Shown: positions 1-64,000 of the stretch, piece after piece | Position numbering within the stretch: position 1 is the stretch's first letter | Layout of the letters: every line of letters begins with the position of its first letter | Assembly (NCBI RefSeq): GCF_000327485.1 | Contig: NC_019943.1 | Location: 2,542,001-2,606,000, forward strand | Reading direction: 5' to 3' | DNA: 64,000 nt | DNA from: Methanoregula formicica SMSP | GTDB lineage: Archaea; Halobacteriota; Methanomicrobia; Methanomicrobiales; Methanospirillaceae | Translations under genes and position numbers: made by a program | The notes under the pieces: model-generated | The model's input: the letters and a program-made list of their open reading frames with translations, nothing else | Database searches by the model: none | Told to the model about the DNA's origin: nothing

Positions 1-441
1 GACATATTCGCCTTCCATGATCGGGATAACCCAGCACTTCCTGCCGCCGACTTCCTTCTGGTACTCGTGGCCATCGCCAAAGAAGTGGAGTTTGACCGGG
101 ATCTTCTCTTCGGCATTGGTGATGCCGTTAAAGACAGCAGTCGTGGGTGCCGTCAGGACGCACTCCGCAAGGCGCTCTACGACCTGTTCTTTGAGTTTCT
201 TCTTGCTGGCACAGATCAGGATTGCCACGCCGGGGCGTCCGTCGGGGGTCTGTGAACCGTCCAGCTCACACTCGATACCTGCCTCGCACGGGCAGCCGAT
301 CGCGGATGTGGCAAACCCGGTAGCCTCGGTTGCTGCCTTCTTTGCCCATTCCTTGTTCACTGCAGTGATGATGACCCGGCAGACCCAGGTCGGGAATGCC
401 TCTGCATAGGTATTGTCAATAGTAACGCCGTTGATTTCCAT
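1..441 (-). CDS. ftr: Formylmethanofuran:tetrahydromethanopterin formyltransferase (Ftr), N-terminal part
   Basis: Ftr moves the formyl group from formylmethanofuran to tetrahydromethanopterin, the second step of CO2 reduction to methane, in the cytoplasm. The reverse strand reads 147 codons without a stop, beginning MEINGVTIDNTYAEAFPTW and including TPDGRPGVAILI and LHFFGDGHEY, which match the N-terminal half of the Ftr family (about 297 residues). The rest lies beyond the window. The ATG at 439-441 follows a GAGGT ribosome site on the minus strand, and a TATA-like element (rc of 484-496) lies further upstream. It is divergent from the fwd/hdr operon. The identification is from remembered family sequence, not a search. 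Confidence 0.93.
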   Translation of the reverse strand, partial: MEINGVTIDNTYAEAFPTWVCRVIITAVNKEWAKKAATEATGFATSAIGCPCEAGIECELDGSQTPDGRPGVAILICASKKKLKEQVVERLAECVLTAPTTAVFNGITNAEEKIPVKLHFFGDGHEYQKEVGGRKCWVIPIMEGEYV

Positions 442-756
442 GAGATAACCTCTGGTACCACAAAGGTACCATGATGGTCACTGAATAAAGTTTCTAATTA
501 CATTTCCGGGCAGGACAGGATAAATGAAAGCGCAGCAAAATAACAAGAGATAATCCCAAGAGGTACATCAAAATTCATTAACTATGGCTTTTTTCCTATT
601 AACATGCGAACCGGGTATTTAAACTAAAATAATACGATCGTCTATAAAACGGGGGTACATCGCCAATAAATTTCAGAACATTTATCTATCATCTTCTACC
701 ACTTTTTGTTAGTCGATTTTTAGAATCGATCTATAGCTGGTGCGTGAAGATCAAAA
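442..756. promoter_or_regulatory. Divergent AT-rich promoter region between ftr and the fwdG-hdr operon
   Basis: This 315-base gap has no convincing reading frame. On the minus strand an AT-rich element (rc of 484-496) is spaced to serve ftr. For the plus-strand operon, TATA-like candidates are at 616-624, 641-650 and 679-690. Which one is used cannot be decided by reading. No clear inverted-repeat operator was seen. Confidence 0.5.
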
Positions 757-1023
757 ATGGCATTTGCAGTGCACATAACAAAAAACGAATGTACTAGCTG
801 TAAAAATTGTGTGGTTGCTTGTCCTGGTTTCGCAGGTGAGCTTCGTGCAGCGGATTCTGTGCCAACGGATGATGTCTGCCGGGTCGGGAACGGGTTTCCG
901 TTTTTCCTGATTTCAGAGGGAAGCTCACACGCCGGATCCGGCGTCTGCGTCCGGGCGTGCCCATACGGTGTTATCAGAATTGCAGGCCCCGGGTATGGAA
1001 TACCCGAGGCAGGTGTGCAATAA
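757..1023 (+). CDS. Small FwdG-like ferredoxin with a degenerate second [4Fe-4S] motif
   Basis: An 88-residue cytoplasmic ferredoxin-like protein, first gene of the operon continuing into the polyferredoxin and hdrCBA-mvhD. The first cluster motif, CTSCKNCVVACP, is intact (CX2CX2CX3CP). The second, expected to read like CAGCGVCVRACP, reads HAGSGVCVRACP, so two of four cysteine ligands are His and Ser. The frame is otherwise complete, ending PYGVIRIAGPGYGIPEA. The family resembles FwdG/FmdG, the ferredoxin subunit of formylmethanofuran dehydrogenase. Its probable role is electron transfer between the polyferredoxin and the Fwd or Hdr enzymes. A generic ferredoxin is the alternative. The odd motif could be real divergence or base-calling error. 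Confidence 0.75.
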   Translation: MAFAVHITKNECTSCKNCVVACPGFAGELRAADSVPTDDVCRVGNGFPFFLISEGSSHAGSGVCVRACPYGVIRIAGPGYGIPEAGVQ

Positions 1024-1045
1024 GAAACAGCGTGAGGGTGAATAC

Positions 1046-2221
1046 ATGGCATTGTTTCCCAAGTTTTCGAAAAAGAAGGATGGGGTAAACGTTGTGATGG
1101 AGCAGAGGCTCCTTCAGAACACCAACAACCTTATTCTCAATGCTGAGACCTGCACGGGCTGCGGTATCTGTGTCGACGCCTGTCCCGAGGAGGCTATCGT
1201 CCTCGGGCTTGTCGGTGCGTCGAGGCGTGGTGCTATCAACTACGCTGCCCCGATCGATGTTGACGAGACCAAGTGTTCCTACTGTGGTGTCTGCGTCATC
1301 ATGTGCCCGTTCAATGCATTGACACTGAAGGTGGATGGAAAGGAGAGACTTCCGATCATCGAGAAGGAAGGATTCCCGCAGTACGACATGAAGGCGGAGA
1401 TCAACGACGAAAAGTGTGTCAAGTGCACCACCTGCGAGGAGGTATGCCCGCGGGATGCAATCGACCGGAACGTCCCCGCCTACGAAGGGACCTACAAGGG
1501 CCCCGTTGCCGGTGCAAAGCCCAAGGCTTCCGCAATGAAGAAGAAGACGACCTTCACCGTTGACAAGGAGAAGTGTTCGCTCTGCGGCCTCTGCGGCGCC
1601 CTGTGCCCGGCAATCGTTGTGAAGCACAAGGAATTCACCGCCGAATCCGGCAAGGTGGAAGGTGACGTGATCTGGGACGAGACCAAGTGCGATGCCTGCA
1701 AGGTGTGCGTTGAAGTCTGCCCCGAGGAATGCATCACGGTCGAGCGCGAGATCATCTCCGACAAGATCGATGGAAAGGTCGACATTATCCAGGACAACTG
1801 CTGCACCTGCAGATGGTGTGCGGTAAACTGCCCGACCGAGGCAATCACCGTCGAGAAGATCTTCGAAGGCGACATCGAGTTCCACGCAGAGAAATGCCCC
1901 GGCGGCTGTTCGACCTGTGCGGAGATCTGCCCGGCAAATGCGATCTACCTGCCGACCCCGAAGCCCGCAGCCGAGCTGAAGCATGACGGCATCGAGGAAA
2001 AGATCGCCGTTAACAAGGACTTCTGCATCCTGTGCGGTGCCTGCGTCAATGCATGCCCCGGTGAGGACATCATCGTCCTGAAGAGGACGGGCGTCCGTAT
2101 GAAGGGCACGGAAACCGACCTGTTCAAGAAGATCAAGGCTAAACTCTGCACCACGAGGAGCTCGAAGGTGAAAGAGGAAGTCACCGGACAGGTTAACCTC
2201 AAAATTATGGGGAAGGCGTGA
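1046..2221 (+). CDS. fwdF: Polyferredoxin, FwdF type, eight [4Fe-4S] motifs
   Basis: A 391-residue polyferredoxin with eight cysteine motifs in order: CTGCGICVDACP, CSYCGVCVIMCP, CVKCTTCEEVCP, CSLCGLCGALCP, CDACKVCVEVCP, CCTCRWCAVNCP, CPGGCSTCAEICP and CILCGACVNACP. Sixteen-cluster or twelve-cluster MvhB-type proteins are longer; eight motifs and this length fit FwdF/FmdF, which wires electrons into formylmethanofuran dehydrogenase. I chose the ATG at 1046, behind the GAGGGTG ribosome site at 1034-1040; an upstream frame extension overlaps the preceding ferredoxin and is unlikely. Its position directly ahead of hdrC supports direct electron hand-over from heterodisulfide reductase to CO2 reduction. 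Confidence 0.88.
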   Translation: MALFPKFSKKKDGVNVVMEQRLLQNTNNLILNAETCTGCGICVDACPEEAIVLGLVGASRRGAINYAAPIDVDETKCSYCGVCVIMCPFNALTLKVDGKERLPIIEKEGFPQYDMKAEINDEKCVKCTTCEEVCPRDAIDRNVPAYEGTYKGPVAGAKPKASAMKKKTTFTVDKEKCSLCGLCGALCPAIVVKHKEFTAESGKVEGDVIWDETKCDACKVCVEVCPEECITVEREIISDKIDGKVDIIQDNCCTCRWCAVNCPTEAITVEKIFEGDIEFHAEKCPGGCSTCAEICPANAIYLPTPKPAAELKHDGIEEKIAVNKDFCILCGACVNACPGEDIIVLKRTGVRMKGTETDLFKKIKAKLCTTRSSKVKEEVTGQVNLKIMGKA

Positions 2222-2226
2222 GCATC

Positions 2227-2808
2227 ATGGCACGAACAAAAGGTTACCCCGAAGCGCTGGAGAAGAAACTCCGCGACCAGAGATATGTCCGTGAGGACTC
2301 GAATCCAGAATTCTTAAAGAATGTAAAGTCGATCTCACGCACGATCGCCCACATGTGCTACCAGTGCGGTACCTGCACCGGCTCCTGCCCGTCAGCACCC
2401 CGCAGCTCCTACCGTATCCGTCACTTCATGCGCAGGGCAGTGCTCGGGCTCGAGAACGAAGCGCTCACCGACCCCGATCTCTGGCTGTGCACGACCTGCT
2501 ACAGCTGCTCGGACCGCTGCCCGCGTGACATCATCCCGACCGATGTCATCATGGCCATGCGGAACCTCGCTTTCAAGAGGGATATCGTCCCGGTCAACTT
2601 CTTAAAGACCGTGCAGGCGATCTATTCATCAGGCCACGGTGTGCCCAACAATGACGTCAACCGTGCAGCCCGCGAGAAGCTCGGACTGACCCGCGACCCG
2701 CCGACCACCCACATGTATCCTGAATACATGCCCGGCATCCGGAAGATTCTCGATCACTACAAACTCAAGGCCAATGCAGACCGGATCGTCAAGGAAAGGG
2801 AGGGCTAA
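2227..2808 (+). CDS. hdrC: CoB-CoM heterodisulfide reductase iron-sulfur subunit C (HdrC)
   Basis: A 193-residue soluble subunit that passes electrons from HdrA to the catalytic HdrB. It carries two [4Fe-4S] motifs, CYQCGTCTGSCPS near residue 39 and CTTCYSCSDRCPR near residue 89, the usual HdrC pattern. There is no transmembrane segment, so this belongs to the cytoplasmic HdrABC type. The ATG at 2227 is preferred (MARTKGYPEAL); a GTG at 2218 overlapping the fwdF stop is an alternative start. hdrB follows after 3 bases. Confidence 0.95.
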   Translation: MARTKGYPEALEKKLRDQRYVREDSNPEFLKNVKSISRTIAHMCYQCGTCTGSCPSAPRSSYRIRHFMRRAVLGLENEALTDPDLWLCTTCYSCSDRCPRDIIPTDVIMAMRNLAFKRDIVPVNFLKTVQAIYSSGHGVPNNDVNRAAREKLGLTRDPPTTHMYPEYMPGIRKILDHYKLKANADRIVKEREG

Positions 2809-2811
2809 GCC

Positions 2812-3735
2812 ATGTCTGAAGCAGGCGCAAACCACAAGTTCGCATTCTATCTCGGATGCATTGCCCCGAACCGGTATCCCGGTGTCGAATCCGCCTCGAT
2901 CAAGGCGATGAAGAAACTCGGCGTGGAGCTCGTCCCCTTAAAGGGTGCAAGCTGCTGCCCGGCCCCCGGTGCATTCGGCTCGATCGACCTCAAGGTCTTC
3001 TATGCAATGGCAGCCCGCAACCTCGTGCTCGCCGAGCAGATGAAGATGGATATCGCCCTTGTCTGCAACGGCTGTTATAAGTCGATCTGGGAGGTCAACC
3101 ACAAGCTCAAGCACAACAAGGACCTCCGCGACGATGTCAATGAAGTGCTCAAGGAAGTTGACATGGAGTACAAGGGTACTATCAATGTCTACCATACCGC
3201 CGAGCTCCTCTATAATGACAAGTTCATTGGCGTTGACAAGGTCCGCGACAGCGTGACAAACCCCCTGACCGGCGCCCGCGTTGCCGTCCACTACGGCTGC
3301 CACCTGGTGAAGCCCCACAAGGACCGCGAGTTCGAGAAGGAAGTCATGCTCAACACCGAGTGCCCCACCTGGATGGAAGAGCTCGTTGCCGCAACCGGTG
3401 CAACCCCGGTCGAGTACCGCAACAAGATGCAGTGCTGCGGTGCCGGTGGCGGTGTCCGCGGGTACGACATTGTCCACGCGCTGGACATCACCAACGAAAA
3501 GCTGATCAACCTCAAAGAGGCGAAAGCGGATGCACTCACCGACATCTGCCCGTTCTGTCAGCTCCAGTTTGACCGCGGCCAGATCGAGATCCAGGAGAAG
3601 TTCGGGGTCACCTACAACCTGCCGGTGCTCCACTTCGCTGAACTCCTCGGTCTCGCACAGGGAATGAGCCCGCAGGAACTCGGGCTGGACCTCCATGGTA
3701 TCAGCTGCGAACCGTTCCTGCAGAAGGTGCTGTGA
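2812..3735 (+). CDS. hdrB: CoB-CoM heterodisulfide reductase subunit B (HdrB)
   Basis: The 307-residue catalytic subunit that reduces the CoM-S-S-CoB heterodisulfide at noncubane iron-sulfur clusters. Cysteine-rich CCG-domain hallmarks are present: GASCCPAPGAF near residue 45, CNGCYKS near 85, YGCHLVKP near 162, QCCGAGGGVRGYD near 208 and CPFCQLQFDR near 245. The length is normal for the family. A purine-rich ribosome site (AGGGAGGGC) precedes the ATG. No selenocysteine codon is used. Confidence 0.96.
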   Translation: MSEAGANHKFAFYLGCIAPNRYPGVESASIKAMKKLGVELVPLKGASCCPAPGAFGSIDLKVFYAMAARNLVLAEQMKMDIALVCNGCYKSIWEVNHKLKHNKDLRDDVNEVLKEVDMEYKGTINVYHTAELLYNDKFIGVDKVRDSVTNPLTGARVAVHYGCHLVKPHKDREFEKEVMLNTECPTWMEELVAATGATPVEYRNKMQCCGAGGGVRGYDIVHALDITNEKLINLKEAKADALTDICPFCQLQFDRGQIEIQEKFGVTYNLPVLHFAELLGLAQGMSPQELGLDLHGISCEPFLQKVL

Positions 3736-3745
3736 GGTGGTAACA

Positions 3746-5923
3746 ATGGCAGAAAAGAAAGCAACCACCAAGAAAGCCCCGTCCAAGAAAGAGGACTCAA
3801 AGAAGGTAGCTCCCGTGAAACAGGAAGTCAAGAAGGCGGCAACACCCGCCGCAAAGCCCAAGGCAGCTCCGGCAGATGCCCCGACACAGGCCGCAACAGT
3901 CATGCCCACGATGAACCCGGGGGATGCACGCGTCGGTGTGTTCATCTGTCACTGCGGTACCAACATCGCCGGTTCGATGGATATCCCCGCCGTTGAGGAA
4001 GCCTCAAAGAAGATCCCCCACGTGGCCTATGTAGACAACTACAAGTACATGTGCTCGATGCCCGGGCAGACCGTTATCAACAAGGCTGTCAAGGAACACA
4101 AGCTGACCGCTGTTGTTGTTGCAGCATGCACACCGCGTCTCCACGAGCCGACCTTCCGTACAGCAACCAAGGACGCAGGATTAAATCCCTTCCGGTTCGA
4201 GATGGCAAACATCCGCGACCAGAACTCGTGGGTGCACATGCACGACCGCGAGGGCTCCACGGACAAGGCAATCGATGCCATCAAGATCGCCGTGGCAAAG
4301 GCCGCACTCCTCCAGGACCTTCACCCGAAGTCCGTGCCCGTTGAGAAGGCCGCCATGGTCGTCGGCGCCGGTGTTGCCGGTATGCAGGCAGCCCTTGATC
4401 TCAATGCAGCAGGCATCAAGACCTACCTTATTGAATCCGACATGAGCATCGGCGGACGCATGTCCCAGCTCGACAAGACCTTCCCGACCCTCGACTGTTC
4501 GCAGTGTATCCTTACACCGAAGATGGTGGATGTCGGCAGGGCCGAGAACATCGATCTCATGACCTGGTCCGAGGTCCACGAAGTCGAAGGGTACATCGGT
4601 AACTTCGATGTCACCATCCGGAAGAAGGCCCGCGGTGTCATGACCCCCAAGGAAGCCGAAGCCAAGGGTATTTCCGGTGGAGGCTGCAATGGCTGCGGTG
4701 ACTGTGAGAACGTCTGCCCGGTCGTCAAGCCGAACGACTTCGAAGTCGGGATGAAGCCGAGAAAGGCGATCTACATCAACCACCCGCAGGTCGTTCCCCT
4801 CATCTACACCATCGACTTCAACTCCTGTGTCAAGTGCGGGCTCTGTGTGACCGCCTGCGGTCCCGAGAAGCGTGCAATCGACCTCGAGATGAAAGACGAG
4901 TTCATCAAGGTCAAGGTCGGTACGGTCATTCTCGCTACCGGTTACGATATCTTCCCCATCGAGAGGAAAGAGGAGTGGGGATACAAGCGGTACGAGAACG
5001 TCATCACGAGCCTCGAATTCGAGCGTCTTATCTGTGCATCCGGTCCGACCGGTGGCCACCTGGTCCGCCCAAGCGATGGCGAGACCCCGAAGCGGGTCGC
5101 CTTTGTGCTTTGTGCAGGGTCACGTGACAACACCGGTACCGGCAAGCCCTACTGCAGCCGGTTCTGCTGCATGTATTCGCTGAAACATGCCCACCAGATC
5201 ATCGAGAAGATCCCTGGGTGCATCCCGTACCTCTTCTACATGGATATCCGTTCCTTCGGCAAGATGTACGAGGAGTTCTACTACCGTATCCAGGACGAGG
5301 GTGCCAAGTTCATCCGCGGCCGTGTGGCAAACATCATCGAGGACCCCAAGACCAAGAACCTCCATGTCATGACTGACGACACGCTCCTCGACCGCCCGAT
5401 TGACATGGAAGTCGATATGGTCGTGCTCGCAGCAGCAATCCAGCCTAAGGAAGATACCAACCGGACCCGGAAGCTCTTCGGTGTCTCCTGCTCCATGGAC
5501 GGCTGGCTCCTCGAAGCCCACCCGAAGCTGAACCCGTGCGGTACCACAACAGCCGGTGTCTTCCTTGCCGGTGTCTGCCAGGGCCCGAAGGATATTCCGG
5601 ACACGGTAGCATCCGCAGAAGGTGCGGCATCCGCTGCATCCATCCCGATCCACATGGGAGCGGTCGAACTCGAACCGTACTTCGCCATGTGCATTGAAGA
5701 CAAGTGCGCAGGCTGCGGCATGTGTGTCAACCTCTGCCCGTACTCCGCGCTCTCGCTTGTTGAGAAGAACGGCCGGACCGTCATGCAGGTCACCGAGGCC
5801 AAGTGCAAGGGTTGCGGTACCTGCGGTGGCTTCTGCCCCGGTGGTGCAATCTGGATGAACCACTTCGCGACACCCCAGATCGTGGCACAGATCGATGCCT
5901 TCCTGCTCGGAGGTGAGCAGTAA
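3746..5923 (+). CDS. hdrA: Heterodisulfide reductase subunit A (HdrA), with Lys/Ala/Pro-rich N-terminal tail
   Basis: The 725-residue flavoprotein that performs flavin-based electron bifurcation between the heterodisulfide and ferredoxin. The FAD-binding motif VVGAGVAGMQAALDLN lies near residue 205. Iron-sulfur motifs are CNGCGDCENVCP near 314, CVKCGLCVTACG near 361, and a C-terminal pair CAGCGMCVNLCP (near 654) and CKGCGTCGGFCP (near 689); CSQCILTP is near 251. The ATG at 3746 follows a GAGGTGG site. Unlike typical HdrA of about 650-670 residues, the first 50 or so residues are a low-complexity tail rich in Lys, Ala and Pro before the conserved RVGVFICHCGTNI. Adjacent mvhD completes the electron-input module. 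Confidence 0.96.
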   Translation: MAEKKATTKKAPSKKEDSKKVAPVKQEVKKAATPAAKPKAAPADAPTQAATVMPTMNPGDARVGVFICHCGTNIAGSMDIPAVEEASKKIPHVAYVDNYKYMCSMPGQTVINKAVKEHKLTAVVVAACTPRLHEPTFRTATKDAGLNPFRFEMANIRDQNSWVHMHDREGSTDKAIDAIKIAVAKAALLQDLHPKSVPVEKAAMVVGAGVAGMQAALDLNAAGIKTYLIESDMSIGGRMSQLDKTFPTLDCSQCILTPKMVDVGRAENIDLMTWSEVHEVEGYIGNFDVTIRKKARGVMTPKEAEAKGISGGGCNGCGDCENVCPVVKPNDFEVGMKPRKAIYINHPQVVPLIYTIDFNSCVKCGLCVTACGPEKRAIDLEMKDEFIKVKVGTVILATGYDIFPIERKEEWGYKRYENVITSLEFERLICASGPTGGHLVRPSDGETPKRVAFVLCAGSRDNTGTGKPYCSRFCCMYSLKHAHQIIEKIPGCIPYLFYMDIRSFGKMYEEFYYRIQDEGAKFIRGRVANIIEDPKTKNLHVMTDDTLLDRPIDMEVDMVVLAAAIQPKEDTNRTRKLFGVSCSMDGWLLEAHPKLNPCGTTTAGVFLAGVCQGPKDIPDTVASAEGAASAASIPIHMGAVELEPYFAMCIEDKCAGCGMCVNLCPYSALSLVEKNGRTVMQVTEAKCKGCGTCGGFCPGGAIWMNHFATPQIVAQIDAFLLGGEQ

Positions 5924-6397
5924 ATGTCTGCACCCGGAAACTTCCCCATCCCCAAGCGTGGCCCCGGCATCTGGCAGCCTAAGATCCAGGGTATCGTCTG
6001 CAACTGGTGTTCCTATGCCGGTGCCGACCTTGCCGGCGGTGGCCGTATCCAATACCCGCCCGACGTCCGGATCGTCCGTGTTATGTGCACAGGCCGTATC
6101 GATGCACTCTTCGTGCTGAAGGCCTTCGCTGACGGCGCTGATGGTGTCCTTGTATCGGGATGCCACTTCGGTGACTGCCACTACCTTGAAGGCAACTACA
6201 AGGCAGCCAAGAGGATGTTCATGGTCAAGCGCCTGATGAAGAGCATCGGCCTTGACGACCGCCGCTTCCGCATGACCTTTGTCTCGGCATCCGAAGGCGC
6301 GAAGTGGGGCGCTGTGATCACTGATGTGGTCAAGACCATCAACGAGCTTGGTCCCAGCCCCATCACCGAGATCCGGAAAGAGATGGAGATCAAGTAA
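5924..6397 (+). CDS. mvhD: F420-non-reducing hydrogenase / Hdr-linked iron-sulfur subunit MvhD
   Basis: A 157-residue [2Fe-2S] protein that delivers electrons from hydrogenase or formate dehydrogenase to HdrA. The cysteine pattern includes VCNWCSYAGAD near residue 25, VMCTGRID near 50 and SGCHFGDCHYLEGN near 75, all typical of MvhD. The ATG immediately follows the hdrA stop. The mvhA and mvhG hydrogenase genes are not here, so the partner is encoded elsewhere; in Methanomicrobiales a formate dehydrogenase is a likely donor (inference). Confidence 0.94.
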   Translation: MSAPGNFPIPKRGPGIWQPKIQGIVCNWCSYAGADLAGGGRIQYPPDVRIVRVMCTGRIDALFVLKAFADGADGVLVSGCHFGDCHYLEGNYKAAKRMFMVKRLMKSIGLDDRRFRMTFVSASEGAKWGAVITDVVKTINELGPSPITEIRKEMEIK

Positions 6398-6868
6398 CGG
6401 TAAAACCGGGACGACGGAATCTCCCTTTTTTCCGCATTCCAGCTCAAAATCGCACAAGAAAGCACTGCAAATCCAGCTTTCGGGGTGAGAGCCATGAAGG
6501 ATGATGACTGCCCCAAAAGCACATTTTTTATACAGAGCGCATACCATAATCGGAAATTCTTATATATATCATAACAATCAGTTGTACCAATTCTGATTTT
6601 GTTAATACTGTGTAAAAAAATGAAACCACTTAAATATGTAGTATTTGAACATTGCTCATGTTTTTATTTTCATTCGCCCAATGATATAAAATTATTTTCC
6701 GGGATAAAATAGGAATACTTATATGGCGAAGTTGGGAATTATTGGTTGTCCCATCTTAAGGGGACGTGCAATAGCGACTTTCATTCATGACTCGTGTTCC
6801 TGCAGAGGACACGCTCTCGTTCAGCGACAGTATTGTATCGCGGTTAAATGAAATTTGGAGGAATTCAA
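6398..6868 (+). promoter_or_regulatory. mvhD-mcrB intergenic region with mcr promoter candidates
   Basis: A 471-base AT-rich gap upstream of mcr. A pyrimidine tract at 6421-6430 may end the hdr transcript. Two promoter candidates are seen: a BRE/TATA-like element at 6551-6570 (CGGAAATTCTTATATATATC), which would give an untranslated leader of about 275 bases, and TTATATGG at 6719-6726, giving about 120 bases. A hairpin GTCCC/GGGAC is at 6748-6765. The mcrB ribosome site GGAGG is at 6857-6861. A long mcr leader is plausible but the start site is not proven. Confidence 0.55.
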
Positions 6869-8182
6869 ATGGCAAAATACAAAGACACAATCGACCTCTA
6901 CGACGATGAGGGTAAACTCTTAAAGAGCAACGTCACTATCGACAAGATCAGCCCGCTGGTCAACAAGGGCACGGCTGGCATCATCGACCTTACGAAGAGG
7001 ACTGTTGCAGTCAACTTCGCCGGTATCGAGGAAGCACTCAAGACCGGTAAGTTTGGCGGCAAGTCCAACCAGATCCTCGGCCGCAGCATGAGCTGCAGCT
7101 GTGTCAAGGACTGCGATGCACTCGCAGCCAAGATCAAGGAGTATGTCCAGGTCGAAGCCGGTGACGACACCAAGATCACCAAGGTTGGCGGCGGCAAGAT
7201 GATCCTTGTCGAGATCCCGACTGCCCGTATCAGGGCAGCAGCAACCTATGACTGTGCATCAACTGCCGTTGCAGCAGCCACCACCTATGCACTGATCGAG
7301 CAGTACAAGGTAGGCATGTTCGACGGCGCGTACGTCAAGGGTGCAGTCTGGGGAACCTACCCGCAGACCATGAGCATGGACGGCGGCAATGTCGTCACCA
7401 TCATGTCCATCCCGCAGAACAACGAAGGCCTCGGCTATGCACTGCGCAACATCCCTGCAAACCACGCGGTCATGATGACCCACCGGAACGCGATGCAGGC
7501 AGCAGCCCTCATGTCAACCTTTGAACACGCCGGCGAATTCGAGATGGGCGCCGCAATCGGCCCGTTCGAGCGTGCCCAGCTCCTGCTCTACGGATACCAG
7601 GGACTGAACGCAAACAACATCGTCTACGACCTCGTCAAGAAGAACGGCAAGACCGGTACCATCGGTACTGTCGTCCAGAGCCTTGTCGAGCGTGCCATTG
7701 AGGACAAAGTCATCAAGGCAGGCAAGAAGGGCAAGAGCGGCTACATCTTCTACGAGACCAAGGACCCCATGCTCTGGAACGCCTACGCATCCGCAGGCAC
7801 CCTTGCAGCAACCATGGTCAACTGCGGTGCCGGACGGTTCGCCCAGGCAGTTTCCGCAACCCTGCTCTACTTCAACGACCTGCTCGAGCACGAGACCGGC
7901 CTCCCCGGCGCTGACTTCGGCCGCACCATGGGTGTCGCAGTCGGATTCTCGTTCTTCAGCCACTCGATCTACGGTGGCGGCGGCCCCGGTACCTTCAACG
8001 GTAACCACGTCGTGACCCGCCACGCAGCCGGTGTCGGTATGCCCTGTATTGCAGCCGCATGCGCACTGGATGCAGGCACCCAGATGTTCGGCCCAGAGGC
8101 CACATCCAAGGTCTACCAAGACACCTTCGGCCAGATTGACGCGTTCAAGAAGCCGATGCAGGCAGTTGCAAAGGGTGTATAA
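6869..8182 (+). CDS. mcrB: Methyl-coenzyme M reductase beta subunit (McrB)
   Basis: A 437-residue structural subunit of the alpha2-beta2-gamma2 enzyme that releases methane from methyl-CoM and CoB using F430. It begins MAKYKDTIDLYDDEGKLL and has the family segments DCASTAVAAATTYALIEQYK and YGGGGPGTFNGNHVVTRH. I chose the ATG at 6869 because GGAGG lies 7 bases upstream; an in-frame ATG at 6848 has no ribosome site. It is first in the operon order B-D-C-G-A, standard for mcr. Confidence 0.98.
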   Translation: MAKYKDTIDLYDDEGKLLKSNVTIDKISPLVNKGTAGIIDLTKRTVAVNFAGIEEALKTGKFGGKSNQILGRSMSCSCVKDCDALAAKIKEYVQVEAGDDTKITKVGGGKMILVEIPTARIRAAATYDCASTAVAAATTYALIEQYKVGMFDGAYVKGAVWGTYPQTMSMDGGNVVTIMSIPQNNEGLGYALRNIPANHAVMMTHRNAMQAAALMSTFEHAGEFEMGAAIGPFERAQLLLYGYQGLNANNIVYDLVKKNGKTGTIGTVVQSLVERAIEDKVIKAGKKGKSGYIFYETKDPMLWNAYASAGTLAATMVNCGAGRFAQAVSATLLYFNDLLEHETGLPGADFGRTMGVAVGFSFFSHSIYGGGGPGTFNGNHVVTRHAAGVGMPCIAAACALDAGTQMFGPEATSKVYQDTFGQIDAFKKPMQAVAKGV

Positions 8183-8197
8183 CCCCATTCGATACAA

Positions 8198-8668
8198 ATG
8201 ACGGAAGCCACGTTCCCCCAGTGCAGGATTGACTCCGAGCGGTTCATGAACCCCGAGACCACCGAACGCCTGCTGAACCAGATCATTTCAGTTCCCGGAG
8301 TGCGGCGTATGGTCCTGAACGGACCCCGCCTTCCGGCAACAGTTCCCTACGGGCCTTCAAAGGGCATCGCAAATCCCCATCCCATGCGGAAGACCATCCG
8401 TGTCGGCGACCAGGAGATGGAACTGCAGGTTCATGTAGGCACGGTCCTGCTCGAGCTCGAGAACCGGGATATCATCCCTGCGCTGAAGGCCGCAATCGAA
8501 CCGGTTTTCAAGGATTTTTCCTTCCATATGAAGGAGGGCAGGTTCATGAAGACCGAGCCGTCGCTTGTGGATTATTGCAAGTACGGTCCGGATGCGGACA
8601 AGGAAATTCTCGGCCTTGCTGATCCAAACAGCAAGTCCAGACCCGTAATCATTCAGGGAACCAAATAA
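8198..8668 (+). CDS. mcrD: Methyl-coenzyme M reductase operon protein D (McrD)
   Basis: A 156-residue accessory protein, not part of the mature enzyme; the family is reported to act in Mcr assembly or F430/apo-enzyme handling. Recognisable segments are TFPQCRIDSERFMNPET and GIANPHPMRKTIRVGDQ. It starts 15 bases after mcrB with only a weak ribosome site, so translational coupling is likely. The length is normal. Confidence 0.93.
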   Translation: MTEATFPQCRIDSERFMNPETTERLLNQIISVPGVRRMVLNGPRLPATVPYGPSKGIANPHPMRKTIRVGDQEMELQVHVGTVLLELENRDIIPALKAAIEPVFKDFSFHMKEGRFMKTEPSLVDYCKYGPDADKEILGLADPNSKSRPVIIQGTK

Positions 8669-8669
8669 G

Positions 8670-9305
8670 ATGCCAATCGGACGAGTAACCCAGGTTGTTG
8701 ACTGCCGCGAGGCGATGGGCATGGGTAAAGGAGGAGGGCTTGCCCAGCGGGGCACCATCTCCGAATGCCGGTACCCGGACGTCATCGTGGTCGGGATGTC
8801 CCCCGGACGCCGCCACGTGACCAAGCCGGTCTGCGATATCACCTCGGGCCTTCGGCAGCAGGGCGTTGAATACAGCATCAGTACGCTGGTGCTGAACGCC
8901 GGAAGCGGCGTACCTGCGGACGCACCGAAACTAGCAGGTGGCGTCCTTGGTGCCGCGATGGGAGTTACCGAAAAAGAGATTGCACAGATTGAGAAACACA
9001 AAGTCGCCATCCTTCACCACGGGAACGTACGTTCCCATGTCGTCGAGAAGGTCAGGTATATTCTTCAGGCCTGTGATGTGAAGGCAATTGTCGTTTCCCA
9101 GTGCCCTGTTGATTTTGAGGATTTCGCAAAGGTGGGTGTGAAGACAACGGTCGTGATGCCTCCCGAAGACAAAATCCGTACGAAAGGTACGGTGATGTCT
9201 ATCGTGAGCGGCGTGACCCGCGGCCAGACCCCCTCACGCGAGAAGATGGCAGAAGTCATTTCATCCGTAATGAGAATCGTGAAAAAGAAAGATCCATTGG
9301 AGTGA
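8670..9305 (+). CDS. mcrC: Methyl-coenzyme M reductase operon protein C (McrC)
   Basis: A 211-residue cytoplasmic protein. McrC is known as a component of the ATP-dependent Mcr activation complex that reduces F430 to Ni(I). The start MPIGRVTQVVDCREAMGMGKGGG is family-typical, as is the segment DVIVVGMSPGRRHVTKPVCD (split here across the conserved core). Only one base separates it from the mcrD stop, indicating coupled translation. Confidence 0.94.
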   Translation: MPIGRVTQVVDCREAMGMGKGGGLAQRGTISECRYPDVIVVGMSPGRRHVTKPVCDITSGLRQQGVEYSISTLVLNAGSGVPADAPKLAGGVLGAAMGVTEKEIAQIEKHKVAILHHGNVRSHVVEKVRYILQACDVKAIVVSQCPVDFEDFAKVGVKTTVVMPPEDKIRTKGTVMSIVSGVTRGQTPSREKMAEVISSVMRIVKKKDPLE

Positions 9306-9312
9306 TAAAATA

Positions 9313-10080
9313 ATGGCATACAAACCCCAGTATGGTCCCGGCCAGTCTGTACCCGCCGCTAACAGGCGCAAGCAGATGGACCCCAGCCGTAAGCTCGCTA
9401 AGCTTCGTGATGTCTCCGACAAGGACCTCGTCCTCGTCATGGGACACCGTGCACCCGGCTCTGCATACCCGAGCTGCCACCCGCCGCTCTCCGAGCAGCA
9501 GGAGCCCGCATGCCCGATCCGCAAGATCGTGACCCCCACCGATGGTGCAAAGGCCGGCGACCGCGTCCGCTACATCCAGTTCGCTGACTCGATGTACAAC
9601 GCACCCTGCCAGCCCTACCAGAGGAGCTACCTCGAGGCATACCGCTTCCGCGGCATTGACCCGGGTACCCTGTCCGGCCGTCAGATCGTCGAGTGCCGTG
9701 AGAGAGACCTTGAGAAGTACGCCAAGGAACTCGTCGGAACTGAGCTCTTCGATGCAAACCTCACCGGCATCCGTGGCTGCACTGTCCACGGACACTCCCT
9801 CCGTCTCGACGAGAACGGCATGATGTTCGACATGCTCCAGCGCTGTGTCATCGACAAGAAGTCCGGTGTTGTCAAGTATGTCAAGGACCAGGTCGGTGTC
9901 CCGCTCGACGCAGAAGTCAAGATCGGCAAGGCAATGGACAACAAGTGGCTCAAGGCAAACACCACCATGTTCCACTCCGTATCCGGCGTTGGCTTCCGGG
10001 ACGACCCCGAGTATGTTGAATACATCCAGCGTATCCACACGCTCCGTGTCAAGTACGGCTTCATGCCCAAGGAGGCATAA
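9313..10080 (+). CDS. mcrG: Methyl-coenzyme M reductase gamma subunit (McrG)
   Basis: A 255-residue structural subunit that forms part of the F430 pocket. It opens [20 protein letters not shown] and includes [20 protein letters not shown], both strong McrG signatures. The GGAGTG ribosome site overlaps the end of mcrC. The next gene, mcrA, starts 2 bases after its stop, and the mcrA ribosome site GGAGG lies within the last codons of mcrG. Confidence 0.98.
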
Positions 10081-10082
10081 TT

Positions 10083-11771
10083 ATGGCAAAAGCAGCAAAG
10101 ATCGAGAGGACCCAGAAGCTCTTCCTGAAGGCAATGAAGGAGAAGTTCGCAGAGGACCCCCAGGCGCAGGCAACCGTCTTCAAGCGCGAAGGCCTTTCCC
10201 AGTCCCCGCGCAAGATGGAGTTCGTCAAGGCCGGCAAGGCAGCCGAGATGGACCGCGGTATCTCCATGTACGACCCGGCCCGCTGCCACTGCGGAGGTAT
10301 CCCGCTCGGCCAGCGCCAGCTGATGACCTACGAGATCAGCTCCACCGGCGTCTTCGTCGAGGGTGATGACTGCCACTTCGTCAACAACGCCGCCATGCAG
10401 CAGATGTGGGACGACATCCGCAGGACCATCATCGTCGGCCTCGACCTTGCCCACGGCACCTTACAGAAGCGTCTCGGCAAGGAAGTCACCCCTGAGACAA
10501 TCAACGAGTACCTCCATGTGCTGAACCACGCAATGCCCGGTGCAGCCGTTGTCCAGGAACACATGGTCGAGACCCACCCGTCCCTCGTGGACGACTGTTA
10601 CGTCAAGGTCTTCACCGGTGACGACGAGATGGCAGATGACCTCGAGCCCCAGTTCGTCTTAAACGTCGACAAGCTCTTCCCGGCAAAGCAGGCAGCCCAG
10701 CTCAAGGCAGCTGTCGGCAAGTCCATGTGGCAGGCTGTCCACATCCCGACCATTGTCTCCAGGACCTGCGACGGCGGAACCACCTCCCGGTGGTCTGCAA
10801 TGCAGATCGGTATGTCCTTCATCGGCGCATATAAGATGTGCGCTGGTGAGGCAGCAGTCGCTGATCTCGCATTCGCCGCAAAGCACGCCGGTGTCATCCA
10901 GATGGCAGACATCCTGCCCGCACGCCGTGCACGTGGCCCGAACGAGCCCGGTGGCATCAAGTTCGGCCACTTCGCCGACATGATCCAGTCCGACCGCAAG
11001 TACCCCAACGACCCCGTCAGGGCATCCCTCGAAGTAGTCGCTGGTGGCTGCATGCTCTTCGACCAGATCTGGCTCGGCAGCTACATGTCCGGCGGTGTCG
11101 GGTTCACTCAGTATGCAACCGCTGCATACACCGACAACATCCTTGACGACTTCACCAGCTACGGTGTCGACTACGTCAAGAAGAAGCACGGCGCTCTCGG
11201 CAAGGTCAAGGCAACCCAGGACGTTGTCAACGACATCGCTTCCGAGGTCACCCTCTACGGTATGGAGCAGTACGAGGAGTTCCCGACCACGCTCGAGTCC
11301 CACTTCGGCGGCTCCCAGCGTGCAACCGTCCTCGCCGCAGCATCTGGTGTCTCAACGGCACTCGCCACGGCAAACTCCAACGCTGGTCTGAACGGCTGGT
11401 ACATGTCCATGCTCATGCACAAGGAAGCATGGTCACGTCTCGGCTTCTTCGGCTACGACCTGCAGGACCAGTGCGGTTCCGCAAACTCAATGTCCGTCCG
11501 GCCCGACGAGGGTCTGCTCGGCGAGCTCCGTGGACCGAACTACCCGAACTACGCAATGAACGTCGGACACCAGGGTGGATACGCCGGTATCGCCGGTGCA
11601 GCACACATTGCCCGCGGCGATGCCTGGGCACTGTCCCCGCTGATGAAGATCACCTTCTCCGACCCCTCGCTCAAGTTCGACTTCTCCGAGGTACGCCGCG
11701 AGTTCGCAAAGGGTGCAATCCGCGAGTTCATGCCTGCCGGCGAGCGCTCGCTCATCATCCCCGCGAAGTAA
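10083..11771 (+). CDS. mcrA: Methyl-coenzyme M reductase alpha subunit (McrA)
   Basis: The 562-residue catalytic subunit and the standard methanogen marker. Active-site segments include [38 protein letters not shown] and [20 protein letters not shown]. The motif [17 protein letters not shown] holds the glycine (residue 457) that corresponds to thioglycine and the cysteine (464) that corresponds to S-methylcysteine in the Methanothermobacter enzyme. The modification enzymes themselves are not in the window. Only one mcr operon is seen here. A T-rich terminator and hairpin array follow within 25 bases. Confidence 0.99.
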
Positions 11772-11793
11772 GCACGAATCCCCACCTACCCAA

Positions 11794-11911
11794 TTTTTTC
11801 TTTTTTTTCCGACAGGTTCGAAGAGCCTGCGGCTCTTCTCTTCCTCAACCTTCCAAGGAAGGTTTCGGATTCATCAGACCTGGAGGACGAGAAGAAACCG
11901 CAGGTTTCTTC
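11794..11911 (+). terminator. mcr terminator: T-tract followed by a three-hairpin array
   Basis: Twenty-two bases after the mcrA stop, a T-rich tract (11794-11808) is followed by three hairpins. The first is GAAGAGCC/GGCTCTTC with loop TGC (11820-11838). The second is AACCTTCC/GGAAGGTT (11847-11864). The third is GAAGAAACC/GGTTTCTTC with loop GCA (11891-11911), then GAATT. The third shares its outer arms and loop with hairpins after mtrH (20864-20944). The T-tract alone could be an archaeal terminator; the hairpins suggest an additional role in transcript stability or a small RNA. Confidence 0.6.
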
Positions 11912-12503
11912 GAATTAATATCGTGATTGCGGGTGCGATTACAAACGTAACCCCATATCCTGATTTCATTTTCACAATCAACAGGTCCTTGACCAGAAGC
12001 ATGAGAAGAAACCCCCATGCTTTTTTTGGATCACGATTCCGATCGCTAAAAAAAATTCCCGGCCGGTTTCAAAAAACACTCATCCCCTGCCCGACCCCCC
12101 TTGGCTTCCCATGGACAAAAATCCCCGCGTTTTCCGAAGAGATTTCCACTGGAAATTAAGGTCTTTTTTACCACTAGCAAAAGGGGGGTTGGGCAGAGGC
12201 AGGATTTTCGTTCGCGGAACAGGGGCGATCTTTTTTGCAGTAAATTCCTGGGGAAACACCGGCTCGGGCAGGCTGGTCTGATCATCAGTCAGGGGTCAAT
12301 AATAACTCTTTTTACAAAATTTCAGAAGGATTGAAGAGATTCTCCCGGGAACGTAAACGATACAATAAGCTGAAAAAAAAGTGAACCGACCGGGATTTTT
12401 TTTACAATCGCGATCACAAAAAGGATGAATTACCCCAGCCCGACCCCCCTCACGGCCCTGCCGGCAGGTACAATGGTGGAGAGAAAAAAGGAGGGGAAGA
12501 ACC
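11912..12503. other. Non-coding stretch with T-runs, hairpins and a repeated C/G-rich element
   Basis: No credible gene was found here. It contains GCATG/CATGC followed by seven T (11999-12027), which is terminator-like, ATTTCC/GGAAAT (12143-12157 area), and several runs of six to eight T or A. A 16-base C-rich element at 12087-12102 recurs inverted at 12181-12196 with one mismatch, and a third direct copy is near 12437-12450. A small RNA or the remains of a decayed region are both possible. Confidence 0.4.
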
Positions 12504-12986
12504 TTATTTTGTCACTTCAACCGGGTCGATATTCGCATCGATCAAACAGTCGAACGAGACGGTATTGAGCCAGCCGGCTTTCTCAAACATGTGCATGAAA
12601 CAGACACCAATCACCGCTGATCCGGCATGCTTCCCGATCACAGCCTTCACCTGCTCAGCCTTGACCGGAACATTGGGCATCGAAAGCCCGCCCATGATGA
12701 CAAGCGCTTTTGGCTTCAGGGCCGGTGCCGTTGCATTTGCCTGCATCCCGACATTATCGACATGGACAAGCTTTTTCGCCTTCGTCTCGTCCACATACGG
12801 GACAAAGACCTGCTCCAGTTCGAGCGAGCGGAGGGCAAACCCGAGCAGCTCAATAAAGGGCGTACAGGTGCCCGGAACGCCATAGTAGACAATCTGGTCG
12901 CCCTTTTTCAGGCCCTTTGACTCAATAAACTCCTTGAACGGGCGCAGGATGCCCGGGACGCCGTGGAACACTTCTTTTGTCGCCAT
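12504..12986 (-). CDS. DUF2124 family protein
   Basis: A 160-residue soluble protein of a family known from methanogens without assigned function. It begins MATKEVFHGVPGILRPFKEF, with YYGVPGTCTPFIELLGFALR near residue 36 and ALVIMGGLSMPNVPVK near 92. Alternating hydrophobic strands and helices suggest a Rossmann-like fold. No ribosome site is evident, so the transcript may be leaderless. It is divergent from the radical-SAM gene, 108 bases away. Function unknown. Confidence 0.8.
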   Translation of the reverse strand: MATKEVFHGVPGILRPFKEFIESKGLKKGDQIVYYGVPGTCTPFIELLGFALRSLELEQVFVPYVDETKAKKLVHVDNVGMQANATAPALKPKALVIMGGLSMPNVPVKAEQVKAVIGKHAGSAVIGVCFMHMFEKAGWLNTVSFDCLIDANIDPVEVTK

Positions 12987-13094
12987 AGATCAACAATCAT
13001 GCCGTAAGAAGATAAGGATTTTTTTAATTCCTCAAAAAAAAGCGTAAGACGGGATAATAACTCTTTTACCCTGCCGGAGGGAACGTTTGGGATA

Positions 13095-14249
13095 ATGAAG
13101 AATCCATTCCACATCATGATCATCCCGACGCTGGGTTGCCCGGGTAAGTGCAAATACTGCTGGAGCTCGGAGGAGGGATCACCGGTCATGACCATTGACA
13201 CGGTCCGGGATATCGTGGAATGGCTTAAGGGATTCCGGAAGGACCGGGTGACCTTCACCTTCCACGGGGGGGAGCCGCTCCTTGCCGGGGCAGAGTTTTA
13301 CCGCAAGGCGCTGCCGATGCTGGCCGGCGAACTCAGCGAACTTACCCCCGATTTTGCCATGCAGACCAACCTCTGGCGGATGACACCGGAGATTGCCTCT
13401 GTCCTCGCGGAATACCACGTCCCTCTTGGCTCAAGCATCGACGGCCCGGAGGAGATCACGGATTCCCAGAGGGGCGAGGGCTATTACCAGAAGTGCATGA
13501 AGGGGTACGAGATCGCAAAGACTGCCGGCCTCCAGGTGCGGTTCATCTGCACGTTCACCAACAAATCGGTGAAGCACAAAGAAGCGATCTTCACTTTCTT
13601 CAAGGAGAGGGGCTTTGTCTTAAAACTCCACCCGGCACTGCCGTCGCTCCGGTCCGAGAACCCGAAGGAATGGGCGCTGGAACCGGAGGAGTATGGCGAA
13701 CTGCTGGTCTTCCTCCTCGACAAGGCGCTCGACAACCTCGGGAAGGTCGAGGTGATGAATATCAACGACCTCTGCCGCTGCGTCTTCACCCGACGGGGGT
13801 CAGTCTGTACCTACGTGGACTGCATGGGCAGCACTTTTGCCATTGGCCCGGACGGGAGCATCTACCCCTGCTACCGCTTCGTGGGCATGTCGGAGTGGGT
13901 GATGGCCAATGTCCGGGACAGGCCGACAATGGAGCAGCTGATGCAGTCCGAACCGGGGAAGCGAATGACGGCGTTTTCGGCCTATGTGAACTCCGCCTGC
14001 AAAGACTGTTCGCATATCCGGTACTGCCGGGGAGGGTGCCCGTACAATGCCATCGCCCCATCGGGAGGATCGCTTGAGGGCGTGGATCCGCACTGCGCAG
14101 CCTACAAGCGAATCTTCGACGAGCTCAATGACCGGCTGAACGAGGAGATGTATGCGGAACCCCCTGTGGGAATGAATTTTGGGATGCCGGCAGCTTACAA
14201 AAAACGACCCGGCGTGATGGCGCTGATGCGGTCGATTGTGGAGAAGTAA
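13095..14249 (+). CDS. Radical SAM/SPASM protein, putative peptide-modifying enzyme
   Basis: A 384-residue enzyme with the radical-SAM cluster motif CPGKCKYCW (Cys 15, 19, 22) and a C-terminal SPASM-type cysteine set including CVFTRRGSVC near residue 229, CYRF near 260 and CKDCSHIRYCRGGCP near 302-316. It resembles methanogen members of the peptide-maturase group often labelled Mhun_1560-like (recalled, not searched). SPASM enzymes commonly modify ribosomal peptides or proteins. No small precursor-peptide gene was found beside it; the divergent DUF2124 gene and the downstream glycosylase are the only neighbours. The substrate is unknown. Confidence 0.82.
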   Translation: MKNPFHIMIIPTLGCPGKCKYCWSSEEGSPVMTIDTVRDIVEWLKGFRKDRVTFTFHGGEPLLAGAEFYRKALPMLAGELSELTPDFAMQTNLWRMTPEIASVLAEYHVPLGSSIDGPEEITDSQRGEGYYQKCMKGYEIAKTAGLQVRFICTFTNKSVKHKEAIFTFFKERGFVLKLHPALPSLRSENPKEWALEPEEYGELLVFLLDKALDNLGKVEVMNINDLCRCVFTRRGSVCTYVDCMGSTFAIGPDGSIYPCYRFVGMSEWVMANVRDRPTMEQLMQSEPGKRMTAFSAYVNSACKDCSHIRYCRGGCPYNAIAPSGGSLEGVDPHCAAYKRIFDELNDRLNEEMYAEPPVGMNFGMPAAYKKRPGVMALMRSIVEK

Positions 14250-14288
14250 CCGCCACGGCTCCACAGCTCTTTTGAAGAGGATGCTGTC

Positions 14289-14891
14289 ATGAAGACCTTC
14301 CGATATGGCAGGACCGAGATTGCCCACCTGAAAAAGCGGGATAAGAAATTGGGAGCCGCCATCGATGAGATCGGGATGATTGAACGGGACGTGACACCCG
14401 ACCTGTTCACGGCCCTTGTCGTAGGCGTGGCAAGCCAGCAGATCTCGGCAAAGGCTGCTGAAACTGTCTGGCGCCGGATGGAGGAGAAACTTGGAACGAT
14501 CACCCCGTCGTCCATTGCCGGTGCCACTCCTGAGGAGATCCAACAGTGCGGCATGTCAATGAGAAAAGCGGGTTACATCAAGGGAATCGGGGATGCCGTG
14601 ACCAATGGCAGCCTCGACCTTGCCGGGCTCCGTGATCTTTCCGATGACGATGTTATTGCCCGCCTCTCGGCCCTGAACGGCGTAGGGGTCTGGACTGCCG
14701 AAATGCTCCTCATCTTCTCCATGGAACGGCCGGACGTCCTGAGCTGGGGAGACCTGGCGATACGCAGGGGGATGATGCACCTGTACGGAAAGAGTACCAT
14801 CGACCGTGCAGCATTCGAACGGTACCGGAAACGGTATTCCCCTTATGGATCCGTGGCATCGCTGTACCTGTGGGAGATCTCGCACCGGTAA
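14289..14891 (+). CDS. HhH-GPD DNA glycosylase (AlkA-like, 3-methyladenine type)
   Basis: A 200-residue base-excision repair enzyme. The helix-hairpin-helix LNGVGVWTAEMLL is near residue 128 and the catalytic aspartate lies in DLAIRRGMM near residue 155. The N-terminal FTALVVGVASQQISAKAAE matches the AlkA-type glycosylase core. The last residues lack the C-terminal iron-sulfur cysteines of EndoIII/MutY. The ATG is preceded by GAGG about 10 bases upstream. It follows the radical-SAM gene by 40 bases on the same strand, possibly co-transcribed. The exact lesion specificity cannot be read. Confidence 0.85.
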   Translation: MKTFRYGRTEIAHLKKRDKKLGAAIDEIGMIERDVTPDLFTALVVGVASQQISAKAAETVWRRMEEKLGTITPSSIAGATPEEIQQCGMSMRKAGYIKGIGDAVTNGSLDLAGLRDLSDDDVIARLSALNGVGVWTAEMLLIFSMERPDVLSWGDLAIRRGMMHLYGKSTIDRAAFERYRKRYSPYGSVASLYLWEISHR

Positions 14892-15208
14892 TCACCTGGC
14901 GGGGCGGACAGCCATTTCCTGACCGATCGGTAATCTTCGCCGGATTCTCCCCGGTCAACACAAACCCTCTTGCTTTGAACACAAGCAGACTTTCCTTAAC
15001 ACAAATTTTTATGATTAAAAATTCCGTAAAACCGTCCGATTTTTAATTCGGGCTTAATATATCCTTCTACGGCGGAATAAATTCGAAACCTTTTAATTAA
15101 GATCCTTCCAACGTTAGACTGACCACAAAGAGTATTTACTATGTACTCGATGTGCGTGGCATTGCATTTTGAATACTCTCGTGCATTCGCACGCAGGGAG
15201 GAGGCTAA
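14892..15208 (+). promoter_or_regulatory. mtr operon upstream region
   Basis: A 317-base gap, AT-rich in its second half. TATA-like candidates are TTAATATAT (15054-15062) and a BRE-TATA-like CGAAACCTTTTAATTA (15084-15099). The latter predicts a leader of about 85-90 bases. The mtrE ribosome site GGGAGGAGG lies at about 15196-15204. No gene was found. Confidence 0.55.
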
Positions 15209-16108
15209 ATGGAACATATTGTATTTGGCATTGGAATTACTGCATTGACAGGAGCTCTTGCCACTGTAGCCGGTGCTGCAGAAGATACTGAATCCAACAT
15301 CGGGTCCCAGGGTGACCCGAACTCACAGGTTCAGCTCGCACCGCAGATGGGTTTCCTGCACCGCATCTTCAACAAGGCGGTTGCAGGAGAACCCCCGGCA
15401 TACGGTCTCTGGTGCTGTCTTGGCGCCGGACTCGCATGGGCATTCATGGCCATGCAGTTTAACGCGGTTCTTGCTATCGTTCTCGGTTCTGTACTCGCAG
15501 TCTTTGTACAGGGCGTTTATGCAACCACCGCTTACGTTGGCAGGACCGCGAGCCTGTCCAAGTTCGGGCAGCCGATCTACGTGGACATCCTGAAGTCCAT
15601 GACGACGGTTACCATGGCACATGCCTTTATTGCAATCTTCGCAACCGTGGCGATCTGCCAGCTGATCAACGGTGCACTGGGACACCCGTTCCCGCTGCCG
15701 CTGCTCGGTCTCATCTGGGGTATCGCACTCGGTGCAGCAGGATCTGCAACGGGCAACCCGTACTACGGTAAGGAACGCCAGTACCAGAACCAGAAGTTCG
15801 GTGCAGGTGTCCCGATCTCGGCGTCCGGTAACATCGTCCGCTATGCAGAAGCCGGCGAAAGAAACTCAATCGACAATGGCTGGTTTACCGCAAAGATCGG
15901 TGGCTCGGCATCCGGTATCTGCTTTGGCCTGATTGTCTTCCTCGAACTCTGGCGTACCATTCTCTTTGAGCAGGTAGCAGCCGGGTGGGGCGCAATCGTT
16001 GTCGGTGTCCTCATCATCCTCGTCTTCACGGTCATAGACCGCTACATCGAGGTCTGGGCACGGAAGACCTACGGACCCTACACCGAGGCAAAGGAGGCAT
16101 CCTCATGA
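15209..16108 (+). CDS. mtrE: Tetrahydromethanopterin S-methyltransferase subunit E (MtrE)
   Basis: A 299-residue integral membrane subunit of the sodium-pumping methyltransferase that moves the methyl group from H4MPT to CoM. About six hydrophobic spans are visible, with family segments QVQLAPQMGFLHRIFNKAV and GSATGNPYYGKERQYQ. It is first in the operon and has a strong GGGAGGAGG ribosome site. Its TGA overlaps the mtrD ATG. Confidence 0.97.
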   Translation: MEHIVFGIGITALTGALATVAGAAEDTESNIGSQGDPNSQVQLAPQMGFLHRIFNKAVAGEPPAYGLWCCLGAGLAWAFMAMQFNAVLAIVLGSVLAVFVQGVYATTAYVGRTASLSKFGQPIYVDILKSMTTVTMAHAFIAIFATVAICQLINGALGHPFPLPLLGLIWGIALGAAGSATGNPYYGKERQYQNQKFGAGVPISASGNIVRYAEAGERNSIDNGWFTAKIGGSASGICFGLIVFLELWRTILFEQVAAGWGAIVVGVLIILVFTVIDRYIEVWARKTYGPYTEAKEASS

Positions 16109-16941
16109 GCGCAGTTGCAGCAAAGCCCGCAGCGGGCGGCGCAATCAACGGGACTGCAATGGCAGTCGGCGTTGTGATGTTCCTCATCCTCATGGGGATC
16201 TGCTATTACATCTACCCGACCGGCCTCATGCCGCTGCTTCTTATCGTTGTCGGCGGTGTCATGATCGGTTTCGGTGTCCACTTCGTTCCTGTCGGCGGTG
16301 CACCCGCTGCAATGGGACAGGCTCCCGGTATTGCGACCGGTGTCGCGATGCTTGCAGCCGGTGGCGGTCTCGCTGGTCTCTTCGGCGGTGCATGGGCAGC
16401 AGCAGCAGGGCAGGACGCCCTCGTTGTCGTCATCACCGGCGGTATTGGCGGCGGCCTGATGATGGCCATCACCTGTATGATGGTGAACTTTGTCTATGTC
16501 TTCGGCATGGGTATCCCGGCAGCATCCGGTAAGGTCGCAAATGACCCGATCACCGGTGACAGCCAGGCAGAATACAAGTCCCAAGGTACCGAAGGACACG
16601 GCCTTCCGTTCGTCTCGTTCGTCGGCGGTGTCATCGGGGGTCTCTTCGCAGGTGCAGGCGGTACGCTCATCTACCTTGAGCTTCTCGAAGTCTACAAGGC
16701 AGCGCTCCCCGGTGTCATGCAGATCACCGCAGCACAGGTACTCCCGATTGCCGTTTCCGCAGCAGGTATGTTCGCCGTGGGCATGTTCCTCGTGAACGCA
16801 GTGCTTACCGCGTACAACATCACGGGAACCATCGAAGGACCCCACGACCCGAAGTTCAAGCGCTGGCCCCGGTCAGTCGTTGCATCCGCAGTTGCATCAG
16901 CACTCTGCGGCCTTGTGGCGATCCTGATCGTTGCACTCTGA
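16105..16941 (+). CDS. mtrD: Tetrahydromethanopterin S-methyltransferase subunit D (MtrD)
   Basis: A 278-residue membrane subunit with about six transmembrane helices, glycine/alanine-rich (AAGGGLAGLFGGAWAAAAGQ region), and the family segment VYVFGMGIPAASGKVANDPI. The ATG at 16105 overlaps the mtrE stop in an ATGA arrangement behind GGAGGC; a longer upstream extension would run into mtrE and is rejected. MtrC, D and E form the membrane sodium channel part. Confidence 0.97.
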   Translation: MSAVAAKPAAGGAINGTAMAVGVVMFLILMGICYYIYPTGLMPLLLIVVGGVMIGFGVHFVPVGGAPAAMGQAPGIATGVAMLAAGGGLAGLFGGAWAAAAGQDALVVVITGGIGGGLMMAITCMMVNFVYVFGMGIPAASGKVANDPITGDSQAEYKSQGTEGHGLPFVSFVGGVIGGLFAGAGGTLIYLELLEVYKAALPGVMQITAAQVLPIAVSAAGMFAVGMFLVNAVLTAYNITGTIEGPHDPKFKRWPRSVVASAVASALCGLVAILIVAL

Positions 16942-16951
16942 GGTGTTGAAG

Positions 16952-17800
16952 ATGACAGTAAAAGTTGAAGTAATTGAAGGTGGCATCCCGCACAATAAGA
17001 TTATGATTGCGGGTATTGTCAGCACACTCGTCTGTCTCTACCTGACCTACCTCAATGTGCTCACCTCCACCGAGATGTTCTCATTCTTCGGCGGCTTTGC
17101 GGTGATCGCGGCATTGATCTGGGGGAGTCACACCATCAAGGTACTGTGCAGTTACGGTATCGGTACCGGTGTGCCCTCGGCAGGTATGATCGCATTCGGC
17201 TCAGGTGTTATCGCTATGCTGCTTGCAACCAAGTTCGGCATCATGGCGCCGATCGTTGCAGCAGTCCTTGCAGCAGTCATCGGGTTCATCCTCGGGTATG
17301 TTTCGAACAACATCCTGAACATGAAGATCCCGGCCATGGTCCAGTCGCTCACGGAAATGGCGATTGTCGGTGCACTCTCCCTCATGGGCTTTGCAGCACT
17401 GATAACCGGCAGGTTCACCTTTGACGCCCTGACCACCGGACATGTTACTGTCCTTGGTATGTCACTTATGACACACCAGCAGTCGTTCATCGGAGGATGT
17501 CTCATCGCAGTCGCATTCCTGCTCGGTGCAATCGCCATCCAGCACCCGTTCAACGCGTGCCTTGGCCCCGGCTGGCAGCAGGACCGCATGCTCATGCTCA
17601 CTGCAGAGTGCGGTTTCCTCTCCATGATTGTGGCAGCCGTCATGTCCTTTGCCTTAATCAGCACGGGATCAGCAATCATCTCGCTCGTCATTGCAATTAT
17701 CGGCTGGGCATACACCTACAAGGAATACATGGTGCTCTCGAAGCGCGATGCAGCAGCATGGCTCGATGCAAAACCGATTCCTGAAGTGGAGGGACACTGA
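16952..17800 (+). CDS. mtrC: Tetrahydromethanopterin S-methyltransferase subunit C (MtrC)
   Basis: A 282-residue membrane subunit with about seven hydrophobic spans. The start MTVKVEVIEGGIPHNKIM and the segment HPFNACLGPGWQQDRMLML are MtrC-like. The ATG at 16952 follows GAGGTG at the mtrD end; a start at 16931 inside mtrD is rejected. The stop abuts the mtrB start. Confidence 0.96.
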   Translation: MTVKVEVIEGGIPHNKIMIAGIVSTLVCLYLTYLNVLTSTEMFSFFGGFAVIAALIWGSHTIKVLCSYGIGTGVPSAGMIAFGSGVIAMLLATKFGIMAPIVAAVLAAVIGFILGYVSNNILNMKIPAMVQSLTEMAIVGALSLMGFAALITGRFTFDALTTGHVTVLGMSLMTHQQSFIGGCLIAVAFLLGAIAIQHPFNACLGPGWQQDRMLMLTAECGFLSMIVAAVMSFALISTGSAIISLVIAIIGWAYTYKEYMVLSKRDAAAWLDAKPIPEVEGH

Positions 17801-17801
17801 C

Positions 17802-18095
17802 ATGGGATACGTACTTGTACTCCCGGAATTCGGCCTTGTAGCCGACCCCGTAATCGGTGTTGTAACCTCTGCAGGAGAATCACTCGCACCGGTCATTGAA
17901 AAGGTCGCAGTCCTTGAAGCAACCAGTGACGATCTCGTCAACATGCTCTCAGGAGAAGGCAACCTCCTGGCCTCATTCCCGAACAGGGAGAGCGGCCTTG
18001 CAATCGGTGGCACAATCACTTCGTTCTGGTACGGTCTTGCAGTCGGATTACTCATTGCCGGAATCATCGCATTCCAGATGATCAAGGTGGTCTAA
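17802..18095 (+). CDS. mtrB: Tetrahydromethanopterin S-methyltransferase subunit B (MtrB)
   Basis: A 97-residue small subunit with a soluble N-terminal part ([20 protein letters not shown]) and one C-terminal transmembrane helix ([19 protein letters not shown]). The size and operon position between mtrC and mtrA are standard. The ribosome site GGAGGG is in the last mtrC codons. Confidence 0.94.
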
Positions 18096-18096
18096 C

Positions 18097-18819
18097 ATGG
18101 CTGACAAGAAATCACCAGCAAGTGGCTGGCCGCTCATCAAGGGTGACTTCCACTCAGGCGACGCTAACAGCCCCGTTGCTGTTATCACCATGGGTTCTCA
18201 CCTCGATGAACAGGGTATCTGCGATGCCGGAGCGGCACTCTGCGGGTCCTGTAAGACCGAAAACCTCGGCCTCGAAAAAGTCATCGCCAACGTTATCGCC
18301 AACCCCAACATCAGGTTCGCCCTCCTCGTCGGTACGGAAGTGAAAGGTCACCTCTCCGCACAGACCCTCGTCGCCCTCCACAAGAACGGCGTCAAGGACG
18401 GACGCGTCGTCGGCGCTGAAGGCGCTATCCCCTTCATCGAGAACCTCAACGACACCCACATCAAGCGGTTCCAGGAACAGGTTGAGATCGTCAACATCAT
18501 GGAAACCGAAGACGTCGGCGCTGTCAAGGCTAAGATTAACGAACTCAAGGCTAAAGACCCGGGTGCGTTCGCTGCCGATCCTATGGTCGTCGAGGTCAAG
18601 GAAGCTGCAGGCGGTGCCGAAGAAGCTGGCGGGGAAGTCCGCCCGCTCTCCGGTGAGATGGCACTCATCACGGCCCGCATGAAAGTCATCGAGAAGATGG
18701 TGACAGATATCGGATACCGGGACAAGTTTGCCGCCGGGGTCTATGCAGGTAAGATCGAAGGCTTGATGATCGGTCTGATCGTCTCGTTTGCCCTGGTCGG
18801 ATTCCTTATGCTGGGGTGA
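18097..18819 (+). CDS. mtrA: Tetrahydromethanopterin S-methyltransferase subunit A (MtrA), copy 1
   Basis: A 240-residue cobamide-carrying subunit. The soluble domain (residues 1 to about 175) holds the corrinoid-binding histidine, His85 in [14 protein letters not shown], matching His84 of the Methanothermobacter protein. A linker and a C-terminal membrane helix ([17 protein letters not shown]) follow, the normal full-length layout. Its first 434 bases are repeated at 19034 with one difference. Alanine and glutamate codons in this part (GCT/GCC, GAA) look different from the GCA/GAG-rich neighbours mtrE-mtrB, hinting at separate history. Confidence 0.97.
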
Positions 18820-18824
18820 ACAAG

Positions 18825-19028
18825 ATGGCAGAAGAAGCTAAATCAACCGGACCCGTCAGGATGGTCGCAATCGATAACATGGTGGAGAACATCCGCTATA
18901 AGTCGCAGATCCTGGCAAGGACCAACAAGATCGACTCGGCAGTCACTGCATCCGGCTTAGTCGGATTTGTCGCAGGCCTGCTCACGGCACTGATCCTGAT
19001 CGTGCTGCCGGTATTATTAATGGGGTGA
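18825..19028 (+). CDS. mtrF: Tetrahydromethanopterin S-methyltransferase subunit F (MtrF)
   Basis: A 67-residue small subunit: a charged N-terminal part ([20 protein letters not shown]) and one C-terminal membrane helix ([19 protein letters not shown]). I chose the ATG at 18825; the GTG at 18816 overlaps the mtrA stop. It sits between mtrA and the A-G fusion. Confidence 0.92.
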
Positions 19029-19033
19029 AGAAG

Positions 19034-19771
19034 ATGGCTGACAAGAAATCACCAGCAAGTGGCTGGCCGCTCATCAAGGGTGACTTCCACTCAGGCGACG
19101 CTAACAGCTCCGTTGCTGTTATCACCATGGGTTCTCACCTCGATGAACAGGGTATCTGCGATGCCGGAGCGGCACTCTGCGGGTCCTGTAAGACCGAAAA
19201 CCTCGGCCTCGAAAAAGTCATCGCCAACGTTATCGCCAACCCCAACATCAGGTTCGCCCTCCTCGTCGGTACGGAAGTGAAAGGTCACCTCTCCGCACAG
19301 ACCCTCGTCGCCCTCCACAAGAACGGCGTCAAGGACGGACGCGTCGTCGGCGCTGAAGGCGCTATCCCCTTCATCGAGAACCTCAACGACACCCACATCA
19401 AGCGGTTCCAGGAACAGGTTGAGATCGTCAACATCATGGAAACCGAAGACGTCGGCGCTGTCAAGGCAAAGATCAACGAACTCAAGGCTAAAGACCCGGG
19501 TGCGTTCGCCGCCGATCCCATGGTCGTCGAGGTCAAGGAAGCTGCCGGTGGGCAGGAAGCAGGCGCCGCAAGTGCTAATCCCCAGTTCCTCGAGATCGAG
19601 AAGAGGCTCGATAAGATCGAGAAGAAACTCGAGTTCGTGGATGCGGAAGTTGCACAGCGCGTTGGACGAAAAATCGGACGGGATATCGGTATACTATACG
19701 GCCTGATGGCAGGCGTTATGGTATTTATCATGATGTTGTTCCTGTTCCAGAAATTAATGGCAATGGTATAA
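19034..19771 (+). CDS. mtrG: MtrA-MtrG fusion: second MtrA cobamide domain joined to MtrG
   Basis: A 245-residue chimera. Residues 1 to about 175 repeat MtrA copy 1 almost exactly (P26S is the change seen in the first 145 residues; His85 is kept). Instead of the MtrA membrane tail, the C-terminal 65-70 residues read [20 protein letters not shown] and [20 protein letters not shown], the MtrG signature, ending in a membrane helix. No separate mtrG exists between mtrF and mtrH, so this gene occupies the mtrG slot. If intact, the complex would carry two cobamide-binding domains per unit. The alternative is an assembly or chimera artefact, which unbroken frames and synonymous differences near 18530-18600 argue against. 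Confidence 0.92.
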
Positions 19772-19788
19772 TGGAGGTGTAATAGAAC

Positions 19789-20826
19789 ATGTTCAGATTT
19801 GAAAAAGAACAGAGTGTCTGGGACTTCAACGGCACCAAGATTGGTGGACAGCCCGGCGAGTACCCGACCGTACTGGGTGCCTCAATCTTCTACAACAAGC
19901 ATGAATGCGTACTTGATGACAAGAAAGGCACTATCGACAAGGCAAAGGCAGAAGCACTCTGGAACCGCTGTCAGGTTCTTTCTGACGCAACCGGTATTCC
20001 GCACTTCATCCAGATCATCGCGGAATATGGAGAGGCATTTGAGAGCTACTTCAACTGGTTTGACTCGATCGACAACAAGACCGCGTTCCTGATGGACTCG
20101 TCCGTGCCCACGGCACTTGCCCACGCATGCAAGTACGTGACCGAAGTCGGTCTCGCAAAGCGTGCGATCTACAACTCGATCAACGGTTCAATCCTGCCGG
20201 AGAGCATCGAGGCACTCAAGAACAGTGATGTCGACGCAGCAATCGTCCTCGCCTTCAACCCTGCTGACCCCTCGGTCGCAGGAAGAGAGAAGGTGCTCGT
20301 AGAGGGCGGTGTTGCAGGTCAGACCAAGGGTATGCTCGAGATCGCAGAGTACTGCGGTATCACCCGCCCGATTCTTGACACTGCAGCAACCCCGCTCGGC
20401 CTTGGAAGTGGCGGCGCATACCGTGAGATCCTTGCCTGCAAGGCAATCCACGGTTACCCGACCGGTGGTGCATACCACAACATGACCGTATCCTGGACCT
20501 GGCTCAAGCGCTGGAAGGGAACCTCAAAGACACCTTCCGTGCTCGCAGAGGGATACAAGGGCAAGGATACCCTGCTCCAGCAGATGTCCCACCACTACCT
20601 TGGCGGTATTGAGGGCATCAAGCAGGCTGCATGGTCCGCACCCGATATCGGCTGCAACATGATTGCCTCCACTCTCGGTGCAGACCTCATCATGTACGGA
20701 CCCATCGAGAACGTAGAAGCAATGATCACGGCACAGGCCTACACGGACATCACCGTCCTTGAGGCAACCCGCCAGCTCGGGATCGAGTGCAAATCAGAAA
20801 GCCACCCAATCTTTAAACTCATTTAA
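19789..20826 (+). CDS. mtrH: Tetrahydromethanopterin S-methyltransferase subunit H (MtrH)
   Basis: A 345-residue soluble subunit that transfers the methyl group from methyl-H4MPT to the cobamide of MtrA. It begins MFRFEKEQSVWDFNGTKIGG and includes PLGLGSGGAYREILACKAIH and SAPDIGCNMIASTLGADLIM, strong MtrH signatures with a TIM-barrel methyltransferase fold. The ribosome site GGAGGTG at 19773-19779 is ideal. It is the last gene of the operon; a T-run follows one base after its stop. Confidence 0.98.
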   Translation: MFRFEKEQSVWDFNGTKIGGQPGEYPTVLGASIFYNKHECVLDDKKGTIDKAKAEALWNRCQVLSDATGIPHFIQIIAEYGEAFESYFNWFDSIDNKTAFLMDSSVPTALAHACKYVTEVGLAKRAIYNSINGSILPESIEALKNSDVDAAIVLAFNPADPSVAGREKVLVEGGVAGQTKGMLEIAEYCGITRPILDTAATPLGLGSGGAYREILACKAIHGYPTGGAYHNMTVSWTWLKRWKGTSKTPSVLAEGYKGKDTLLQQMSHHYLGGIEGIKQAAWSAPDIGCNMIASTLGADLIMYGPIENVEAMITAQAYTDITVLEATRQLGIECKSESHPIFKLI

Positions 20827-21082
20827 TTTTTTTTCTCCGAGAGGTCGCAGACCTCGAGGAAGAGAAGAAATTCATCAGAATTTCTTCGAATTGGTGAGGG
20901 TTTGAAGAACCCGAACCAGGAGAAGAACTGTGCAACAGTTCTTCGACTTGCGAAGAACCTTACTCAACGATATTTCTTCGAGTTCCAAGATATCACAGAC
21001 CTCGTGGTGGAGAGGCCTCGCCAGCGCTTCAACATATTGAAAAAACTCCTGAAAAAAGAGAACTACTTTTCGCCCTTCCGTC
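20827..21082 (+). terminator. mtr terminator and hairpin array, related to that after mcrA
   Basis: Directly after mtrH, eight T (20827-20834) are followed by hairpins: GAGGTC/GACCTC with loop GCA (20841-20855); GAAGAAATTC/GAATTTCTTC with loop ATCA (20864-20887) then GAATT; GGGTT/AACCC (20898-20912); and GAAGAACTGT/ACAGTTCTTC with loop GCA (20922-20944) then GACTT. A weaker CGAAGAA...TTTCTTCG pair lies at 20951-20980. Outer arms and loops match hairpin three after mcrA while inner arms change on both sides. The last 80 bases before the TPR gene end show nothing clear. Confidence 0.62.
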
Positions 21083-21730
21083 TCACCGCTTCCACGGGCC
21101 CTGGGGGAGGTTGACAATCCGGATCGCCTCATCGGCTTCCTTCAGCCGCCCGAGGTTACGCAGGGCGATCGCCTTATTGTACCAGACAAAGGAGTTGATC
21201 GGGTTGAGCCCGATCGCCTTCTCGAAAAATGCGAGGGCCTCCTCGTTTTTCCCGAGTTCCCGCAGGGCAATGCCCTTTCCGGTCATGGCACGGATATTTT
21301 TCGGGCTCTCCTCGAGAATGGCGTCGAAACACGTAATCGCTTCCTTGTGTCTTCCCAGCTCGTTAAGAGAATATCCTTTATTGGCGATGGCAAAAGTATA
21401 CCCGGGGTCGAGTGCAAGGGCCCGGTCAAAGCACTGGATGGACTCTTCGTACCGGCGTATCTTGCGGAGCGTGTACCCTTTCTCGAACCAGACCGAGATC
21501 AGGCCGGGGTTGATGACGATTGCCTTGTCATAACAGGCAATTGCATCCTCGTGCCGCCCGAGATCATAGTAGATCCTGCCCTTGTTCTCCAGGGCCGTGG
21601 TATTGTTCTGGTCGATCTCGAGGACCTGATCATACAGGGAGATCGCATCATCATAGCGCCCGACTTTCATCTGACGATGCGCCTTGTCCAAAACCGACGG
21701 TATGTCCATATGGCTCATAGTATCATTCAC
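21083..21730 (-). CDS. Tetratricopeptide repeat protein
   Basis: A 215-residue soluble protein made of about five to six TPR units, each recognisable as GR..DAI.CYDKA....P pattern; examples are ALENKGRIYYDLGRHEDAI and AIANKGYSLNELGRHKEAI. TPR arrays mediate protein binding; no catalytic domain is present. Alternative starts at Met5 or Met8 are possible. It converges on the mtr operon. The partner is unknown. Confidence 0.85.
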   Translation of the reverse strand: MNDTMSHMDIPSVLDKAHRQMKVGRYDDAISLYDQVLEIDQNNTTALENKGRIYYDLGRHEDAIACYDKAIVINPGLISVWFEKGYTLRKIRRYEESIQCFDRALALDPGYTFAIANKGYSLNELGRHKEAITCFDAILEESPKNIRAMTGKGIALRELGKNEEALAFFEKAIGLNPINSFVWYNKAIALRNLGRLKEADEAIRIVNLPQGPWKR

Positions 21731-21828
21731 ACGAGGGTAAATAATACCTTGCAGGTCATTCCTTCCCGCTTGTGCGTGATGTTATGATCCCTTGAAATTA
21801 GTAGTGAAGGTCAAGTCCACTCAGGCAG

Positions 21829-22524
21829 TTACCGGTTTTGCCGGTAGTGGGCATACAGGCACCCTGCTGCAATAGCTGTGATCACTAGGAGCGGGACAAG
21901 GGACGACTTTGTCGCAGCTGGTGCAGGTGGCACGCTTGTCGTAACAGCCGTTGTCTCAGGGGCTATTATTACCGGTGGTGTTGGCGGGACGGTGGTTGCT
22001 GTCGTCAGAACAGTCGGATCATCATCCAGAAGGTTGAGTGTATACTTCGCTCCGGTGCTGACCCGGTCTTTTGAGAGAGCGCCGTCCTTGAGGTACACGC
22101 TCAGCGTCTGGTAACTGTGTCCTGCAAGACTTGAGGCATCAGCCTGTGCATTGACCGCATACACAAGATAGGTCCCGGGATCGATCTCGCGCTCGAGTTT
22201 TGACGTGTCCCATTTATACGACCAGGTCTGATCGCTGGCAAGACCAACCATCGTGTTATATCCCTGGTCGGCTCGTTTGGTCGGGTCAGTCAGGGGGGCT
22301 CCGTTCGCCGGGAGACCGGGACCGGTCATGAACAGGTAGATGGTGTCTCCGCTATACGAAACACCGTGCAGTGCAATGGTTTCACCAAGATATCCCTCGT
22401 AATCCTCGCTGTAGCCGTACGCAGACGCAACGGGCATCAGAAAGACGGCACAGAGAACCGTGAGCAGGAGCAGGGGGCGGCCCCATGCGGCCGGGTTTTG
22501 GGAAAACGATGTAATCGGTGCCAT
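21829..22524 (-). CDS. Exported protein with a DUF3821/S-layer-like module and C-terminal membrane anchor
   Basis: A 231-residue protein with an N-terminal signal (LLLLTVLCAVFLMPVASA), an extracellular module whose phrases IYLFMTGPGLPANGAPLTDP, WSYKWDTSKL and DPGTYLVYAVNAQ resemble the repeat in the S-layer protein at 52490, a Thr/Pro-rich spacer, and a C-terminal hydrophobic helix with a basic tail (AHYRQNR). I use the ATG at 22524; the frame's upstream TTG is less likely. A TATA-like TCTATAAACC on the minus strand about 30 bases before the ATG suggests a nearly leaderless transcript. Likely a cell-surface protein; exact role unknown. Confidence 0.75.
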   Translation of the reverse strand: MAPITSFSQNPAAWGRPLLLLTVLCAVFLMPVASAYGYSEDYEGYLGETIALHGVSYSGDTIYLFMTGPGLPANGAPLTDPTKRADQGYNTMVGLASDQTWSYKWDTSKLEREIDPGTYLVYAVNAQADASSLAGHSYQTLSVYLKDGALSKDRVSTGAKYTLNLLDDDPTVLTTATTVPPTPPVIIAPETTAVTTSVPPAPAATKSSLVPLLVITAIAAGCLYAHYRQNR

Positions 22525-22633
22525 ACAGAACAAAGTAAACCGCGGAGAGGTTTATAGATTTGTCCTGGCGGAATGGTGGCAGAGCCGGTGCTGGAAGTGC
22601 AGACACCAGAGGATCGAGAGGAGGGCCGGGGAA

Positions 22634-23089
22634 TCAGTACAGCCGGTAGATGAAGTAGCCGTCCTGGATATGTTCGGCCTGGTCGTAATCGGCAAGAAGG
22701 TTCTTCCTGTTACCGTAGGATAGCATCTTCTGTCGCAGGGTATCCATGCCGGTTGTGTTGTAGATGAGGGTTTTTAACTCCTCGTTGACCCGGCGGATCT
22801 CCTTTGTCTTCATCTTCCCCAGCACATCCGAGGGGTAGGCATCGATATCAAAATAGGCAAAGAGCGTTTCAAGGCAGATCAGCCAGAGTTTTTCCGATAC
22901 CGCATGCTCTGCAGCCCGTGTCGCTTCCGAATCAGTGAGCACAAGATAGGCCTCGTCATTCCCGTGGAAAAACGCCCGGAACCCGTAGAGGTTTCCTTTG
23001 GATTCCTGAAGAACCTCCGGGTCGACATGGAGAAAGGCTGCCAGGGCCTGCCGTTTCTGGTACATGGAGGGATCCTGTATGGTCTGCAT
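22634..23089 (-). CDS. Hypothetical protein, 151 residues
   Basis: I do not recognise this protein. It has no signal peptide or membrane span, is moderately acidic, and opens MQTIQDPSMYQKRQALAAFL. A GGAG ribosome site sits 8 bases before the ATG, and an AT-rich element near 23140-23157 could be its promoter, so it looks genuinely expressed. The middle (LWLICLETLFAYFDIDAY) and the C-terminal part look alpha-helical. Neighbours (S-layer-like protein, di-rubredoxin) give no functional clue. Confidence 0.6.
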   Translation of the reverse strand: MQTIQDPSMYQKRQALAAFLHVDPEVLQESKGNLYGFRAFFHGNDEAYLVLTDSEATRAAEHAVSEKLWLICLETLFAYFDIDAYPSDVLGKMKTKEIRRVNEELKTLIYNTTGMDTLRQKMLSYGNRKNLLADYDQAEHIQDGYFIYRLY

Positions 23090-23239
23090 CCGACGTCTCC
23101 TTACGTTCCGTCGTTGTCTCTACAATGAAGGATGGATGTTTAAGATTATAAGTTCGTGCGTTTTTTGGAAAGATACTCTTCCGGTGGAGTGGATCACAGG
23201 AAGACACCGGATGGCAGACAACAAAAAAGGTTCGGGAGT

Positions 23240-23863
23240 TCAGATCATCAGCGCTTCAAAGCCGTTCTTTCGGACCTTGCCAAACTGGACGCTGATCTTC
23301 GGGTCGAGGGCACAGACCGGGCAAGCATAATCATCCGGCAGGTCTTCGAACTTTGTCCCCGGTTTTATCCCGCGGTGCGGCTCTCCGCGCTTCTCGTCAT
23401 AGACATAATTGCACATGGAACAGATGTATCTCGTGGGCCGCCATTCCTCAAAGCCCCACTTCCCGATTTTTCCCTTTCCCTGCTGGCCGCAGACTGGACA
23501 TACATACGTGTCCGGCAGGTCTTCAAACGGTGTATTCCGGGGAATGCCGTTATGAGGTTCTCCAATCAGCGGTGAGTAGATGTACCCGCAAAGCGTGCAG
23601 CGGTACCGGGTCATACCCTTTGCTGCCGGTTTTTTTGCGGATTTTTTCACAACGGGCGTTTTCTTTGCCGCCACCATCTTACCCGGTTTTTCGGCAGGTT
23701 TCTTCTTCACAGCGACGGTCTTGGCAGTGGTCTTCTTTACCAGAGTCTTTTTCGCGGCCACAGGTTTTTTTGTCACCCGGGCTGCGGTTTTTCTTTTCGC
23801 TGCAACGGTCTTTGCGGCCTTCTTTACACCACCTTTCATTCCAGTCTTTCTGGTCTTTGCCAT
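23240..23863 (-). CDS. Tandem rubredoxin-like protein with histone-H1-like Lys/Ala tail
   Basis: A 207-residue protein. Residues 1 to about 85 are a very basic low-complexity tail of Lys, Ala, Thr, Val and Pro ([20 protein letters not shown] style). Two rubredoxin-like domains follow: CTLCGYIY...CPVCG and CSMCNYVYD...CPVCA, each with the GxPxxGIxxxTxFEDLPD.Y.CP spacing. Rubredoxins are small one-electron iron carriers, here possibly in oxidative-stress defence. The tail may tether it to DNA, RNA or another acidic partner (inference). The second in-frame ATG is chosen because AGGTGA lies 7 bases before it. Confidence 0.85.
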
Positions 23864-24045
23864 AATCATTCACCTGTGCGGCCATTGCCGCCGGTCTTCC
23901 GGAGTCAGAGCCGCTTTACTGGAACATGGAAGGCTATGATATTATGTATTATGGATGATGCAACACGCCAGCGTCGGGCATGTGGACGAGGATGACCATC
24001 CATGTTTATCCGCACGAAATGCGTATTATTCAGCTAAGAGCCACA

Positions 24046-24636
24046 ATGGACGATATCTCCGGCATCCTCTACGCGTTTGCGACTCTCTTCATTATTTTAA
24101 ATCCGCTCCTCTCGGTACCGATATTCGCGGCGATGACACGGGGGCAGTCACCGGCCGAGATCCACAAGCAGGCATTCATCGCCGTTGCGGTTGCCGGCAG
24201 CCTGATGTACCTCTTCCTTGTCTTCAACCAGGTCATCTTCGATATCCTCGGCCTCAGTATCCCCAGCTTCCAGATCGCGGGAGGGATCCTCCTCTTCCTG
24301 CTCGGCATCCAGGAAGCCCTGGGCATCGAGCTGGGGCATTCCAAGGGACATGCCAAAAGTGCCGCAGGCGTTGTCATCGGGACGCCCCTCCTGTGTGGGC
24401 CCGGAGCCATAACAACCGTTATGCTCCTCTCGAAGGATTACGGATTTCTCATCCCCTTTGTCGCCATAACGCTCGCGCTCCTTGCAACCTGGATTATCCT
24501 CTATTATTCAGAACTGATCCAGCGGGTGCTTGGCGAGGTTGTCACGGACATCATGGGAAAAGTACTGGGTATGTTCCTTGCCGCAATCGCTGTGAACCTC
24601 ATCACCTCCGGCATCCTGACACTGGCAGGAATATAA
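24046..24636 (+). CDS. MarC/UPF0056 family membrane protein
   Basis: A 196-residue integral membrane protein with about six hydrophobic helices. The motif FATLFIILNPLLSVPIFAAM at the N-terminus and PLLCGPGAITTVMLL near residue 120 are MarC-family hallmarks. The function of the family is unsettled despite its name. I start at 24046 (MDDISGILYAFATLF); the frame opens 22 codons earlier but that part is hydrophilic and unlike the family. No strong ribosome site, so it may be leaderless. It converges with the DUF2156 gene. Confidence 0.85.
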   Translation: MDDISGILYAFATLFIILNPLLSVPIFAAMTRGQSPAEIHKQAFIAVAVAGSLMYLFLVFNQVIFDILGLSIPSFQIAGGILLFLLGIQEALGIELGHSKGHAKSAAGVVIGTPLLCGPGAITTVMLLSKDYGFLIPFVAITLALLATWIILYYSELIQRVLGEVVTDIMGKVLGMFLAAIAVNLITSGILTLAGI

Positions 24637-24660
24637 TTCATTCTTCTTTTCGGATGACGG

Positions 24661-25557
24661 TCAGGAGTCGCGTTTCATCGAACAGACTTCCACCATGTGG
24701 TGCGGGTGGTAACGCAGCTTTGCCTCGCGAAGGCCGGGCACGCCAAGGTCACTCTCGCGGTTGATATAGGTAAATTTTTTCGCGAGACGTGCAGCGGTTT
24801 CACTGTTGATTGCCTTGTAGATGCCATCGCAATCGGGAAGCCCTTTCTCGAAATGCACAAGAGCGGTATCGCTCGTCATGGGTTCGTACAGGGAAATGGC
24901 CCCGATCTTCGATGAGACACGGATCGCAAGTCCCCTGAGCGCGAGGTCTTTCATGTGGTCGATTGCAAAAAAGACGGCTTCTTTCTCGTTTGCAAGGACC
25001 GGGTCCCCGCTCTCGCAGCCTTTCCATTCGCACCACTCGATCAGGAACCGCTTTATATCGTCACAGTTGTTCTCCGAGATCGGTTCAACCGTGCTGGCAC
25101 AATTCTTCCGGAACTTATTGAGCTGGCGACGGATGGTGAGGTAATTTCCCCCGGGCAGCTCGGCAAGGTCGGCTGCCCGGTACACGTACTCGAAATGGTT
25201 GCGGTCGGGCACAAGGTTGATTCCCGGGCAGACCTCACGCATCCATACGGCGGTGTCGGGATCGATCAAAACAATCGGTTCATTGTCGCTGACATCGGAC
25301 GCGAGCCGGATCAGGGATCGCAGGAGTGCCGGGTTCCGGGGGCCGATGGGGGAGCGGAACCGAGTCACGCTGCCGATGGTGCTTGCAAGGATGAGGTTTT
25401 TCTCCACGTACGCAAAGGTATAGCCCGCGAAATGGTTCCAGCAGACCATGTTCGTGAACGTGTTGTCCGAGTGGCGCTGCGGGTAGACGGTATAATGCTT
25501 CTCGAAGAACGCCCGGTCTGCAAGGGTGACCGGCCGGAAGTCATCCTGCCTGAGCAT
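24661..25557 (-). CDS. DUF2156 / GNAT-fold protein
   Basis: A 298-residue soluble protein related to the acyltransferase-like domain of bacterial lysyl-phosphatidylglycerol synthases (DUF2156). Conserved-looking stretches are FTNMVCWNHFAGYTFAYVEK, YLTIRRQLNKFRKNCAS and HFEKGLPDCDGIYKAINSE. Start ATG 25557 overlaps the stop of the upstream acetyltransferase gene by one base (TGATG), so the two are coupled. The substrate is unknown; aminoacyl transfer from tRNA is the family precedent. Confidence 0.75.
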   Translation of the reverse strand: MLRQDDFRPVTLADRAFFEKHYTVYPQRHSDNTFTNMVCWNHFAGYTFAYVEKNLILASTIGSVTRFRSPIGPRNPALLRSLIRLASDVSDNEPIVLIDPDTAVWMREVCPGINLVPDRNHFEYVYRAADLAELPGGNYLTIRRQLNKFRKNCASTVEPISENNCDDIKRFLIEWCEWKGCESGDPVLANEKEAVFFAIDHMKDLALRGLAIRVSSKIGAISLYEPMTSDTALVHFEKGLPDCDGIYKAINSETAARLAKKFTYINRESDLGVPGLREAKLRYHPHHMVEVCSMKRDS

Positions 25558-25988
25558 CAGTGACCCCCTTGCCACAGCAGGGGAACATGCCCCTCCATGC
25601 GATGGAACCCTAACGGCCGGTAAAACATCTCGGTATCCGGTTCTGCGACAAGCCCGATCCAGCTGATCCCGGATTCTGTGCACTTCCGCACCAGAGTTGC
25701 AACGATCTCTTTTCCGATTCCCCTGTTCCGGCAGGCCGGGAGGACAACGAGATCCTGGATATACCCGTCAGAGATCCCATCCGATATGACCCGCCCCATG
25801 CCAACAGCCCGCCCGGTCTGCTGGTCGATGGCAACGGCAAAGGCAAAACTCTTCTTTATAAGCTCCGGCAGGGTTGCAGGATCGAAGTCATCCTTCCACC
25901 ACCCGCCGGCTTGGTAGAGATGAACAATCTCGTCCGGGTCCCAGGTTTCCACGAGACGGACAACAATACCGTCACGCTGTACAGTCAT
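25557..25988 (-). CDS. GNAT family N-acetyltransferase
   Basis: A 143-residue protein with the acetyl-CoA binding motif RNRGIGKEIVATLVRKC near residue 87 and upstream strand GYIQDLVVLPA; the C-terminal MFYRPLGFHRMEGH is a typical GNAT end. It is translationally coupled to the DUF2156 gene, itself GNAT-fold, suggesting a shared pathway. The acceptor substrate cannot be read. Confidence 0.82.
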   Translation of the reverse strand: MTVQRDGIVVRLVETWDPDEIVHLYQAGGWWKDDFDPATLPELIKKSFAFAVAIDQQTGRAVGMGRVISDGISDGYIQDLVVLPACRNRGIGKEIVATLVRKCTESGISWIGLVAEPDTEMFYRPLGFHRMEGHVPLLWQGGH

Positions 25989-26107
25989 TCTTTCGTGTAT
26001 AGTTACCGTGCTTTTTCAAGAAAAACTCTCTGGAGAATGCAGACATGAAAAAAACACCTGTCCGGCAGGCGGGTGCACAGATTGCAGAAAAGATCGTTTA
26101 TCTTGTA

Positions 26108-26644
26108 TTACTTGCCCGGATTCTGCCGGGCGATAGCAGTGTCGATGATGGCGCCAAGACCGTCAACATCCCAGTGCTCGGAATTGAGGATGATATGATA
26201 GATCGAAAGATCGTTAATATCGATATTGTAATAGGAGCGGTACCGGTCCGCTTCACACTGCTCGCGCTCCAGCGTGAGGCTCTTTGCCGTCTCTTCATCG
26301 GCAACCTGATCGCGGAAGACGATGCGCTTGATCCGGCACCCGATGGGTGCATAGATCCAGATCTTCAGGTCGGCATTATCGATCATCCAGCCCGAGAGCC
26401 TTCCCTCGACAACGATATTGTCGCTTGCCTCGGCGATCTCTTTCTGGCGCGCGTCGATCATCTTGTCATAGCTCGGGTCCTTCCTCGCAAGGTCCCCGAA
26501 CCGGGCAAGCTCCATGTTGTGCTCTTTTGCCAGCTGGCGGAAGACCTCTCCCGCCGAGATCATGGTAAACCCGTGGCGCTGTGCAAGGTACCGTGAGAGT
26601 GAGGTTGTCCCGCTCCCGGGCAACCCGCTCACGGTGATCCGCAT
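26108..26644 (-). CDS. cmk: Archaeal cytidylate kinase
   Basis: A 178-residue nucleoside-monophosphate kinase converting CMP/dCMP to the diphosphate. The P-loop is GLPGSGTTSLSRYLA (residues 7-21) and the lid/CMP-binding region has VVEGRLSGWMI and AYRSYYN-like DRYRSYYNIDI. It ends the long ribosomal operon; its ATG overlaps the stop of the DUF106 gene by one base. Confidence 0.93.
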   Translation of the reverse strand: MRITVSGLPGSGTTSLSRYLAQRHGFTMISAGEVFRQLAKEHNMELARFGDLARKDPSYDKMIDARQKEIAEASDNIVVEGRLSGWMIDNADLKIWIYAPIGCRIKRIVFRDQVADEETAKSLTLEREQCEADRYRSYYNIDINDLSIYHIILNSEHWDVDGLGAIIDTAIARQNPGK

Positions 26645-27255
26645 CAGAGTCCCCCGATATTCAGGGCTTTCCTGATGACCTGCGAGAGCGTGATGGAGCA
26701 GATCATGTACCAGAAAATCCAGGCAGGGATGATCCAGATGATTGCTGCATTCAGGTCTACGGTGCCAAAATAGGGCATCGTGATGGTCGCTGTGGTCTGG
26801 GCGAGCCGGTAGAGCAGCCAGAAGAAGATGGGGACCGAGAGGACGAGGATGTAGGTCATCGGCTTGAACTGCTGCTGGGACAGTTCGAGCTGATCCTTCA
26901 TCATCCGGTCCTTCTTGGCATCCAGTTTCTTGATCTTCTTCTCGTCCTGGGAGAGCGTTGCCTCGCGGTACTCCTTCTGGAACTCCTTCATCCGTTCCTG
27001 CGACTCGGTCATCTTCTCGTAATCGATCGTGTATTTCTGGACAATCGAAGAGTAGAGACCGGTGAGTGCCGACAGGATGATGATCAGGACATAAAACGGT
27101 ATACCGAACGTGGTGAGGAGCGGGGCAAACAGGGTATCAATAGCCTGGCCAACCCCGACACGGAGCCACTCGACCGTGTAGGCCCACATCATGAGGAACA
27201 TGAAGCCGAAGGTGATCCAGAGGCTGTACTCGTCCCAGAACTTTTTGAAATTCAT
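26644..27255 (-). CDS. DUF106 membrane insertase (archaeal YidC/EMC3-like)
   Basis: A 203-residue membrane protein with three hydrophobic spans and, between the first two and the third, a charged coiled coil (EKMTESQERMKEFQKEYREA region, continuing to the KKDRM stretch). This layout is that of archaeal Ylp1/DUF106, a YidC/Oxa1/EMC3 superfamily insertase thought to help membrane-protein insertion at the ribosome. Start ATG 27255 is chosen at MNFKKFWDEYS; the upstream extension overlaps adk. Its placement after secY fits. Confidence 0.88.
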   Translation of the reverse strand: MNFKKFWDEYSLWITFGFMFLMMWAYTVEWLRVGVGQAIDTLFAPLLTTFGIPFYVLIIILSALTGLYSSIVQKYTIDYEKMTESQERMKEFQKEYREATLSQDEKKIKKLDAKKDRMMKDQLELSQQQFKPMTYILVLSVPIFFWLLYRLAQTTATITMPYFGTVDLNAAIIWIIPAWIFWYMICSITLSQVIRKALNIGGL

Positions 27256-27259
27256 GGAT

Positions 27260-27832
27260 TCACCGGAGAACGTCTGCCAGATCTGCCGCCGAACGTTCGA
27301 GCAGGAAATCCGCATTGGTGATGATCCTGATAGTACAACCCGTCAGCATTGCGTATGCCGCCGCAATCGACCGGTTGAACTGCTGGTGCTCTGCAATCGA
27401 GCGCGACCCTTCCTTGTCCCGGGACCGCGTCTCATCGGTGAGCCTCCGCATAAGGATCTGGTCATCATCGGTCTCAACAAGCACAATGATATCGGGCATG
27501 ATCTCGCGCAGGACCCATTCAGGAAGCCCGGCAAGGTAGCCCTTGGGCGTCTTGACTGATGCGTGGGTGTCGATCAGGACATTGCCCGTGATCTTGGCAA
27601 TGGCTTGCCCGGCCCGCTGCTGGAGCCGCTTCTGGACTGCGCGGTCCAGCGTGCGCATCTGGTCCCGGTCCTTGACAATGTTGTCCGCCTTTGCAACCTC
27701 GAACATGAAGGTGCCGAAGTTGAGGGACTGGTACTCGATGCCCTCACTTTTGAGTTTCTTTAGTGCCTCGTTGACGACCGTGGTCTTCCCGACGCCGGGA
27801 ACACCAGTGATGATAACCTTCTTTCCTTCCAT
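27260..27832 (-). CDS. adkA: Archaeal adenylate kinase (AdkA type)
   Basis: A 190-residue kinase interconverting ATP, AMP and ADP. The P-loop is ITGVPGVGKTTVVNEALKKL near residue 8, and IDTHASVKTPKGYLAGLP and DETRSRDKEG follow, typical of the archaeal trimeric AdkA rather than bacterial Adk. The ATG at 27832 has AAGGGACAAGG just upstream; a longer start inside secY is rejected. It lies between secY and DUF106. Confidence 0.93.
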   Translation of the reverse strand: MEGKKVIITGVPGVGKTTVVNEALKKLKSEGIEYQSLNFGTFMFEVAKADNIVKDRDQMRTLDRAVQKRLQQRAGQAIAKITGNVLIDTHASVKTPKGYLAGLPEWVLREIMPDIIVLVETDDDQILMRRLTDETRSRDKEGSRSIAEHQQFNRSIAAAYAMLTGCTIRIITNADFLLERSAADLADVLR

Positions 27833-27854
27833 CCTTGTCCCTTTCCTTGTTGAA

Positions 27855-29288
27855 TCACTCTTTTCCAAAGAATGTCCGCATGAACGGGTACATCTCCATG
27901 ATCTGCTGGCTTGCTATCTCTTCATAGAGACGGTAGGTGATACTGACCGTAAGCAACAGACCAGTCCCGCTGACCGAACCGATGACACCAAAGAGGTTTG
28001 CCACGACACTGAGCAAACCGATGAAGACGCCACCAATGATCGTCACGCGGGGGATGTACCGGTCAAGGTACTTCTCGAGTACCTGCGGGTTCCGGCGGTA
28101 GCCGGGGATGGACATACCGGACATCTGGATCTGGCGGGCGACATCTTTGCTGTCAAGCCCGGCAGTCTTGATCCAGAAGAGCGCGAAGACTGCCCCTCCG
28201 ACCACCATGAATGTGATATTGATGCCAAGACGTAATAGCACCTCCCATGGGGCGTGGCCGAGATCCGTTGTCCACCACATCCAGTCGGCCGGCCCGTTGA
28301 TCGGGGCAAGGAAGTACATGATACCGTCCTGCGGGGTGGATCCGCTGAATGTCCCGAGCGTCGTTATCCCCACATTCGAGAGGAACATGCCCAGCATCTG
28401 GATGTTTGCAAGGAGCACCATCACGAGGATCATCGGCAGGACGCTCGCATAGATGAGTTTTACCGGGAACCGTGCGCGTGCTCCACGGATCTGTGCGTGG
28501 GCCAGCGGGATCTCGATCCGGGTGGATTCCACGTACACGATGACAAGGAAGATAGCGATGGTGGTGACGAAGGCGAGCATATCGGAGCCGAAATAGGCAA
28601 GGTAATTCCCGCCATCAAGGCCGATGGCAACAAGCCGGGGGAAGAAACCGACCGGGTACTGGTCCTGGATGCTGGCCCAGCTGATGAAACCATTGACGAG
28701 CGCCTGGGAGATACCGGCAATGATGAAGAGACCAACACCGGAACCGATACCCCATTTGGTCACCACTTCATCCATGAGGAAGATGAGGACGCCGCCGATA
28801 CATATCTGGAGGAAGATGAGCAGGGATACCGCAAAGAGGTTGCCGCCGAAGAACTGGTTTGCGATGATCGCATCGGGCTGCATGAACCCCCCGATGATAT
28901 TCGGGGCGGCCTCGATGACGATCATGACCATGATGAGCATCTTCTGCAGACCCATGTACATGACCTGTCCGCGCGTATCGCTCGTGTCGATGTGCAGGAT
29001 ATCTGCACCTTTTAAGAGCTGGAGCACGATGGATGCCGTGACGATCGGCCCGATACCGAGGTGGACGATCGAACCGCTTGCCCCGGCGAGGAGTGCACGG
29101 TAGGCAGCGAGAAGGTCCGCACTGTCCGGGGACAGTCCGAAGACCGGGATGTTCGTGAGGACAAAATACAGGACTAAGATTCCCACAGTCCAGATCAGTT
29201 TGTTTTTGAAATGGACGTGGCCCTCCGGGCTCTTGACTGCGGGCATCGCAGCGAGCAGGGGTTCCATTCGATCCAGCAGGTCTCCCAT
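27855..29288 (-). CDS. secY: Preprotein translocase subunit SecY
   Basis: A 477-residue channel-forming protein of the Sec translocon with ten predicted membrane helices. The start GDLLDRMEPLLAAMPAVKSP and the segments FGLSPDSADLLAAYRALLAG (plug region) and GYRRNPQVLEKYLDRYIPRV are characteristic of archaeal Sec61alpha/SecY. It follows rpl15 by 25 bases in the ribosomal operon. Confidence 0.97.
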   Translation of the reverse strand: MGDLLDRMEPLLAAMPAVKSPEGHVHFKNKLIWTVGILVLYFVLTNIPVFGLSPDSADLLAAYRALLAGASGSIVHLGIGPIVTASIVLQLLKGADILHIDTSDTRGQVMYMGLQKMLIMVMIVIEAAPNIIGGFMQPDAIIANQFFGGNLFAVSLLIFLQICIGGVLIFLMDEVVTKWGIGSGVGLFIIAGISQALVNGFISWASIQDQYPVGFFPRLVAIGLDGGNYLAYFGSDMLAFVTTIAIFLVIVYVESTRIEIPLAHAQIRGARARFPVKLIYASVLPMILVMVLLANIQMLGMFLSNVGITTLGTFSGSTPQDGIMYFLAPINGPADWMWWTTDLGHAPWEVLLRLGINITFMVVGGAVFALFWIKTAGLDSKDVARQIQMSGMSIPGYRRNPQVLEKYLDRYIPRVTIIGGVFIGLLSVVANLFGVIGSVSGTGLLLTVSITYRLYEEIASQQIMEMYPFMRTFFGKE

Positions 29289-29313
29289 GGTTTCACCAAA
29301 AAATACTATTGTG

Positions 29314-29745
29314 TTATTCTACAACCTGGGCTTTCCCGCCCATCTTTTCAATCTTTGCTTTCGCAATTTCAGAGAAGGCCGTTGCGGAGACGTTGATCTT
29401 CTGCGTGACCCTGCCACTGCCAAGGACTTTCTCAATCCCCAAATCAGCGGTGTTGATCACGATCGCATCCCCTTCCTTTTTGGCGATTCCCTGCGCAAGG
29501 AGCGAGGGGACGATCTGGTCCAGCGCGCCGACATCAATGGTAGTCACGTCAACAGAAGTCTGGTTGCAGAAGCCGTCCTTGCCAAACACCGGGCCTCCCA
29601 TCTCCTTGTACCACTTGACAAAATGGTGGGCGTTGATGCCGGCACGCCCCCGGCCTCCGCGGTTTCCTGCGCCGCGCCGGTTCTTGTGAGTGCCGCCACC
29701 GCATGTCCGCGAGCCGCGGAATTTTGAACGCTTGTTGGTTGGCAT
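29314..29745 (-). CDS. rpl15: Ribosomal protein uL15
   Basis: 143 residues of the large subunit, with the basic Gly/Arg-rich N-terminus (CGGGTHKNRRGAGNRGGRGR) and the archaeal extension HHFVKWYKEMGG. The frame could start at a GTG (29754) overlapping rpl30, but the ATG at 29745 has GAGGTG about 6 bases upstream and gives the usual MPTNKRSKFRGSRTCGGG start. Confidence 0.95.
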   Translation of the reverse strand: MPTNKRSKFRGSRTCGGGTHKNRRGAGNRGGRGRAGINAHHFVKWYKEMGGPVFGKDGFCNQTSVDVTTIDVGALDQIVPSLLAQGIAKKEGDAIVINTADLGIEKVLGSGRVTQKINVSATAFSEIAKAKIEKMGGKAQVVE

Positions 29746-29750
29746 CCTTT

Positions 29751-30212
29751 TCACCTCATCTTATAGAGGAGAGTATTGATCTCCTGCCCATAATAGCCAA
29801 GCGCTCCTCCCTGGGGGAAGGTACGTTTGGTGGTCTTGTATCCCTTGCGCGGAGGGTGCAGGCGCAGCACGGGCTTTAAGCCCGGCATGTCGCGCAGCTT
29901 TGTCTCACCGCTGGCAAGTGCCTTTGCGAAGTCTGCAATGCCGCCATAGGTCGAGTTGGACTTGACGTACTCGTCCGTGAGCGGTGCATCGCCGATGACC
30001 CTGCCCCGGGTCTGGAGGAGAGTCTCGACCGTTGTTGCATCCACTTCGCCGAAGGCCACGTAGTCCTTGACTTTCCGGATCATGCCGAGATTCTCGGGGG
30101 TATCCGGAATAAGGACACAGTGGTTGATGTGGTGCAGGCGGAGCATCTTCAAGGTGTTCTTGATATCCTGGCGGGTCTTCACCACGCCGCGGACCTGAAC
30201 GACCGCGTACAT
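29751..30212 (-). CDS. rpl30: Ribosomal protein uL30
   Basis: A 153-residue archaeal-length L30 (bacterial forms are about 60). The core reads VVQVRGVVKTRQDIKNTLKM, and LHPPRKGYKTTKRTFPQGG closes the protein. The stop overlaps the ribosome site region of rpl15; the ATG directly follows the rps5 stop. Confidence 0.95.
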   Translation of the reverse strand: MYAVVQVRGVVKTRQDIKNTLKMLRLHHINHCVLIPDTPENLGMIRKVKDYVAFGEVDATTVETLLQTRGRVIGDAPLTDEYVKSNSTYGGIADFAKALASGETKLRDMPGLKPVLRLHPPRKGYKTTKRTFPQGGALGYYGQEINTLLYKMR

Positions 30213-30830
30213 TTACTCTACCCTCCCGGTCCGGATCATATTGGTGGCCCTGAGTGCATTGAAGGTGGCCTTTGCAAAGTTGATGGTTGTGCGGGTCTGT
30301 CCGCGTGCAAAGGTCCAGGCATCCTTGATGCCGGCGAGTTCGAGCACCTTCTTGCTGATGTCACCGGTGACAAGCCCGATGCCCTGTGGTGCGGGCTTGA
30401 GGGTGACCTTGACGCTGCCGGCAACCCCGGTGACCTGCATTGGGATTGAATGGGTTGCATTGCAGCCGCATTCCCAGCTGCCACAGCCACGGCGGACCTT
30501 GACAAGGTTCATCTTTGCCTTGACAATCGCCTTCTTGATGGCATCGCCGACCTGGACGTCCTTGCCCTGGCCAAAGCCGATGTACCCGTTGCGGTTTCCG
30601 ACAATGACAACGGCGCGGAACTGGACACGGCGGCCCGAGTCGGTCATACGCTGCATCATGGAGATGTCGAGGACCTGGTCCTCGAGATCAGGGAGGAAAT
30701 AGTCGACGATCTGGGGTTCCTTGATGGGCCTTCCGCTCTCAAGGACCTGGTCGATGCTTTTTATCTCACCTGCGGCAACGAGCTTGCCAAGACCGGTGAC
30801 CGGCTGCCATTCTTCTCGTTCGTATGCCAT
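30213..30830 (-). CDS. rps5: Ribosomal protein uS5
   Basis: 205 residues. The S5 N-terminal domain signature [20 protein letters not shown] and the C-terminal [19 protein letters not shown] are clear. It has the archaeal/eukaryotic extra [12 protein letters not shown] loop with cysteines. Confidence 0.96.
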
Positions 30831-30831
30831 G

Positions 30832-31356
30832 TTATGCCATCTCCTTCTTTATGGCTGCTGCCACCTGCTCGACGATCTTGACAATGTCACCGGCATTCTT
30901 ATTGTATGCCGCGATGTGCGCACCCTTGAGGCGGTCTTCCGAAGGGAGGATATCCTCGCCGTAGGGGATATCGAGGCCGGCGTCCACAGCACCCTTCAGG
31001 GCTGCAAAGACGCGGGCACCCGGAGTTGCGCGGTTGAGCCCGATGTCGAGAATCGCGCTGTCCTGTTGGGCCTTCTTTGCCTTGACGGCAAAGAGCATGC
31101 CCGTGAGGTATGCCGCGGGGGTGTTCGATGTCGATCCCTTGTATCCGTATTGCTCGAGTTCTTTCGAGTTTGCAGCTACGAGGGTACGGTCGCCGTCCAT
31201 CTCAGCCGTGACAAGCTGCACAATGATGTGCCGGTTTGTCTTCCTGACGACCATCCGGGGTACGTCTGCGACGACAAGCCGCGTCCGCTGGTAGTAATCG
31301 GTTTTGCCTTCCCGCCGTCTCCGGAAGGGGACAAAATACCGTGATCCTGTTGCCAT
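30832..31356 (-). CDS. rpl18: Ribosomal protein uL18
   Basis: 174 residues, archaeal type. It begins [20 protein letters not shown], with [20 protein letters not shown] and [20 protein letters not shown] in the 5S-rRNA-binding fold. One base separates its stop from the rps5 start. Confidence 0.96.
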
Positions 31357-31357
31357 G

Positions 31358-31810
31358 TTACTTCATCCTCCCTGCGAGGATCTCCATCTGCGCCTTCATG
31401 TGCGCAACGCTCCTGAACTGTCCGCCAGCCGCTTTCCGGTAAAGGATGCGGTACATGTGCCGGTCGATTGTACCGGCTGCGCGGAGTTCAACGAGCACTT
31501 TCCTGATCGCGCGGATCTTCTGGACCCATGCGGTCTTGCTGGGATTGCGGGCTCCCGCTGCACCCTTTCTCCTGCCTGCGCCTTTCCGGTGGCCGTAGGA
31601 CCGCTGGGCGATCCGTGCGCGTGCACGGCCGCGGCTGACGCCTTTCTTCTGGCGAGCCTTGATGACACCCTCGGTGATGAGGCCCTTTAAGTCCTCGCGC
31701 GAGATGGCGTTCTCGATGTCAGAGATGCGGGCCGGGTCGAACCAGACGCGGTTGACACCGCACTTCAGGATCGCCGCTGCAACGCGTTTCTGGCTTGCAA
31801 CGTCACTCAT
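31358..31810 (-). CDS. rpl19e: Ribosomal protein eL19
   Basis: 150 residues, a protein absent from bacteria. It starts [20 protein letters not shown] and contains [20 protein letters not shown]. Its start lies inside the last codons of rpl32e (8-base overlap), so translation is coupled. Confidence 0.96.
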
Positions 31811-32501
31811 TCTTCTTCACCCCGGACTTTGCAGGCTTCTTGGCAGGTGCCTTCTTCTCGGGCTTTGCCCCGGCAGGTTTTTCTGCCTTGGGCTTTGCAG
31901 CAGGCTTCTTTGCCGGTGCTGCCTTCTCCTCTGCCTTGGGCTTTGCTGCTGCTTTCTTTGCCGGTGCCTTCTTCTCTTCAGCCTTGGGTGCCGGCTTCTC
32001 CTTCTTAACTTCCTTCTTTGCAGGAGCCTTTGCCTTGGATGCTGCGGGCTTCTTCTCTTCTTTCTTCTGCTTGCCCTCGCCCTTGGCTTCTTCCTTCTTG
32101 GCCGGTGCCTTCTTTGCCTTGGCCTTCACCGTGCGGGCGTTGAGCACCTTAAGGCCGGCAGCAAGTGCTGCTTCCTGAAGGGCAACGCGTTTTTTGTCGC
32201 CGACGGTTGCAGAGATCCTGACCGCCTGGGTCTTGGAGTCGAGCCCCTCGAGTTCCTTTACCGAGGAGACAAGCACCTCAAAAAATCCGCTCGGGTGCAT
32301 GCCGCGTACGGCCACAGGGCTCCCGAATCCCGGCTTGGGCAGGGCACCCTTTGCCTTCTTCTGCTCCCTCTGCTTGTTGTGCTGGCCGCGGGGCTTTCTC
32401 CATGAATCGGAGAGCTGGCGTTTCTTGCCGTATCCGTCGCGCTTGAAGCGTGCACCCTTCTCAACGCGTACCCGGATTAACCGTTTCACTTCTGTTGCCA
32501 T
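31803..32501 (-). CDS. rpl32e: Ribosomal protein eL32 with a long Lys/Ala/Pro C-terminal tail
   Basis: 232 residues. The first 125 or so are a normal eL32: EKGARFKRDGYGKKRQLSDS, WRKPRGQHNKQREQKKAKG and PGFGSPVAVRGMHPSGFFEV. The last 105 or so residues are low-complexity Lys/Ala/Pro/Glu repeats (APAKKEEAKGEG, KAAAKPKAEEKAAPAKKP style), roughly doubling the usual archaeal length. The frame stays open to a TGA overlapping rpl19e, so the tail is encoded, not a frameshift product. Its function is unknown; it resembles tails on HdrA and the di-rubredoxin in this window. Confidence 0.95.
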   Translation of the reverse strand: MATEVKRLIRVRVEKGARFKRDGYGKKRQLSDSWRKPRGQHNKQREQKKAKGALPKPGFGSPVAVRGMHPSGFFEVLVSSVKELEGLDSKTQAVRISATVGDKKRVALQEAALAAGLKVLNARTVKAKAKKAPAKKEEAKGEGKQKKEEKKPAASKAKAPAKKEVKKEKPAPKAEEKKAPAKKAAAKPKAEEKAAPAKKPAAKPKAEKPAGAKPEKKAPAKKPAKSGVKKNE

Positions 32502-32506
32502 TGACT

Positions 32507-33031
32507 TCAGCCCCTCTGGACCATATAGATGCCATCCTGGAACACACGCGGGTCGCGGTCGCGGATGTGGGTCGCATGCTCGATGTTGGCTGCGGAGTTG
32601 CCGACCAGTTCGCGATCGATACCGGTGAGGACGACCTCATCGTTTGCAACCTTTGCCGTGACACCCGTCTCGATGCGGGCATACCGTGCCTTCTTTTCAC
32701 CAAGGAAGTTTGCGATCTCGAGCTTGTTGCCCTGAACCTTGAGCTGGATGGGGAAGTGGCTGTAGACCACTTTCATGCGGTACTCAAAACCCTCAGTGAC
32801 GCCGTGGATCATGTTCTTGGTGTGCGCCTCAAGGGTGCCTACCATCGAAGTGATCTCTTTTCTCCTGGATTCCGTGGAGATGGTGACTTCCTTTCCGTCA
32901 CAGGTTACCGTGACCTGAGGGAAACGGACATTCCGGGCCAGTTGTCCCTTGGGACCTTCGACCTTAAGCCGGGTACCTTCGAGCTGTGCCTTGACGCCGC
33001 CGGGGATTTTTACCTTACGTACTGCTGTCAT
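32507..33031 (-). CDS. rpl6: Ribosomal protein uL6
   Basis: 174 residues; begins MTAVRKVKIPGGVKAQLEG with the duplicated L6 fold, GTLEAHTKNMIHGVTEGFEY and DGIYMVQRG at the end. I start at the ATG at 33031; the frame's extension further upstream overlaps rps8. Confidence 0.95.
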   Translation of the reverse strand: MTAVRKVKIPGGVKAQLEGTRLKVEGPKGQLARNVRFPQVTVTCDGKEVTISTESRRKEITSMVGTLEAHTKNMIHGVTEGFEYRMKVVYSHFPIQLKVQGNKLEIANFLGEKKARYARIETGVTAKVANDEVVLTGIDRELVGNSAANIEHATHIRDRDPRVFQDGIYMVQRG

Positions 33032-33041
33032 CGTCACACCT

Positions 33042-33434
33042 CTAGTATACATACCCGAGCAGTTCGCCACCGATGCCCTCTTTCCTGGCCTGCTCGTGGG
33101 ACATAACGCCACGGGAGGTCGAGAGCATCAGGAGACCGAAGTTCTTGCCGGGGAGATACTGCTTCTCCCAGTATTCCATCTCGTCCAGCTGGACAGAGAA
33201 CCGCGGGGTGATCGCACCGCAGCGGTTGATCCTGCCGTTGAGGGTGACCTTGAGCTGTCCGCCCCTGCCATCCTCGACGAACTCGAAGCCGCCGATATAC
33301 CCGGCGTCCTGCATAATGCGGAGCATCGCGCCGAGGAGCTTGCTTGCGGGTTCGATGATGCAGACTGCCTTGCCGGTGTCACCTGCATTCTTCAGGGCAC
33401 ACATGCCGTCTGCAATTGTGTTAAGTCGTGTCAT
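33042..33434 (-). CDS. rps8: Ribosomal protein uS8
   Basis: 130 residues with [17 protein letters not shown] at the N-terminus and the C-terminal [20 protein letters not shown], a classic S8 ending (SR.G.M....A). Length and order after rps14 are standard. Confidence 0.96.
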
Positions 33435-33448
33435 TCCTGCTCAACTCC

Positions 33449-33604
33449 TCAGCTCATCTTCTTGAAGCCCATCTTCTGGGCCCACTCACGGAAGCACTGC
33501 CTGCAGAACATGATGTGGTACCTGCGTACCAGTCCCTGCTTGCGGCCGCACATCTTGCACTCGTTTGCACCGCGACCGTAGACTTTCTTCCTTTCTCCAG
33601 CCAT
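33449..33604 (-). CDS. rps14: Ribosomal protein uS14 (zinc-binding form)
   Basis: A 51-residue protein: start [19 protein letters not shown], end [12 protein letters not shown]. Two CXXC pairs (CKMC, CRQC) bind zinc. The ATG overlaps the rpl5 stop by one base (TAATG). Too short for routine frame lists but clearly real by sequence and position between rpl5 and rps8. Confidence 0.95.
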
Positions 33605-34110
33605 TAGCGCACCTCTGCCTGGTATTTTTCCTTGAGGAACGCGATCGCATCCTGCTTGCTGACACGCTGCTTTGCCGGGAGTTTCTTCTGCTCCATCCGC
33701 CTGCGGGTGATCCGTATGCCTCTGCGTTCGAGCACGACGTTGACATCCATGCCGTAAATACCGATCTGGGGATCGTAGGACTGTCCGGGGAAGTCCGTGT
33801 GCTCCTCGATACCGAATGAGAAATTGCCGCTCTTGTCGAACTGGCTCTCAAAGATCGTCTTCTGGACAATGGTGAGTGCCGTTGCGATAAAATCCCGGGC
33901 GGGCTGGCCACGGAGGGTGACCTTGCAACCGATAGGCTGGCCTTTCCTTACGGAAAATGCCGGCTGGGTTTTCTTGGCAATGCTCCGGATCGGGGTCTGC
34001 TTCGTGATTGCCTTCATGATGTTCTCGGCTTTAACGAGCTTATCGCCGGCCTCGCCGACACCCATGTGGACAACGACCTTGTCGATGTAGATATCGCGCA
34101 TTGAGGTCAT
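33604..34110 (-). CDS. rpl5: Ribosomal protein uL5
   Basis: 168 residues; [20 protein letters not shown] and [17 protein letters not shown] are L5 signatures, and [20 protein letters not shown] follows. Met1 and Met4 are both possible starts; the first gives an ATGA overlap with rps4e, the more usual arrangement. Confidence 0.96.
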
Positions 34111-34832
34111 TCTTCATGCCCCCATTTCGCTATCGCGGGCATCTGTTTTCCCACCATGTAGATGTAGGGTGCAATTGTGTCGAACTTTGTTCCGGTCTTC
34201 TCGTCCTGGAGGATGATCTTGTTCGGGACAGAGCCGGGCATCTTGACGATGTCGACAATCCGTGCGACATTTCCGGAGTGCTTACCCCCGATAATCATCG
34301 CCATGTTACCGACAACGAAGGGGAAGTGGTCGACAATCTTGAACCGGTTTTCGGGTTCAAGCGAGACGACAACGGAATCCCCTGACTTGTAGGTGTTATC
34401 TGCAAGGATGTTCGCACCATCGCGGAGGTTCAGTTGGACCTTGCCACCGGCAATCGTGGTCTTGTTTTTAACCTTGCACAGGCGGGTCTTTGCTGCTTCT
34501 GCGTCGATCTCGACCGAGACATGCCGGCCATCCCTGTCGCGCAGGATACGGTAATACTTGTTGATCTTCGGCAGTGCGATGATATCGAAGATACCGATAC
34601 CCATCTTGGGGTCGCGGCAGGGCCGCCCGTTGACAATGACATCCTTCTGGCCGAGGATCTGCTTGACCTCTTTCATGTTCCGTGCGAGCTTCATGTGGTC
34701 ACGGAGCCAGACGGCAATTGGCATCGCGTTCGCGTTGTGCGGACCGGGTGCGGTCTTGGTGATGAACTTGTTGGCCTTCTTGGCAATGTGCCAGGATTCC
34801 GGTGCGTTGAGTCGCTTCAGGTGATCTGACAT
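34107..34832 (-). CDS. rps4e: Ribosomal protein eS4
   Basis: 241 residues, an archaeal/eukaryotic small-subunit protein. The start [20 protein letters not shown], the S4-like RNA-binding segment [20 protein letters not shown] and the KOW segment [20 protein letters not shown] are visible. Confidence 0.96.
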
Positions 34833-34835
34833 GGT

Positions 34836-35198
34836 TTAGGCCTCCCCGAGTTTTGCAACGCGGCGCTTGTCATCAAGCTTGAGCTTGGTCAGCTGGACGT
34901 TGGAGGGGTCGATTGCCCGGGGGACTTCGGTCCCGTCTGCCTTTGTTGATGAAACACCGTGGACGATGATCTTTGATTTTGCCGTGTCCACTCCGTCAAC
35001 AACGCCTTCGCTTCCCGCAAAGTCACCACGGGTCACTTTGACGGTGTCCCCCTTGATGACGCGCAGCGTCTTCTTCTTGTACTGCTCTTTCAGTGCATCT
35101 GAAAGGGGTGCATTGAGGAACTTGGTCCTCACGTGGGAGGGTGCTGTGTAGCGTGCCTTCCTCTGTTTTCTTGGCTGTTCGCTTGCAATTCTTGCCAT
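34836..35198 (-). CDS. rpl24: Ribosomal protein uL24
   Basis: 120 residues with the KOW motif VIKGDTVKVTRGDFAGSEG. The ATG at 35198 (MARIASEQPRKQRKARY) fits the family better than a start three codons upstream. It lies between rpl14 and rps4e. Confidence 0.95.
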   Translation of the reverse strand: MARIASEQPRKQRKARYTAPSHVRTKFLNAPLSDALKEQYKKKTLRVIKGDTVKVTRGDFAGSEGVVDGVDTAKSKIIVHGVSSTKADGTEVPRAIDPSNVQLTKLKLDDKRRVAKLGEA

Positions 35199-35209
35199 CG
35201 TGCACACCT

Positions 35210-35608
35210 TCAGACAATGATTGTTGCCATGGAGCCGAGCTTCGGGAAGCGCTCCGCAACTTCGCGGGCTACCGGTCCCTTGATCTCGGTCCCCTTCGGC
35301 TCGTTCTTTTCATCAACAACTACGACTGCGTTGTCATCGAATGAAACCCGTAAGCCGCTGGGCCTGCGCATCTCCTTCTTTGCGCGGATGACAACCGCAC
35401 GCACCAGTTTCCGGCGCATGTCGGGCGTGCCTTTCTGGACGCTGGCTGTACAGAGATCGCCAAGACCCAGCTTGGGCTGGCGGCGCCTGACCCCGTGGTA
35501 GCCGAAGACCGAGATGATCTGGACGGTTCTTGCACCGGTATTGTCGGCACAGGCAAGCCTTGTCCCGGTCGCGAGCGACCTCGGGGTTTTGGACTGCTTT
35601 GCCTTCAT
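35210..35608 (-). CDS. rpl14: Ribosomal protein uL14
   Basis: 132 residues; signatures are [20 protein letters not shown] and [10 protein letters not shown] at the end. The start ATG overlaps the rps17 stop region; the in-frame extension upstream (from 35662) is inside rps17 and rejected. Confidence 0.96.
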
Positions 35609-35931
35609 GGCTTCTGCACCTCCACAACGACGAATGTCGTGCTCTTCGAGAGCGGCCTGCATTCGGCAATCTTCACCATGTCCCCAACCTTTGCCCCGAT
35701 ACAGGCAGGGTTGTGGGCATGGAGCTTCGAGCTTCGCTTTTCATACCGCTTGTATTTGCGGACGTAGTGCATGTAGTTCCGTGCAACTACGACCGTCCCC
35801 ATCATGCGGTCGCTCACGACTTTACCGGTGATCACCTGGCCGCGCACCGGTAAAGTGCCGTGAAACGGACAATTAACGTCCTTGCATTCCGCTTTTGGTG
35901 CCTGGACGTCCAATCCAATGTTAAGTGCCAT
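35605..35931 (-). CDS. rps17: Ribosomal protein uS17
   Basis: 108 residues, archaeal length. The OB-fold core reads [20 protein letters not shown] and the [12 protein letters not shown]-terminal segment is archaeal-type. It overlaps rnp1 by one base and rpl14 by four. Confidence 0.95.
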
Positions 35932-36215
35932 TATGGTATCCTCTTCTTTTCGTGCAGGTTGATCCTCTTCTCAGGAGCCAGAACCATCACGGACCCGTCT
36001 ATCTCAACAGTTTCCCTGCCGGGAAGGCGCACCCGGAAGATGCTGTGCATCTTGGGTATGCGCCGGACCCCATTTGGGGTCTCGATCACGAGCAGGTTCC
36101 TTGTCTCATCGATGACGCGACCGGAAAGTCCTCTCTGGTCTGGATTTGCAGCTCCTGATACCAGAATGTCCATCCCGATCAGTTCATGACGGAGGACATT
36201 CTGGGGAGTGATCAT
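35931..36215 (-). CDS. rnp1: RNase P protein component 1 (Rnp1, p29/Pop4)
   Basis: 94 residues. It binds RNase P RNA and helps process tRNA 5' ends. Family phrases [20 protein letters not shown] and [14 protein letters not shown] are present. Its location between rpl29 and rps17 is the usual archaeal place. Confidence 0.92.
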
Positions 36216-36415
36216 GCAGTTCTCCTGCGGTTCTGCTCGGTCATCATGCGGGCAATGGTGCGCCGGAGTTCGCGGATGTGACCGGGGTTCTCGGTCGCAC
36301 CACCGGCACTGACCTTGCCGTAGTGCTGGACGAGATCCATCCGGAGCTTGTCCATATTTTCCTGCAGTTCCACATCAGAGAACTGCTTCACGTCCTTGGC
36401 CCTGAATAATGCCAT
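36212..36415 (-). CDS. rpl29: Ribosomal protein uL29
   Basis: 67 residues, helical; MDKLRMDLVQHYGKVSAGG and HIRELRRTIARMMTEQNRR mark it as L29. It overlaps rps3 by one base and rnp1 by four. Confidence 0.95.
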   Translation of the reverse strand: MALFRAKDVKQFSDVELQENMDKLRMDLVQHYGKVSAGGATENPGHIRELRRTIARMMTEQNRRRTA

Positions 36416-37110
36416 TACTGTTCCTCCGCGAATTCCTCGTCGGGAAGTGCCGGCTCTTCCACGTCAGTATCGCTGACGGGAGTCACACTGGCATTCTGCA
36501 CCGGTCGCTTCTTCTCCTGTTCGACAACAGAGAAGTGGTCGGGCAGTTTTGCACCTGCCGGGACCAGCTTGACCTGCACGCCGATAACACCGAGTTTCTT
36601 AACTGCCACTGCGTAGCCTTTCTCGACAATCGTGTTGCTCGGCTCACCGCAGTGCTTGATGTACCCTTCGGTGAACTTCTGGGTACGGGCACGGGCACCG
36701 GTGAGTTTGCCGGCAATGACGACTTCGCATCCGAGTGCACCAGAGTCCATGACCCGACGCAGGATGCTGGTTCCGGCCTTCCGGAAGTACCAGCCGCGTT
36801 CGAGGGCATTGGCCAGCCTTTCCGCCATGATCTGGGCATTGAAGCTGGGATTGTTGACCTGCTGGACCTCGATCTGCGGGGATTCGACACCGTAGTTCTG
36901 GGCAAGGTCCTGGGTGAGCTGGTGGACCAGCTTACCGCCCTTACCGATGACGATACCAGGCTTCTCGGCAAAGATTGTTACCTGCGTCCCAAGGGGGGTG
37001 CGGGCGATATCCATACCGCCGTAGCCGGCACGTTTCAGTTCCTTGGACAGGTACTTCTCGACACGGGCTTTCCTGACACCCTCGGCGATGAACTTTCTCT
37101 CTACTGCCAT
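36415..37110 (-). CDS. rps3: Ribosomal protein uS3
   Basis: 231 residues. The KH domain holds GIVIGKGGKLVHQLTQDLAQ, and GALGCEVVIAGKLTGARART is the C-terminal S3 signature. It ends in an acidic stretch (VEEPALPDEEFAEEQ). The ATG adjoins the rpl22 stop. Confidence 0.97.
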   Translation of the reverse strand: MAVERKFIAEGVRKARVEKYLSKELKRAGYGGMDIARTPLGTQVTIFAEKPGIVIGKGGKLVHQLTQDLAQNYGVESPQIEVQQVNNPSFNAQIMAERLANALERGWYFRKAGTSILRRVMDSGALGCEVVIAGKLTGARARTQKFTEGYIKHCGEPSNTIVEKGYAVAVKKLGVIGVQVKLVPAGAKLPDHFSVVEQEKKRPVQNASVTPVSDTDVEEPALPDEEFAEEQ

Positions 37111-37575
37111 TTATGCCACCTCGCGGACGATGATCTCGATGTTCACGGACTCGCGGACCTTGGGGGTTGCCCGGCCCATTGCCCGCGGGAAGTATGCCTT
37201 CTGGGCACGGCCGCGGTTTGCGGATGCGTGGATGATCTCGAGGTTTTCTGCGTCAAGACCGATATATTCGGCATTCTTCTTGACCGATTCAAGGAGCCGG
37301 ATATATTCCTTCGATGCCTTGACCGGGTAGCGTCCTGCATCCCAGTTACCGGGAAGACCGCGCTTGTGCGCAACGTTCCGGTTGAAGTACCGGAACGGCA
37401 CGGCCTTCTTCAGTTTGACAACATCGTTCAGGTACGCGATCGCGTCGTTGACCTTCTTGTTCCGGATGAACCCGGCAATCTCGATCGAGTGCTTGGGAGA
37501 CATGTTCAGCTCATTGGCCTTGGCCCGCGCAACATTGTCGCCCTTGGTTTTATTGGAATAATCAATGCGTGCCAT
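37111..37575 (-). CDS. rpl22: Ribosomal protein uL22
   Basis: 154 residues, archaeal length. Signatures are [20 protein letters not shown] and [19 protein letters not shown]. The ATG at 37575 ([14 protein letters not shown]) is preferred over starts two to three codons upstream. Confidence 0.96.
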
Positions 37576-37580
37576 GACCA

Positions 37581-38000
37581 TCACTTCAGCGGAACATACT
37601 TGCTGCCTCTGGTTGCACCGATACCGGCGCTTCCGTGAGTAACCCTCTTCCTCGTCAGGGCGAATTCCCCGATGTAGCGGAAAACCGACTCCGGCTGGAA
37701 CTCTACCTTGACAAACTCCTTGCCATTGTAGATCTCGATGGTTTTCCCGATCATCTCGGGCATGACGATCATTTCGCGGAGGTGTGTCCGGATCTTCTCG
37801 TCACCATCGCGGATCTTCGCGAGGAGCGTTTCTTCACCGCGGGAGAACCCGCGGGTAATCTTGCGGCGCGGACGGGCGGGCATCAGGGGGAGGAGTTCAG
37901 AGATCCCCATCGCCTTGAGCTCGTCGATCTTGTAGCCGCGATAGGTGAACTCCTCACGCCGTCTTGGCATTCTTTTCTGAGTCTTCTTTGGTGCTGCCAT
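37581..38000 (-). CDS. rps19: Ribosomal protein uS19
   Basis: 139 residues; [20 protein letters not shown] is the archaeal N-terminal extension and [20 protein letters not shown] is the S19 core. It sits between rpl2 and rpl22. Confidence 0.96.
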
Positions 38001-38007
38001 TTACCCA

Positions 38008-38724
38008 TCACTTCCTGCTCTTACCTGTCTTGCGTGCTGCAACGTGTCCGACAGTCCTTCCGGGGGATGTACCGCGAGCGATGGTCTTCGGGCGGCCGGG
38101 GTGCTGGTGTCCACCGCCACCGAACGGGTGGTCGATGACGTTCATTGCGACACCACGGACGCGTGGCCAGTTGGCTGCGGTGTTGTGCATCTTGTGGTAC
38201 TTATTCCCTGCCTTGACGAACGGCTTCTCGACACGGCCGCCACCGGCTACAATGCCGATGGTTGCACGGCAACGTGCATTGAACCACTTCGTCTTGCCGC
38301 TGGGCATCCGTATGCCGACGCGGTCTTCGGCCTTGTCGACAACAACGGCCTGTACACCCGTGGAACGGACGAACTTGCCGCCATCGTTCGGGCGTGCCTC
38401 GATGTTGCAGATGTAGGTACCGGTCGGGATGTTCCCGAGCGTGAACGTGTTGCCGTTCCGGATTTCGCCGGCTGCGGCCCAAGTCACAACGTCGCCAAGG
38501 CCGAGACCTTCAGTAACGAGCATGTAGACCTTCTTTCCGTCATCGAGCTTTACGAGGGCGATCGGCGCGTTCCGTGCCGGATCGTGCTCGATGTCGATGA
38601 CTGTGCCGGTGATCTTCTGCGTGTCATCGCCAATGTGCTTCAGTTCAGCCTTGTAACGGTGGGATGGTGCACGGTATGTCGGGCCTCCCCTTCCGCGGGC
38701 TTGTGTGGTGATTCGATGTCCCAT
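38008..38724 (-). CDS. rpl2: Ribosomal protein uL2
   Basis: 238 residues of the peptidyl-transferase-proximal protein. The hallmark GVAMNVIDHPFGGGGHQHPG contains the conserved His near residue 210. I start at the ATG at 38724 (MGHRITTQARGRGGPTY); a GTG three codons upstream is an alternative. Confidence 0.97.
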   Translation of the reverse strand: MGHRITTQARGRGGPTYRAPSHRYKAELKHIGDDTQKITGTVIDIEHDPARNAPIALVKLDDGKKVYMLVTEGLGLGDVVTWAAAGEIRNGNTFTLGNIPTGTYICNIEARPNDGGKFVRSTGVQAVVVDKAEDRVGIRMPSGKTKWFNARCRATIGIVAGGGRVEKPFVKAGNKYHKMHNTAANWPRVRGVAMNVIDHPFGGGGHQHPGRPKTIARGTSPGRTVGHVAARKTGKSRK

Positions 38725-38734
38725 GATTCCCACC

Positions 38735-38983
38735 TTACATTATACCGAGCCGGCTGAGGATCTCCTCGGCGGCTTTCTCGTTCTCAAAGCTCACGATTGC
38801 CTTCTTCTGGCCGTGGGTGTTCATGAGCGTCCGAACGCTCCTGACCTTCTGGCCAAAGGACTTCTCGATCTCGCGCTTGACGTCGTCCTTGGTCGCCTCG
38901 CGGGTGACAAGGAACTGGAGCTTGCTCTGGTTCTCGAGGAGGACCATCGCCTTTTCCGTGACAAACGGGTACTTGAGGGTCAT
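38735..38983 (-). CDS. rpl23: Ribosomal protein uL23
   Basis: 82 residues; YPFVTEKAMVLLENQSKLQF and FGQKVRSVRTLMNTHGQKKA are typical archaeal L23. It lies at the polypeptide exit, near where Sec and SRP dock. Confidence 0.96.
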   Translation of the reverse strand: MTLKYPFVTEKAMVLLENQSKLQFLVTREATKDDVKREIEKSFGQKVRSVRTLMNTHGQKKAIVSFENEKAAEEILSRLGIM

Positions 38984-39730
38984 TTACCTTCCCTCCAAGC
39001 GTGTCAGTGCAGCCTCGGTCCAGACCGTCAGGCGGCCTGCCTGCATGCCGGGTGCGAGGTGCTCGACATTCAGCTGGTCAACGGTCACAACATCAACACC
39101 GGAGAGGTTCCGTGCTGCCGTGAGTGGCTTGTCTGCGGTGACAATCAGGAGGCTCTTCCTCTGCTTGAACCGGCGGCCACGCATCTTGCCTCTCCCTGCC
39201 TTGACTTTCCTGCTGTCCTTTGCCCGCTCAATGTCATTGTAGACACCGATTGCGGTGAGCGCGGAGATGACATCCTTGGTCTGGGCAAGGGTCTCGAACT
39301 TGTCCTCGAAAACTACCGGGACTGCGCCTTCAAAGACATGTCCCCTGCTCTTGAGGAGCTCGGCGCTGATGCTTGCAGCAACCGCTGACCGGAATGCCTT
39401 CTGTTTCTCCTTCTGGTTGATCTCCTTCGTTAAGACCTTCTCAACCTTCGGGGGGTGTGCTTCACGCCCGCCTTTTGCCTGCGGGACCTTTGCTGCGCGG
39501 GACCCGTTTCTGATACGGGGAACATGGGATGAGCCGCGACCGCTACCCCAGCCGACTGCTGACGAGCAGATGCCTGCATACGGGTACGTCCCGTGGGGCT
39601 GCCTGCGGGTGCTCTGGAGCGCCATGACCGCTTTCTTGATCAGATCGGGGCGGTAATCCTCGGAAAAGATTGCCGGGAGTTCGATGTCCTTTGCGACACC
39701 GCCATCAATTGACTTAACCTGTGCTTTCAT
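38984..39730 (-). CDS. rpl4: Ribosomal protein uL4
   Basis: 248 residues, archaeal type. Signatures are GWGSGRGSSHVPRIRNGSRA and AKVPQAKGGREAHPPKVEK. One base separates its stop from the rpl23 start. Bacterial L4 can repress its own operon; whether this one acts on the long leader upstream of rpl3 is unknown. Confidence 0.96.
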   Translation of the reverse strand: MKAQVKSIDGGVAKDIELPAIFSEDYRPDLIKKAVMALQSTRRQPHGTYPYAGICSSAVGWGSGRGSSHVPRIRNGSRAAKVPQAKGGREAHPPKVEKVLTKEINQKEKQKAFRSAVAASISAELLKSRGHVFEGAVPVVFEDKFETLAQTKDVISALTAIGVYNDIERAKDSRKVKAGRGKMRGRRFKQRKSLLIVTADKPLTAARNLSGVDVVTVDQLNVEHLAPGMQAGRLTVWTEAALTRLEGR

Positions 39731-39736
39731 CTCTGA

Positions 39737-40750
39737 TCATCCCTGCTTGCTCTGGACGCTCACGAACTGGATTGTCGGCATCCTGACGACATGTTCACCC
39801 TGGCGGATTGCGGGCCTGATACGGATCAGCCGCTTGACCGGGCCGGGGATGGATCCCTTGACAAGCACGTACGGGTTCTTGAGCACACCGTAGTGGAGGA
39901 ATCCACCGGCGGGAGTAATCTCGCTTGCATTCTCGCTGACCTTGAGGATACGCTTGTTGAACTCCGTGCGCTGCTGGTATCCCAGCTGACCGATCTGCGG
40001 GACTTCCCAGCGGATGTGGTGGGGGTTCCAGGGTCCAAGAGTACCGACATGGCGCTTCTTACCGCCGACCGCGTGCTTGCGTTTGCGTAGTGCAACACCC
40101 CAGCGCTTGACTGCGCCCTGGGTACCCTTACCGGTGGTAATTGCCGTAATGTCTGCATAGGCACCGGTCTGGATGACATTGCTTAACCCGACTTCCTTCC
40201 CGAGGAGTCCCTGGGCAAACTCGAAGAGCTTCTTGATGTCTGCACCGCCGACCTTGATCTCCATGAGGTCGGGGACTTTCTTCGGTACACCAGACATTGA
40301 TGCCGGCTGGGTATAGGCAAGTGCATAGATTTCGGCAACCGTACCTGCGGCAACGGCATCCGAGAATTTCTTTACAGCTGCATCCCGGTCGTATTCCTTG
40401 GGCAGGTTGATCCGGCGCCCAAGGACGCCATCGAGCTGTTCTGCCCAGAGTTCGGTGAACGCGTGTTTGCCGTAGGTGTCCTTGCTGTAGGCGCGGATCG
40501 CTGCTACTTTCATAGCGGGGACTTCGATGACTGTGACGGGAACCATGATCTCCTTGCCCTCGGTCGGGCTGCTCTTGTGGTCGTCCACCATGACAACGTG
40601 CGTCATACCCACTTTATATCCGGCAAATCCCTGGAGGATCGGTGCTCCCTCGACTGAGGGCCACGACTGGTATTTCGGGATGTGGCTCTTTGCGCGCTTT
40701 CTCGGGCTGAATGCAAGAGAGCCACGGCGTGGTCTGTTAATTTTTGGCAT
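39737..40750 (-). CDS. rpl3: Ribosomal protein uL3
   Basis: 337 residues, archaeal/eukaryotic length, first gene of the S10-spc operon. The start [20 protein letters not shown], the segment [20 protein letters not shown] and the signature [19 protein letters not shown] are clear. The 5' leader is about 560 nt and appears structured. Confidence 0.97.
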
Positions 40751-41312
40751 GTATTAATCCATCCTGACTTTTGCGTGTAGGTTGTTCTCATTGCGACACG
40801 TTTGAGAGATTCATCCGAGACTCTTCTGAAACCTTTGCAGGTTACAGATGCCAACACGCGACGGAGATGAAAGGCAGTCGCGACAGGCAGTGCAGAGGAT
40901 CCGGTAGGGATACATTACACTGCCGACCGCAGACTGGTTCATCGTTTCGGGGATGTGCGTATGAGATTACTCCCACCGCTGGACCGGTGTGCACCGGTAT
41001 TCCTGTCTCGCGAAAGAAGATCCTGACAATGGCGCATCTTCACGCGGACATTAGTCCGCACGAAGAAGGGGCTCGTTGCACGAACGTTCGCCCATGCGCC
41101 TGATCAGACCCACTCTGTCAGCCTGTTGTGACGAATCACAACTCCTTCTCGGGATACCCCCGTTGTTATACGGGGATCCACCAATCGGGGTTCTCCCACG
41201 GCAGGACCGTCGCTCCAGTGTCCGGATGTATGGTCCCGCCGTTCCCGGATTCGGGCATACCTCCGTCGGAGGCATGTGCTGTTCCGGAGAGGATAACCTC
41301 ATATCGGCTTCC
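40751..41312 (-). ncRNA. Long structured leader (or stable ncRNA) upstream of rpl3
   Basis: The gap between a strong minus-strand TATA (41332-41348) and rpl3 holds no credible gene but many hairpins, densest at 40983-41272: TCTTC-ac-GCGGAC/GTCCGC-ac-GAAGA (41037-41066) enclosed by GGCGCAT/ATGCGCC (41031-41037 and 41094-41100); GTTGTGA/TCACAAC with a CGAA loop (41125-41142); CCCCGT/ACGGGG (41158-41175) extended by GGAT/ATCC; CCCG/CGGG (41244-41255); CCTCC/GGAGG (41260-41272); ACCGG/CCGGT (40983-40998). I looked for RNase P and SRP RNA signatures and did not find them. It may be a regulatory mRNA leader or an unknown RNA. Limits are approximate. Confidence 0.5.
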
Positions 41313-41331
41313 ATAATTATTGTAGAAAATA

Positions 41332-41348
41332 GCATATAAATATATGCC
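41332..41348 (-). promoter_or_regulatory. Strong TATA box for the rpl3 operon
   Basis: On the minus strand the sequence reads GGCATATATTTATATGC, an excellent archaeal TATA element. Transcription would begin about 24 bases downstream, near 41308-41312, leaving a leader of about 560 nt before rpl3. The element is nearly symmetric, so weak activity toward the plus strand cannot be excluded. Confidence 0.65.
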
Positions 41349-41396
41349 AGCATTTCAGGAGAGGGGAAAAATCGAAGACAAACGTGTCACGTGTTG

Positions 41397-41801
41397 TTAC
41401 CCGAAATATAACTCTCCCTGGTCGGTTATGTAAACGATGATATCTTCACAGACCACCCGAGCCTTGCATGCCTGTGCCCGCGATTCACGCAGCCGGTTGA
41501 TCAGGGAGATGGTATCGTATTTTACTTTGATATTGATCTTCTCGGCCTCCCCGAAAATGATTGACGGGACATTGAAAAGATCGGTGCCGGACGGGATGGT
41601 ACAGAGATGCGTAGCATCAAGGGTGTAGAGGAATTCAAGCGTCTCCTTTGCGCGGCGGATATTCTCCATCGCACTTTTCTCGATCGTGCAGACATTGGCC
41701 TTCGAAGTTGAGATGATGTCAGCGATCTGCTGCTGGGTCAGCCCCTGCTTGCGGTATCTGAGTACCTCCATCTGGCGTTCAGTAAGCAGTCCGTCCTTCA
41801 T
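41397..41801 (-). CDS. Tfx-family helix-turn-helix regulator
   Basis: A 134-residue DNA-binding protein. The N-terminal helix-turn-helix is LLTERQMEVLRYRKQGLTQQ and IADIISTSKANVCTIEKSA; the C-terminal half (KYDTISLINRLRESRAQAC) is the Tfx effector part. Tfx was described as a regulator of the molybdenum formylmethanofuran dehydrogenase operon in Methanothermobacter. Here it is divergent from mtd, so mtd could be a target (inference). The ATG at 41801 has AGGT upstream; the longer frame is rejected. Confidence 0.85.
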   Translation of the reverse strand: MKDGLLTERQMEVLRYRKQGLTQQQIADIISTSKANVCTIEKSAMENIRRAKETLEFLYTLDATHLCTIPSGTDLFNVPSIIFGEAEKINIKVKYDTISLINRLRESRAQACKARVVCEDIIVYITDQGELYFG

Positions 41802-42170
41802 AGTAAGACCTTTACAACCCGGACTTAAACACTTTTCGTTAACTTTCATGTTCTTCAGGACAGGGTGGGCGACGCTCTCCAGAGGAGACCCACCTGACAC
41901 TCTGTCGGTAATTGGATCAATGTATGGGGGAATTTATATCACTCCTGAAAACTTCCCAGGGAAGCAACATCACTGATATCAGGAATACCTCCCGCGCATC
42001 ATTTTTTAGCATGCCCTATGAAAATTTCGCGTAATATTTTATCAGCACGCAAAAGTTGCGAAATCCTGATCCGCATATTGCCCATTTTCCGACGAGAGAG
42101 GACATTTCAAAATGTTTATAAGAATCCCTTGTCATAATAACGTGTTATAACATTTTCGAGGTGAAATTAC
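41802..42170. promoter_or_regulatory. Divergent tfx-mtd control region with nested inverted repeat
   Basis: This 369-base gap holds no gene. The mtd promoter is a TATA-like TGTTTATAAGA at 42113-42123, giving a leader of about 25 bases, and the mtd ribosome site CGAGGTGA is at 42157-42164. Upstream, TTTCGC (42025-42030) and GCGAAA (42058-42063) flank GCGT...ACGC (42029-42050), an inverted repeat spanning about 39 bases that could be an operator. Confidence 0.55.
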
Positions 42171-43010
42171 ATGGTTGTTAAAGTAGGCGTTGCAAAACTC
42201 GGCAACATTGCAAGTGGTGTAATGGCAGAACTCCTCCTTGACGAGAGAGCAGACCGTGAGGATATGCAGACATTCATGGCGACCAGCGGAACAAAACTCC
42301 AGCCGGAGGATATCGACCGCGTTGTCTCCAACATGAAGGCATGGAAACCCGATTTCTGTATCGTGGTCTCCCCCAACGGAGTCCTCCCCGGCCCCACCGG
42401 TGCCCGTGAGGAACTGGCAAAGTCCGGCATCCCGTGCATCGTCATCACCGACGACGTTACGACCAAGAAGGAATGGGAAGGCATCAAGACGAGCTCGTTC
42501 GGCTACATCATTATGAAGGCAGACTCCATGATCGGTGCACGCCGCGAATTCCTCGACCCCATCGAGATGGCTGACTTCAACGGAAACCTTGTCAAGGTTC
42601 TTGCAGGCACCGGTGCGTTCCGCAAGCTCCAGGTGGCAATCGATCAGGTTATCGACCAGGTCAAGGCCGGCAAGAAGGGTGCAGAGCTCGTACTCCCCAA
42701 GATCGTCATGACCACTGATAAGGCAGTCGACGGCGAGTTCACCAACAACTATGCACTCGCAAAGGCACGCGCCGCCCACGAGATCGCGATGGCAGTTGCA
42801 GGCCAGAACGTCAAGGGCTGCTTCATGACCAAGGAATGGGAGAAGTACATCCCGATCGTTGCAAGCGCTCACGAGATGATGAAGGTCGCAGCCGCTCTCT
42901 GTGACGAGGCACGCGAGATCGAGAAGGCAGGCGACACTGTTCTCCGCCAGGCACACAAGAAGGACGGCGTGCTTGTCAGGAAGAACAAGCTTGTTGCAAA
43001 ATTCGACTAA
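42171..43010 (+). CDS. mtd: F420-dependent methylene-H4MPT dehydrogenase (Mtd)
   Basis: 279 residues; reduces methenyl-H4MPT to methylene-H4MPT with F420H2. The start [20 protein letters not shown] and the segments [20 protein letters not shown] and [10 protein letters not shown]-like [20 protein letters not shown] identify it. Ribosome site GAGGTGA precedes the ATG by 7 bases. It ends overlapping the opposite-strand GalT-like gene by 4 bases. Confidence 0.98.
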
Positions 43011-43954
43011 TCCTTTTCCTTTTTTTGGTTCCGGTAAAGTCTGCCCATCTCTTCCGGAAGAGTCATGATCACTGGCTCGAAGTGCATCCGCTCCATAAAG
43101 GCAGAGTCACTCATCGATAACGGGTTGGGATTAATTCGGGAGATGAGCGAACAGAACGCGTGGAAGCCGCTTTTCGAACCGGCCTTGTCGAAAAATATGG
43201 ACATATTAAAGGCAGTTGTCCCAAGCTTCCGGTAGAATTCAAGCACATCGATGATTCCGGCTGCCAGGGTATCGATATACGGGAGGGTTTCTTCAAGAGT
43301 GCCAATTGGAAGAATCCCCCGGACTTCCCGTTCCCCGCAGGGAACAGCATGAGCAGACCAGACGATGTCATCACCGAAAAGATATCGCCCCGACACTTTA
43401 TCACCGCCTGTCACATCATCCCAGTAACCCTTCCCCGTGAGTTGATGGAATTTTTTGCCAGCATACAGGTAACGCTCAACAATACGTGAGGGTCCGGCAT
43501 CGCAGAGCCCCTGCATGTGGGGATGATTCATGCTTGCACCGGCGGATGGAAGGAAATTCATGTTGACACTGGGATAACCATCGTACTTTGTCAAAGCTTC
43601 AATCTGTCCTGACAATGCATCGGCAATCTGCTGTCTGCTGAACTTTTCAACCTGATGTGCTTTTGTGATTACCGTTACACTATGCCCCCGGCCAAAAGGA
43701 AACATATTAGGAAACGTGACACTCTCGTTATGAATAATCCGTTTCCCGTCGGGAAAACACGGCGTGACGGAAAAAATCCGTTCAGGACAAAACGGGCAGT
43801 CGTCACTCTCTTGGGGAATTACTGCAGGATGGATGACATGACGTTTGGAGCGATCCGGACTGATTCTGCACCTGAATCCGGTAAATGTCTCTTCCCGGAA
43901 CTGGACAACGCCGTTCAGAGTCTCCACACCCGTGACAGAAAACATATCGTTCAT
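43007..43954 (-). CDS. Galactose-1-phosphate uridylyltransferase-like (HIT superfamily) protein
   Basis: A 315-residue nucleotidyltransferase-like protein. It has a metal-type CPFC (Cys 53 and 56), the HIT/GalT active-site HPHMQ (His 144 and 146) and the flanking [20 protein letters not shown] region. GalT transfers UMP between glucose-1-phosphate and galactose-1-phosphate; the exact sugar here is not readable. It converges with mtd with a 4-base overlap. A different HIT-family nucleotide transferase is the main alternative. Confidence 0.78.
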
Positions 43955-44095
43955 ATTACTCTTTCCAGCTGTATACCATAGTCATTTGCACGCGGATCTG
44001 CCAAAAACACAATCATAAAAAAAAGAAAAAGGGTTTTTCTGCCAGGGCGCCATCGCCGCTTTCGGTTATATGGGGGCAGATATTGTGCTCTGTCC

Positions 44096-45082
44096 TTATA
44101 CAACGTACTTGCCGAGCAGGCGGATGGAGTTGGTCATGTCGGGACCGAGGGGTGAACCGAAGATGATCTGGGTGACGCCTGCCTTGGTGAGGTCATTGCA
44201 CTTCTGCTTGACCATCTCAGGGGTGCCTGCAATGGTGAAGGCATCGATCTCTTTGTCTCCGACAAGTTCCCCAACGCTCTTGAAGTCGAACTTTGCAAGG
44301 GCTGCCTTGATCTTGGCAACGTTGTTCAGGTCGAGGCCGTGGCGGGTGAGGAGCTCGGGCGGGGAGCCTGCTGCAATGAATGCCGCAACGATCTTTGCTG
44401 CATTGCGTGCCTTCTTCTCGCTCTGGTCGATGGACATGGCGGTGTATGCGCCGACATCGAAGTTCTTCTTGCCAACAGCGTCGCATGCCTTCTTGATGAT
44501 CGGGATTGCGACCTGGAAGTCCTTGGGGTTGGATGCGTTGATGAGTGCACCGTCACCGATCTTGCCGGCAAGCTCGAGGACCTTGGGGCCCTGTGCACCG
44601 ATGTAGACCGGGATTCCCTTCTTGCCGGGAAGCGTGACACCAGTCAGCTTTGCACCGTCGTAGTCAAAGAACTTCATGCCGGACTTGCTGACCTGTTCAC
44701 CGGCAACAAGCTTGCGGATCTGGACAACTGCTTCCTCGAGGCGGCCGACCGGCTTCTCGGGGTTGATTGCAAGCTTCGGAAGGGTGGAGAGGTCACCAGG
44801 TCCGATACCGAGGACTGCACGGCCGTCGGAGATCTCGTTGAGGGTGCAGGCAAAGGATGCCATTGCCGCGGGGGTGTCGGTAAAGGCGTTCATGATACCC
44901 GGGCCCATCTTCAGGGTCGTGGTTGCCTGCGCGATGGCGGCAAGGGTGGGGTAGCAGTGGCGGTTGTTGTAGTGGTTGGTGATCCATGCAAAATCAATGT
45001 CTTTGGATTCAGCAAGTTTACAGAAGTTAACAACTTGCTTTACATTGACATTACCAGGTACGAATTCAATTCCATATGTCAA
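44096..45082 (-). CDS. mer: F420-dependent methylene-H4MPT reductase (Mer)
   Basis: 328 residues; reduces methylene-H4MPT to methyl-H4MPT with F420H2. The luciferase-like TIM-barrel start TYGIEFVPGNVNVKQVVNF and the segments WITNHYNNRHCYPTLAAIAQ and RAVLGIGPGDLSTLPKLAIN are Mer hallmarks. The start codon is TTG (45080-45082): GAGGTGA is 7 bases upstream and the first residues match the family. A TATA-like element lies at 45119-45130 on the minus strand. Confidence 0.97.
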   Translation of the reverse strand: MTYGIEFVPGNVNVKQVVNFCKLAESKDIDFAWITNHYNNRHCYPTLAAIAQATTTLKMGPGIMNAFTDTPAAMASFACTLNEISDGRAVLGIGPGDLSTLPKLAINPEKPVGRLEEAVVQIRKLVAGEQVSKSGMKFFDYDGAKLTGVTLPGKKGIPVYIGAQGPKVLELAGKIGDGALINASNPKDFQVAIPIIKKACDAVGKKNFDVGAYTAMSIDQSEKKARNAAKIVAAFIAAGSPPELLTRHGLDLNNVAKIKAALAKFDFKSVGELVGDKEIDAFTIAGTPEMVKQKCNDLTKAGVTQIIFGSPLGPDMTNSIRLLGKYVV

Positions 45083-45464
45083 GGTATGTTCACCTCATTT
45101 GAGTATTACCGTACACGCATTTAAATAAATTATGATTTTACGTTGACAGGAACCGGCTATCCGCCCGCAAAAACCCCAATCTGGCGTTTATTCCAGTTAT
45201 CTGCCCACTTTATCCGGTAAAACGGGTGTGATCGCATCAGGCTATTCCGGATCAGGCGCCATTTGGGGGGTTTTTTGAGTCCCACGGATTGTCGTTGCAG
45301 CGTGATGTATCTTTAATAACAGAACCAACCAGAATCATTGTCGTAATTTATATGCAACAAAGACGTATTTCCCCGGGATCAAGTATTCTCCATAATATCG
45401 AGGCCCTGCAGGATAATTTGTCTGCTCATAAGGATTGGATGAGAAGAGGGAGCGGTATCAGTCT
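45083..45464. promoter_or_regulatory. mer / tubulin-like gene divergent upstream region
   Basis: A 382-base gap without a gene. The mer promoter TATA is at 45119-45130 (minus strand). For the plus-strand gene, TAATTTATATGC at 45346-45357 is the best TATA candidate. In between, AAAAACCCC..TGGCG (45170-45187) pairs at a distance with CGCCA...GGGGTTTTTT (45266-45282), a long-range inverted repeat. Confidence 0.45.
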
Positions 45465-47705
45465 ATGCGAATAGTGGCACTGGGACTTGGGGGAGCGGGA
45501 TGCAGGATCGTGGACAGCCTGTATGCCATTGACCGGAAGAGTAGCAGGGTCGCCTGTGTCGAAGCCTTGGCTGCAGATGTGGACGAGGCATCCTTACAAC
45601 AGCTCCTTGCACTCCCTGATTCGCAGAAACTGTATTATCCCCCGTTTGATCCCATGAATCCAAATGCCCCTGCTGAGGGAGGGGCGACTGCCACCATCGA
45701 TATTGACGAGATCCTCTCACGGATCCACAATTACGAAACCGGCGAGAACGATGCGATTCTCATCTGTTGCGGACTGGGCGGGCAGATGACGGATATCGTC
45801 CCTCATGTCATCGCCGGGCTCCGCTCCTCAATCATTGAACCCATCTTCGGTCTTGTAACCCTCCCCTGCCTTGCCGAGGGGGAGAAAAAAACCGCGAAAG
45901 CCGCTGATGACGTCGATATCCTCTCTTCCCTTCTTGATGGGATGATCGTCTTTGACAACGAGACGTGGTACAAAAAGACGCGCCCCCTCGCACAGGCACG
46001 GCTCGAAAAAAAGAAGGAGAAAGGCCTTGCCCAGATGCTGGGGATCGGCAGGCCGGAGCCGGAACTTTCCCCCGAGATGATGACATACCATCTCCTCAAT
46101 GAAGCCATCGTCCGCCGTATCAGCCTCATCCTAAAAGCCGGAGAATTCAGGGCTGACGGGGGCATCGATCTCGCGGAGGTTGTGCTGGATTCCGGGGAAG
46201 TGCTCAACACCATGAAAGACGGGGGATTCATCACCATCGGATATGCCGTGGAGCATCTCTCCAGTAATCCCCTTGCATTCCTTTCTCAGTTCAGGCCATC
46301 AGGTCCGTTCAACGAAGAAGGGAAAAAACGGGCCTCGCGGATTGTCGAGCTGGCCAAACAGGCAATCTACCATGAGGTATCAACGCCCTGTGACATGACC
46401 AGCGCTCACAAGGCTCTCATCCTCATTGCCGGCCCCTCGCACGAGCTCTCGATGCAGGGATTCATGACGGTGAGGAAATGGATTGACCGGAGCATCCGCG
46501 GCCTCGAGACACGCTCCGGGGATTACCCGGTCATGAATACAAAGAACGTTGCCATCATCGTCATGCTCTCGGGCCTCGAGAATATTCCCCGTATCAACGA
46601 GCTCAGGGAAATCCGCGAACAAATCAGGGCCGGTCCGGCACAAAGAGCGGTGCCGGAACATGGGCAGCAGGAAGTAACACGAGTCCAGGAAAATGCCGGA
46701 TCACTCCGGGATGAGATGATTGTCCTCCCAACACAGATGCAGCGGGTTCCAGATAGTCCGCAGATGGAGCGTGTTCAAACTCCTGCACCCGAAAGGAAAT
46801 CTCCCACCAGGCCTACGGCTGCATCTCCTGTAAAAGAAATCCTGCAACCAAGAGAACCACCACCTGTCCGGCCAACAACCCCAAGACCCACCACACTTCA
46901 GCAGATCCCTCTGGAAAAGCCCCGGGCAGCTCATGACAGATCCGCACCAGTTCAGGAACCGGGGAAGCCAACAGCACCACACAAGACCTTTGAGTCAGGA
47001 CCAGAGATCCCACCGAGGAAAATCGTTACTCAACAGCCATTATCCCTTGCCGGAATACCTGATCATTCTGTTCCAGCGAGGGAAGATGCTCCTGCTCTCC
47101 CATCCCACGAACATGCCCGCCAGCGGATTGAACGAGAGTTGCAGCGGCAGCGCATGATGGCACTTTCAGGGAAACCGGCGAAGAAAGGCAGCAGTGCCGT
47201 ACCATCTCCAACGGAACCATCAGCCGCGGTCCGGACAAAACGTGTTGTCGTCACCCAGGCCCCGCCGCCAGAAATCCGGGAGCCGGTATCCCGCCCGCCA
47301 AGAGAAGGGATTCTCGAAGCCAGTGTCAAAAAGACCGTCATCATTCGTAAACGGACTCGTGCACCAGACAACCACGAACTGCCCGAGAGGACTATGTCAC
47401 GGAAAGTAATCCCTGCTCCTCCTGAACAAGAGAGACCGCTGAACCAGCAGCTGGAATCCGTGCAGGTTTCCCTTGAAGAAGATGAACCAGTAATGCTGAA
47501 AGAGCAGGAATTCCGGGCAAAAGACACCGTTTTCCAAGGGAAGATTGTCACCGACACCTCCGTTCCAAAGGCACGGGATGGTTCGCTCATACATACGAGC
47601 CTGAAACCGAAAAAGCCCGTCCCACAAGAGGAGGATGCCGAATCTCTGGCGGAACGGCAACAGGGAAAAAAAGGAAAAAAACCTGACGATATCTCTTGGA
47701 TCTGA
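45465..47705 (+). CDS. Divergent tubulin/FtsZ-superfamily protein with long disordered C-terminal region
   Basis: A 746-residue protein. The N-terminal glycine-rich loop MRIVALGLGGAGCRIVDSLY matches FtsZ; the segment aligning with the FtsZ G-box GGGTGTG reads CCGLGGQMTDIVPHVIAGL, followed by FGLVTLPCLAEGEK and DGMIVFDN as in FtsZ. A T7-loop-like GGIDLAEVVLDSGEVLN is near residue 240. Residues from about 390 on are Pro/Gln/Arg-rich and probably disordered. It is not a canonical FtsZ or CetZ. Possible roles are a cytoskeletal or membrane-associated GTPase. I start at the ATG at 45465; an in-frame TTG is 10 codons upstream. Confidence 0.75.
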   Translation: MRIVALGLGGAGCRIVDSLYAIDRKSSRVACVEALAADVDEASLQQLLALPDSQKLYYPPFDPMNPNAPAEGGATATIDIDEILSRIHNYETGENDAILICCGLGGQMTDIVPHVIAGLRSSIIEPIFGLVTLPCLAEGEKKTAKAADDVDILSSLLDGMIVFDNETWYKKTRPLAQARLEKKKEKGLAQMLGIGRPEPELSPEMMTYHLLNEAIVRRISLILKAGEFRADGGIDLAEVVLDSGEVLNTMKDGGFITIGYAVEHLSSNPLAFLSQFRPSGPFNEEGKKRASRIVELAKQAIYHEVSTPCDMTSAHKALILIAGPSHELSMQGFMTVRKWIDRSIRGLETRSGDYPVMNTKNVAIIVMLSGLENIPRINELREIREQIRAGPAQRAVPEHGQQEVTRVQENAGSLRDEMIVLPTQMQRVPDSPQMERVQTPAPERKSPTRPTAASPVKEILQPREPPPVRPTTPRPTTLQQIPLEKPRAAHDRSAPVQEPGKPTAPHKTFESGPEIPPRKIVTQQPLSLAGIPDHSVPAREDAPALPSHEHARQRIERELQRQRMMALSGKPAKKGSSAVPSPTEPSAAVRTKRVVVTQAPPPEIREPVSRPPREGILEASVKKTVIIRKRTRAPDNHELPERTMSRKVIPAPPEQERPLNQQLESVQVSLEEDEPVMLKEQEFRAKDTVFQGKIVTDTSVPKARDGSLIHTSLKPKKPVPQEEDAESLAERQQGKKGKKPDDISWI

Positions 47706-47706
47706 T

Positions 47707-48657
47707 TCAATTCTTTTCAAGGATTTTAGAGAACCGGATATTGCCGGCACCGATCTCGGTCTTTATCGGGATGCCGTGCTCAACCGTATTCCCAATATAA
47801 TTCAGCCCGCTGAATGCAACGATCGAGAGCCTGTAGGGATTCGGGGGCAGGTTGAATACATGGTTCCCCATCGTTACCGGGAAGACAAAACCGCAGGAAT
47901 TCAGCTGGCGAATCGTCTCTTCGGCCCGGGATCGCGCAGCACAGGGAATTTCGCGTACATTGGCAAGGGTAATACCGCTCTTCGATCGCGCAAAAGAGGA
48001 TATGGAGGTCAGGTGAGCGGAAATAAACAATTCAAGGGGATCAATCGTAGTTCCCCGGTAGGCAATAAGATCCTTGAACTCTCGGGGTGATCCATTCTCA
48101 ATTTCGAGTCTTCCGCCATATGCCATCCTTACCGGTATTCCCTGGCGCTGAAAGACGCCGTCCATCGATATACTGCAGATGGTGATGAACCCGGTGTAAC
48201 CGTGGGGAATTCGCGGATCATGGTCAATGATCCGGTAGGAATTAAAGAAACCGCACCCCGCCCGGATGACTTCATCGAATGCCGTTGTGACCTTCTCTGC
48301 ATGCTCATTGGGGACCATAGAGAGATTATACGCAACATCGCCCGTTCCGGCAGCCGGATCGAACGTACTGCGGTAGGCGAGGCGTTCTAGCTTTGAGATA
48401 ATAAATCCGATACGGTCCTCGACAAGGGCGTTGTCCGTTTCTTTCAGGCCGAGGGGGGTTAAGATCCTTCCCTGGTTCCCGACCTTCTCCGTAAAGCCCA
48501 TTGCATCGAGATAACTCAGGTAATACTGGACAGCGCGGTCGCTTAAGACAAAACCCCGTTCCGACATCAGCTCGGAAAGACGTTTTGCACCCATCGGGTC
48601 GCGGTGTTCCTTTAAGATACGGAGGATCTCAACATATTTTCTCTCGGTCCGGATCAT
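47707..48657 (-). CDS. NrpR-like transcriptional regulator (winged helix plus one NrpR domain)
   Basis: A 316-residue regulator. The winged-helix N-terminus contains KYVEILRILKEHRDPMGAKR and FVLSDRAVQYYLSYLDAMG; the remainder resembles the NrpR (DUF128) effector domain, including GCGFFNSYRIIDHDPRIPHG and VMTMGNHVF-like FPVTMGNHVFNLPPN. NrpR represses nitrogen-assimilation genes in methanogens; proteins with one or two effector domains exist. No nitrogen genes are nearby, so the target is uncertain. The ATG 48657 follows GAGGTG and lies 2 bases after the upstream gene's stop, so co-transcription is likely. Confidence 0.82.
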   Translation of the reverse strand: MIRTERKYVEILRILKEHRDPMGAKRLSELMSERGFVLSDRAVQYYLSYLDAMGFTEKVGNQGRILTPLGLKETDNALVEDRIGFIISKLERLAYRSTFDPAAGTGDVAYNLSMVPNEHAEKVTTAFDEVIRAGCGFFNSYRIIDHDPRIPHGYTGFITICSISMDGVFQRQGIPVRMAYGGRLEIENGSPREFKDLIAYRGTTIDPLELFISAHLTSISSFARSKSGITLANVREIPCAARSRAEETIRQLNSCGFVFPVTMGNHVFNLPPNPYRLSIVAFSGLNYIGNTVEHGIPIKTEIGAGNIRFSKILEKN

Positions 48658-48659
48658 GG

Positions 48660-49094
48660 TCACCTCGCCCCGATTGCTCCGACACTGTCCTGGTACCGGC
48701 CGGCATACCCGTTGCTGCTCCCCTTCACCTCGTGAAGAATCAGCTGGACAACTCGATCGTTTTTTCGTACAACAAGATCGTCCCCCATGTTTGTCAGGCA
48801 CAGGGTGAGGTGCCCGCGGAATCCGGGATCAACATACCCGGCTCCGAGCAATACCCCTTTCCGGCCAAACGAGGACCGGCACATGAGTGTCCCGGCGAGA
48901 TCGGTGGGAAGTTCAACCCATTCAAGCGTGGGAACAAGCGTACACTTCCCCCGTTCAAGGGTGATATCACTGGCTGAACGGAGATCGTACGATGCAGGTT
49001 GCTGGCATTCCGAAAGATAGGGGTTGATCACGAGTTTTCCGACGGCAGGGGTTTGTTCCATGCGACGGGCTATCTCGGACGATGAGAGGATCAT
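48660..49094 (-). CDS. dCTP deaminase/dUTPase-family protein, probable catalytic change
   Basis: A 144-residue trimer-forming family protein. Motifs include TLMCRSSFGRKGVLLGAG and GYVDPGFRGHLTLCLTN. The aspartate (Asp89) shared with dUTPases is present, but the glutamate used for dCTP deamination (LE in Dcd) is Cys99 here, so it may act as a dUTPase only or on another nucleotide. It is shorter than typical Dcd (about 185 residues). It is followed by the NrpR-like gene. Assignment of the Glu position is by eye. Confidence 0.75.
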   Translation of the reverse strand: MILSSSEIARRMEQTPAVGKLVINPYLSECQQPASYDLRSASDITLERGKCTLVPTLEWVELPTDLAGTLMCRSSFGRKGVLLGAGYVDPGFRGHLTLCLTNMGDDLVVRKNDRVVQLILHEVKGSSNGYAGRYQDSVGAIGAR

Positions 49095-49151
49095 TGGAGT
49101 AGTTTATCGGCAGAAAATACTTAATATCTTTTGATGTAAAGAAGATGAGAA

Positions 49152-49223
49152 GGATCCATGGGGTAGAGGATATCCTCTTGGGCTTCGAACCCAAGGACGC
49201 GGGTTCGATTCCCGCTGGGTCCG
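49152..49223 (+). tRNA. tRNA-Arg (anticodon TCG)
   Basis: The acceptor arm GGATCCA pairs with TGGGTCC (49217-49222 region), the anticodon loop CTTCGAA gives TCG (reads CGA), and the T-arm GCGGG-TTCGATT-CCCGC is complete. Discriminator base G; CCA is not encoded and no intron is seen. A TATA-like TACTTAATATC lies at about 49118-49128. The D-arm pairing is short and was not modelled. Confidence 0.9.
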
Positions 49224-49320
49224 TTCCTGTTTTTGTGTGGATTCTGAGATCATCGGCACAATATGCACTGGAGCGTATTCACGGGACTTTGAATACAATT
49301 TGTGAGGGAAAAAAGAGAGC

Positions 49321-50715
49321 CTATATTTCGTCTCTGCGCCTGATATGCGGTCTGCCTGAACGCTTCCCCAGCGCCCTGATGATGACAAAGAGGATAAGAA
49401 TCGCAAGTGCTCCCAGTGCGATCATGCCGATAAGACCCCAGTCAATGCTCTTTCCCACAACAACAGTCACGGCAGCAGTAGCATTGCCAGAAATAACCTG
49501 CTTCTTTACGGATTGCGGGACATATCCCTCCTTTGTCACGGAAATATTCACGTCTGTATTGAAGGGTATGCTGGTAACGAACTGCCCGTTGTTATCCGTC
49601 ATACCGACACTGGCTCCGTCCACCAGGACCGATGCACCCGGAAGCGCCTTGTTGTCATTATCCTGGACAGTGACCGTCAATGCAGCGTTCGCCAGGGGGA
49701 GAGTGAAGGTGTAGTCCCTGCTTGTGCTGGAAATCGTTATAGTACGGCTCTGGGGCGTATAGCCGGTCTTCCGCACCTCGACAGTATAATCACCGGACAC
49801 GAGAGTCGAAGAACTCATCCGCCCATATTCGTTGGTTGTCCCCGCAAGTGACCCGTCTACGTAGACATCTGCTCCATCCAGGGGCTTTTTGGACTCATCC
49901 GTGACAAAAATATAGGCACCAAGGGGCGTTTTTGAGATCGAGGCATAATAGATAGCATCAGTCTCGCTGATGACACGGGACTCCATGTAGGAGTTATACC
50001 CGTCTTTTGATATCTCAATGGTATACGTTTTTCCCCGGGTAATTGGTGTTATCAGGATACCCCGTTCATCGGTTTTTCCCGCAAGCACAGCATTGAGACG
50101 CACCTCGGCAGCGGGAACAGTTTTTCCGGTATCCTTGTCAGTAACGACAAATGAGAAGCTGTTCCCTGAAAGCAGTTTGTATTGCACTTCTTGGTCATCA
50201 GCTCCCATGACAATCGTCCCGCTCCGTGACTCGTAGTTGGGGGCCGTGATATCTATTGAATAAATGGTTGCGCCGGTAACGGCAAAGGTTGCTGTCCCGC
50301 TGCTATCAGTCAGTTTTGTCTGTGTGACATTCTCTGCAGTAAGGTTGACCCGGGCGCCGGAGATAGGGTTCAGTGTATCAGAATCGAACAGGGTGCTCTT
50401 GAACGTGAGCGTCTTACGGCTGAGGTTCACCAGCAGTGCGGTTGTGTTTTTACTGACCGTCTGGCTCCAGTCATTATACCCGCTCATCGAAACCCGGATC
50501 TCCTGATCGTTTAATCCGGAATGGGTGAGCAGTGCCTGGCCAAGGGAGTTTGTCCGTGCATAGTTAGCACTGTTGACATACACGGTAGCATGCGAGAGAG
50601 TGACATTGTCAATGCTATCCCGCACCGTGATCAGCAGGCTTGTCGTTGCCTGTGCCGAACTGCAGAGAAGCAGGAGAAGCAGGATGGCAAAAAGGAAACG
50701 AGGTCGAGGATACAT
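49321..50715 (-). CDS. Surface protein with PEGA / carboxypeptidase-regulatory-like repeats and C-terminal anchor
   Basis: 464 residues: an N-terminal signal (FLFAILLLLLLCSSAQA), about five beta-sandwich repeats with conserved turns such as GYNDWSQTVS, DGYNSYMESRV, GYTPQSRTITI and EGYVPQSVKKQV, and a membrane helix near residue 425-448 (WGLIGMIALGALAILILF) with a basic cytoplasmic end. PEGA-like domains are common in archaeal cell-surface proteins and may bind other envelope proteins. The ligand is not known. Confidence 0.8.
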   Translation of the reverse strand: MYPRPRFLFAILLLLLLCSSAQATTSLLITVRDSIDNVTLSHATVYVNSANYARTNSLGQALLTHSGLNDQEIRVSMSGYNDWSQTVSKNTTALLVNLSRKTLTFKSTLFDSDTLNPISGARVNLTAENVTQTKLTDSSGTATFAVTGATIYSIDITAPNYESRSGTIVMGADDQEVQYKLLSGNSFSFVVTDKDTGKTVPAAEVRLNAVLAGKTDERGILITPITRGKTYTIEISKDGYNSYMESRVISETDAIYYASISKTPLGAYIFVTDESKKPLDGADVYVDGSLAGTTNEYGRMSSSTLVSGDYTVEVRKTGYTPQSRTITISSTSRDYTFTLPLANAALTVTVQDNDNKALPGASVLVDGASVGMTDNNGQFVTSIPFNTDVNISVTKEGYVPQSVKKQVISGNATAAVTVVVGKSIDWGLIGMIALGALAILILFVIIRALGKRSGRPHIRRRDEI

Positions 50716-50754
50716 GATAAATATCGCGACCTGCTCGTATATCAGGACATCGGT

Positions 50755-52281
50755 CTATATCTCCGAAAATGACGACGGGACACGATCCAGCAGCATCCCT
50801 TCAACAAGGACCGGCATGAGGCGTCGGCCTTCCTCGATTGCCTTCTGCAACCTCCAGTTCCGGTCCGCATACAGGGTGAAGAGGGGCTCTCCTGCTTTCA
50901 CGAGCTTTCCTTTCTTTGCGTGAAGGAGGATCCCCGCGCCCCGGTCCTGCGGGGCCCCCGCAGTCCGCGCAAGGGTGATGAGCGAGCGGTTGTTCATCTC
51001 GATCACGTACCCGGATGCCGGGGCCCTGACAACAAACTGGTGTTCTCCGGGAAGGATATCCGATGACTTGACATTCGGATCGCCCCCCTGAATCTCGATG
51101 ATCCGTTTCATCTTCTCGAGCGCTTTACCACTTGAGAGAAGATCCTGTGCCATGGCCATACCCCCTCCCCTGGGTGCCTTGCCGGCCATCTCCAGCGCAA
51201 TCCCAGCAATGGAGATGCTTTTCTGGATAAAGGAGTTGGGTTCCTGCGAACCCTCAAGGACACGCAGCGCTTCGATGACCTCCAGTTTCGGACCGATACT
51301 GTGTCCGACAGGGGTGTCGCCATATGTGAGTGCACACTCCACCTTCATTCCCAGCCGTTCGCCGAGCTCGATGAATTCCCGGGCAAGTTTGCGCCCTTCC
51401 TGCATGTTTGCAACCTTAGTATTCTGGCCGACAGGAATATCGATAACGACGAGGTTCGCCCCGACAGCAAACTTTTTCGCCATCACGCTCGCAAGCATCT
51501 GGCCCCGGGCATCGATCTTGAACGGGTATTCCTGGATGATGATCCGGTCATCTGCCGGGGCGATGTTCGTTGCCCCGCCCCAGACAATGCACCCCCCTAC
51601 CTTGTCGGTCATCTGCTGGACCTCGCCTGCGGTAAACTCAACAAACGCCAGCACTTCCATGAGGTCTGCCGTACCCCCGGCCCCGGTGATAGCACGCGAA
51701 CTCGTCTTGGGGATCTTGAGGCCGCTTGCCGTAATAATGGGGACGACAAGAAAGGTTATTTTGTTGCCGGGTACCCCTCCGATCGAGTGCTTGTCGACAA
51801 TGGGTCGGGAGGCGAACTTGATCTGTTCGCCGGTCTCCACCATTGCACGGGTGAGATGCTCAACCTCATCCATGTCAAGCGGGTTTATGTAGGATGCCGT
51901 AATGTAAGCAGTCAGTTCCGCAGCAGAGATATCATCGTGGACAACGTCCTTGATGATTGTCAGGGTCTCTTCCTTGGTGAGTTTGCCCCCGTCCATCTTC
52001 TTCTTGATATAGTCGAGGGATTCAGGCCGGCCTGCTTCGCGGATCTCGATATCATCGCCATCCTCCATCTGGAGGCGCTCGTTGGTGATGCGGTAGATCC
52101 CGAGGGTCCCCTGCTGGGCGATTGTTGACGTGATCTCGACAAATGCTGTTGCCGACAGCCCGTTCTTCGGGTTGATGACCTGAACCCGGTCGCCATTCAT
52201 CACACCCATGCCCCGGGCATCCAAGCGGTTCAGGAGCACCCCTCTTGCTGCAATATCAATATTTTTTACAACCAGTTTCAC
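50755..52281 (-). CDS. deoA: AMP phosphorylase (archaeal DeoA family)
   Basis: 508 residues; phosphorolyses AMP (and CMP, UMP) to ribose-1,5-bisphosphate and base, feeding the archaeal pentose-bisphosphate/RuBisCO route. Family phrases include [20 protein letters not shown] (phosphate binding), [20 protein letters not shown] and [20 protein letters not shown]. It is longer than bacterial thymidine phosphorylases because of an N-terminal extension ([20 protein letters not shown]). I use the GTG at 52281, 7 bases after GGAGGTG; an upstream TTG is less likely. Confidence 0.92.
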
Positions 52282-52489
52282 GCTACTCGCACCTCCCAAT
52301 TCGGGCTCTTACAATAACTAAGGGAACGATAGTGCCAGATCTACGTTGACCCCTTGGGGTTTAAAAAGATGTCACACCGTGCAAAGGATCGCAGGAAGAG
52401 GGAGCCAAATCGCGTGAAAGAGCATTCACTCAAATGAATTGTCTTTCCTGAACTGGCAGACGGAAAAAAAGAAAAATTTAGAAGTTAGT

Positions 52490-55309
52490 TCAGTGCCTGC
52501 GCACAACGACGAACGCAACAGCGCCAAGGCCGATCAGTGCAACGAGTGCACCAAAGCCGGGTGACTTGGTCGGGGCGGTGGTCGGGACTGCAGTTGCAAC
52601 AGTGGTCGGAACTGCGGTCTGGGCAGATGTCTGGACTGCGGTTGCTGCAGTGGTCGGGGCCACGGTCTTGACGGTGGTCTCGAGCACGTTGAACAGTGCC
52701 GTGCCGGTTGCGGTCTGGAGGACAGCTTCCTCGGTTACAATGTACTCGTCCGGCTTGAATGTTGAGGAGTCAACATCGAACGAGATCTTGTTGTAGCCGC
52801 TGTCGCCCTTGGTAACCTTGACGGTTCCCGAGGCGCCACTGAACTCGCCGCTCTGGCTCTTCATGGTCGGCTTGAATGATGATGAGTAGACCTGGACGAG
52901 GATTTCATCGTCAACGGCAAGGTTGGTCTTTGCAGTGATGGTGAACTTGTCGCCAACGTGCTTGTCGCCAATCGTGTCGATGGTGATGGTGGGTTCCTCG
53001 ACAAGGAACTGGAGCTTGGTGTAGGTATCGTCGACATTTGCGTCGTTGATGCCTTCTGCAAGTGCTTCAGCTGCATCGGAGCCCTGCAGGCTGCTGGATC
53101 CGAGGAGCTTGAAGATGTTCGTCCCTGACGTTGCACCACCACCAACTGCGTTGAGCAGCCGGTTGTAGACGTATCCCGTGGTAGTGTCGAGAGTAACATC
53201 GAATTCCTTGTTCTGCATCGGGTGCTGGACGACGACGAAGTACTGGCCGCTGGTAAGGTCCTTGGTGTCCTCCTGCTTGATCTCGTACTTGAACGAGGAG
53301 TCGGAGTTCACTGATGAGCTCTTCAGAGCTGCATAGTTCTTGCCCATAATCCAGATCTGGACTGTGCCCGGGTCGCCTTCTGCGGTACCGGTGATGAAGA
53401 TCTTGTCACCCTTTGCAACGGTGGACTGGGATGCTGTTGCAGAGACGAACGGCTTCTTGATGATGATAGAAACCGTGCCGTATGCTGCGTTTGCAAGGTT
53501 GTTGCTGTCCTTGTTGCGGGGCTGGCTTACTGCGTAGATGGTGTAGGTACCTGCATCAAGTGCATAATTGGCGGTTCCCCACTTCCATGACCAGGTGTTG
53601 TCACCATTGACATCGACCTGCTTAAAGTCGCCTGCAACACCATCACGGACTGCAGCGTTCCTGGGGTCCATGTTAGGATCTGCAATCTGCGAACCCTGAG
53701 GCTTGAGGTTGGGACCGATGATGAACAGGTAGGTCTTGTAAGTCTCGGTGTTGGTACCGGAGAACTTGATCTCTTCGCCAAGGTAGTAGGACTGGTCGCC
53801 CGCTGCTACGATGGTGACTGCGCCCTTCTCGACGTTGATGTCAACTTCGTCGCTCTTGACGGTAGTACCTGCTGTGACACCATTCGGTTCACCATCGGAG
53901 AGTGACTGGGGCAGACCGTTTAAGAACCTCTGCTCGACACGGATCGTGTACTTCTGCGCCTTGGTCCAGTTGTTGGTGAGGAATTCTACAGTCCTCGTAC
54001 CAGAGGTTGAGGTGTTGATGAGTGCGTAATAGTGGGTCTTGTTGTAATACTGGGTAGTAGTATCATTCGCAACATTCAACCAGATCTTGCCACCGTTCTC
54101 CATGGTGTAGTTACCAATCGGGTGGAATGCATTGCCTGATGCAGTAAATATTGCCGGGACAGTTGAGCTGTCGAAGTAGACCTTCTCCTGGTTTGCTGCA
54201 ATCATCGGGGGCTGGTCATCGTAGCCACCGGTCATGGCAGAGGTGTCCTTGACCCAGACGTAGTAGGTTGTACTGGGCTTACCGGTGATAGTGACGGAGA
54301 ACGCCTTGGAGCGGACAACGGAGTCCTTGTTGGCCTCGATCTTGACCGTGTCGGAGACGAGGGTGATGGTTCCCGTTGCGGATACCGTCTTGCCGGTGTA
54401 GTCAGCGCCTGCGTTCTTGTAGTTGTCCTTCATCTTGTTGAGTGTGGACTCTGCCCAGACAGTGTAGGTGCCAACCGGGTAAGCGTACTGGTTGTTGTAG
54501 TCCGTTGCATCGGTCCTCCAATAGTCCAGAGCGGTAGTCGAAGTGGAACCGTTGTTGTAGGGCCAGTACCAAGGCTGGCTGTTGATGAACTGCTTGGTAA
54601 GCGGGATCGTCGCAAGGGTTTGACTTGCATTGTTGGCCAGTCCAGTCAGAGTAGCGCCGGACTCGTCCTTCACCTTGATGGTGATGTACCCGTCTTTGTA
54701 CTCATTGGTGGCAGTCAGAGCATTGCTGACATTTCCACGCTTGTTGTCAGCCGGGTTGAAAACCATATTGGTCTTGACTGAGAAACCAAGCTTCTGACCC
54801 TGCGTAACGGACTTGCCGGTCACATCGCTTGCCTGTACGAAGTCCCAGACAGCAATTTCAAGCCGGGGGTCCGCGACGGTGAAGACAACAATCGGGTTTG
54901 TGCCGTCGGTTAACGGGGTTGCCTTGTCGGCAGCAAGGAGATACCAGTTGCCGGTGTATCCAACGAAGGACTGCTGGTCAACAGTGAATGACCTGTAGCT
55001 GTTCTCCAGATCAACCTTTGCAGACGGGGCAGTTGACGTAATCGTTGCTGCCGATGCCCACCAGCCAACGGTGTAGTTGAGGGGTACATTATCCATTGCG
55101 GGATTGGTTCCAGGCGTGAAGCTAGTAGCATAGCTCTGTGCCTGATTCAGTGCATGAGTCAGGTTGAGACCCTGCTCACCAATAAAGATAGTTGCAGTCC
55201 GGTTGATTACCGTGTTGTTGTCAAGCGGCCATGCTGCCGAAACCGGCATTACCGCGAGCAGAACGAACAGGGCTACTGCAACCAGTGCAATAGTTAATCG
55301 CTTAGTCAT
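52490..55309 (-). CDS. Major S-layer protein, DUF3821-like, with PGF-CTERM sorting signal
   Basis: A 939-residue exported protein: signal peptide KRLTIALVAVALFVLLAVM followed by SAAWPLDNN, an N-terminal module (ATIFIGEQGLNLTHALNQAQ, FVGYTGNWYLL), several beta-rich modules, one with YLFIIGPNLKPQGSQIADPN and DAGTYTIYAV that echoes the small protein at 21829, a Thr/Ala/Val-rich linker, and SPGFGALVALIGLGAVAFV plus VVRRH at the C-terminus. The PGF-CTERM ending is recognised by an archaeosortase that trims and lipid-anchors it. Many NxS/T sites suit N-glycosylation. GGAGG lies about 10 bases before the ATG. Size and strong promoter context fit the main cell-wall protein. Confidence 0.85.
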   Translation of the reverse strand: MTKRLTIALVAVALFVLLAVMPVSAAWPLDNNTVINRTATIFIGEQGLNLTHALNQAQSYATSFTPGTNPAMDNVPLNYTVGWWASAATITSTAPSAKVDLENSYRSFTVDQQSFVGYTGNWYLLAADKATPLTDGTNPIVVFTVADPRLEIAVWDFVQASDVTGKSVTQGQKLGFSVKTNMVFNPADNKRGNVSNALTATNEYKDGYITIKVKDESGATLTGLANNASQTLATIPLTKQFINSQPWYWPYNNGSTSTTALDYWRTDATDYNNQYAYPVGTYTVWAESTLNKMKDNYKNAGADYTGKTVSATGTITLVSDTVKIEANKDSVVRSKAFSVTITGKPSTTYYVWVKDTSAMTGGYDDQPPMIAANQEKVYFDSSTVPAIFTASGNAFHPIGNYTMENGGKIWLNVANDTTTQYYNKTHYYALINTSTSGTRTVEFLTNNWTKAQKYTIRVEQRFLNGLPQSLSDGEPNGVTAGTTVKSDEVDINVEKGAVTIVAAGDQSYYLGEEIKFSGTNTETYKTYLFIIGPNLKPQGSQIADPNMDPRNAAVRDGVAGDFKQVDVNGDNTWSWKWGTANYALDAGTYTIYAVSQPRNKDSNNLANAAYGTVSIIIKKPFVSATASQSTVAKGDKIFITGTAEGDPGTVQIWIMGKNYAALKSSSVNSDSSFKYEIKQEDTKDLTSGQYFVVVQHPMQNKEFDVTLDTTTGYVYNRLLNAVGGGATSGTNIFKLLGSSSLQGSDAAEALAEGINDANVDDTYTKLQFLVEEPTITIDTIGDKHVGDKFTITAKTNLAVDDEILVQVYSSSFKPTMKSQSGEFSGASGTVKVTKGDSGYNKISFDVDSSTFKPDEYIVTEEAVLQTATGTALFNVLETTVKTVAPTTAATAVQTSAQTAVPTTVATAVPTTAPTKSPGFGALVALIGLGAVAFVVVRRH

Positions 55310-55884
55310 GTGTTCAATTCCTCCAAAGTTTACATCATACATTTCAAGCCGCGAACCGCATTCGACAAATGCCGAATAACGATTCTGCGAGCCCCATACT
55401 CCGTTTAGACGGAATATGAAACAGTATTTGTAAAAGTGCCAATATATCCTTTGTGGTTGTTTTTACCAGTCAATCCGCTGCCAATTTATGACTGAATTTT
55501 AGTTTATGCCACAAATTTCGGTTTTTTTTCAGGCATTTGGCAGCTGTTTGTTGAGGCCCAGACAGAATGGATAATTCACTGATACCCTATATCACGCGCA
55601 CTTGATTTGATTATTGTATATACAATTGTCTACAGAAATGTACAATATTTGACATTCAAAATGCGGAGTGGCGTGGATACTTAATGAATCAGTATAGAAA
55701 ACAAATACGTTCCATAATCCACTCATCCTTTTTACCACCATATTTCAGGAATATGTCAGATTACTTCAACAACTCAATTCTGACTATTTTTTGCACATTC
55801 TAAATATAACAAATTTCACCACCCTGCCATAATCCAAAATCACCATTCAACAGTTATACAACCTGCTATGACAAACAACTGGAT
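55310..55884. promoter_or_regulatory. S-layer / thymidylate synthase divergent region
   Basis: A 575-base AT-rich gap with no gene. On the minus strand a TATA-like CAATATATCC (rc of 55440-55449) would give the S-layer mRNA a leader of about 105 bases, consistent with a long-lived structural transcript. The rest (55460-55884) is AT-rich with several weak TATA-like elements, one of which probably serves thyA. Nothing else was recognised. Confidence 0.5.
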
Positions 55885-56610
55885 ATGCGAGTGATCCGGG
55901 CACCAAGCATAGGAAAGGCACACGAACAGGTCATCCAGATGATCCTGGAGAAGGGATGGGTGCTCCAGACCGAGGACCAAGAGGCAACGGTCGAATTTGA
56001 AGAGATCGCCATGCAGGTGGATACTCCCCTTGCCGAGCCAACGGTGAGCCCGCACTCCCGGTTCCAGCAGAGGTTTGTCGAACAGTACGCAAAGGATCTC
56101 CTCCAAGGATCGAAGGCTTCGTTTGAATATGACTACCACGGCAGGCTCTTCGACTGGGGGGAACGGCTGACAACTGACGGGAAGGCGGTTCATGTCGACC
56201 AGATCGCCTACATAGTCGAAAAACTCCGGTCATCACCGGTATCCCGGCGGGCAGTCTCGATTACCTGGAACCCGGTTATCGATGAAAGCCTCGATGACTG
56301 TCCCTGCCTCCAGCTCATCCAGTGCGTGCTCCGCAACGGTAAGCTCAACATGCGGGTGATCTTCCGGTCCAATGACATGCTCACGGCCGCCGGCGCCAAC
56401 ATGTACGCTCTCGTCCAGCTCCAGAAGTCCATTGCCGACCAGCTGGGTGTGCCGTGCGGGACATATACCCACATCTCACTTGTCCCCCACATCTACTTCA
56501 TCCGCGACATGCACGACATCGAACCCTTCTGCGGGAGAGGAAAACTCATCCAGCCGATCGGGGAAGTATGCCGGGCCTGTCAGCGCTGTGATCGGGCAAA
56601 GAGCGTGTGA
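55885..56610 (+). CDS. thyA: Thymidylate synthase, methanogen type
   Basis: A 241-residue enzyme making dTMP from dUMP. The catalytic cysteine is in DDCPCLQLIQC near residue 140, with GRLFDWGERL and SNDMLTAAGANMYALVQLQK in the fold. The protein is shorter than bacterial ThyA (about 264) and its C-terminus (CQRCDRAKSV) differs, as in the methanogen-specific group that uses a different folate-like carrier. It lies upstream of tRNA-Gln. Confidence 0.85.
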   Translation: MRVIRAPSIGKAHEQVIQMILEKGWVLQTEDQEATVEFEEIAMQVDTPLAEPTVSPHSRFQQRFVEQYAKDLLQGSKASFEYDYHGRLFDWGERLTTDGKAVHVDQIAYIVEKLRSSPVSRRAVSITWNPVIDESLDDCPCLQLIQCVLRNGKLNMRVIFRSNDMLTAAGANMYALVQLQKSIADQLGVPCGTYTHISLVPHIYFIRDMHDIEPFCGRGKLIQPIGEVCRACQRCDRAKSV

Positions 56611-56678
56611 GCGGCACTGATCCGGCAGCCTGTCCGTCACCTTAATTAGGCAACAGCGGCAAAAAGTATGGGTCAAGC

Positions 56679-56751
56679 AGCCCGGTAGTGTAGCGGTCAA
56701 TCATAGGGGACTCTGGATCCTCTGACAGCAGTTCGAATCTGCTCCGGGCTA
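56679..56751 (+). tRNA. tRNA-Gln (anticodon CTG)
   Basis: Acceptor AGCCCGG pairs with CCGGGCT (56744-56750), the anticodon arm GGGGA-CTCTGGA-TCCTC gives CTG, and the T-arm GCAGT/ACTGC-type GCAG-TTCGAAT-CTGC is present. The discriminator is A and CCA is not encoded. TTAATTAGG at 56642-56650 is a possible promoter element. Confidence 0.92.
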
Positions 56752-56793
56752 TTTTCTTTTCGTACGATTTTCATGTTTGATGCGGTTGATCCT

Positions 56794-57507
56794 TCAGGCA
56801 ATTACCGCCGAAAGAATACAGGCAAGGAAGATTGCACCAAACATCCCGCTCCCGCCGATGTTAACTTCCGGTATTTCCTGATCCCGGATACGTGGCAACT
56901 GGGCAATTCCTGCACCAAGCAGCGTCCCGGCAGTCCCGGCCACGAATGCCGTCACCGCGGCAAAAAGGCCTGTTCCCCCTGTGAGCAGAAGCCCGCACAG
57001 GATTGCCACAAGGCCGGGCATAAAGAGCGGGGCACGGAGCCCGTAGCCCGGAATATATCGCGTTGCAAGCCAGGCAACGATGGCAACGATGATTACGCCA
57101 GCTGCAACTGGCTGAAGGATCCCACTTCCTTCAACAACATATGCCCGGTATAAGAGGTAGGCCGATGCTGCAAGCGGGATCACCGCGCCGCCCAAGTTAA
57201 GCGAAACCACCGTCTCCCAGACCGGCTGGCGGGCAAAGGAATTTCCTGCTCCAAACAAGGGCATTTCCAGGGTATCGACACGGACCATGTCCCGTTTGAT
57301 CCGGTAAAGGGGGAGGTTCACAAGACTTCCCATAAGCATGAGGAGGACAACCGCAAGCGCCGCGATCCATGAGAAACCAAGGCGGGTGAAGGCTGCCCCG
57401 ACAAGCCCGAGGAACAGGAGCGGGATAATCAGGATAACAAGTGCGATCAGCAGCAGCAGGGCGAGGATTGAGAGGGGCCCGACTGAGTGCACACGAATGC
57501 CGTTCAT
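56794..57507 (-). CDS. DUF1614 integral membrane protein
   Basis: A 237-residue membrane protein of about seven hydrophobic helices. ETVVSLNLGGAVIPLAASAY near residue 100 and GYGLRAPLFMPGLVAILCG are conserved-looking DUF1614 segments. Its function is unknown. It follows the fibrillarin gene by 3 bases on the same strand and may share that transcript, although no functional link is obvious. Confidence 0.8.
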   Translation of the reverse strand: MNGIRVHSVGPLSILALLLLIALVILIIPLLFLGLVGAAFTRLGFSWIAALAVVLLMLMGSLVNLPLYRIKRDMVRVDTLEMPLFGAGNSFARQPVWETVVSLNLGGAVIPLAASAYLLYRAYVVEGSGILQPVAAGVIIVAIVAWLATRYIPGYGLRAPLFMPGLVAILCGLLLTGGTGLFAAVTAFVAGTAGTLLGAGIAQLPRIRDQEIPEVNIGGSGMFGAIFLACILSAVIA

Positions 57508-57510
57508 GAT

Positions 57511-58128
57511 TCAAGCGACCCCTTTCGAATGCTTTTTGCAGACGATAGCTGCATGATCTTTGTGATAGGGGGAGAGCCAGGTACTCTCGATGACCTCAAG
57601 TCCGAAAGCCGCCAGTCGTTCAATCGTTTCTCGGAATACCTCATCGGGGCTCTTCCGGATATCCACACTTCGTGTCTTGAGCATCAGTATCACCTTCCCA
57701 TCAGGCTTGAGGAATACGCAGTTCCTGATGAGAATTTCAGCCTGGTCCGGCTGCGCAACGTCCTGGTAGAGCAGGTCGACTGCCTCCATGACGGGTGCAT
57801 ATTGTTCCGGGCGGGATGCATCGGCCATGAGAGGGACAATGTTGTCACGCCGCCGTGCCACTTCCAGCAGGTCCTGCATCGGCCGAGGGGCAAACTCAAC
57901 CGCGTACACAACCTCCACGTAATCGGCAACATGGGAGACCGTTGTACCATTTGCCGCACCAAGATACAACACCTTCATCTCCGGTGCCAGTTCAATCCCG
58001 GTGCCTGCATAATAGAGCGCTGCAAGCTTGCTTCGGAAGGGATCCCAGACACGGGCACTGGCAAGCATCCGTTCCCCGTACACGCCCCCCTCGCCACGGG
58101 AGACCAGTACGTCACCAATCCGGATCAT
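57511..58128 (-). CDS. flpA: Fibrillarin-like rRNA/tRNA 2'-O-methyltransferase
   Basis: 205 residues; the SAM-dependent catalytic subunit of C/D-box guide RNPs. The SAM pocket reads VLYLGAANGTTVSHVAD near residue 53, with YQDVAQPDQAEILIRN and MLKTRSVDIRKSPDEVF after it, giving the expected Lys/Asp catalytic set. It starts 4 bases inside the Nop5 gene end, the usual coupled arrangement. Confidence 0.95.
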   Translation of the reverse strand: MIRIGDVLVSRGEGGVYGERMLASARVWDPFRSKLAALYYAGTGIELAPEMKVLYLGAANGTTVSHVADYVEVVYAVEFAPRPMQDLLEVARRRDNIVPLMADASRPEQYAPVMEAVDLLYQDVAQPDQAEILIRNCVFLKPDGKVILMLKTRSVDIRKSPDEVFRETIERLAAFGLEVIESTWLSPYHKDHAAIVCKKHSKGVA

Positions 58129-58985
58129 GATTCCTTTCCTCCCAGCCGGTCGATCCGATCCTGGGCGCGGTCAAGGAATTTAGGGACAGCAACGCCGCGA
58201 TAATAGTCGAGCCGGGCTGCTATCGCAAGCTTCCCGGCGAGCACCCGTGCAACCTTCCCCCTCAGGTTCCGGGGAGCATTGTGCACACGGCGGTGCTGGA
58301 AGATGATCCCGTGCTTGGGCGGAGGGGACTTCGTCCTCAGGTGGGAAAAGAGCGCCGTCCTTGCCCCAAGCACCTGGATAGCACTGGCCGGCAACCGGCT
58401 GAGCGGGAGAAGACCCCCTGCATGCGCCATGAGCCGGGCTGCTACGAGCCCTCCGATAAGAGAGCTGGTGTTGGGCAGCACACGGGTAGCACGTAGCGAG
58501 ACCTCCTTCGCCAGATCCGTTCGTGCAGCCGACAACAGTTCCACCTGGAGTGCAACCTTTCCAAGAGCACCCCGGCCTTTTTCGGAGAGGCGCCGGATCT
58601 GGATATGAACCGGCGTTCTCCGGTATTTGCGGGAGAACGTCGGGTGCCTGACCTGATGCCATTCCGCCACCCTCTCGGAGAGGAGGTTGATCACCTCGTC
58701 CATCTCGTCGAGCGTTCGGACCATCTGGAGGAGTTCGGTGTCCTTTCCCGCATATTCCTCGCGTATCCGCTGCTCTGATTGGATAAAACAGACCTCGCGG
58801 AGCAGGGAGATATATCCGGCCCGGTCCGTGCAGATGCCGCAGGCCATTGCTTCTTCCCACTTAAGTGGGACAAAACCGTCCATCTTAGTCTGGAGCGAAT
58901 CAAGGCGCTGCGCCAGCGCCAAGGGATCGCCGTCAGCTGCCTGGCACCTGCCGTCACCTGCATCTCCAAACCAGTAGGACTGCAT
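58125..58985 (-). CDS. Nop5/Nop56-family C/D-box RNP protein
   Basis: A 286-residue scaffold that joins L7Ae-bound guide RNA to fibrillarin. The NOP domain is recognisable by ATRVLPNTSSLIGGLVAARL, then KHGIIFQHRRVHNAPRNLRG; the region before it (residues 80-170) is helical and should form the coiled coil. The frame opens with a TTG at 59012, but the first ATG is at 58985; a TATA-like CTTTATTG about 28 bases upstream fits a leaderless start there. Confidence 0.9.
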   Translation of the reverse strand: MQSYWFGDAGDGRCQAADGDPLALAQRLDSLQTKMDGFVPLKWEEAMACGICTDRAGYISLLREVCFIQSEQRIREEYAGKDTELLQMVRTLDEMDEVINLLSERVAEWHQVRHPTFSRKYRRTPVHIQIRRLSEKGRGALGKVALQVELLSAARTDLAKEVSLRATRVLPNTSSLIGGLVAARLMAHAGGLLPLSRLPASAIQVLGARTALFSHLRTKSPPPKHGIIFQHRRVHNAPRNLRGKVARVLAGKLAIAARLDYYRGVAVPKFLDRAQDRIDRLGGKES

Positions 58986-59052
58986 ACCGGACAATAAGGA
59001 TGCGAGTGGCAATAAAGATCGTTAATTCCTGCACCTGAACAGAAGGTCAGGC

Positions 59053-60264
59053 TCACGTAATCCCAAACGACCACAACATGACCGGAATCATGATCGAACC
59101 CATGCAATAAACTGCCGGTAGGTTTATGAGACGCGGCACGAACCCGACTGCCGTTGCGAGGATGAGCACGAGAAGACCGAACGGGCCGGTGAGGAGAATG
59201 CTCAGACCAACCACGAAAGCGATCACCACATGGTTGAGGAGCAGGTTATCAAGCCTGCCAATCCTGTGGGCAGAGCGGGACAGCCATACGGTAATGAGGT
59301 ACGCAGCACAGGCTGCCAGAACTCCCGCTACCATCAGATCGCCCATGGAAGGCAGGGGCAGTTCGGCAAGAGCTGCTATTACGCCGTTCCTCATCCGCTC
59401 AAGCGCAAACAGGGCGGCAAGACCAATAAAGGCGTTTGCGGTGTTCGCTGCATTGGTGGCAAGGAGGTATGCTCTCCGGTCCCTGTCATACCCGATAACG
59501 GATGCAAGCACGCCGTTTGCAGAAGCGGTTGACAATCCCGGCAGCCAGCCAACGGCGATTCCCGCTGCCGTCCCGAGGACGGATGACCGTGCCACCATCC
59601 GGTCAGGTATCCGGATACCCCGGAACTGTTGTTCCGGTATCGTCCCCCGCGATGCTGTCAGGAGACCAGAGATGCCAAACAGACCACAGAGGAGCGGCAT
59701 CAGGATGGCATTGCTCCCGGTAAGGGTGTGCCAGCCAAGGAAGGCGTACCGGAGGGCAAATATGCCAAGAATACCCGAGACAAGGAAGATCGCAAGCCCC
59801 CACAGGGGTGCATCGTTTGTCACCAGCATCCAGCCGACCGCGGCTATCAGCAAAATCCCGATCCACCAGTCGAACCAGGGCTGAAGTGCCGGAAGGAGAA
59901 GAAAGCAGACAAGGGACAGGGGCACGGCAATGACCATCGCACAGGCACTCCCGAGTACCGCAATCCGCACCGCTTCCTCCCCATTGCCCTCAAGGCAGAG
60001 CGCGTGCGCCGGGAGCACGGCAAGCGCTGTATCAGCATCCGGGATGCCAAGGAATGTCGATGGAATTGCGTCGACAAAGGTATGGGTGATGAGCGCGGAA
60101 AAGAGCGTACATGCAAGGGCAACGGGCCCAAGCAGGGCGAGGAACACGGCCTGGAGCCCGACGAGGACGCCCGCAAGGGTATTTGCATGGACACCGGGAA
60201 TGATCCCGCTGATGGTCCCCAGTATGACTCCAGCAAGGACACCCAGCAGGATCTCAATCATCAT
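59053..60264 (-). CDS. TctA-like/DUF112 family permease
   Basis: A 403-residue membrane protein of about ten to eleven helices. ISGIIPGVHANTLAGVLVGL at the N-terminus and AGIAVGWLPGLSTASANGVL in the second half are the inverted-repeat signature (PGxxxxx) of the tripartite tricarboxylate transporter TctA family. No TctB or TctC partner is beside it, as is usual for the archaeal members. The substrate is unknown. Confidence 0.82.
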   Translation of the reverse strand: MMIEILLGVLAGVILGTISGIIPGVHANTLAGVLVGLQAVFLALLGPVALACTLFSALITHTFVDAIPSTFLGIPDADTALAVLPAHALCLEGNGEEAVRIAVLGSACAMVIAVPLSLVCFLLLPALQPWFDWWIGILLIAAVGWMLVTNDAPLWGLAIFLVSGILGIFALRYAFLGWHTLTGSNAILMPLLCGLFGISGLLTASRGTIPEQQFRGIRIPDRMVARSSVLGTAAGIAVGWLPGLSTASANGVLASVIGYDRDRRAYLLATNAANTANAFIGLAALFALERMRNGVIAALAELPLPSMGDLMVAGVLAACAAYLITVWLSRSAHRIGRLDNLLLNHVVIAFVVGLSILLTGPFGLLVLILATAVGFVPRLINLPAVYCMGSIMIPVMLWSFGIT

Positions 60265-60347
60265 TAATATATACGATATTGTGAATAAAAATTAACCGAA
60301 ATGCATACCATCATCTCCCCGCGAATACTACACCAAAGCAATCCGCC

Positions 60348-61037
60348 ATGAAGATCGCAGTCACCCGCCTGAAAGGAAAAGAGAAGAGCGACGCTTCCCG
60401 CTGCCGTGCCTACGGCCACGAATGCTTCAGCGTCCACCCGCTCAGGTCAGAACTGCGCGAGACGGAGATTGCCGCCTTCGTTGATGCAGCCTCCGCCGGT
60501 GAGTTTGACTGCATCTTCTTCACGAGCGCCCTGCCGGCGAAGATCATCGCCCCCCGCCTCTCAACCACTGCACGGGTGATTGCCATCGGCCCCCAGACAG
60601 CAAAAGAACTCAGGGATTACGCTATCGAATGCGAAACGCTCACCAGTTTCTATTCCCGGGACTTTGTGCCGTACCTGGGCGACTGGATCCGGAGGAAGAG
60701 GATTGGTATCCCACGGGCAGATGTCCCGAACCAGAACCTCCTTGACTCGATAACAAACGCAGGGGGGATCGTCCGCGAGTTCCGGTGCTACGGGCTTGAG
60801 CCGACCGGTGAGGACCTCCCCCTCGATGATGCAGATGCCATCCTTTTTACCAGCGCCATGTCGTATGCAAAAGCCCGCTGGACACCGCGGGACACGCTCC
60901 TCGTCATGGCTATTGGGGAAATAACGGCAGCGGTCATGAACGCCGGAGGGACAGTTCCAGCCGTTATTGGTGACGGTTCGCTCGAAGGTTCCTTGAGTGC
61001 GTTGAACGCGTATCTGCAAAAGAACGGAGGTGCCTGA
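60348..61037 (+). CDS. hemD: Uroporphyrinogen-III synthase
   Basis: 229 residues; closes and inverts ring D of the tetrapyrrole, on the path to F430, siroheme and cobamides. Segments IAVTRLKGKEKSDASRC, FTSALPAKIIAPRL, VIAIGPQTAKEL and ILFTSAMSYAKA match the two-domain HemD fold. The cbf5 gene starts directly after its stop. Confidence 0.85.
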   Translation: MKIAVTRLKGKEKSDASRCRAYGHECFSVHPLRSELRETEIAAFVDAASAGEFDCIFFTSALPAKIIAPRLSTTARVIAIGPQTAKELRDYAIECETLTSFYSRDFVPYLGDWIRRKRIGIPRADVPNQNLLDSITNAGGIVREFRCYGLEPTGEDLPLDDADAILFTSAMSYAKARWTPRDTLLVMAIGEITAAVMNAGGTVPAVIGDGSLEGSLSALNAYLQKNGGA

Positions 61038-61038
61038 T

Positions 61039-62121
61039 ATGGATGTCCCCCACTCACGGGAGGACTCGGAGGCGGTCCATCTCTGGAACAGGGCCGGCAT
61101 CATCGTTATCGACAAGCCCCGCGGCCCCTCAAGTCACGAAGTCGCTGCATGGGTGGGGAAGATGCTGGGGTGCCAGGTGGGTCATTCCGGTACACTCGAC
61201 CCGCAGGTCTCCGGCGTGCTGCTCATCATGCTCGGCAATGCTGCCCGACTCGCCCCGCTCCTGCTCCAGCATGACAAGGAATATATCTGCCTGATGCGGT
61301 TGCACGGGGATGTGGACCGGGAGCGAATCGATAAACGTGCAGAGGAGTTCACCGGCCGTCTCTACCAGCGACCGCCCCGGAAGAGCGCTGTGAAGCGGAA
61401 CCTCCGCATCCGCGAGGTCCACAAACTGGAGATCCTCGACGTGGACGGGCGGCTCGTCCTCTTCCGGGTGCACTGCGATGCCGGTACCTACATCCGCTCG
61501 CTCTGTCACCACATGGGGTTCGTACTGGGCGTTGGTGCCCACATGGTGGAGCTGCGCCGGACCCGCTCGGGCACTTTCTCAGAATCGTCGATGTATACCC
61601 TGCACGATGTGCAGGACGCAGCTGTTGCGGCACGGGAGGGAGACCGATCCGCGTTGGAGAAGATGATTGTATCTGTTGACGCTGCCGTCCCCGAGCTGCC
61701 AATCGTGGTTGTCCGCGATGCGGCAATAGACGCGCTCTGCCATGGCGCCTCGCTTGCCGGCGTGGGCGTGGTCAGCACCATGGAGTTTGCCAAGGATCAG
61801 ACCGTTGCCGTGCTCTCGGGGAAGAAAGAGTTCATCTGCCTCGGGAGAGCGCTTGTCCCGTCTGGTTCTTTCAGGCCCGGCGATACCGGGCTTGTCATCG
61901 CGCCGACCACGGTCTTCATGCAGCCGGGCACCTATCCCCGCAGCTGGAAAAAATCTGACAAGGTCTACCCCTCGAAGGCAGAGAAAAAGGCAAAACAAAA
62001 AGCGGCAAAGCCGAAGTCCCCGCGTCCCGCAGGAAAAACGGAGAAGCCTACCGGTAAGAAGTCATTCGGAAGACCCGCCCGGAGACCGGACGACCGGGGC
62101 AGGAAGAAGAGATACCATTAA
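61039..62121 (+). CDS. cbf5: Cbf5 / TruB-family tRNA-rRNA pseudouridine synthase
   Basis: 360 residues; the catalytic subunit of H/ACA guide RNPs and of tRNA Psi55 formation. The catalytic aspartate is Asp54 in HSGTLDPQVSGVLLIML, and DVPIKL-like KRNLRIREVHKLEILDVDGR follows. The PUA domain spans about residues 240-310. The last 50 residues or so are basic (KAEKKAKQKAAKPKSPRP). The ATG at 61039 is 7 bases after GGAGGTG. It lies before tRNA-Ser; Nop5/fibrillarin lie about 2 kb away, so both guide-RNP types are nearby. Confidence 0.95.
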   Translation: MDVPHSREDSEAVHLWNRAGIIVIDKPRGPSSHEVAAWVGKMLGCQVGHSGTLDPQVSGVLLIMLGNAARLAPLLLQHDKEYICLMRLHGDVDRERIDKRAEEFTGRLYQRPPRKSAVKRNLRIREVHKLEILDVDGRLVLFRVHCDAGTYIRSLCHHMGFVLGVGAHMVELRRTRSGTFSESSMYTLHDVQDAAVAAREGDRSALEKMIVSVDAAVPELPIVVVRDAAIDALCHGASLAGVGVVSTMEFAKDQTVAVLSGKKEFICLGRALVPSGSFRPGDTGLVIAPTTVFMQPGTYPRSWKKSDKVYPSKAEKKAKQKAAKPKSPRPAGKTEKPTGKKSFGRPARRPDDRGRKKRYH

Positions 62122-62156
62122 AAAAAGCCCCGGCTAACAAATAGGATACACTTTTT

Positions 62157-62240
62157 GCTGAGGTAGTCTAGCGGTAGGGCGCAGGCCTGGAAAGCCTGTG
62201 GTGCGAAAGTGCCTCGGGGGTTCAATTCCCCCCCTCAGCG
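62157..62240 (+). tRNA. tRNA-Ser (anticodon GGA)
   Basis: Acceptor GCTGAGG pairs with CCTCAGC (62233-62239); the anticodon arm CAGGC-CTGGAAA-GCCTG gives GGA. A long variable arm (TGGTGCGAAAGTGCC) marks a class II tRNA, and the T-arm GGGGG-TTCAATT-CCCCC is complete. Discriminator G; CCA not encoded. It lies 36 bases after cbf5. Confidence 0.93.
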
Positions 62241-62249
62241 CTTCTTTCA

Positions 62250-62296
62250 TTTTTTTGTGATTTTCCATGGTTCAAACGGGGGGGTAGTCACCCCCC
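62250..62296. terminator. T-tract and G/C hairpin between tRNA-Ser and the methyltransferase
   Basis: A T7 run (62250-62256) could end the tRNA-Ser transcript. A strong stem of about seven G and seven C around TAGTCA (62278-62296) follows, between two convergent genes. Its role as a bidirectional terminator is inferred from position. Confidence 0.4.
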
Positions 62297-62416
62297 TCCC
62301 CGCCATTTTCAAACCTGAAGGACAAGATCCCTACTCATCCCTGCCACTGAGGGTGGGGTGGGTACCCCTCCTGCATTTTTCCCGTACCGGGGCCCGTCAA
62401 TAAACCTGCCGGAAAT

Positions 62417-63130
62417 TTATTGCTCATCCAGACAGTTTTTGGCAAAGAGATAATATTCCGGCACGATTTCAAAACCAAGGAAATGCCGGCCTTCCTCTTT
62501 TGCCACCAGCGCCACGGTGCCGGAACCAAGAAAAGGGTCAAGGACCAGATCGCCGGGGTTGCTGGAGTACAACAGAATTTTCCGTACCAGTTCCCGGGGA
62601 AGCTTGGTCGGGGTCTTCATCTTCCCCTTCCAGTACTCGCGGTTGATCACCCAGACATCCTCAGGATAATGGTCGATCTTGTTGAACGTGTACTGCTTCG
62701 GGTCCTTTGCCACGAACAGGATATGGTAATGGCTGGTCACGTATTTCTTCTTCGTGAAGACACCGAACTGGTACTTCCAGATGAGATGGTTGACGGTAGT
62801 AAGACCCGCTTCATCGATCCCTTCGAGGATGTCCCGGAGCCGGTTCCACCCGGAAAAGATGTACATGCTGCCGGCCGGAGAGAGAACACGGGCCGCTTCG
62901 GCGATCCACTGGCGCGTGAACTCACCGTACTCTTCTTCCGGCACCTCGCGGTATCCCTCGAGAACATTGGATCCCTTCCGGTTGTAATTGAGCCTTTGCG
63001 CCCGGAAGTCGATGGCAAACGGGGGGTCGGTGACGATCAGATCGACCGTGCCATCCGGGATGCGGGGGAGAAGTTCGAGCGCGTCGCCCTGGTACAGGGT
63101 ATCCGGCCGGAATGCGCCGGGCTTCTTCAT
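62417..63130 (-). CDS. Site-specific DNA methyltransferase (beta class, DPPF)
   Basis: A 237-residue N6-adenine or N4-cytosine methyltransferase. The catalytic motif IV is TDPPF (residues 34-38) and the SAM-binding motif I, LDPFLGSGTVALVA, is at the C-terminal end, the beta-class order. DPP followed by F or Y favours N6-adenine. No restriction endonuclease is beside it, so it may be a solitary methyltransferase. The recognition site cannot be read. It follows the ior genes on the same strand. Confidence 0.85.
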   Translation of the reverse strand: MKKPGAFRPDTLYQGDALELLPRIPDGTVDLIVTDPPFAIDFRAQRLNYNRKGSNVLEGYREVPEEEYGEFTRQWIAEAARVLSPAGSMYIFSGWNRLRDILEGIDEAGLTTVNHLIWKYQFGVFTKKKYVTSHYHILFVAKDPKQYTFNKIDHYPEDVWVINREYWKGKMKTPTKLPRELVRKILLYSSNPGDLVLDPFLGSGTVALVAKEEGRHFLGFEIVPEYYLFAKNCLDEQ

Positions 63131-63715
63131 TCAGCTCTTCCCGCCGGCGTCCCGCCCCATCTGGAAGGCCTTTGCATTGATCTCGATCGTCTTTTTCGGG
63201 ACCAGCCGCTTCACTGCTTCGAGCAGGTTCTCCGGTTTCAGCGGGATCCACCGGGAAGCCGCGCCCAGCATCACGACATTCTGGGAGAGCGGGCTCCCCG
63301 CCTCGGTTGCGATGCGGTCTGCCTCGATAAGGCAGAGGCCGTGTTTTTTGAGTGCGGCGATAATCTCATCCTCGGTCGGGGGAGTGAGTTTCTGGGTATA
63401 GACTGACGTCGGTATGACAAGGTTCCTGCTCACAACCGCAGTTCCCTCCTTTTTCAGGTAATGGGAGTACCGCAGCGCCTCCAGGAGGTCAAACGAGATC
63501 AGGAGGTCTGCCTGCCCCGGGGGAATGAGGGGGCCGTACAGCCCGTCGATGCGAATATGGCTCTCAACCGAACCGCCGCGCTGGGCCATGCCGTGGGTCT
63601 CCGCACCCTTGATGTGCCTTCCCTCGATGAGGCAGGCCTCGCCAAGGATATTGGATGCAAGGATCGTGCCCTGCCCGCCGATACCGACAATCAGGATGTC
63701 GAAGCTGCCGGTCAT
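63131..63715 (-). CDS. iorB: Indolepyruvate:ferredoxin oxidoreductase beta subunit
   Basis: 194 residues; with IorA it oxidises aryl pyruvates to aryl-CoA, or runs in reverse for aromatic amino acid synthesis in methanogens. The start LIVGIGGQGTILASNILGEA and KGAETHGMAQRGGSVESHIR are strong family features. It overlaps the iorA end by 4 bases. Confidence 0.94.
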   Translation of the reverse strand: MTGSFDILIVGIGGQGTILASNILGEACLIEGRHIKGAETHGMAQRGGSVESHIRIDGLYGPLIPPGQADLLISFDLLEALRYSHYLKKEGTAVVSRNLVIPTSVYTQKLTPPTEDEIIAALKKHGLCLIEADRIATEAGSPLSQNVVMLGAASRWIPLKPENLLEAVKRLVPKKTIEINAKAFQMGRDAGGKS

Positions 63716-64000
63716 TTCTTTCTCTCCTTGCCAATCGCCCCGACAGGACAGAGCTGGGCGCAGACCGCACAGCCGCTGCAGAGATCATTGATCCGCGCTT
63801 TCTCATCGGCGAATTCTATCGCCGGGCAGCCGAACCGTACACAGGTCCCGCACCCGGTGCAGGCTTCGGTGTCGACCTCGTAACGCCCGCGCTTCACGCC
63901 CATGCGGCGGGCAGTGATGACGCACATCTGCTTGGCGATAATGACTTTGACGCCCTTCCTTTTCTTTGCCTCCGAGAGGACATTCACCATGCCGGTGACG
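63712..64000 (-). CDS. iorA: Indolepyruvate:ferredoxin oxidoreductase alpha subunit, C-terminal fragment
   Basis: The last 96 or so residues are visible; the start lies beyond the window. They hold the two C-terminal [4Fe-4S] motifs CTGCGTCVRFGCP (with the IorA-type CX4CP spacing) and CSGCAVCAQLCP. Overlap with iorB shows a coupled operon. The rest of the protein cannot be judged. Confidence 0.9.
   Translation of the reverse strand, partial: VTGMVNVLSEAKKRKGVKVIIAKQMCVITARRMGVKRGRYEVDTEACTGCGTCVRFGCPAIEFADEKARINDLCSGCAVCAQLCPVGAIGKERKK

Follow-up and report, generated by a model that had tools for sequence, protein, structure and literature searches.

Why do hairpins of one family follow both mcrA and mtrH in Methanoregula formicica SMSP? 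A sequence-only reading of the window, the whole 64,000-nucleotide stretch analysed here, took them as a sign that structure is under selection where the mcr and mtr operons end. The hairpins themselves are there as described. Behind mcrA, whose stop codon lies at 11769-11771, the window carries GAAGAGCC-TGC-GGCTCTTC (11820-11838) and GAAGAAACC-GCA-GGTTTCTTC (11891-11911); behind mtrH it carries GAAGAAATTC-ATCA-GAATTTCTTC (20864-20887) and GAAGAACTGT-GCA-ACAGTTCTTC (20922-20944). The pattern GAAGAAN{2,20}TTCTTC occurs four times in the window, against a mean of 0.12 and a maximum of one in 100 dinucleotide-preserving shuffles. We consider it highly likely that these hairpins belong to a small, mobile, non-autonomous double-hairpin repeat of intergenic DNA, restricted to one genus, and are not a transcript ending of methanogenesis operons. 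A repeat of about 54 bases, present in more than 100 copies and in few Methanoregula species, points to a small jumping element and away from a special methanogenesis ending.

The double-hairpin unit

Comparison of the flanks of the copies reveals that the GAAGAA...TTCTTC palindrome is one half of a larger, oriented unit. This unit spans about 46-57 bp (typically about 54) and consists of TCCGA, hairpin 1, GAGGAnGA, hairpin 2 with outer arms GAAGA/TCTTC, and a closing GA. Hairpin 1 mostly has 6-7 bp, while hairpin 2 is made of GAAGA plus variable pairs. GA dinucleotides border each stem, and the loops are short, mostly GAA, ATCA, GGAT, GCAA or GCA, which makes them GNA/GNNA-like in one orientation of the unit. 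TCCGA, GAGGAnGA and GAAGA/TCTTC are constant and the inner stems variable. Pairing of TCC with GGA around GA/GA can form an outer helix, and compensated variation in this helix is found in the related genome G031 too, in a model-fitted alignment. The unit ends, TCCGA and TTCGA, hold no inverted repeats of useful length. From 20 copies we built a covariance model, R1, which together with the predicted folds and the comparison with G031 gives the following features in the window:

11794-11808, plus strand: T-tract 3' of the mcrA stop, upstream of the units; probably the terminator, judging from its sequence and from the T-tract in relatives that lack the unit
11808-11913, plus strand: outer unit of two hairpins downstream of mcrA, split within the hairpin-1 loop; the G031 counterpart is uninterrupted
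11817-11870, minus strand: inverted unit of 54 bp inserted in the outer unit, from the R1 match and comparison with G031
20827-20834, plus strand: T-tract that directly follows the stop codon of mtrH (20824-20826) and precedes the units, from the sequence
20836-20889, plus strand: first mtrH unit, from a model match of 60.5 bits and the fold
20895-20946, plus strand: second mtrH unit, from a model match of 31.2 bits and the fold

Positions 11808-11913 are one unit carrying a second unit inside, and each of the mcrA hairpins is half of a two-hairpin unit. The outer unit has hairpin-1 arms CAGGT (11813-11817) and ACCTG (11878-11882), the linker GAGGACGA (11883-11890), hairpin 2 (11891-11911) and GA (11912-11913). 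The inserted unit, matched by the model at 11818-11869 with 53.2 bits, has its hairpin 2 at 11820-11838, its linker at 11839-11846 and its hairpin 1 at 11847-11864. Behind mtrH, the first unit runs through TCCGA, hairpin 1 (20841-20855), GAGGAAGA, hairpin 2 (20864-20887) and GA. In the second, hairpin 2 occupies 20922-20944 and hairpin 1 is GGGTT(TGAAG)AACCC, enclosed by TTGGT/ACCAG around GA/GA. At both operons the units start downstream of the respective T-tract. Downstream of the mcrA hairpins, at 12087-12205, lies a long, widely spaced inverted repeat (CCTGCCCGACCCCCCTT and AAGGGGGGTTGGGCAG) with a counterpart in G031; it is possibly another small element.

Distribution and probable movement

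The family is genome-wide. The palindrome pattern is found 118 times in the genome (G000, 2.82 Mb), against 16 occurrences of the reversed control pattern. It is also enriched in the same-genus genomes G031 (114), G019 (73), G014 (61), G029 (47) and G002 (44), while the remaining genomes of the genus hold 3-18, most near their controls. The repeat family has expanded patchily. The R1 model recognises at least 131 distinct units in the 620 kb of G000 sequence searched. Scored over whole genomes, with about 96 candidates per genome so that the high counts are lower bounds, it finds at least 95 copies in G000, 98 in G031, 77 in G014, 61 in G019, 49 in G002 and 48 in G029, and 0-8 in the rest of the 36 same-genus genomes, six of which are thus high-copy. 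In a tree of mcrA and mtrH, G000, G031, G002 and G019 form a clade, and the high-copy G014 falls outside it. Scanning 84,980 species with a strict unit signature gave hits in 74 stretches; every one carries a Methanoregula or Methanomicrobiales label, and none is on a viral contig. The unit has no match in Rfam 15 at the gathering threshold; microRNA matches below it we ascribe to chance similarity with a long hairpin. In the literature searched, which lay mostly outside subscription journals, we found no description of such Methanoregula repeats.

Do the units move? One case is the mcrA locus itself. In G031, whose McrA is 97% identical, the sequence behind mcrA reads CCGACAGG^TCATCAGACCTGGAGGACGAGAAGAAACCGCAGGTTTCTTCGAATTAATATC and contains one intact unit; relative to it, G000 carries a clean 54-bp insertion at ^, an inverted unit placed in the hairpin-1 loop. 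G019 has a degenerate unit at this site (17.9 bits). Eight readable genomes of the genus (G002, G034, G001, G021, G011, G018, G025 and G029) have no unit behind mcrA, while the T-tract after the stop is kept in relatives without the unit; the contigs of G014 and G015 end too early for this comparison. On the evidence of these relatives we rejected a conserved mcr/mtr 3' element, and with the genome-wide spread they leave the proposal of selection on RNA structure specific to these operon ends unsupported. A second difference is a 57-bp unit in G031 whose matching site in G000 is free of it. Other unit-sized insertions, of 46-54 bp, mostly separate paralogous sites. Indels of this size range, 46-57 bp, show the two hairpins of a unit travelling together. 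Insertion junctions have 0-2 extra bases, some repeated, though not consistently.

The intergenic arrays of G000 and G031 are strongly different, although most of the DNA around them aligns at 85-95%. Arrays 180-380 bp long are repeated at dispersed sites with 70-92% identity. Searching by pattern for other nested insertions returned the mcrA case alone; nested-like arrangements at L095, L036 and L039 were read from alignments only. Only a few of the insertion events rest on a comparison of orthologous sites, where the difference may be a gain or a loss of units, and unequal recombination could add or remove units in arrays as well. G031 has, at L182:2415-3130, double-hairpin units repeated in tandem almost perfectly every 60 bp. 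A hairpin-rich 51-bp insertion of different sequence distinguishes L058:2994-3045 from L064, which suggests that the same genome holds more classes of such units.

Gene ends, covariation and rival explanations

With genes called by codon usage, only seven of 131 units lie within called genes. Convergent gaps make up 28 of the 64 unit-bearing gaps and nine of the 61 control gaps (p=0.0004); the others are 29 tandem and 7 divergent with units, 37 tandem and 15 divergent without. The unit regions had been selected for carrying hairpins, and the controls came from the window and five arbitrary 20-kb stretches. This enrichment is a real but weaker link to 3' ends, which fits promoter avoidance too. 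In tandem gaps, 28 units have the orientation of the genes and 25 the opposite one (p=0.78), so there is no preference. A T-run follows at only 4 of 262 unit edges, and at 57 of the 85 gene ends that face a unit a T5 run comes between the stop and the unit. These results, together with units that begin past the T-tract, tell against the hairpins being a mark of mcr and mtr 3' ends.

They bear also on the idea that the hairpins are transcription terminators, bidirectional between convergent genes. The convergent enrichment would suit such a role, as would a palindromic hairpin 2 that is usable from both strands. Archaeal transcription, however, terminates at U-tracts, and a hairpin is not strictly needed (PMC8716108); the T-run that stands right after the hairpin in bacterial-type intrinsic terminators is nearly always missing here, and the gene's own T5 run usually comes first. 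We regard terminators as a very improbable explanation.

The observation that the inner arms change on both sides while pairing is kept was borne out. In 20 copies picked for clean stems the covariation score was 0.45, against 0.13 in shuffles and at most 0.11 in slid controls. Compensated pairs were confirmed in G031, where 69 distinct copies scored 0.46 against 0.135 in a model-fitted alignment that leans towards the model. When the hairpins are anchored by linker and outer arms alone, Watson-Crick pairs make up 282 of the 311 inner pairs of hairpin 2 (52 distinct hairpins from G000 and 26 from G031). G-T mismatches outnumber A-C mismatches by 12 to 5 in these stems, an excess that points weakly to RNA rather than DNA.

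Does such covariation imply a structured RNA? A 3' UTR element of highly expressed operons, acting as stabiliser, processing site or protein-binding hairpin with its fold under selection, would account for the strong covariation, and it could draw as well on the GNA/GNNA-like loops in one orientation, the enrichment between convergent genes and the unit-like hairpins, now degraded, that several species carry downstream of mtrH. Some selection could indeed be reflected in the latter, and a secondary function is best sought in these older, partly degraded copies. We nevertheless judge a structured RNA improbable as the explanation of the family, given units without orientation preference and mostly past a T-tract, eight relatives without a unit behind mcrA, no Rfam family at the gathering threshold, and the patchy behaviour of a repeat across the genome. 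That copies of a mobile repeat covary is by itself no proof of selection or RNA function. G000 and G031 share a long, almost identical array at L039/L180, yet one hairpin 2 in it is wholly different (GAAGAACCCGTCAGGGTTCTTC versus GAAGATTTTCCATCGGGTAAATCTTC) between near-identical flanks, and the second of these two types is similar to hairpins found in other units. Whole-hairpin replacement therefore probably explains part of the covariation, as far as few loci can tell; single uncompensated stem changes are seen as well. For RNA work this is a caution, since paralogous repeats can covary without RNA function thereby being shown. The units after mcr and mtr most likely reflect insertion into permissive DNA past the T-tracts.

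Mobilisation and likeness to known repeats

What would move such a repeat? Short, high-copy, extragenic palindromes in inverted or clustered arrangement, patchy among relatives, recall the bacterial REP, REPIN and BIME elements (PMC2817692, PMC3116915, PMC3733652), and G000 has inverted unit pairs at mcrA and L049. REP/REPIN elements moved by a Y1 (RAYT) transposase are nonetheless a most unlikely identity. Y1_Tnp (PF01797) had no match in the four high-copy genomes searched, the complete G000 and G002, G014 and G019. The Methanoregula unit also differs in its two hairpins, its constant linker, its variable self-complementary stems and its archaeal host; its stem sequence is not conserved, and its constant tag is GAGGAnGA in place of an end tag GTAG or CGTC. 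Reverse transcriptase (PF00078) had no match in any of the six high-copy genomes and was dismissed as the mover. Among the genes beside arrays we recognised no recurrent transposase-like gene, and the few recurrent neighbours, which lack Pfam matches, are at most candidate mobilisers. A small protein family (MADFVQKTVVKSAVRKLAAP...), itself without a Pfam match, recurs near hairpin arrays at L095:3178-3681, L088:4551-5117, L053:3515-4111 and L057:1993-2511.

Fungal mitochondrial double-hairpin elements and the repetitive hairpin-forming elements of sponges are likewise small, intergenic and scattered among close relatives, and are thought to be mobile by an uncertain mobiliser (PMC2800124). 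Like the mitochondrial double hairpins, the Methanoregula unit has two hairpins with a short linker, lies between genes and is present or absent between relatives. In the sponge elements the stems are conserved and the loops vary (PMC2800124), whereas here the linkers are constant and the stems vary with pairing kept. Because one resides in an archaeal chromosome and the others in mitochondrial genomes, the likeness is an analogy only. MITEs are also small, non-coding, dispersed and presumably non-autonomous, but they measure 70-300 bp with terminal inverted repeats of 15-30 bp (PMC3733652), and the unit of about 54 bp has neither terminal inverted repeats nor a clear target duplication. We see in the unit a variant, found in an archaeon, of small mobile repeats of the REP/BIME or mitochondrial double-hairpin type; by the tests made, it stands outside the RAYT-associated REP family.

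As a mobile repeat, the unit would go in as one piece between genes, frequently next to or inside other units, and so build tandem and inverted arrays. Being non-autonomous, it would be moved by an enzyme acting in trans, which may recognise a folded single strand, most likely of DNA, by its constant parts (linker, GA flanks and outer arms); that single-stranded DNA is the intermediate is a guess. Stems would stay self-complementary if whole hairpins are copied, swapped or restored to perfect pairing, and mcr or mtr RNA would be affected, if at all, only as a by-product of insertion past the T-tract. A more specific version, in which the signal is the folded double hairpin, its linkers constant and its stems exchangeable, the mover is an enzyme other than a Y1 transposase or a reverse transcriptase, and a unit can insert into the hairpin-1 loop of another unit, seems doubtful to us. 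The tempting reading as an RNA signal of methanogenesis operons gives way to that of a mobile repeat by which the intergenic DNA of one methanogen genus is reshaped. With its variable stems and constant linkers, the family could reveal how perfect pairing is maintained in small hairpin elements, and whether archaea move REP-like DNA with an enzyme that is not a Y1 transposase.

Elsewhere in the window, the minus strand at 41023-41107 matches the Rfam L4-Archaeoglobi ribosomal protein leader with 48.1 bits (cut-off 34.5), in a host that is a methanogen of another lineage.

Follow-up and report, generated by a model that had tools for sequence, protein, structure and literature searches.

The open reading frame at 19034-19771 of the window (the whole 64,000-nucleotide stretch of the Methanoregula formicica SMSP genome that was analyzed) is almost certainly mtrA-2b, the mtrA-G fusion that is standard in the order Methanomicrobiales. 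It lies in the operon for Mtr, a key sodium-pumping step in methanogenesis from CO2. The fusion was described in 2015 (Wang et al., G3; PMC4632066), and a first-pass annotation of the sequence was wrong to suggest that the arrangement is undescribed, since Wang et al. had named it mtrA-2b. In that study a second mtrA in the mtr operon was fused to mtrG in Methanomicrobiales (mtrA-2b) and to mtrF in Methanococcales (mtrA-2a); mtrA-2b was present in all eight Methanomicrobiales genomes studied, two Methanoregula included, and the MtrA domains of both copies were homogenized by gene conversion, with a mean identity of 92.4% in Methanomicrobiales. A 2018 paper again listed mtrA among genes with long-lasting concerted evolution (PMC6053082). 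The gene analyzed here resembles the published mtrA-2b (PMC4632066) in domain order, in its slot between mtrF and mtrH and in the near-identity of its MtrA domain with mtrA-1, and no difference was found.

Domains of the fusion and the surrounding operon

The fusion protein was compared with domain and family models. In Pfam, the 245 residues matched MtrA (PF04208, residues 4-173, E = 5.7e-82) and MtrG (PF04210, residues 184-235, E = 2.1e-22), and with the NCBIfam equivalog models TIGR01111 (mtrA) and TIGR01149 (mtrG) the protein scored above the cut-off for both. These matches and the intact frame bear out the first-pass reading of an MtrA-MtrG fusion with His85 retained in the mtrG slot, and the assignment of the C-terminus to MtrG stands on PF04210 and on TIGR01149 above its cut-off. 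The MtrG part carries the conserved segment GRDIGILYG and aligned with solved MtrG over 53-59 residues. The cobamide-protein signature comprises His85, Glu55 and GAIPF at 109-113 (motif after PMC4915002); His85 corresponds to His84 of M. marburgensis MtrA, the cobalt ligand (PMC4915002). The linker between the two parts is Gly/Ala-rich and roughly ten residues long, a length like that of the MtrA-1 linker. Coordinates of the fusion, its parts and its neighbors are collected in Table 1.

Table 1. Features of the mtr operon and of the mtrA-2b fusion, in window coordinates
Feature	Position	Strand	Remarks
mtrE	15209-16108	+	Pfam/NCBIfam
mtrD	16105-16941	+	Pfam/NCBIfam
mtrC	16931-17800	+	Listed start TTG, later start possible
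mtrB	17802-18095	+	Pfam/NCBIfam
mtrA-1	18097-18819	+	Canonical MtrA with its own C-terminal helix; gene-conversion partner
mtrF	18825-19028	+	Pfam/NCBIfam
mtrA-2b (MtrA cobamide domain + MtrG)	19034-19771	+	245 aa, ATG to TAA, frame intact
MtrA domain of mtrA-2b, residues 1-173	19034-19552	+	His85 at codon 85; DNA near-identical to mtrA-1
Linker of mtrA-2b between MtrA domain and MtrG, about residues 174-182	19553-19579	+	Limits approximate
MtrG part of mtrA-2b, from about residue 184	19583-19768	+	Aligned with solved MtrG chains 9qtq_S and 8q3v_G
mtrH	19789-20826	+	Pfam/NCBIfam

The operon runs on a single strand in the order mtrE, D, C, B, A, F, A-G, H; mtrA-1 precedes mtrF, and the fusion is flanked by mtrF and mtrH. 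The genome, a single 2.82-Mb contig with 99.97% completeness, gave two MtrA matches and one MtrG match, all at the mtr locus. In the profile search of this whole single contig no separate mtrG was found, either between mtrF and mtrH, as had been noted at first pass and as the single MtrG match confirms, or elsewhere. A plasmid origin was rejected, as no plasmid match was returned. The canonical mtrEDCBAFGH operon (Methanothermobacter marburgensis, 8Q3V; Methanosarcina mazei, 9QTQ/9QTS) shares the eight subunit families and the gene order, but MtrG is there a chain of its own, 72-86 aa long and without a cobamide domain. The mtrA-2a of Methanococcales and Methanocella arvoryzae likewise places a second MtrA domain, homogenized with mtrA-1, on a single-helix stalk subunit (PMC4632066); it differs in its partner (MtrF), in its slot (between mtrA-1 and mtrG) and in its separate origin as given in the same paper.

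Survey across Methanomicrobiales and outside the order

An MtrG match was obtained in 127 of 150 genomes of the order, one copy apiece. Loci from the order-wide MtrG searches, together with that of the window itself, were read (89 in total), and the order mtrA-1, mtrF, mtrA-G, mtrH was found in all 60 that span mtrA-1 to mtrH. Each of the remaining 29 is interrupted by a contig end; in 27 of them MtrA sequence still precedes MtrG in the same frame, and two break off before the MtrA part. In L043, one of the 60 loci with the full span, the mtrA-1 frame is broken and the fusion frame shortened, probably through sequence errors. The junction around NPQFLEIE was conserved in the fusions displayed from across the order. 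Among named records, the nearest match to the fusion was from a Methanoregula, at 96% protein identity, and every named isolate in the match list belongs to a Methanomicrobiales genus.

The class-level sample consisted only of genomes of the same order. In the phylum-wide sample, every MtrG from outside the order among the matches listed was a small separate frame (56-143 aa). In the fusions listed in the order-wide and phylum-wide searches, the match to the MtrG profile left out its initial 4-10 positions, whereas most separate MtrG sequences matched from position 1-3. One contig, in a bin labeled 'Bacilli bacterium' (L140), encodes a relative of MtrA-MtrG over the full query length, for which reason the bin is probably contaminated by a methanogen.

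Five high-completeness genomes of the order were without an MtrG match. Four of them had no mtrH match, in the fifth mtrH was reduced to a fragment next to a contig end, and such mtrA pieces as were recovered also lay at contig ends; real absence of the fusion was therefore rejected, and the mtr locus was considered missing from these assemblies. A contig end inside mtrA-2 occurs in many drafts of the order (L012, L014, L017, L018, L034, L073-L090 and others). The near-identical mtrA repeat breaks assemblies, and mtr genes can therefore seem absent.

Near-identity of the two mtrA copies and alternative origins

Over the first 525 bases, mtrA-1 and the MtrA domain of the fusion are 98% identical in DNA (11 differences), with a longest identical run of 358 bases. 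Identity begins at the ATG and stops at about codon 174, and both flanks are at chance level. The sole amino-acid change before codon 174 is P26S, and position 85 is His in both copies. Across residues 5-165, identity of this pair was 0.99 vs. a between-species mean of 0.75. Within-genome DNA identity between mtrA-1 and the fusion averaged 0.96 (range 0.79-1.00) vs. 0.75 between species, and differences at four-fold degenerate sites were 0.10 within genomes vs. 0.58 between species. In the tree, mtrA-1 and the fusion domain were sisters in 49 of 57 species; for the remaining 8, the smallest clade with both copies held three or four sequences, and thus included copies from close relatives. A topology with one mtrA-1 clade and one mtrA-2 clade was rejected (AU P about 2e-5; 30 species, 5000 replicates); because a fast search was used for the constrained tree, it is the rejection and not the size of the likelihood gap that can be trusted. 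Most likely, an extra mtrA domain was joined once, in an ancestor of the order, to the mtrG that occupied its normal slot between mtrF and mtrH. Gene conversion has since kept the fused domain near-identical to mtrA-1, as the sequence comparisons here indicate and as published (PMC4632066). Five pairs are just 79-85% identical (L045, L049, L050, L052, L068), so homogenization has slowed or stopped in these genomes; these loci are a natural place to seek a division of labor between the two domains.

Recent duplication and fusion in each lineage, rather than one old fusion followed by gene conversion, would also yield copies that are nearest neighbors, as they are in most genomes. All families sampled share the slot and the junction sequence, and independent origin would therefore need the identical fusion many times; Wang et al. 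rejected it on the same ground (PMC4632066), and we regard it as highly improbable. The chance that the fusion is an assembly artefact across the repeated mtrA domain is negligible. The near-identical repeat does break many drafts of the order, but the 60 loci of identical order refute an artefact: the same arrangement and a conserved junction recur in the 59 loci besides that of the window, several of them from single-contig genomes, and the genome has no separate mtrG.

A further alternative is that the second MtrA domain does little and resembles mtrA-1 only through conversion, the importance of the fusion lying solely in its MtrG part. In favor of this, the two copies show strong conversion, and the solved complexes function with one MtrA domain per protomer. 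Against this, the MtrA domain is retained in every locus read, the pairs drifted to 79-85% DNA identity still have His85 and Glu55, Methanococcales evolved a parallel fusion independently, and both mtrA copies are essential according to Wang et al., who cite Sarmiento et al. 2013 (PMC4632066). His85 and Glu55 were kept in all 57 mtrA-1 sequences and all 62 fusion domains, and GAIPF was conserved save for Pro112-to-Ala in two mtrA-1 and two fusion sequences. A dead second domain was rejected on the ligand residues of every copy tested, an argument weakened by conversion, which copies these residues from mtrA-1, so that their conservation is weaker evidence than usual and for His85 and Glu55 is by itself no proof that the fusion works. 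Taken together, a domain of little use is unlikely. The presence of the fusion across the whole of a large order, and the separate origin of a comparable fusion in a second one, make a benefit to the cell probable.

Predicted place of the fusion in the Mtr complex

In the solved M. marburgensis and M. mazei complexes, the stalk is built from three copies each of the MtrA C-terminal helix, MtrB, MtrF and MtrG, all with the N-terminus in the cytoplasm; each protomer thus contributes a single helix of MtrA and a single helix of MtrG (PMC10998594, PMC12774963). MtrG pairs closely with MtrA, and a short strand at its N-terminus makes contact with the corresponding strand of MtrB. A disordered linker holds the cobamide domain, which is thought to shuttle between MtrH and MtrCDE, and three MtrH dimers (six MtrH) are bound through MtrB (PMC10998594, PMC12774963). 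Both structures come from lineages without the fusion, and the literature searched yielded no proteomic, biochemical or structural work on an Mtr complex from Methanomicrobiales.

From its sequence match with solved MtrG chains, the MtrG part would be expected to fill the normal MtrG position in the central stalk. A short flexible linker would then tether the second cobamide domain to the cytoplasmic end of that stalk, close to where MtrB meets MtrH, and by analogy with MtrA-1 this domain may carry the methyl group from MtrH to the MtrCDE sodium channel. Because the solved stalks have one MtrA and one MtrG helix per protomer, the change in stoichiometry proposed at first pass is a reasonable expectation: each complex would most likely carry up to six cobamide domains vs. 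three, half of them tethered via MtrG, and with both domains loaded there would be six cobamides to six MtrH. We lean towards this mechanism with two working domains, with modest confidence. In the M. mazei structure, MtrA is considered unlikely to gain access to one MtrH of each dimer, and the second domain might for that reason be idle or only raise the local concentration. That the two cobamide domains of a protomer serve different sites (MtrH loading and MtrCDE unloading, or one for each MtrH of a dimer) is possible but doubtful; if true, sodium pumping would be a two-arm cycle absent from the solved complexes.

MtrH itself is 345 aa long here, about 30 residues more than M. mazei MtrH, and the extra part falls at about residues 251-280. 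MtrH frames at other Methanomicrobiales loci are similar or longer (341-404 aa), and the extra length may be order-wide.
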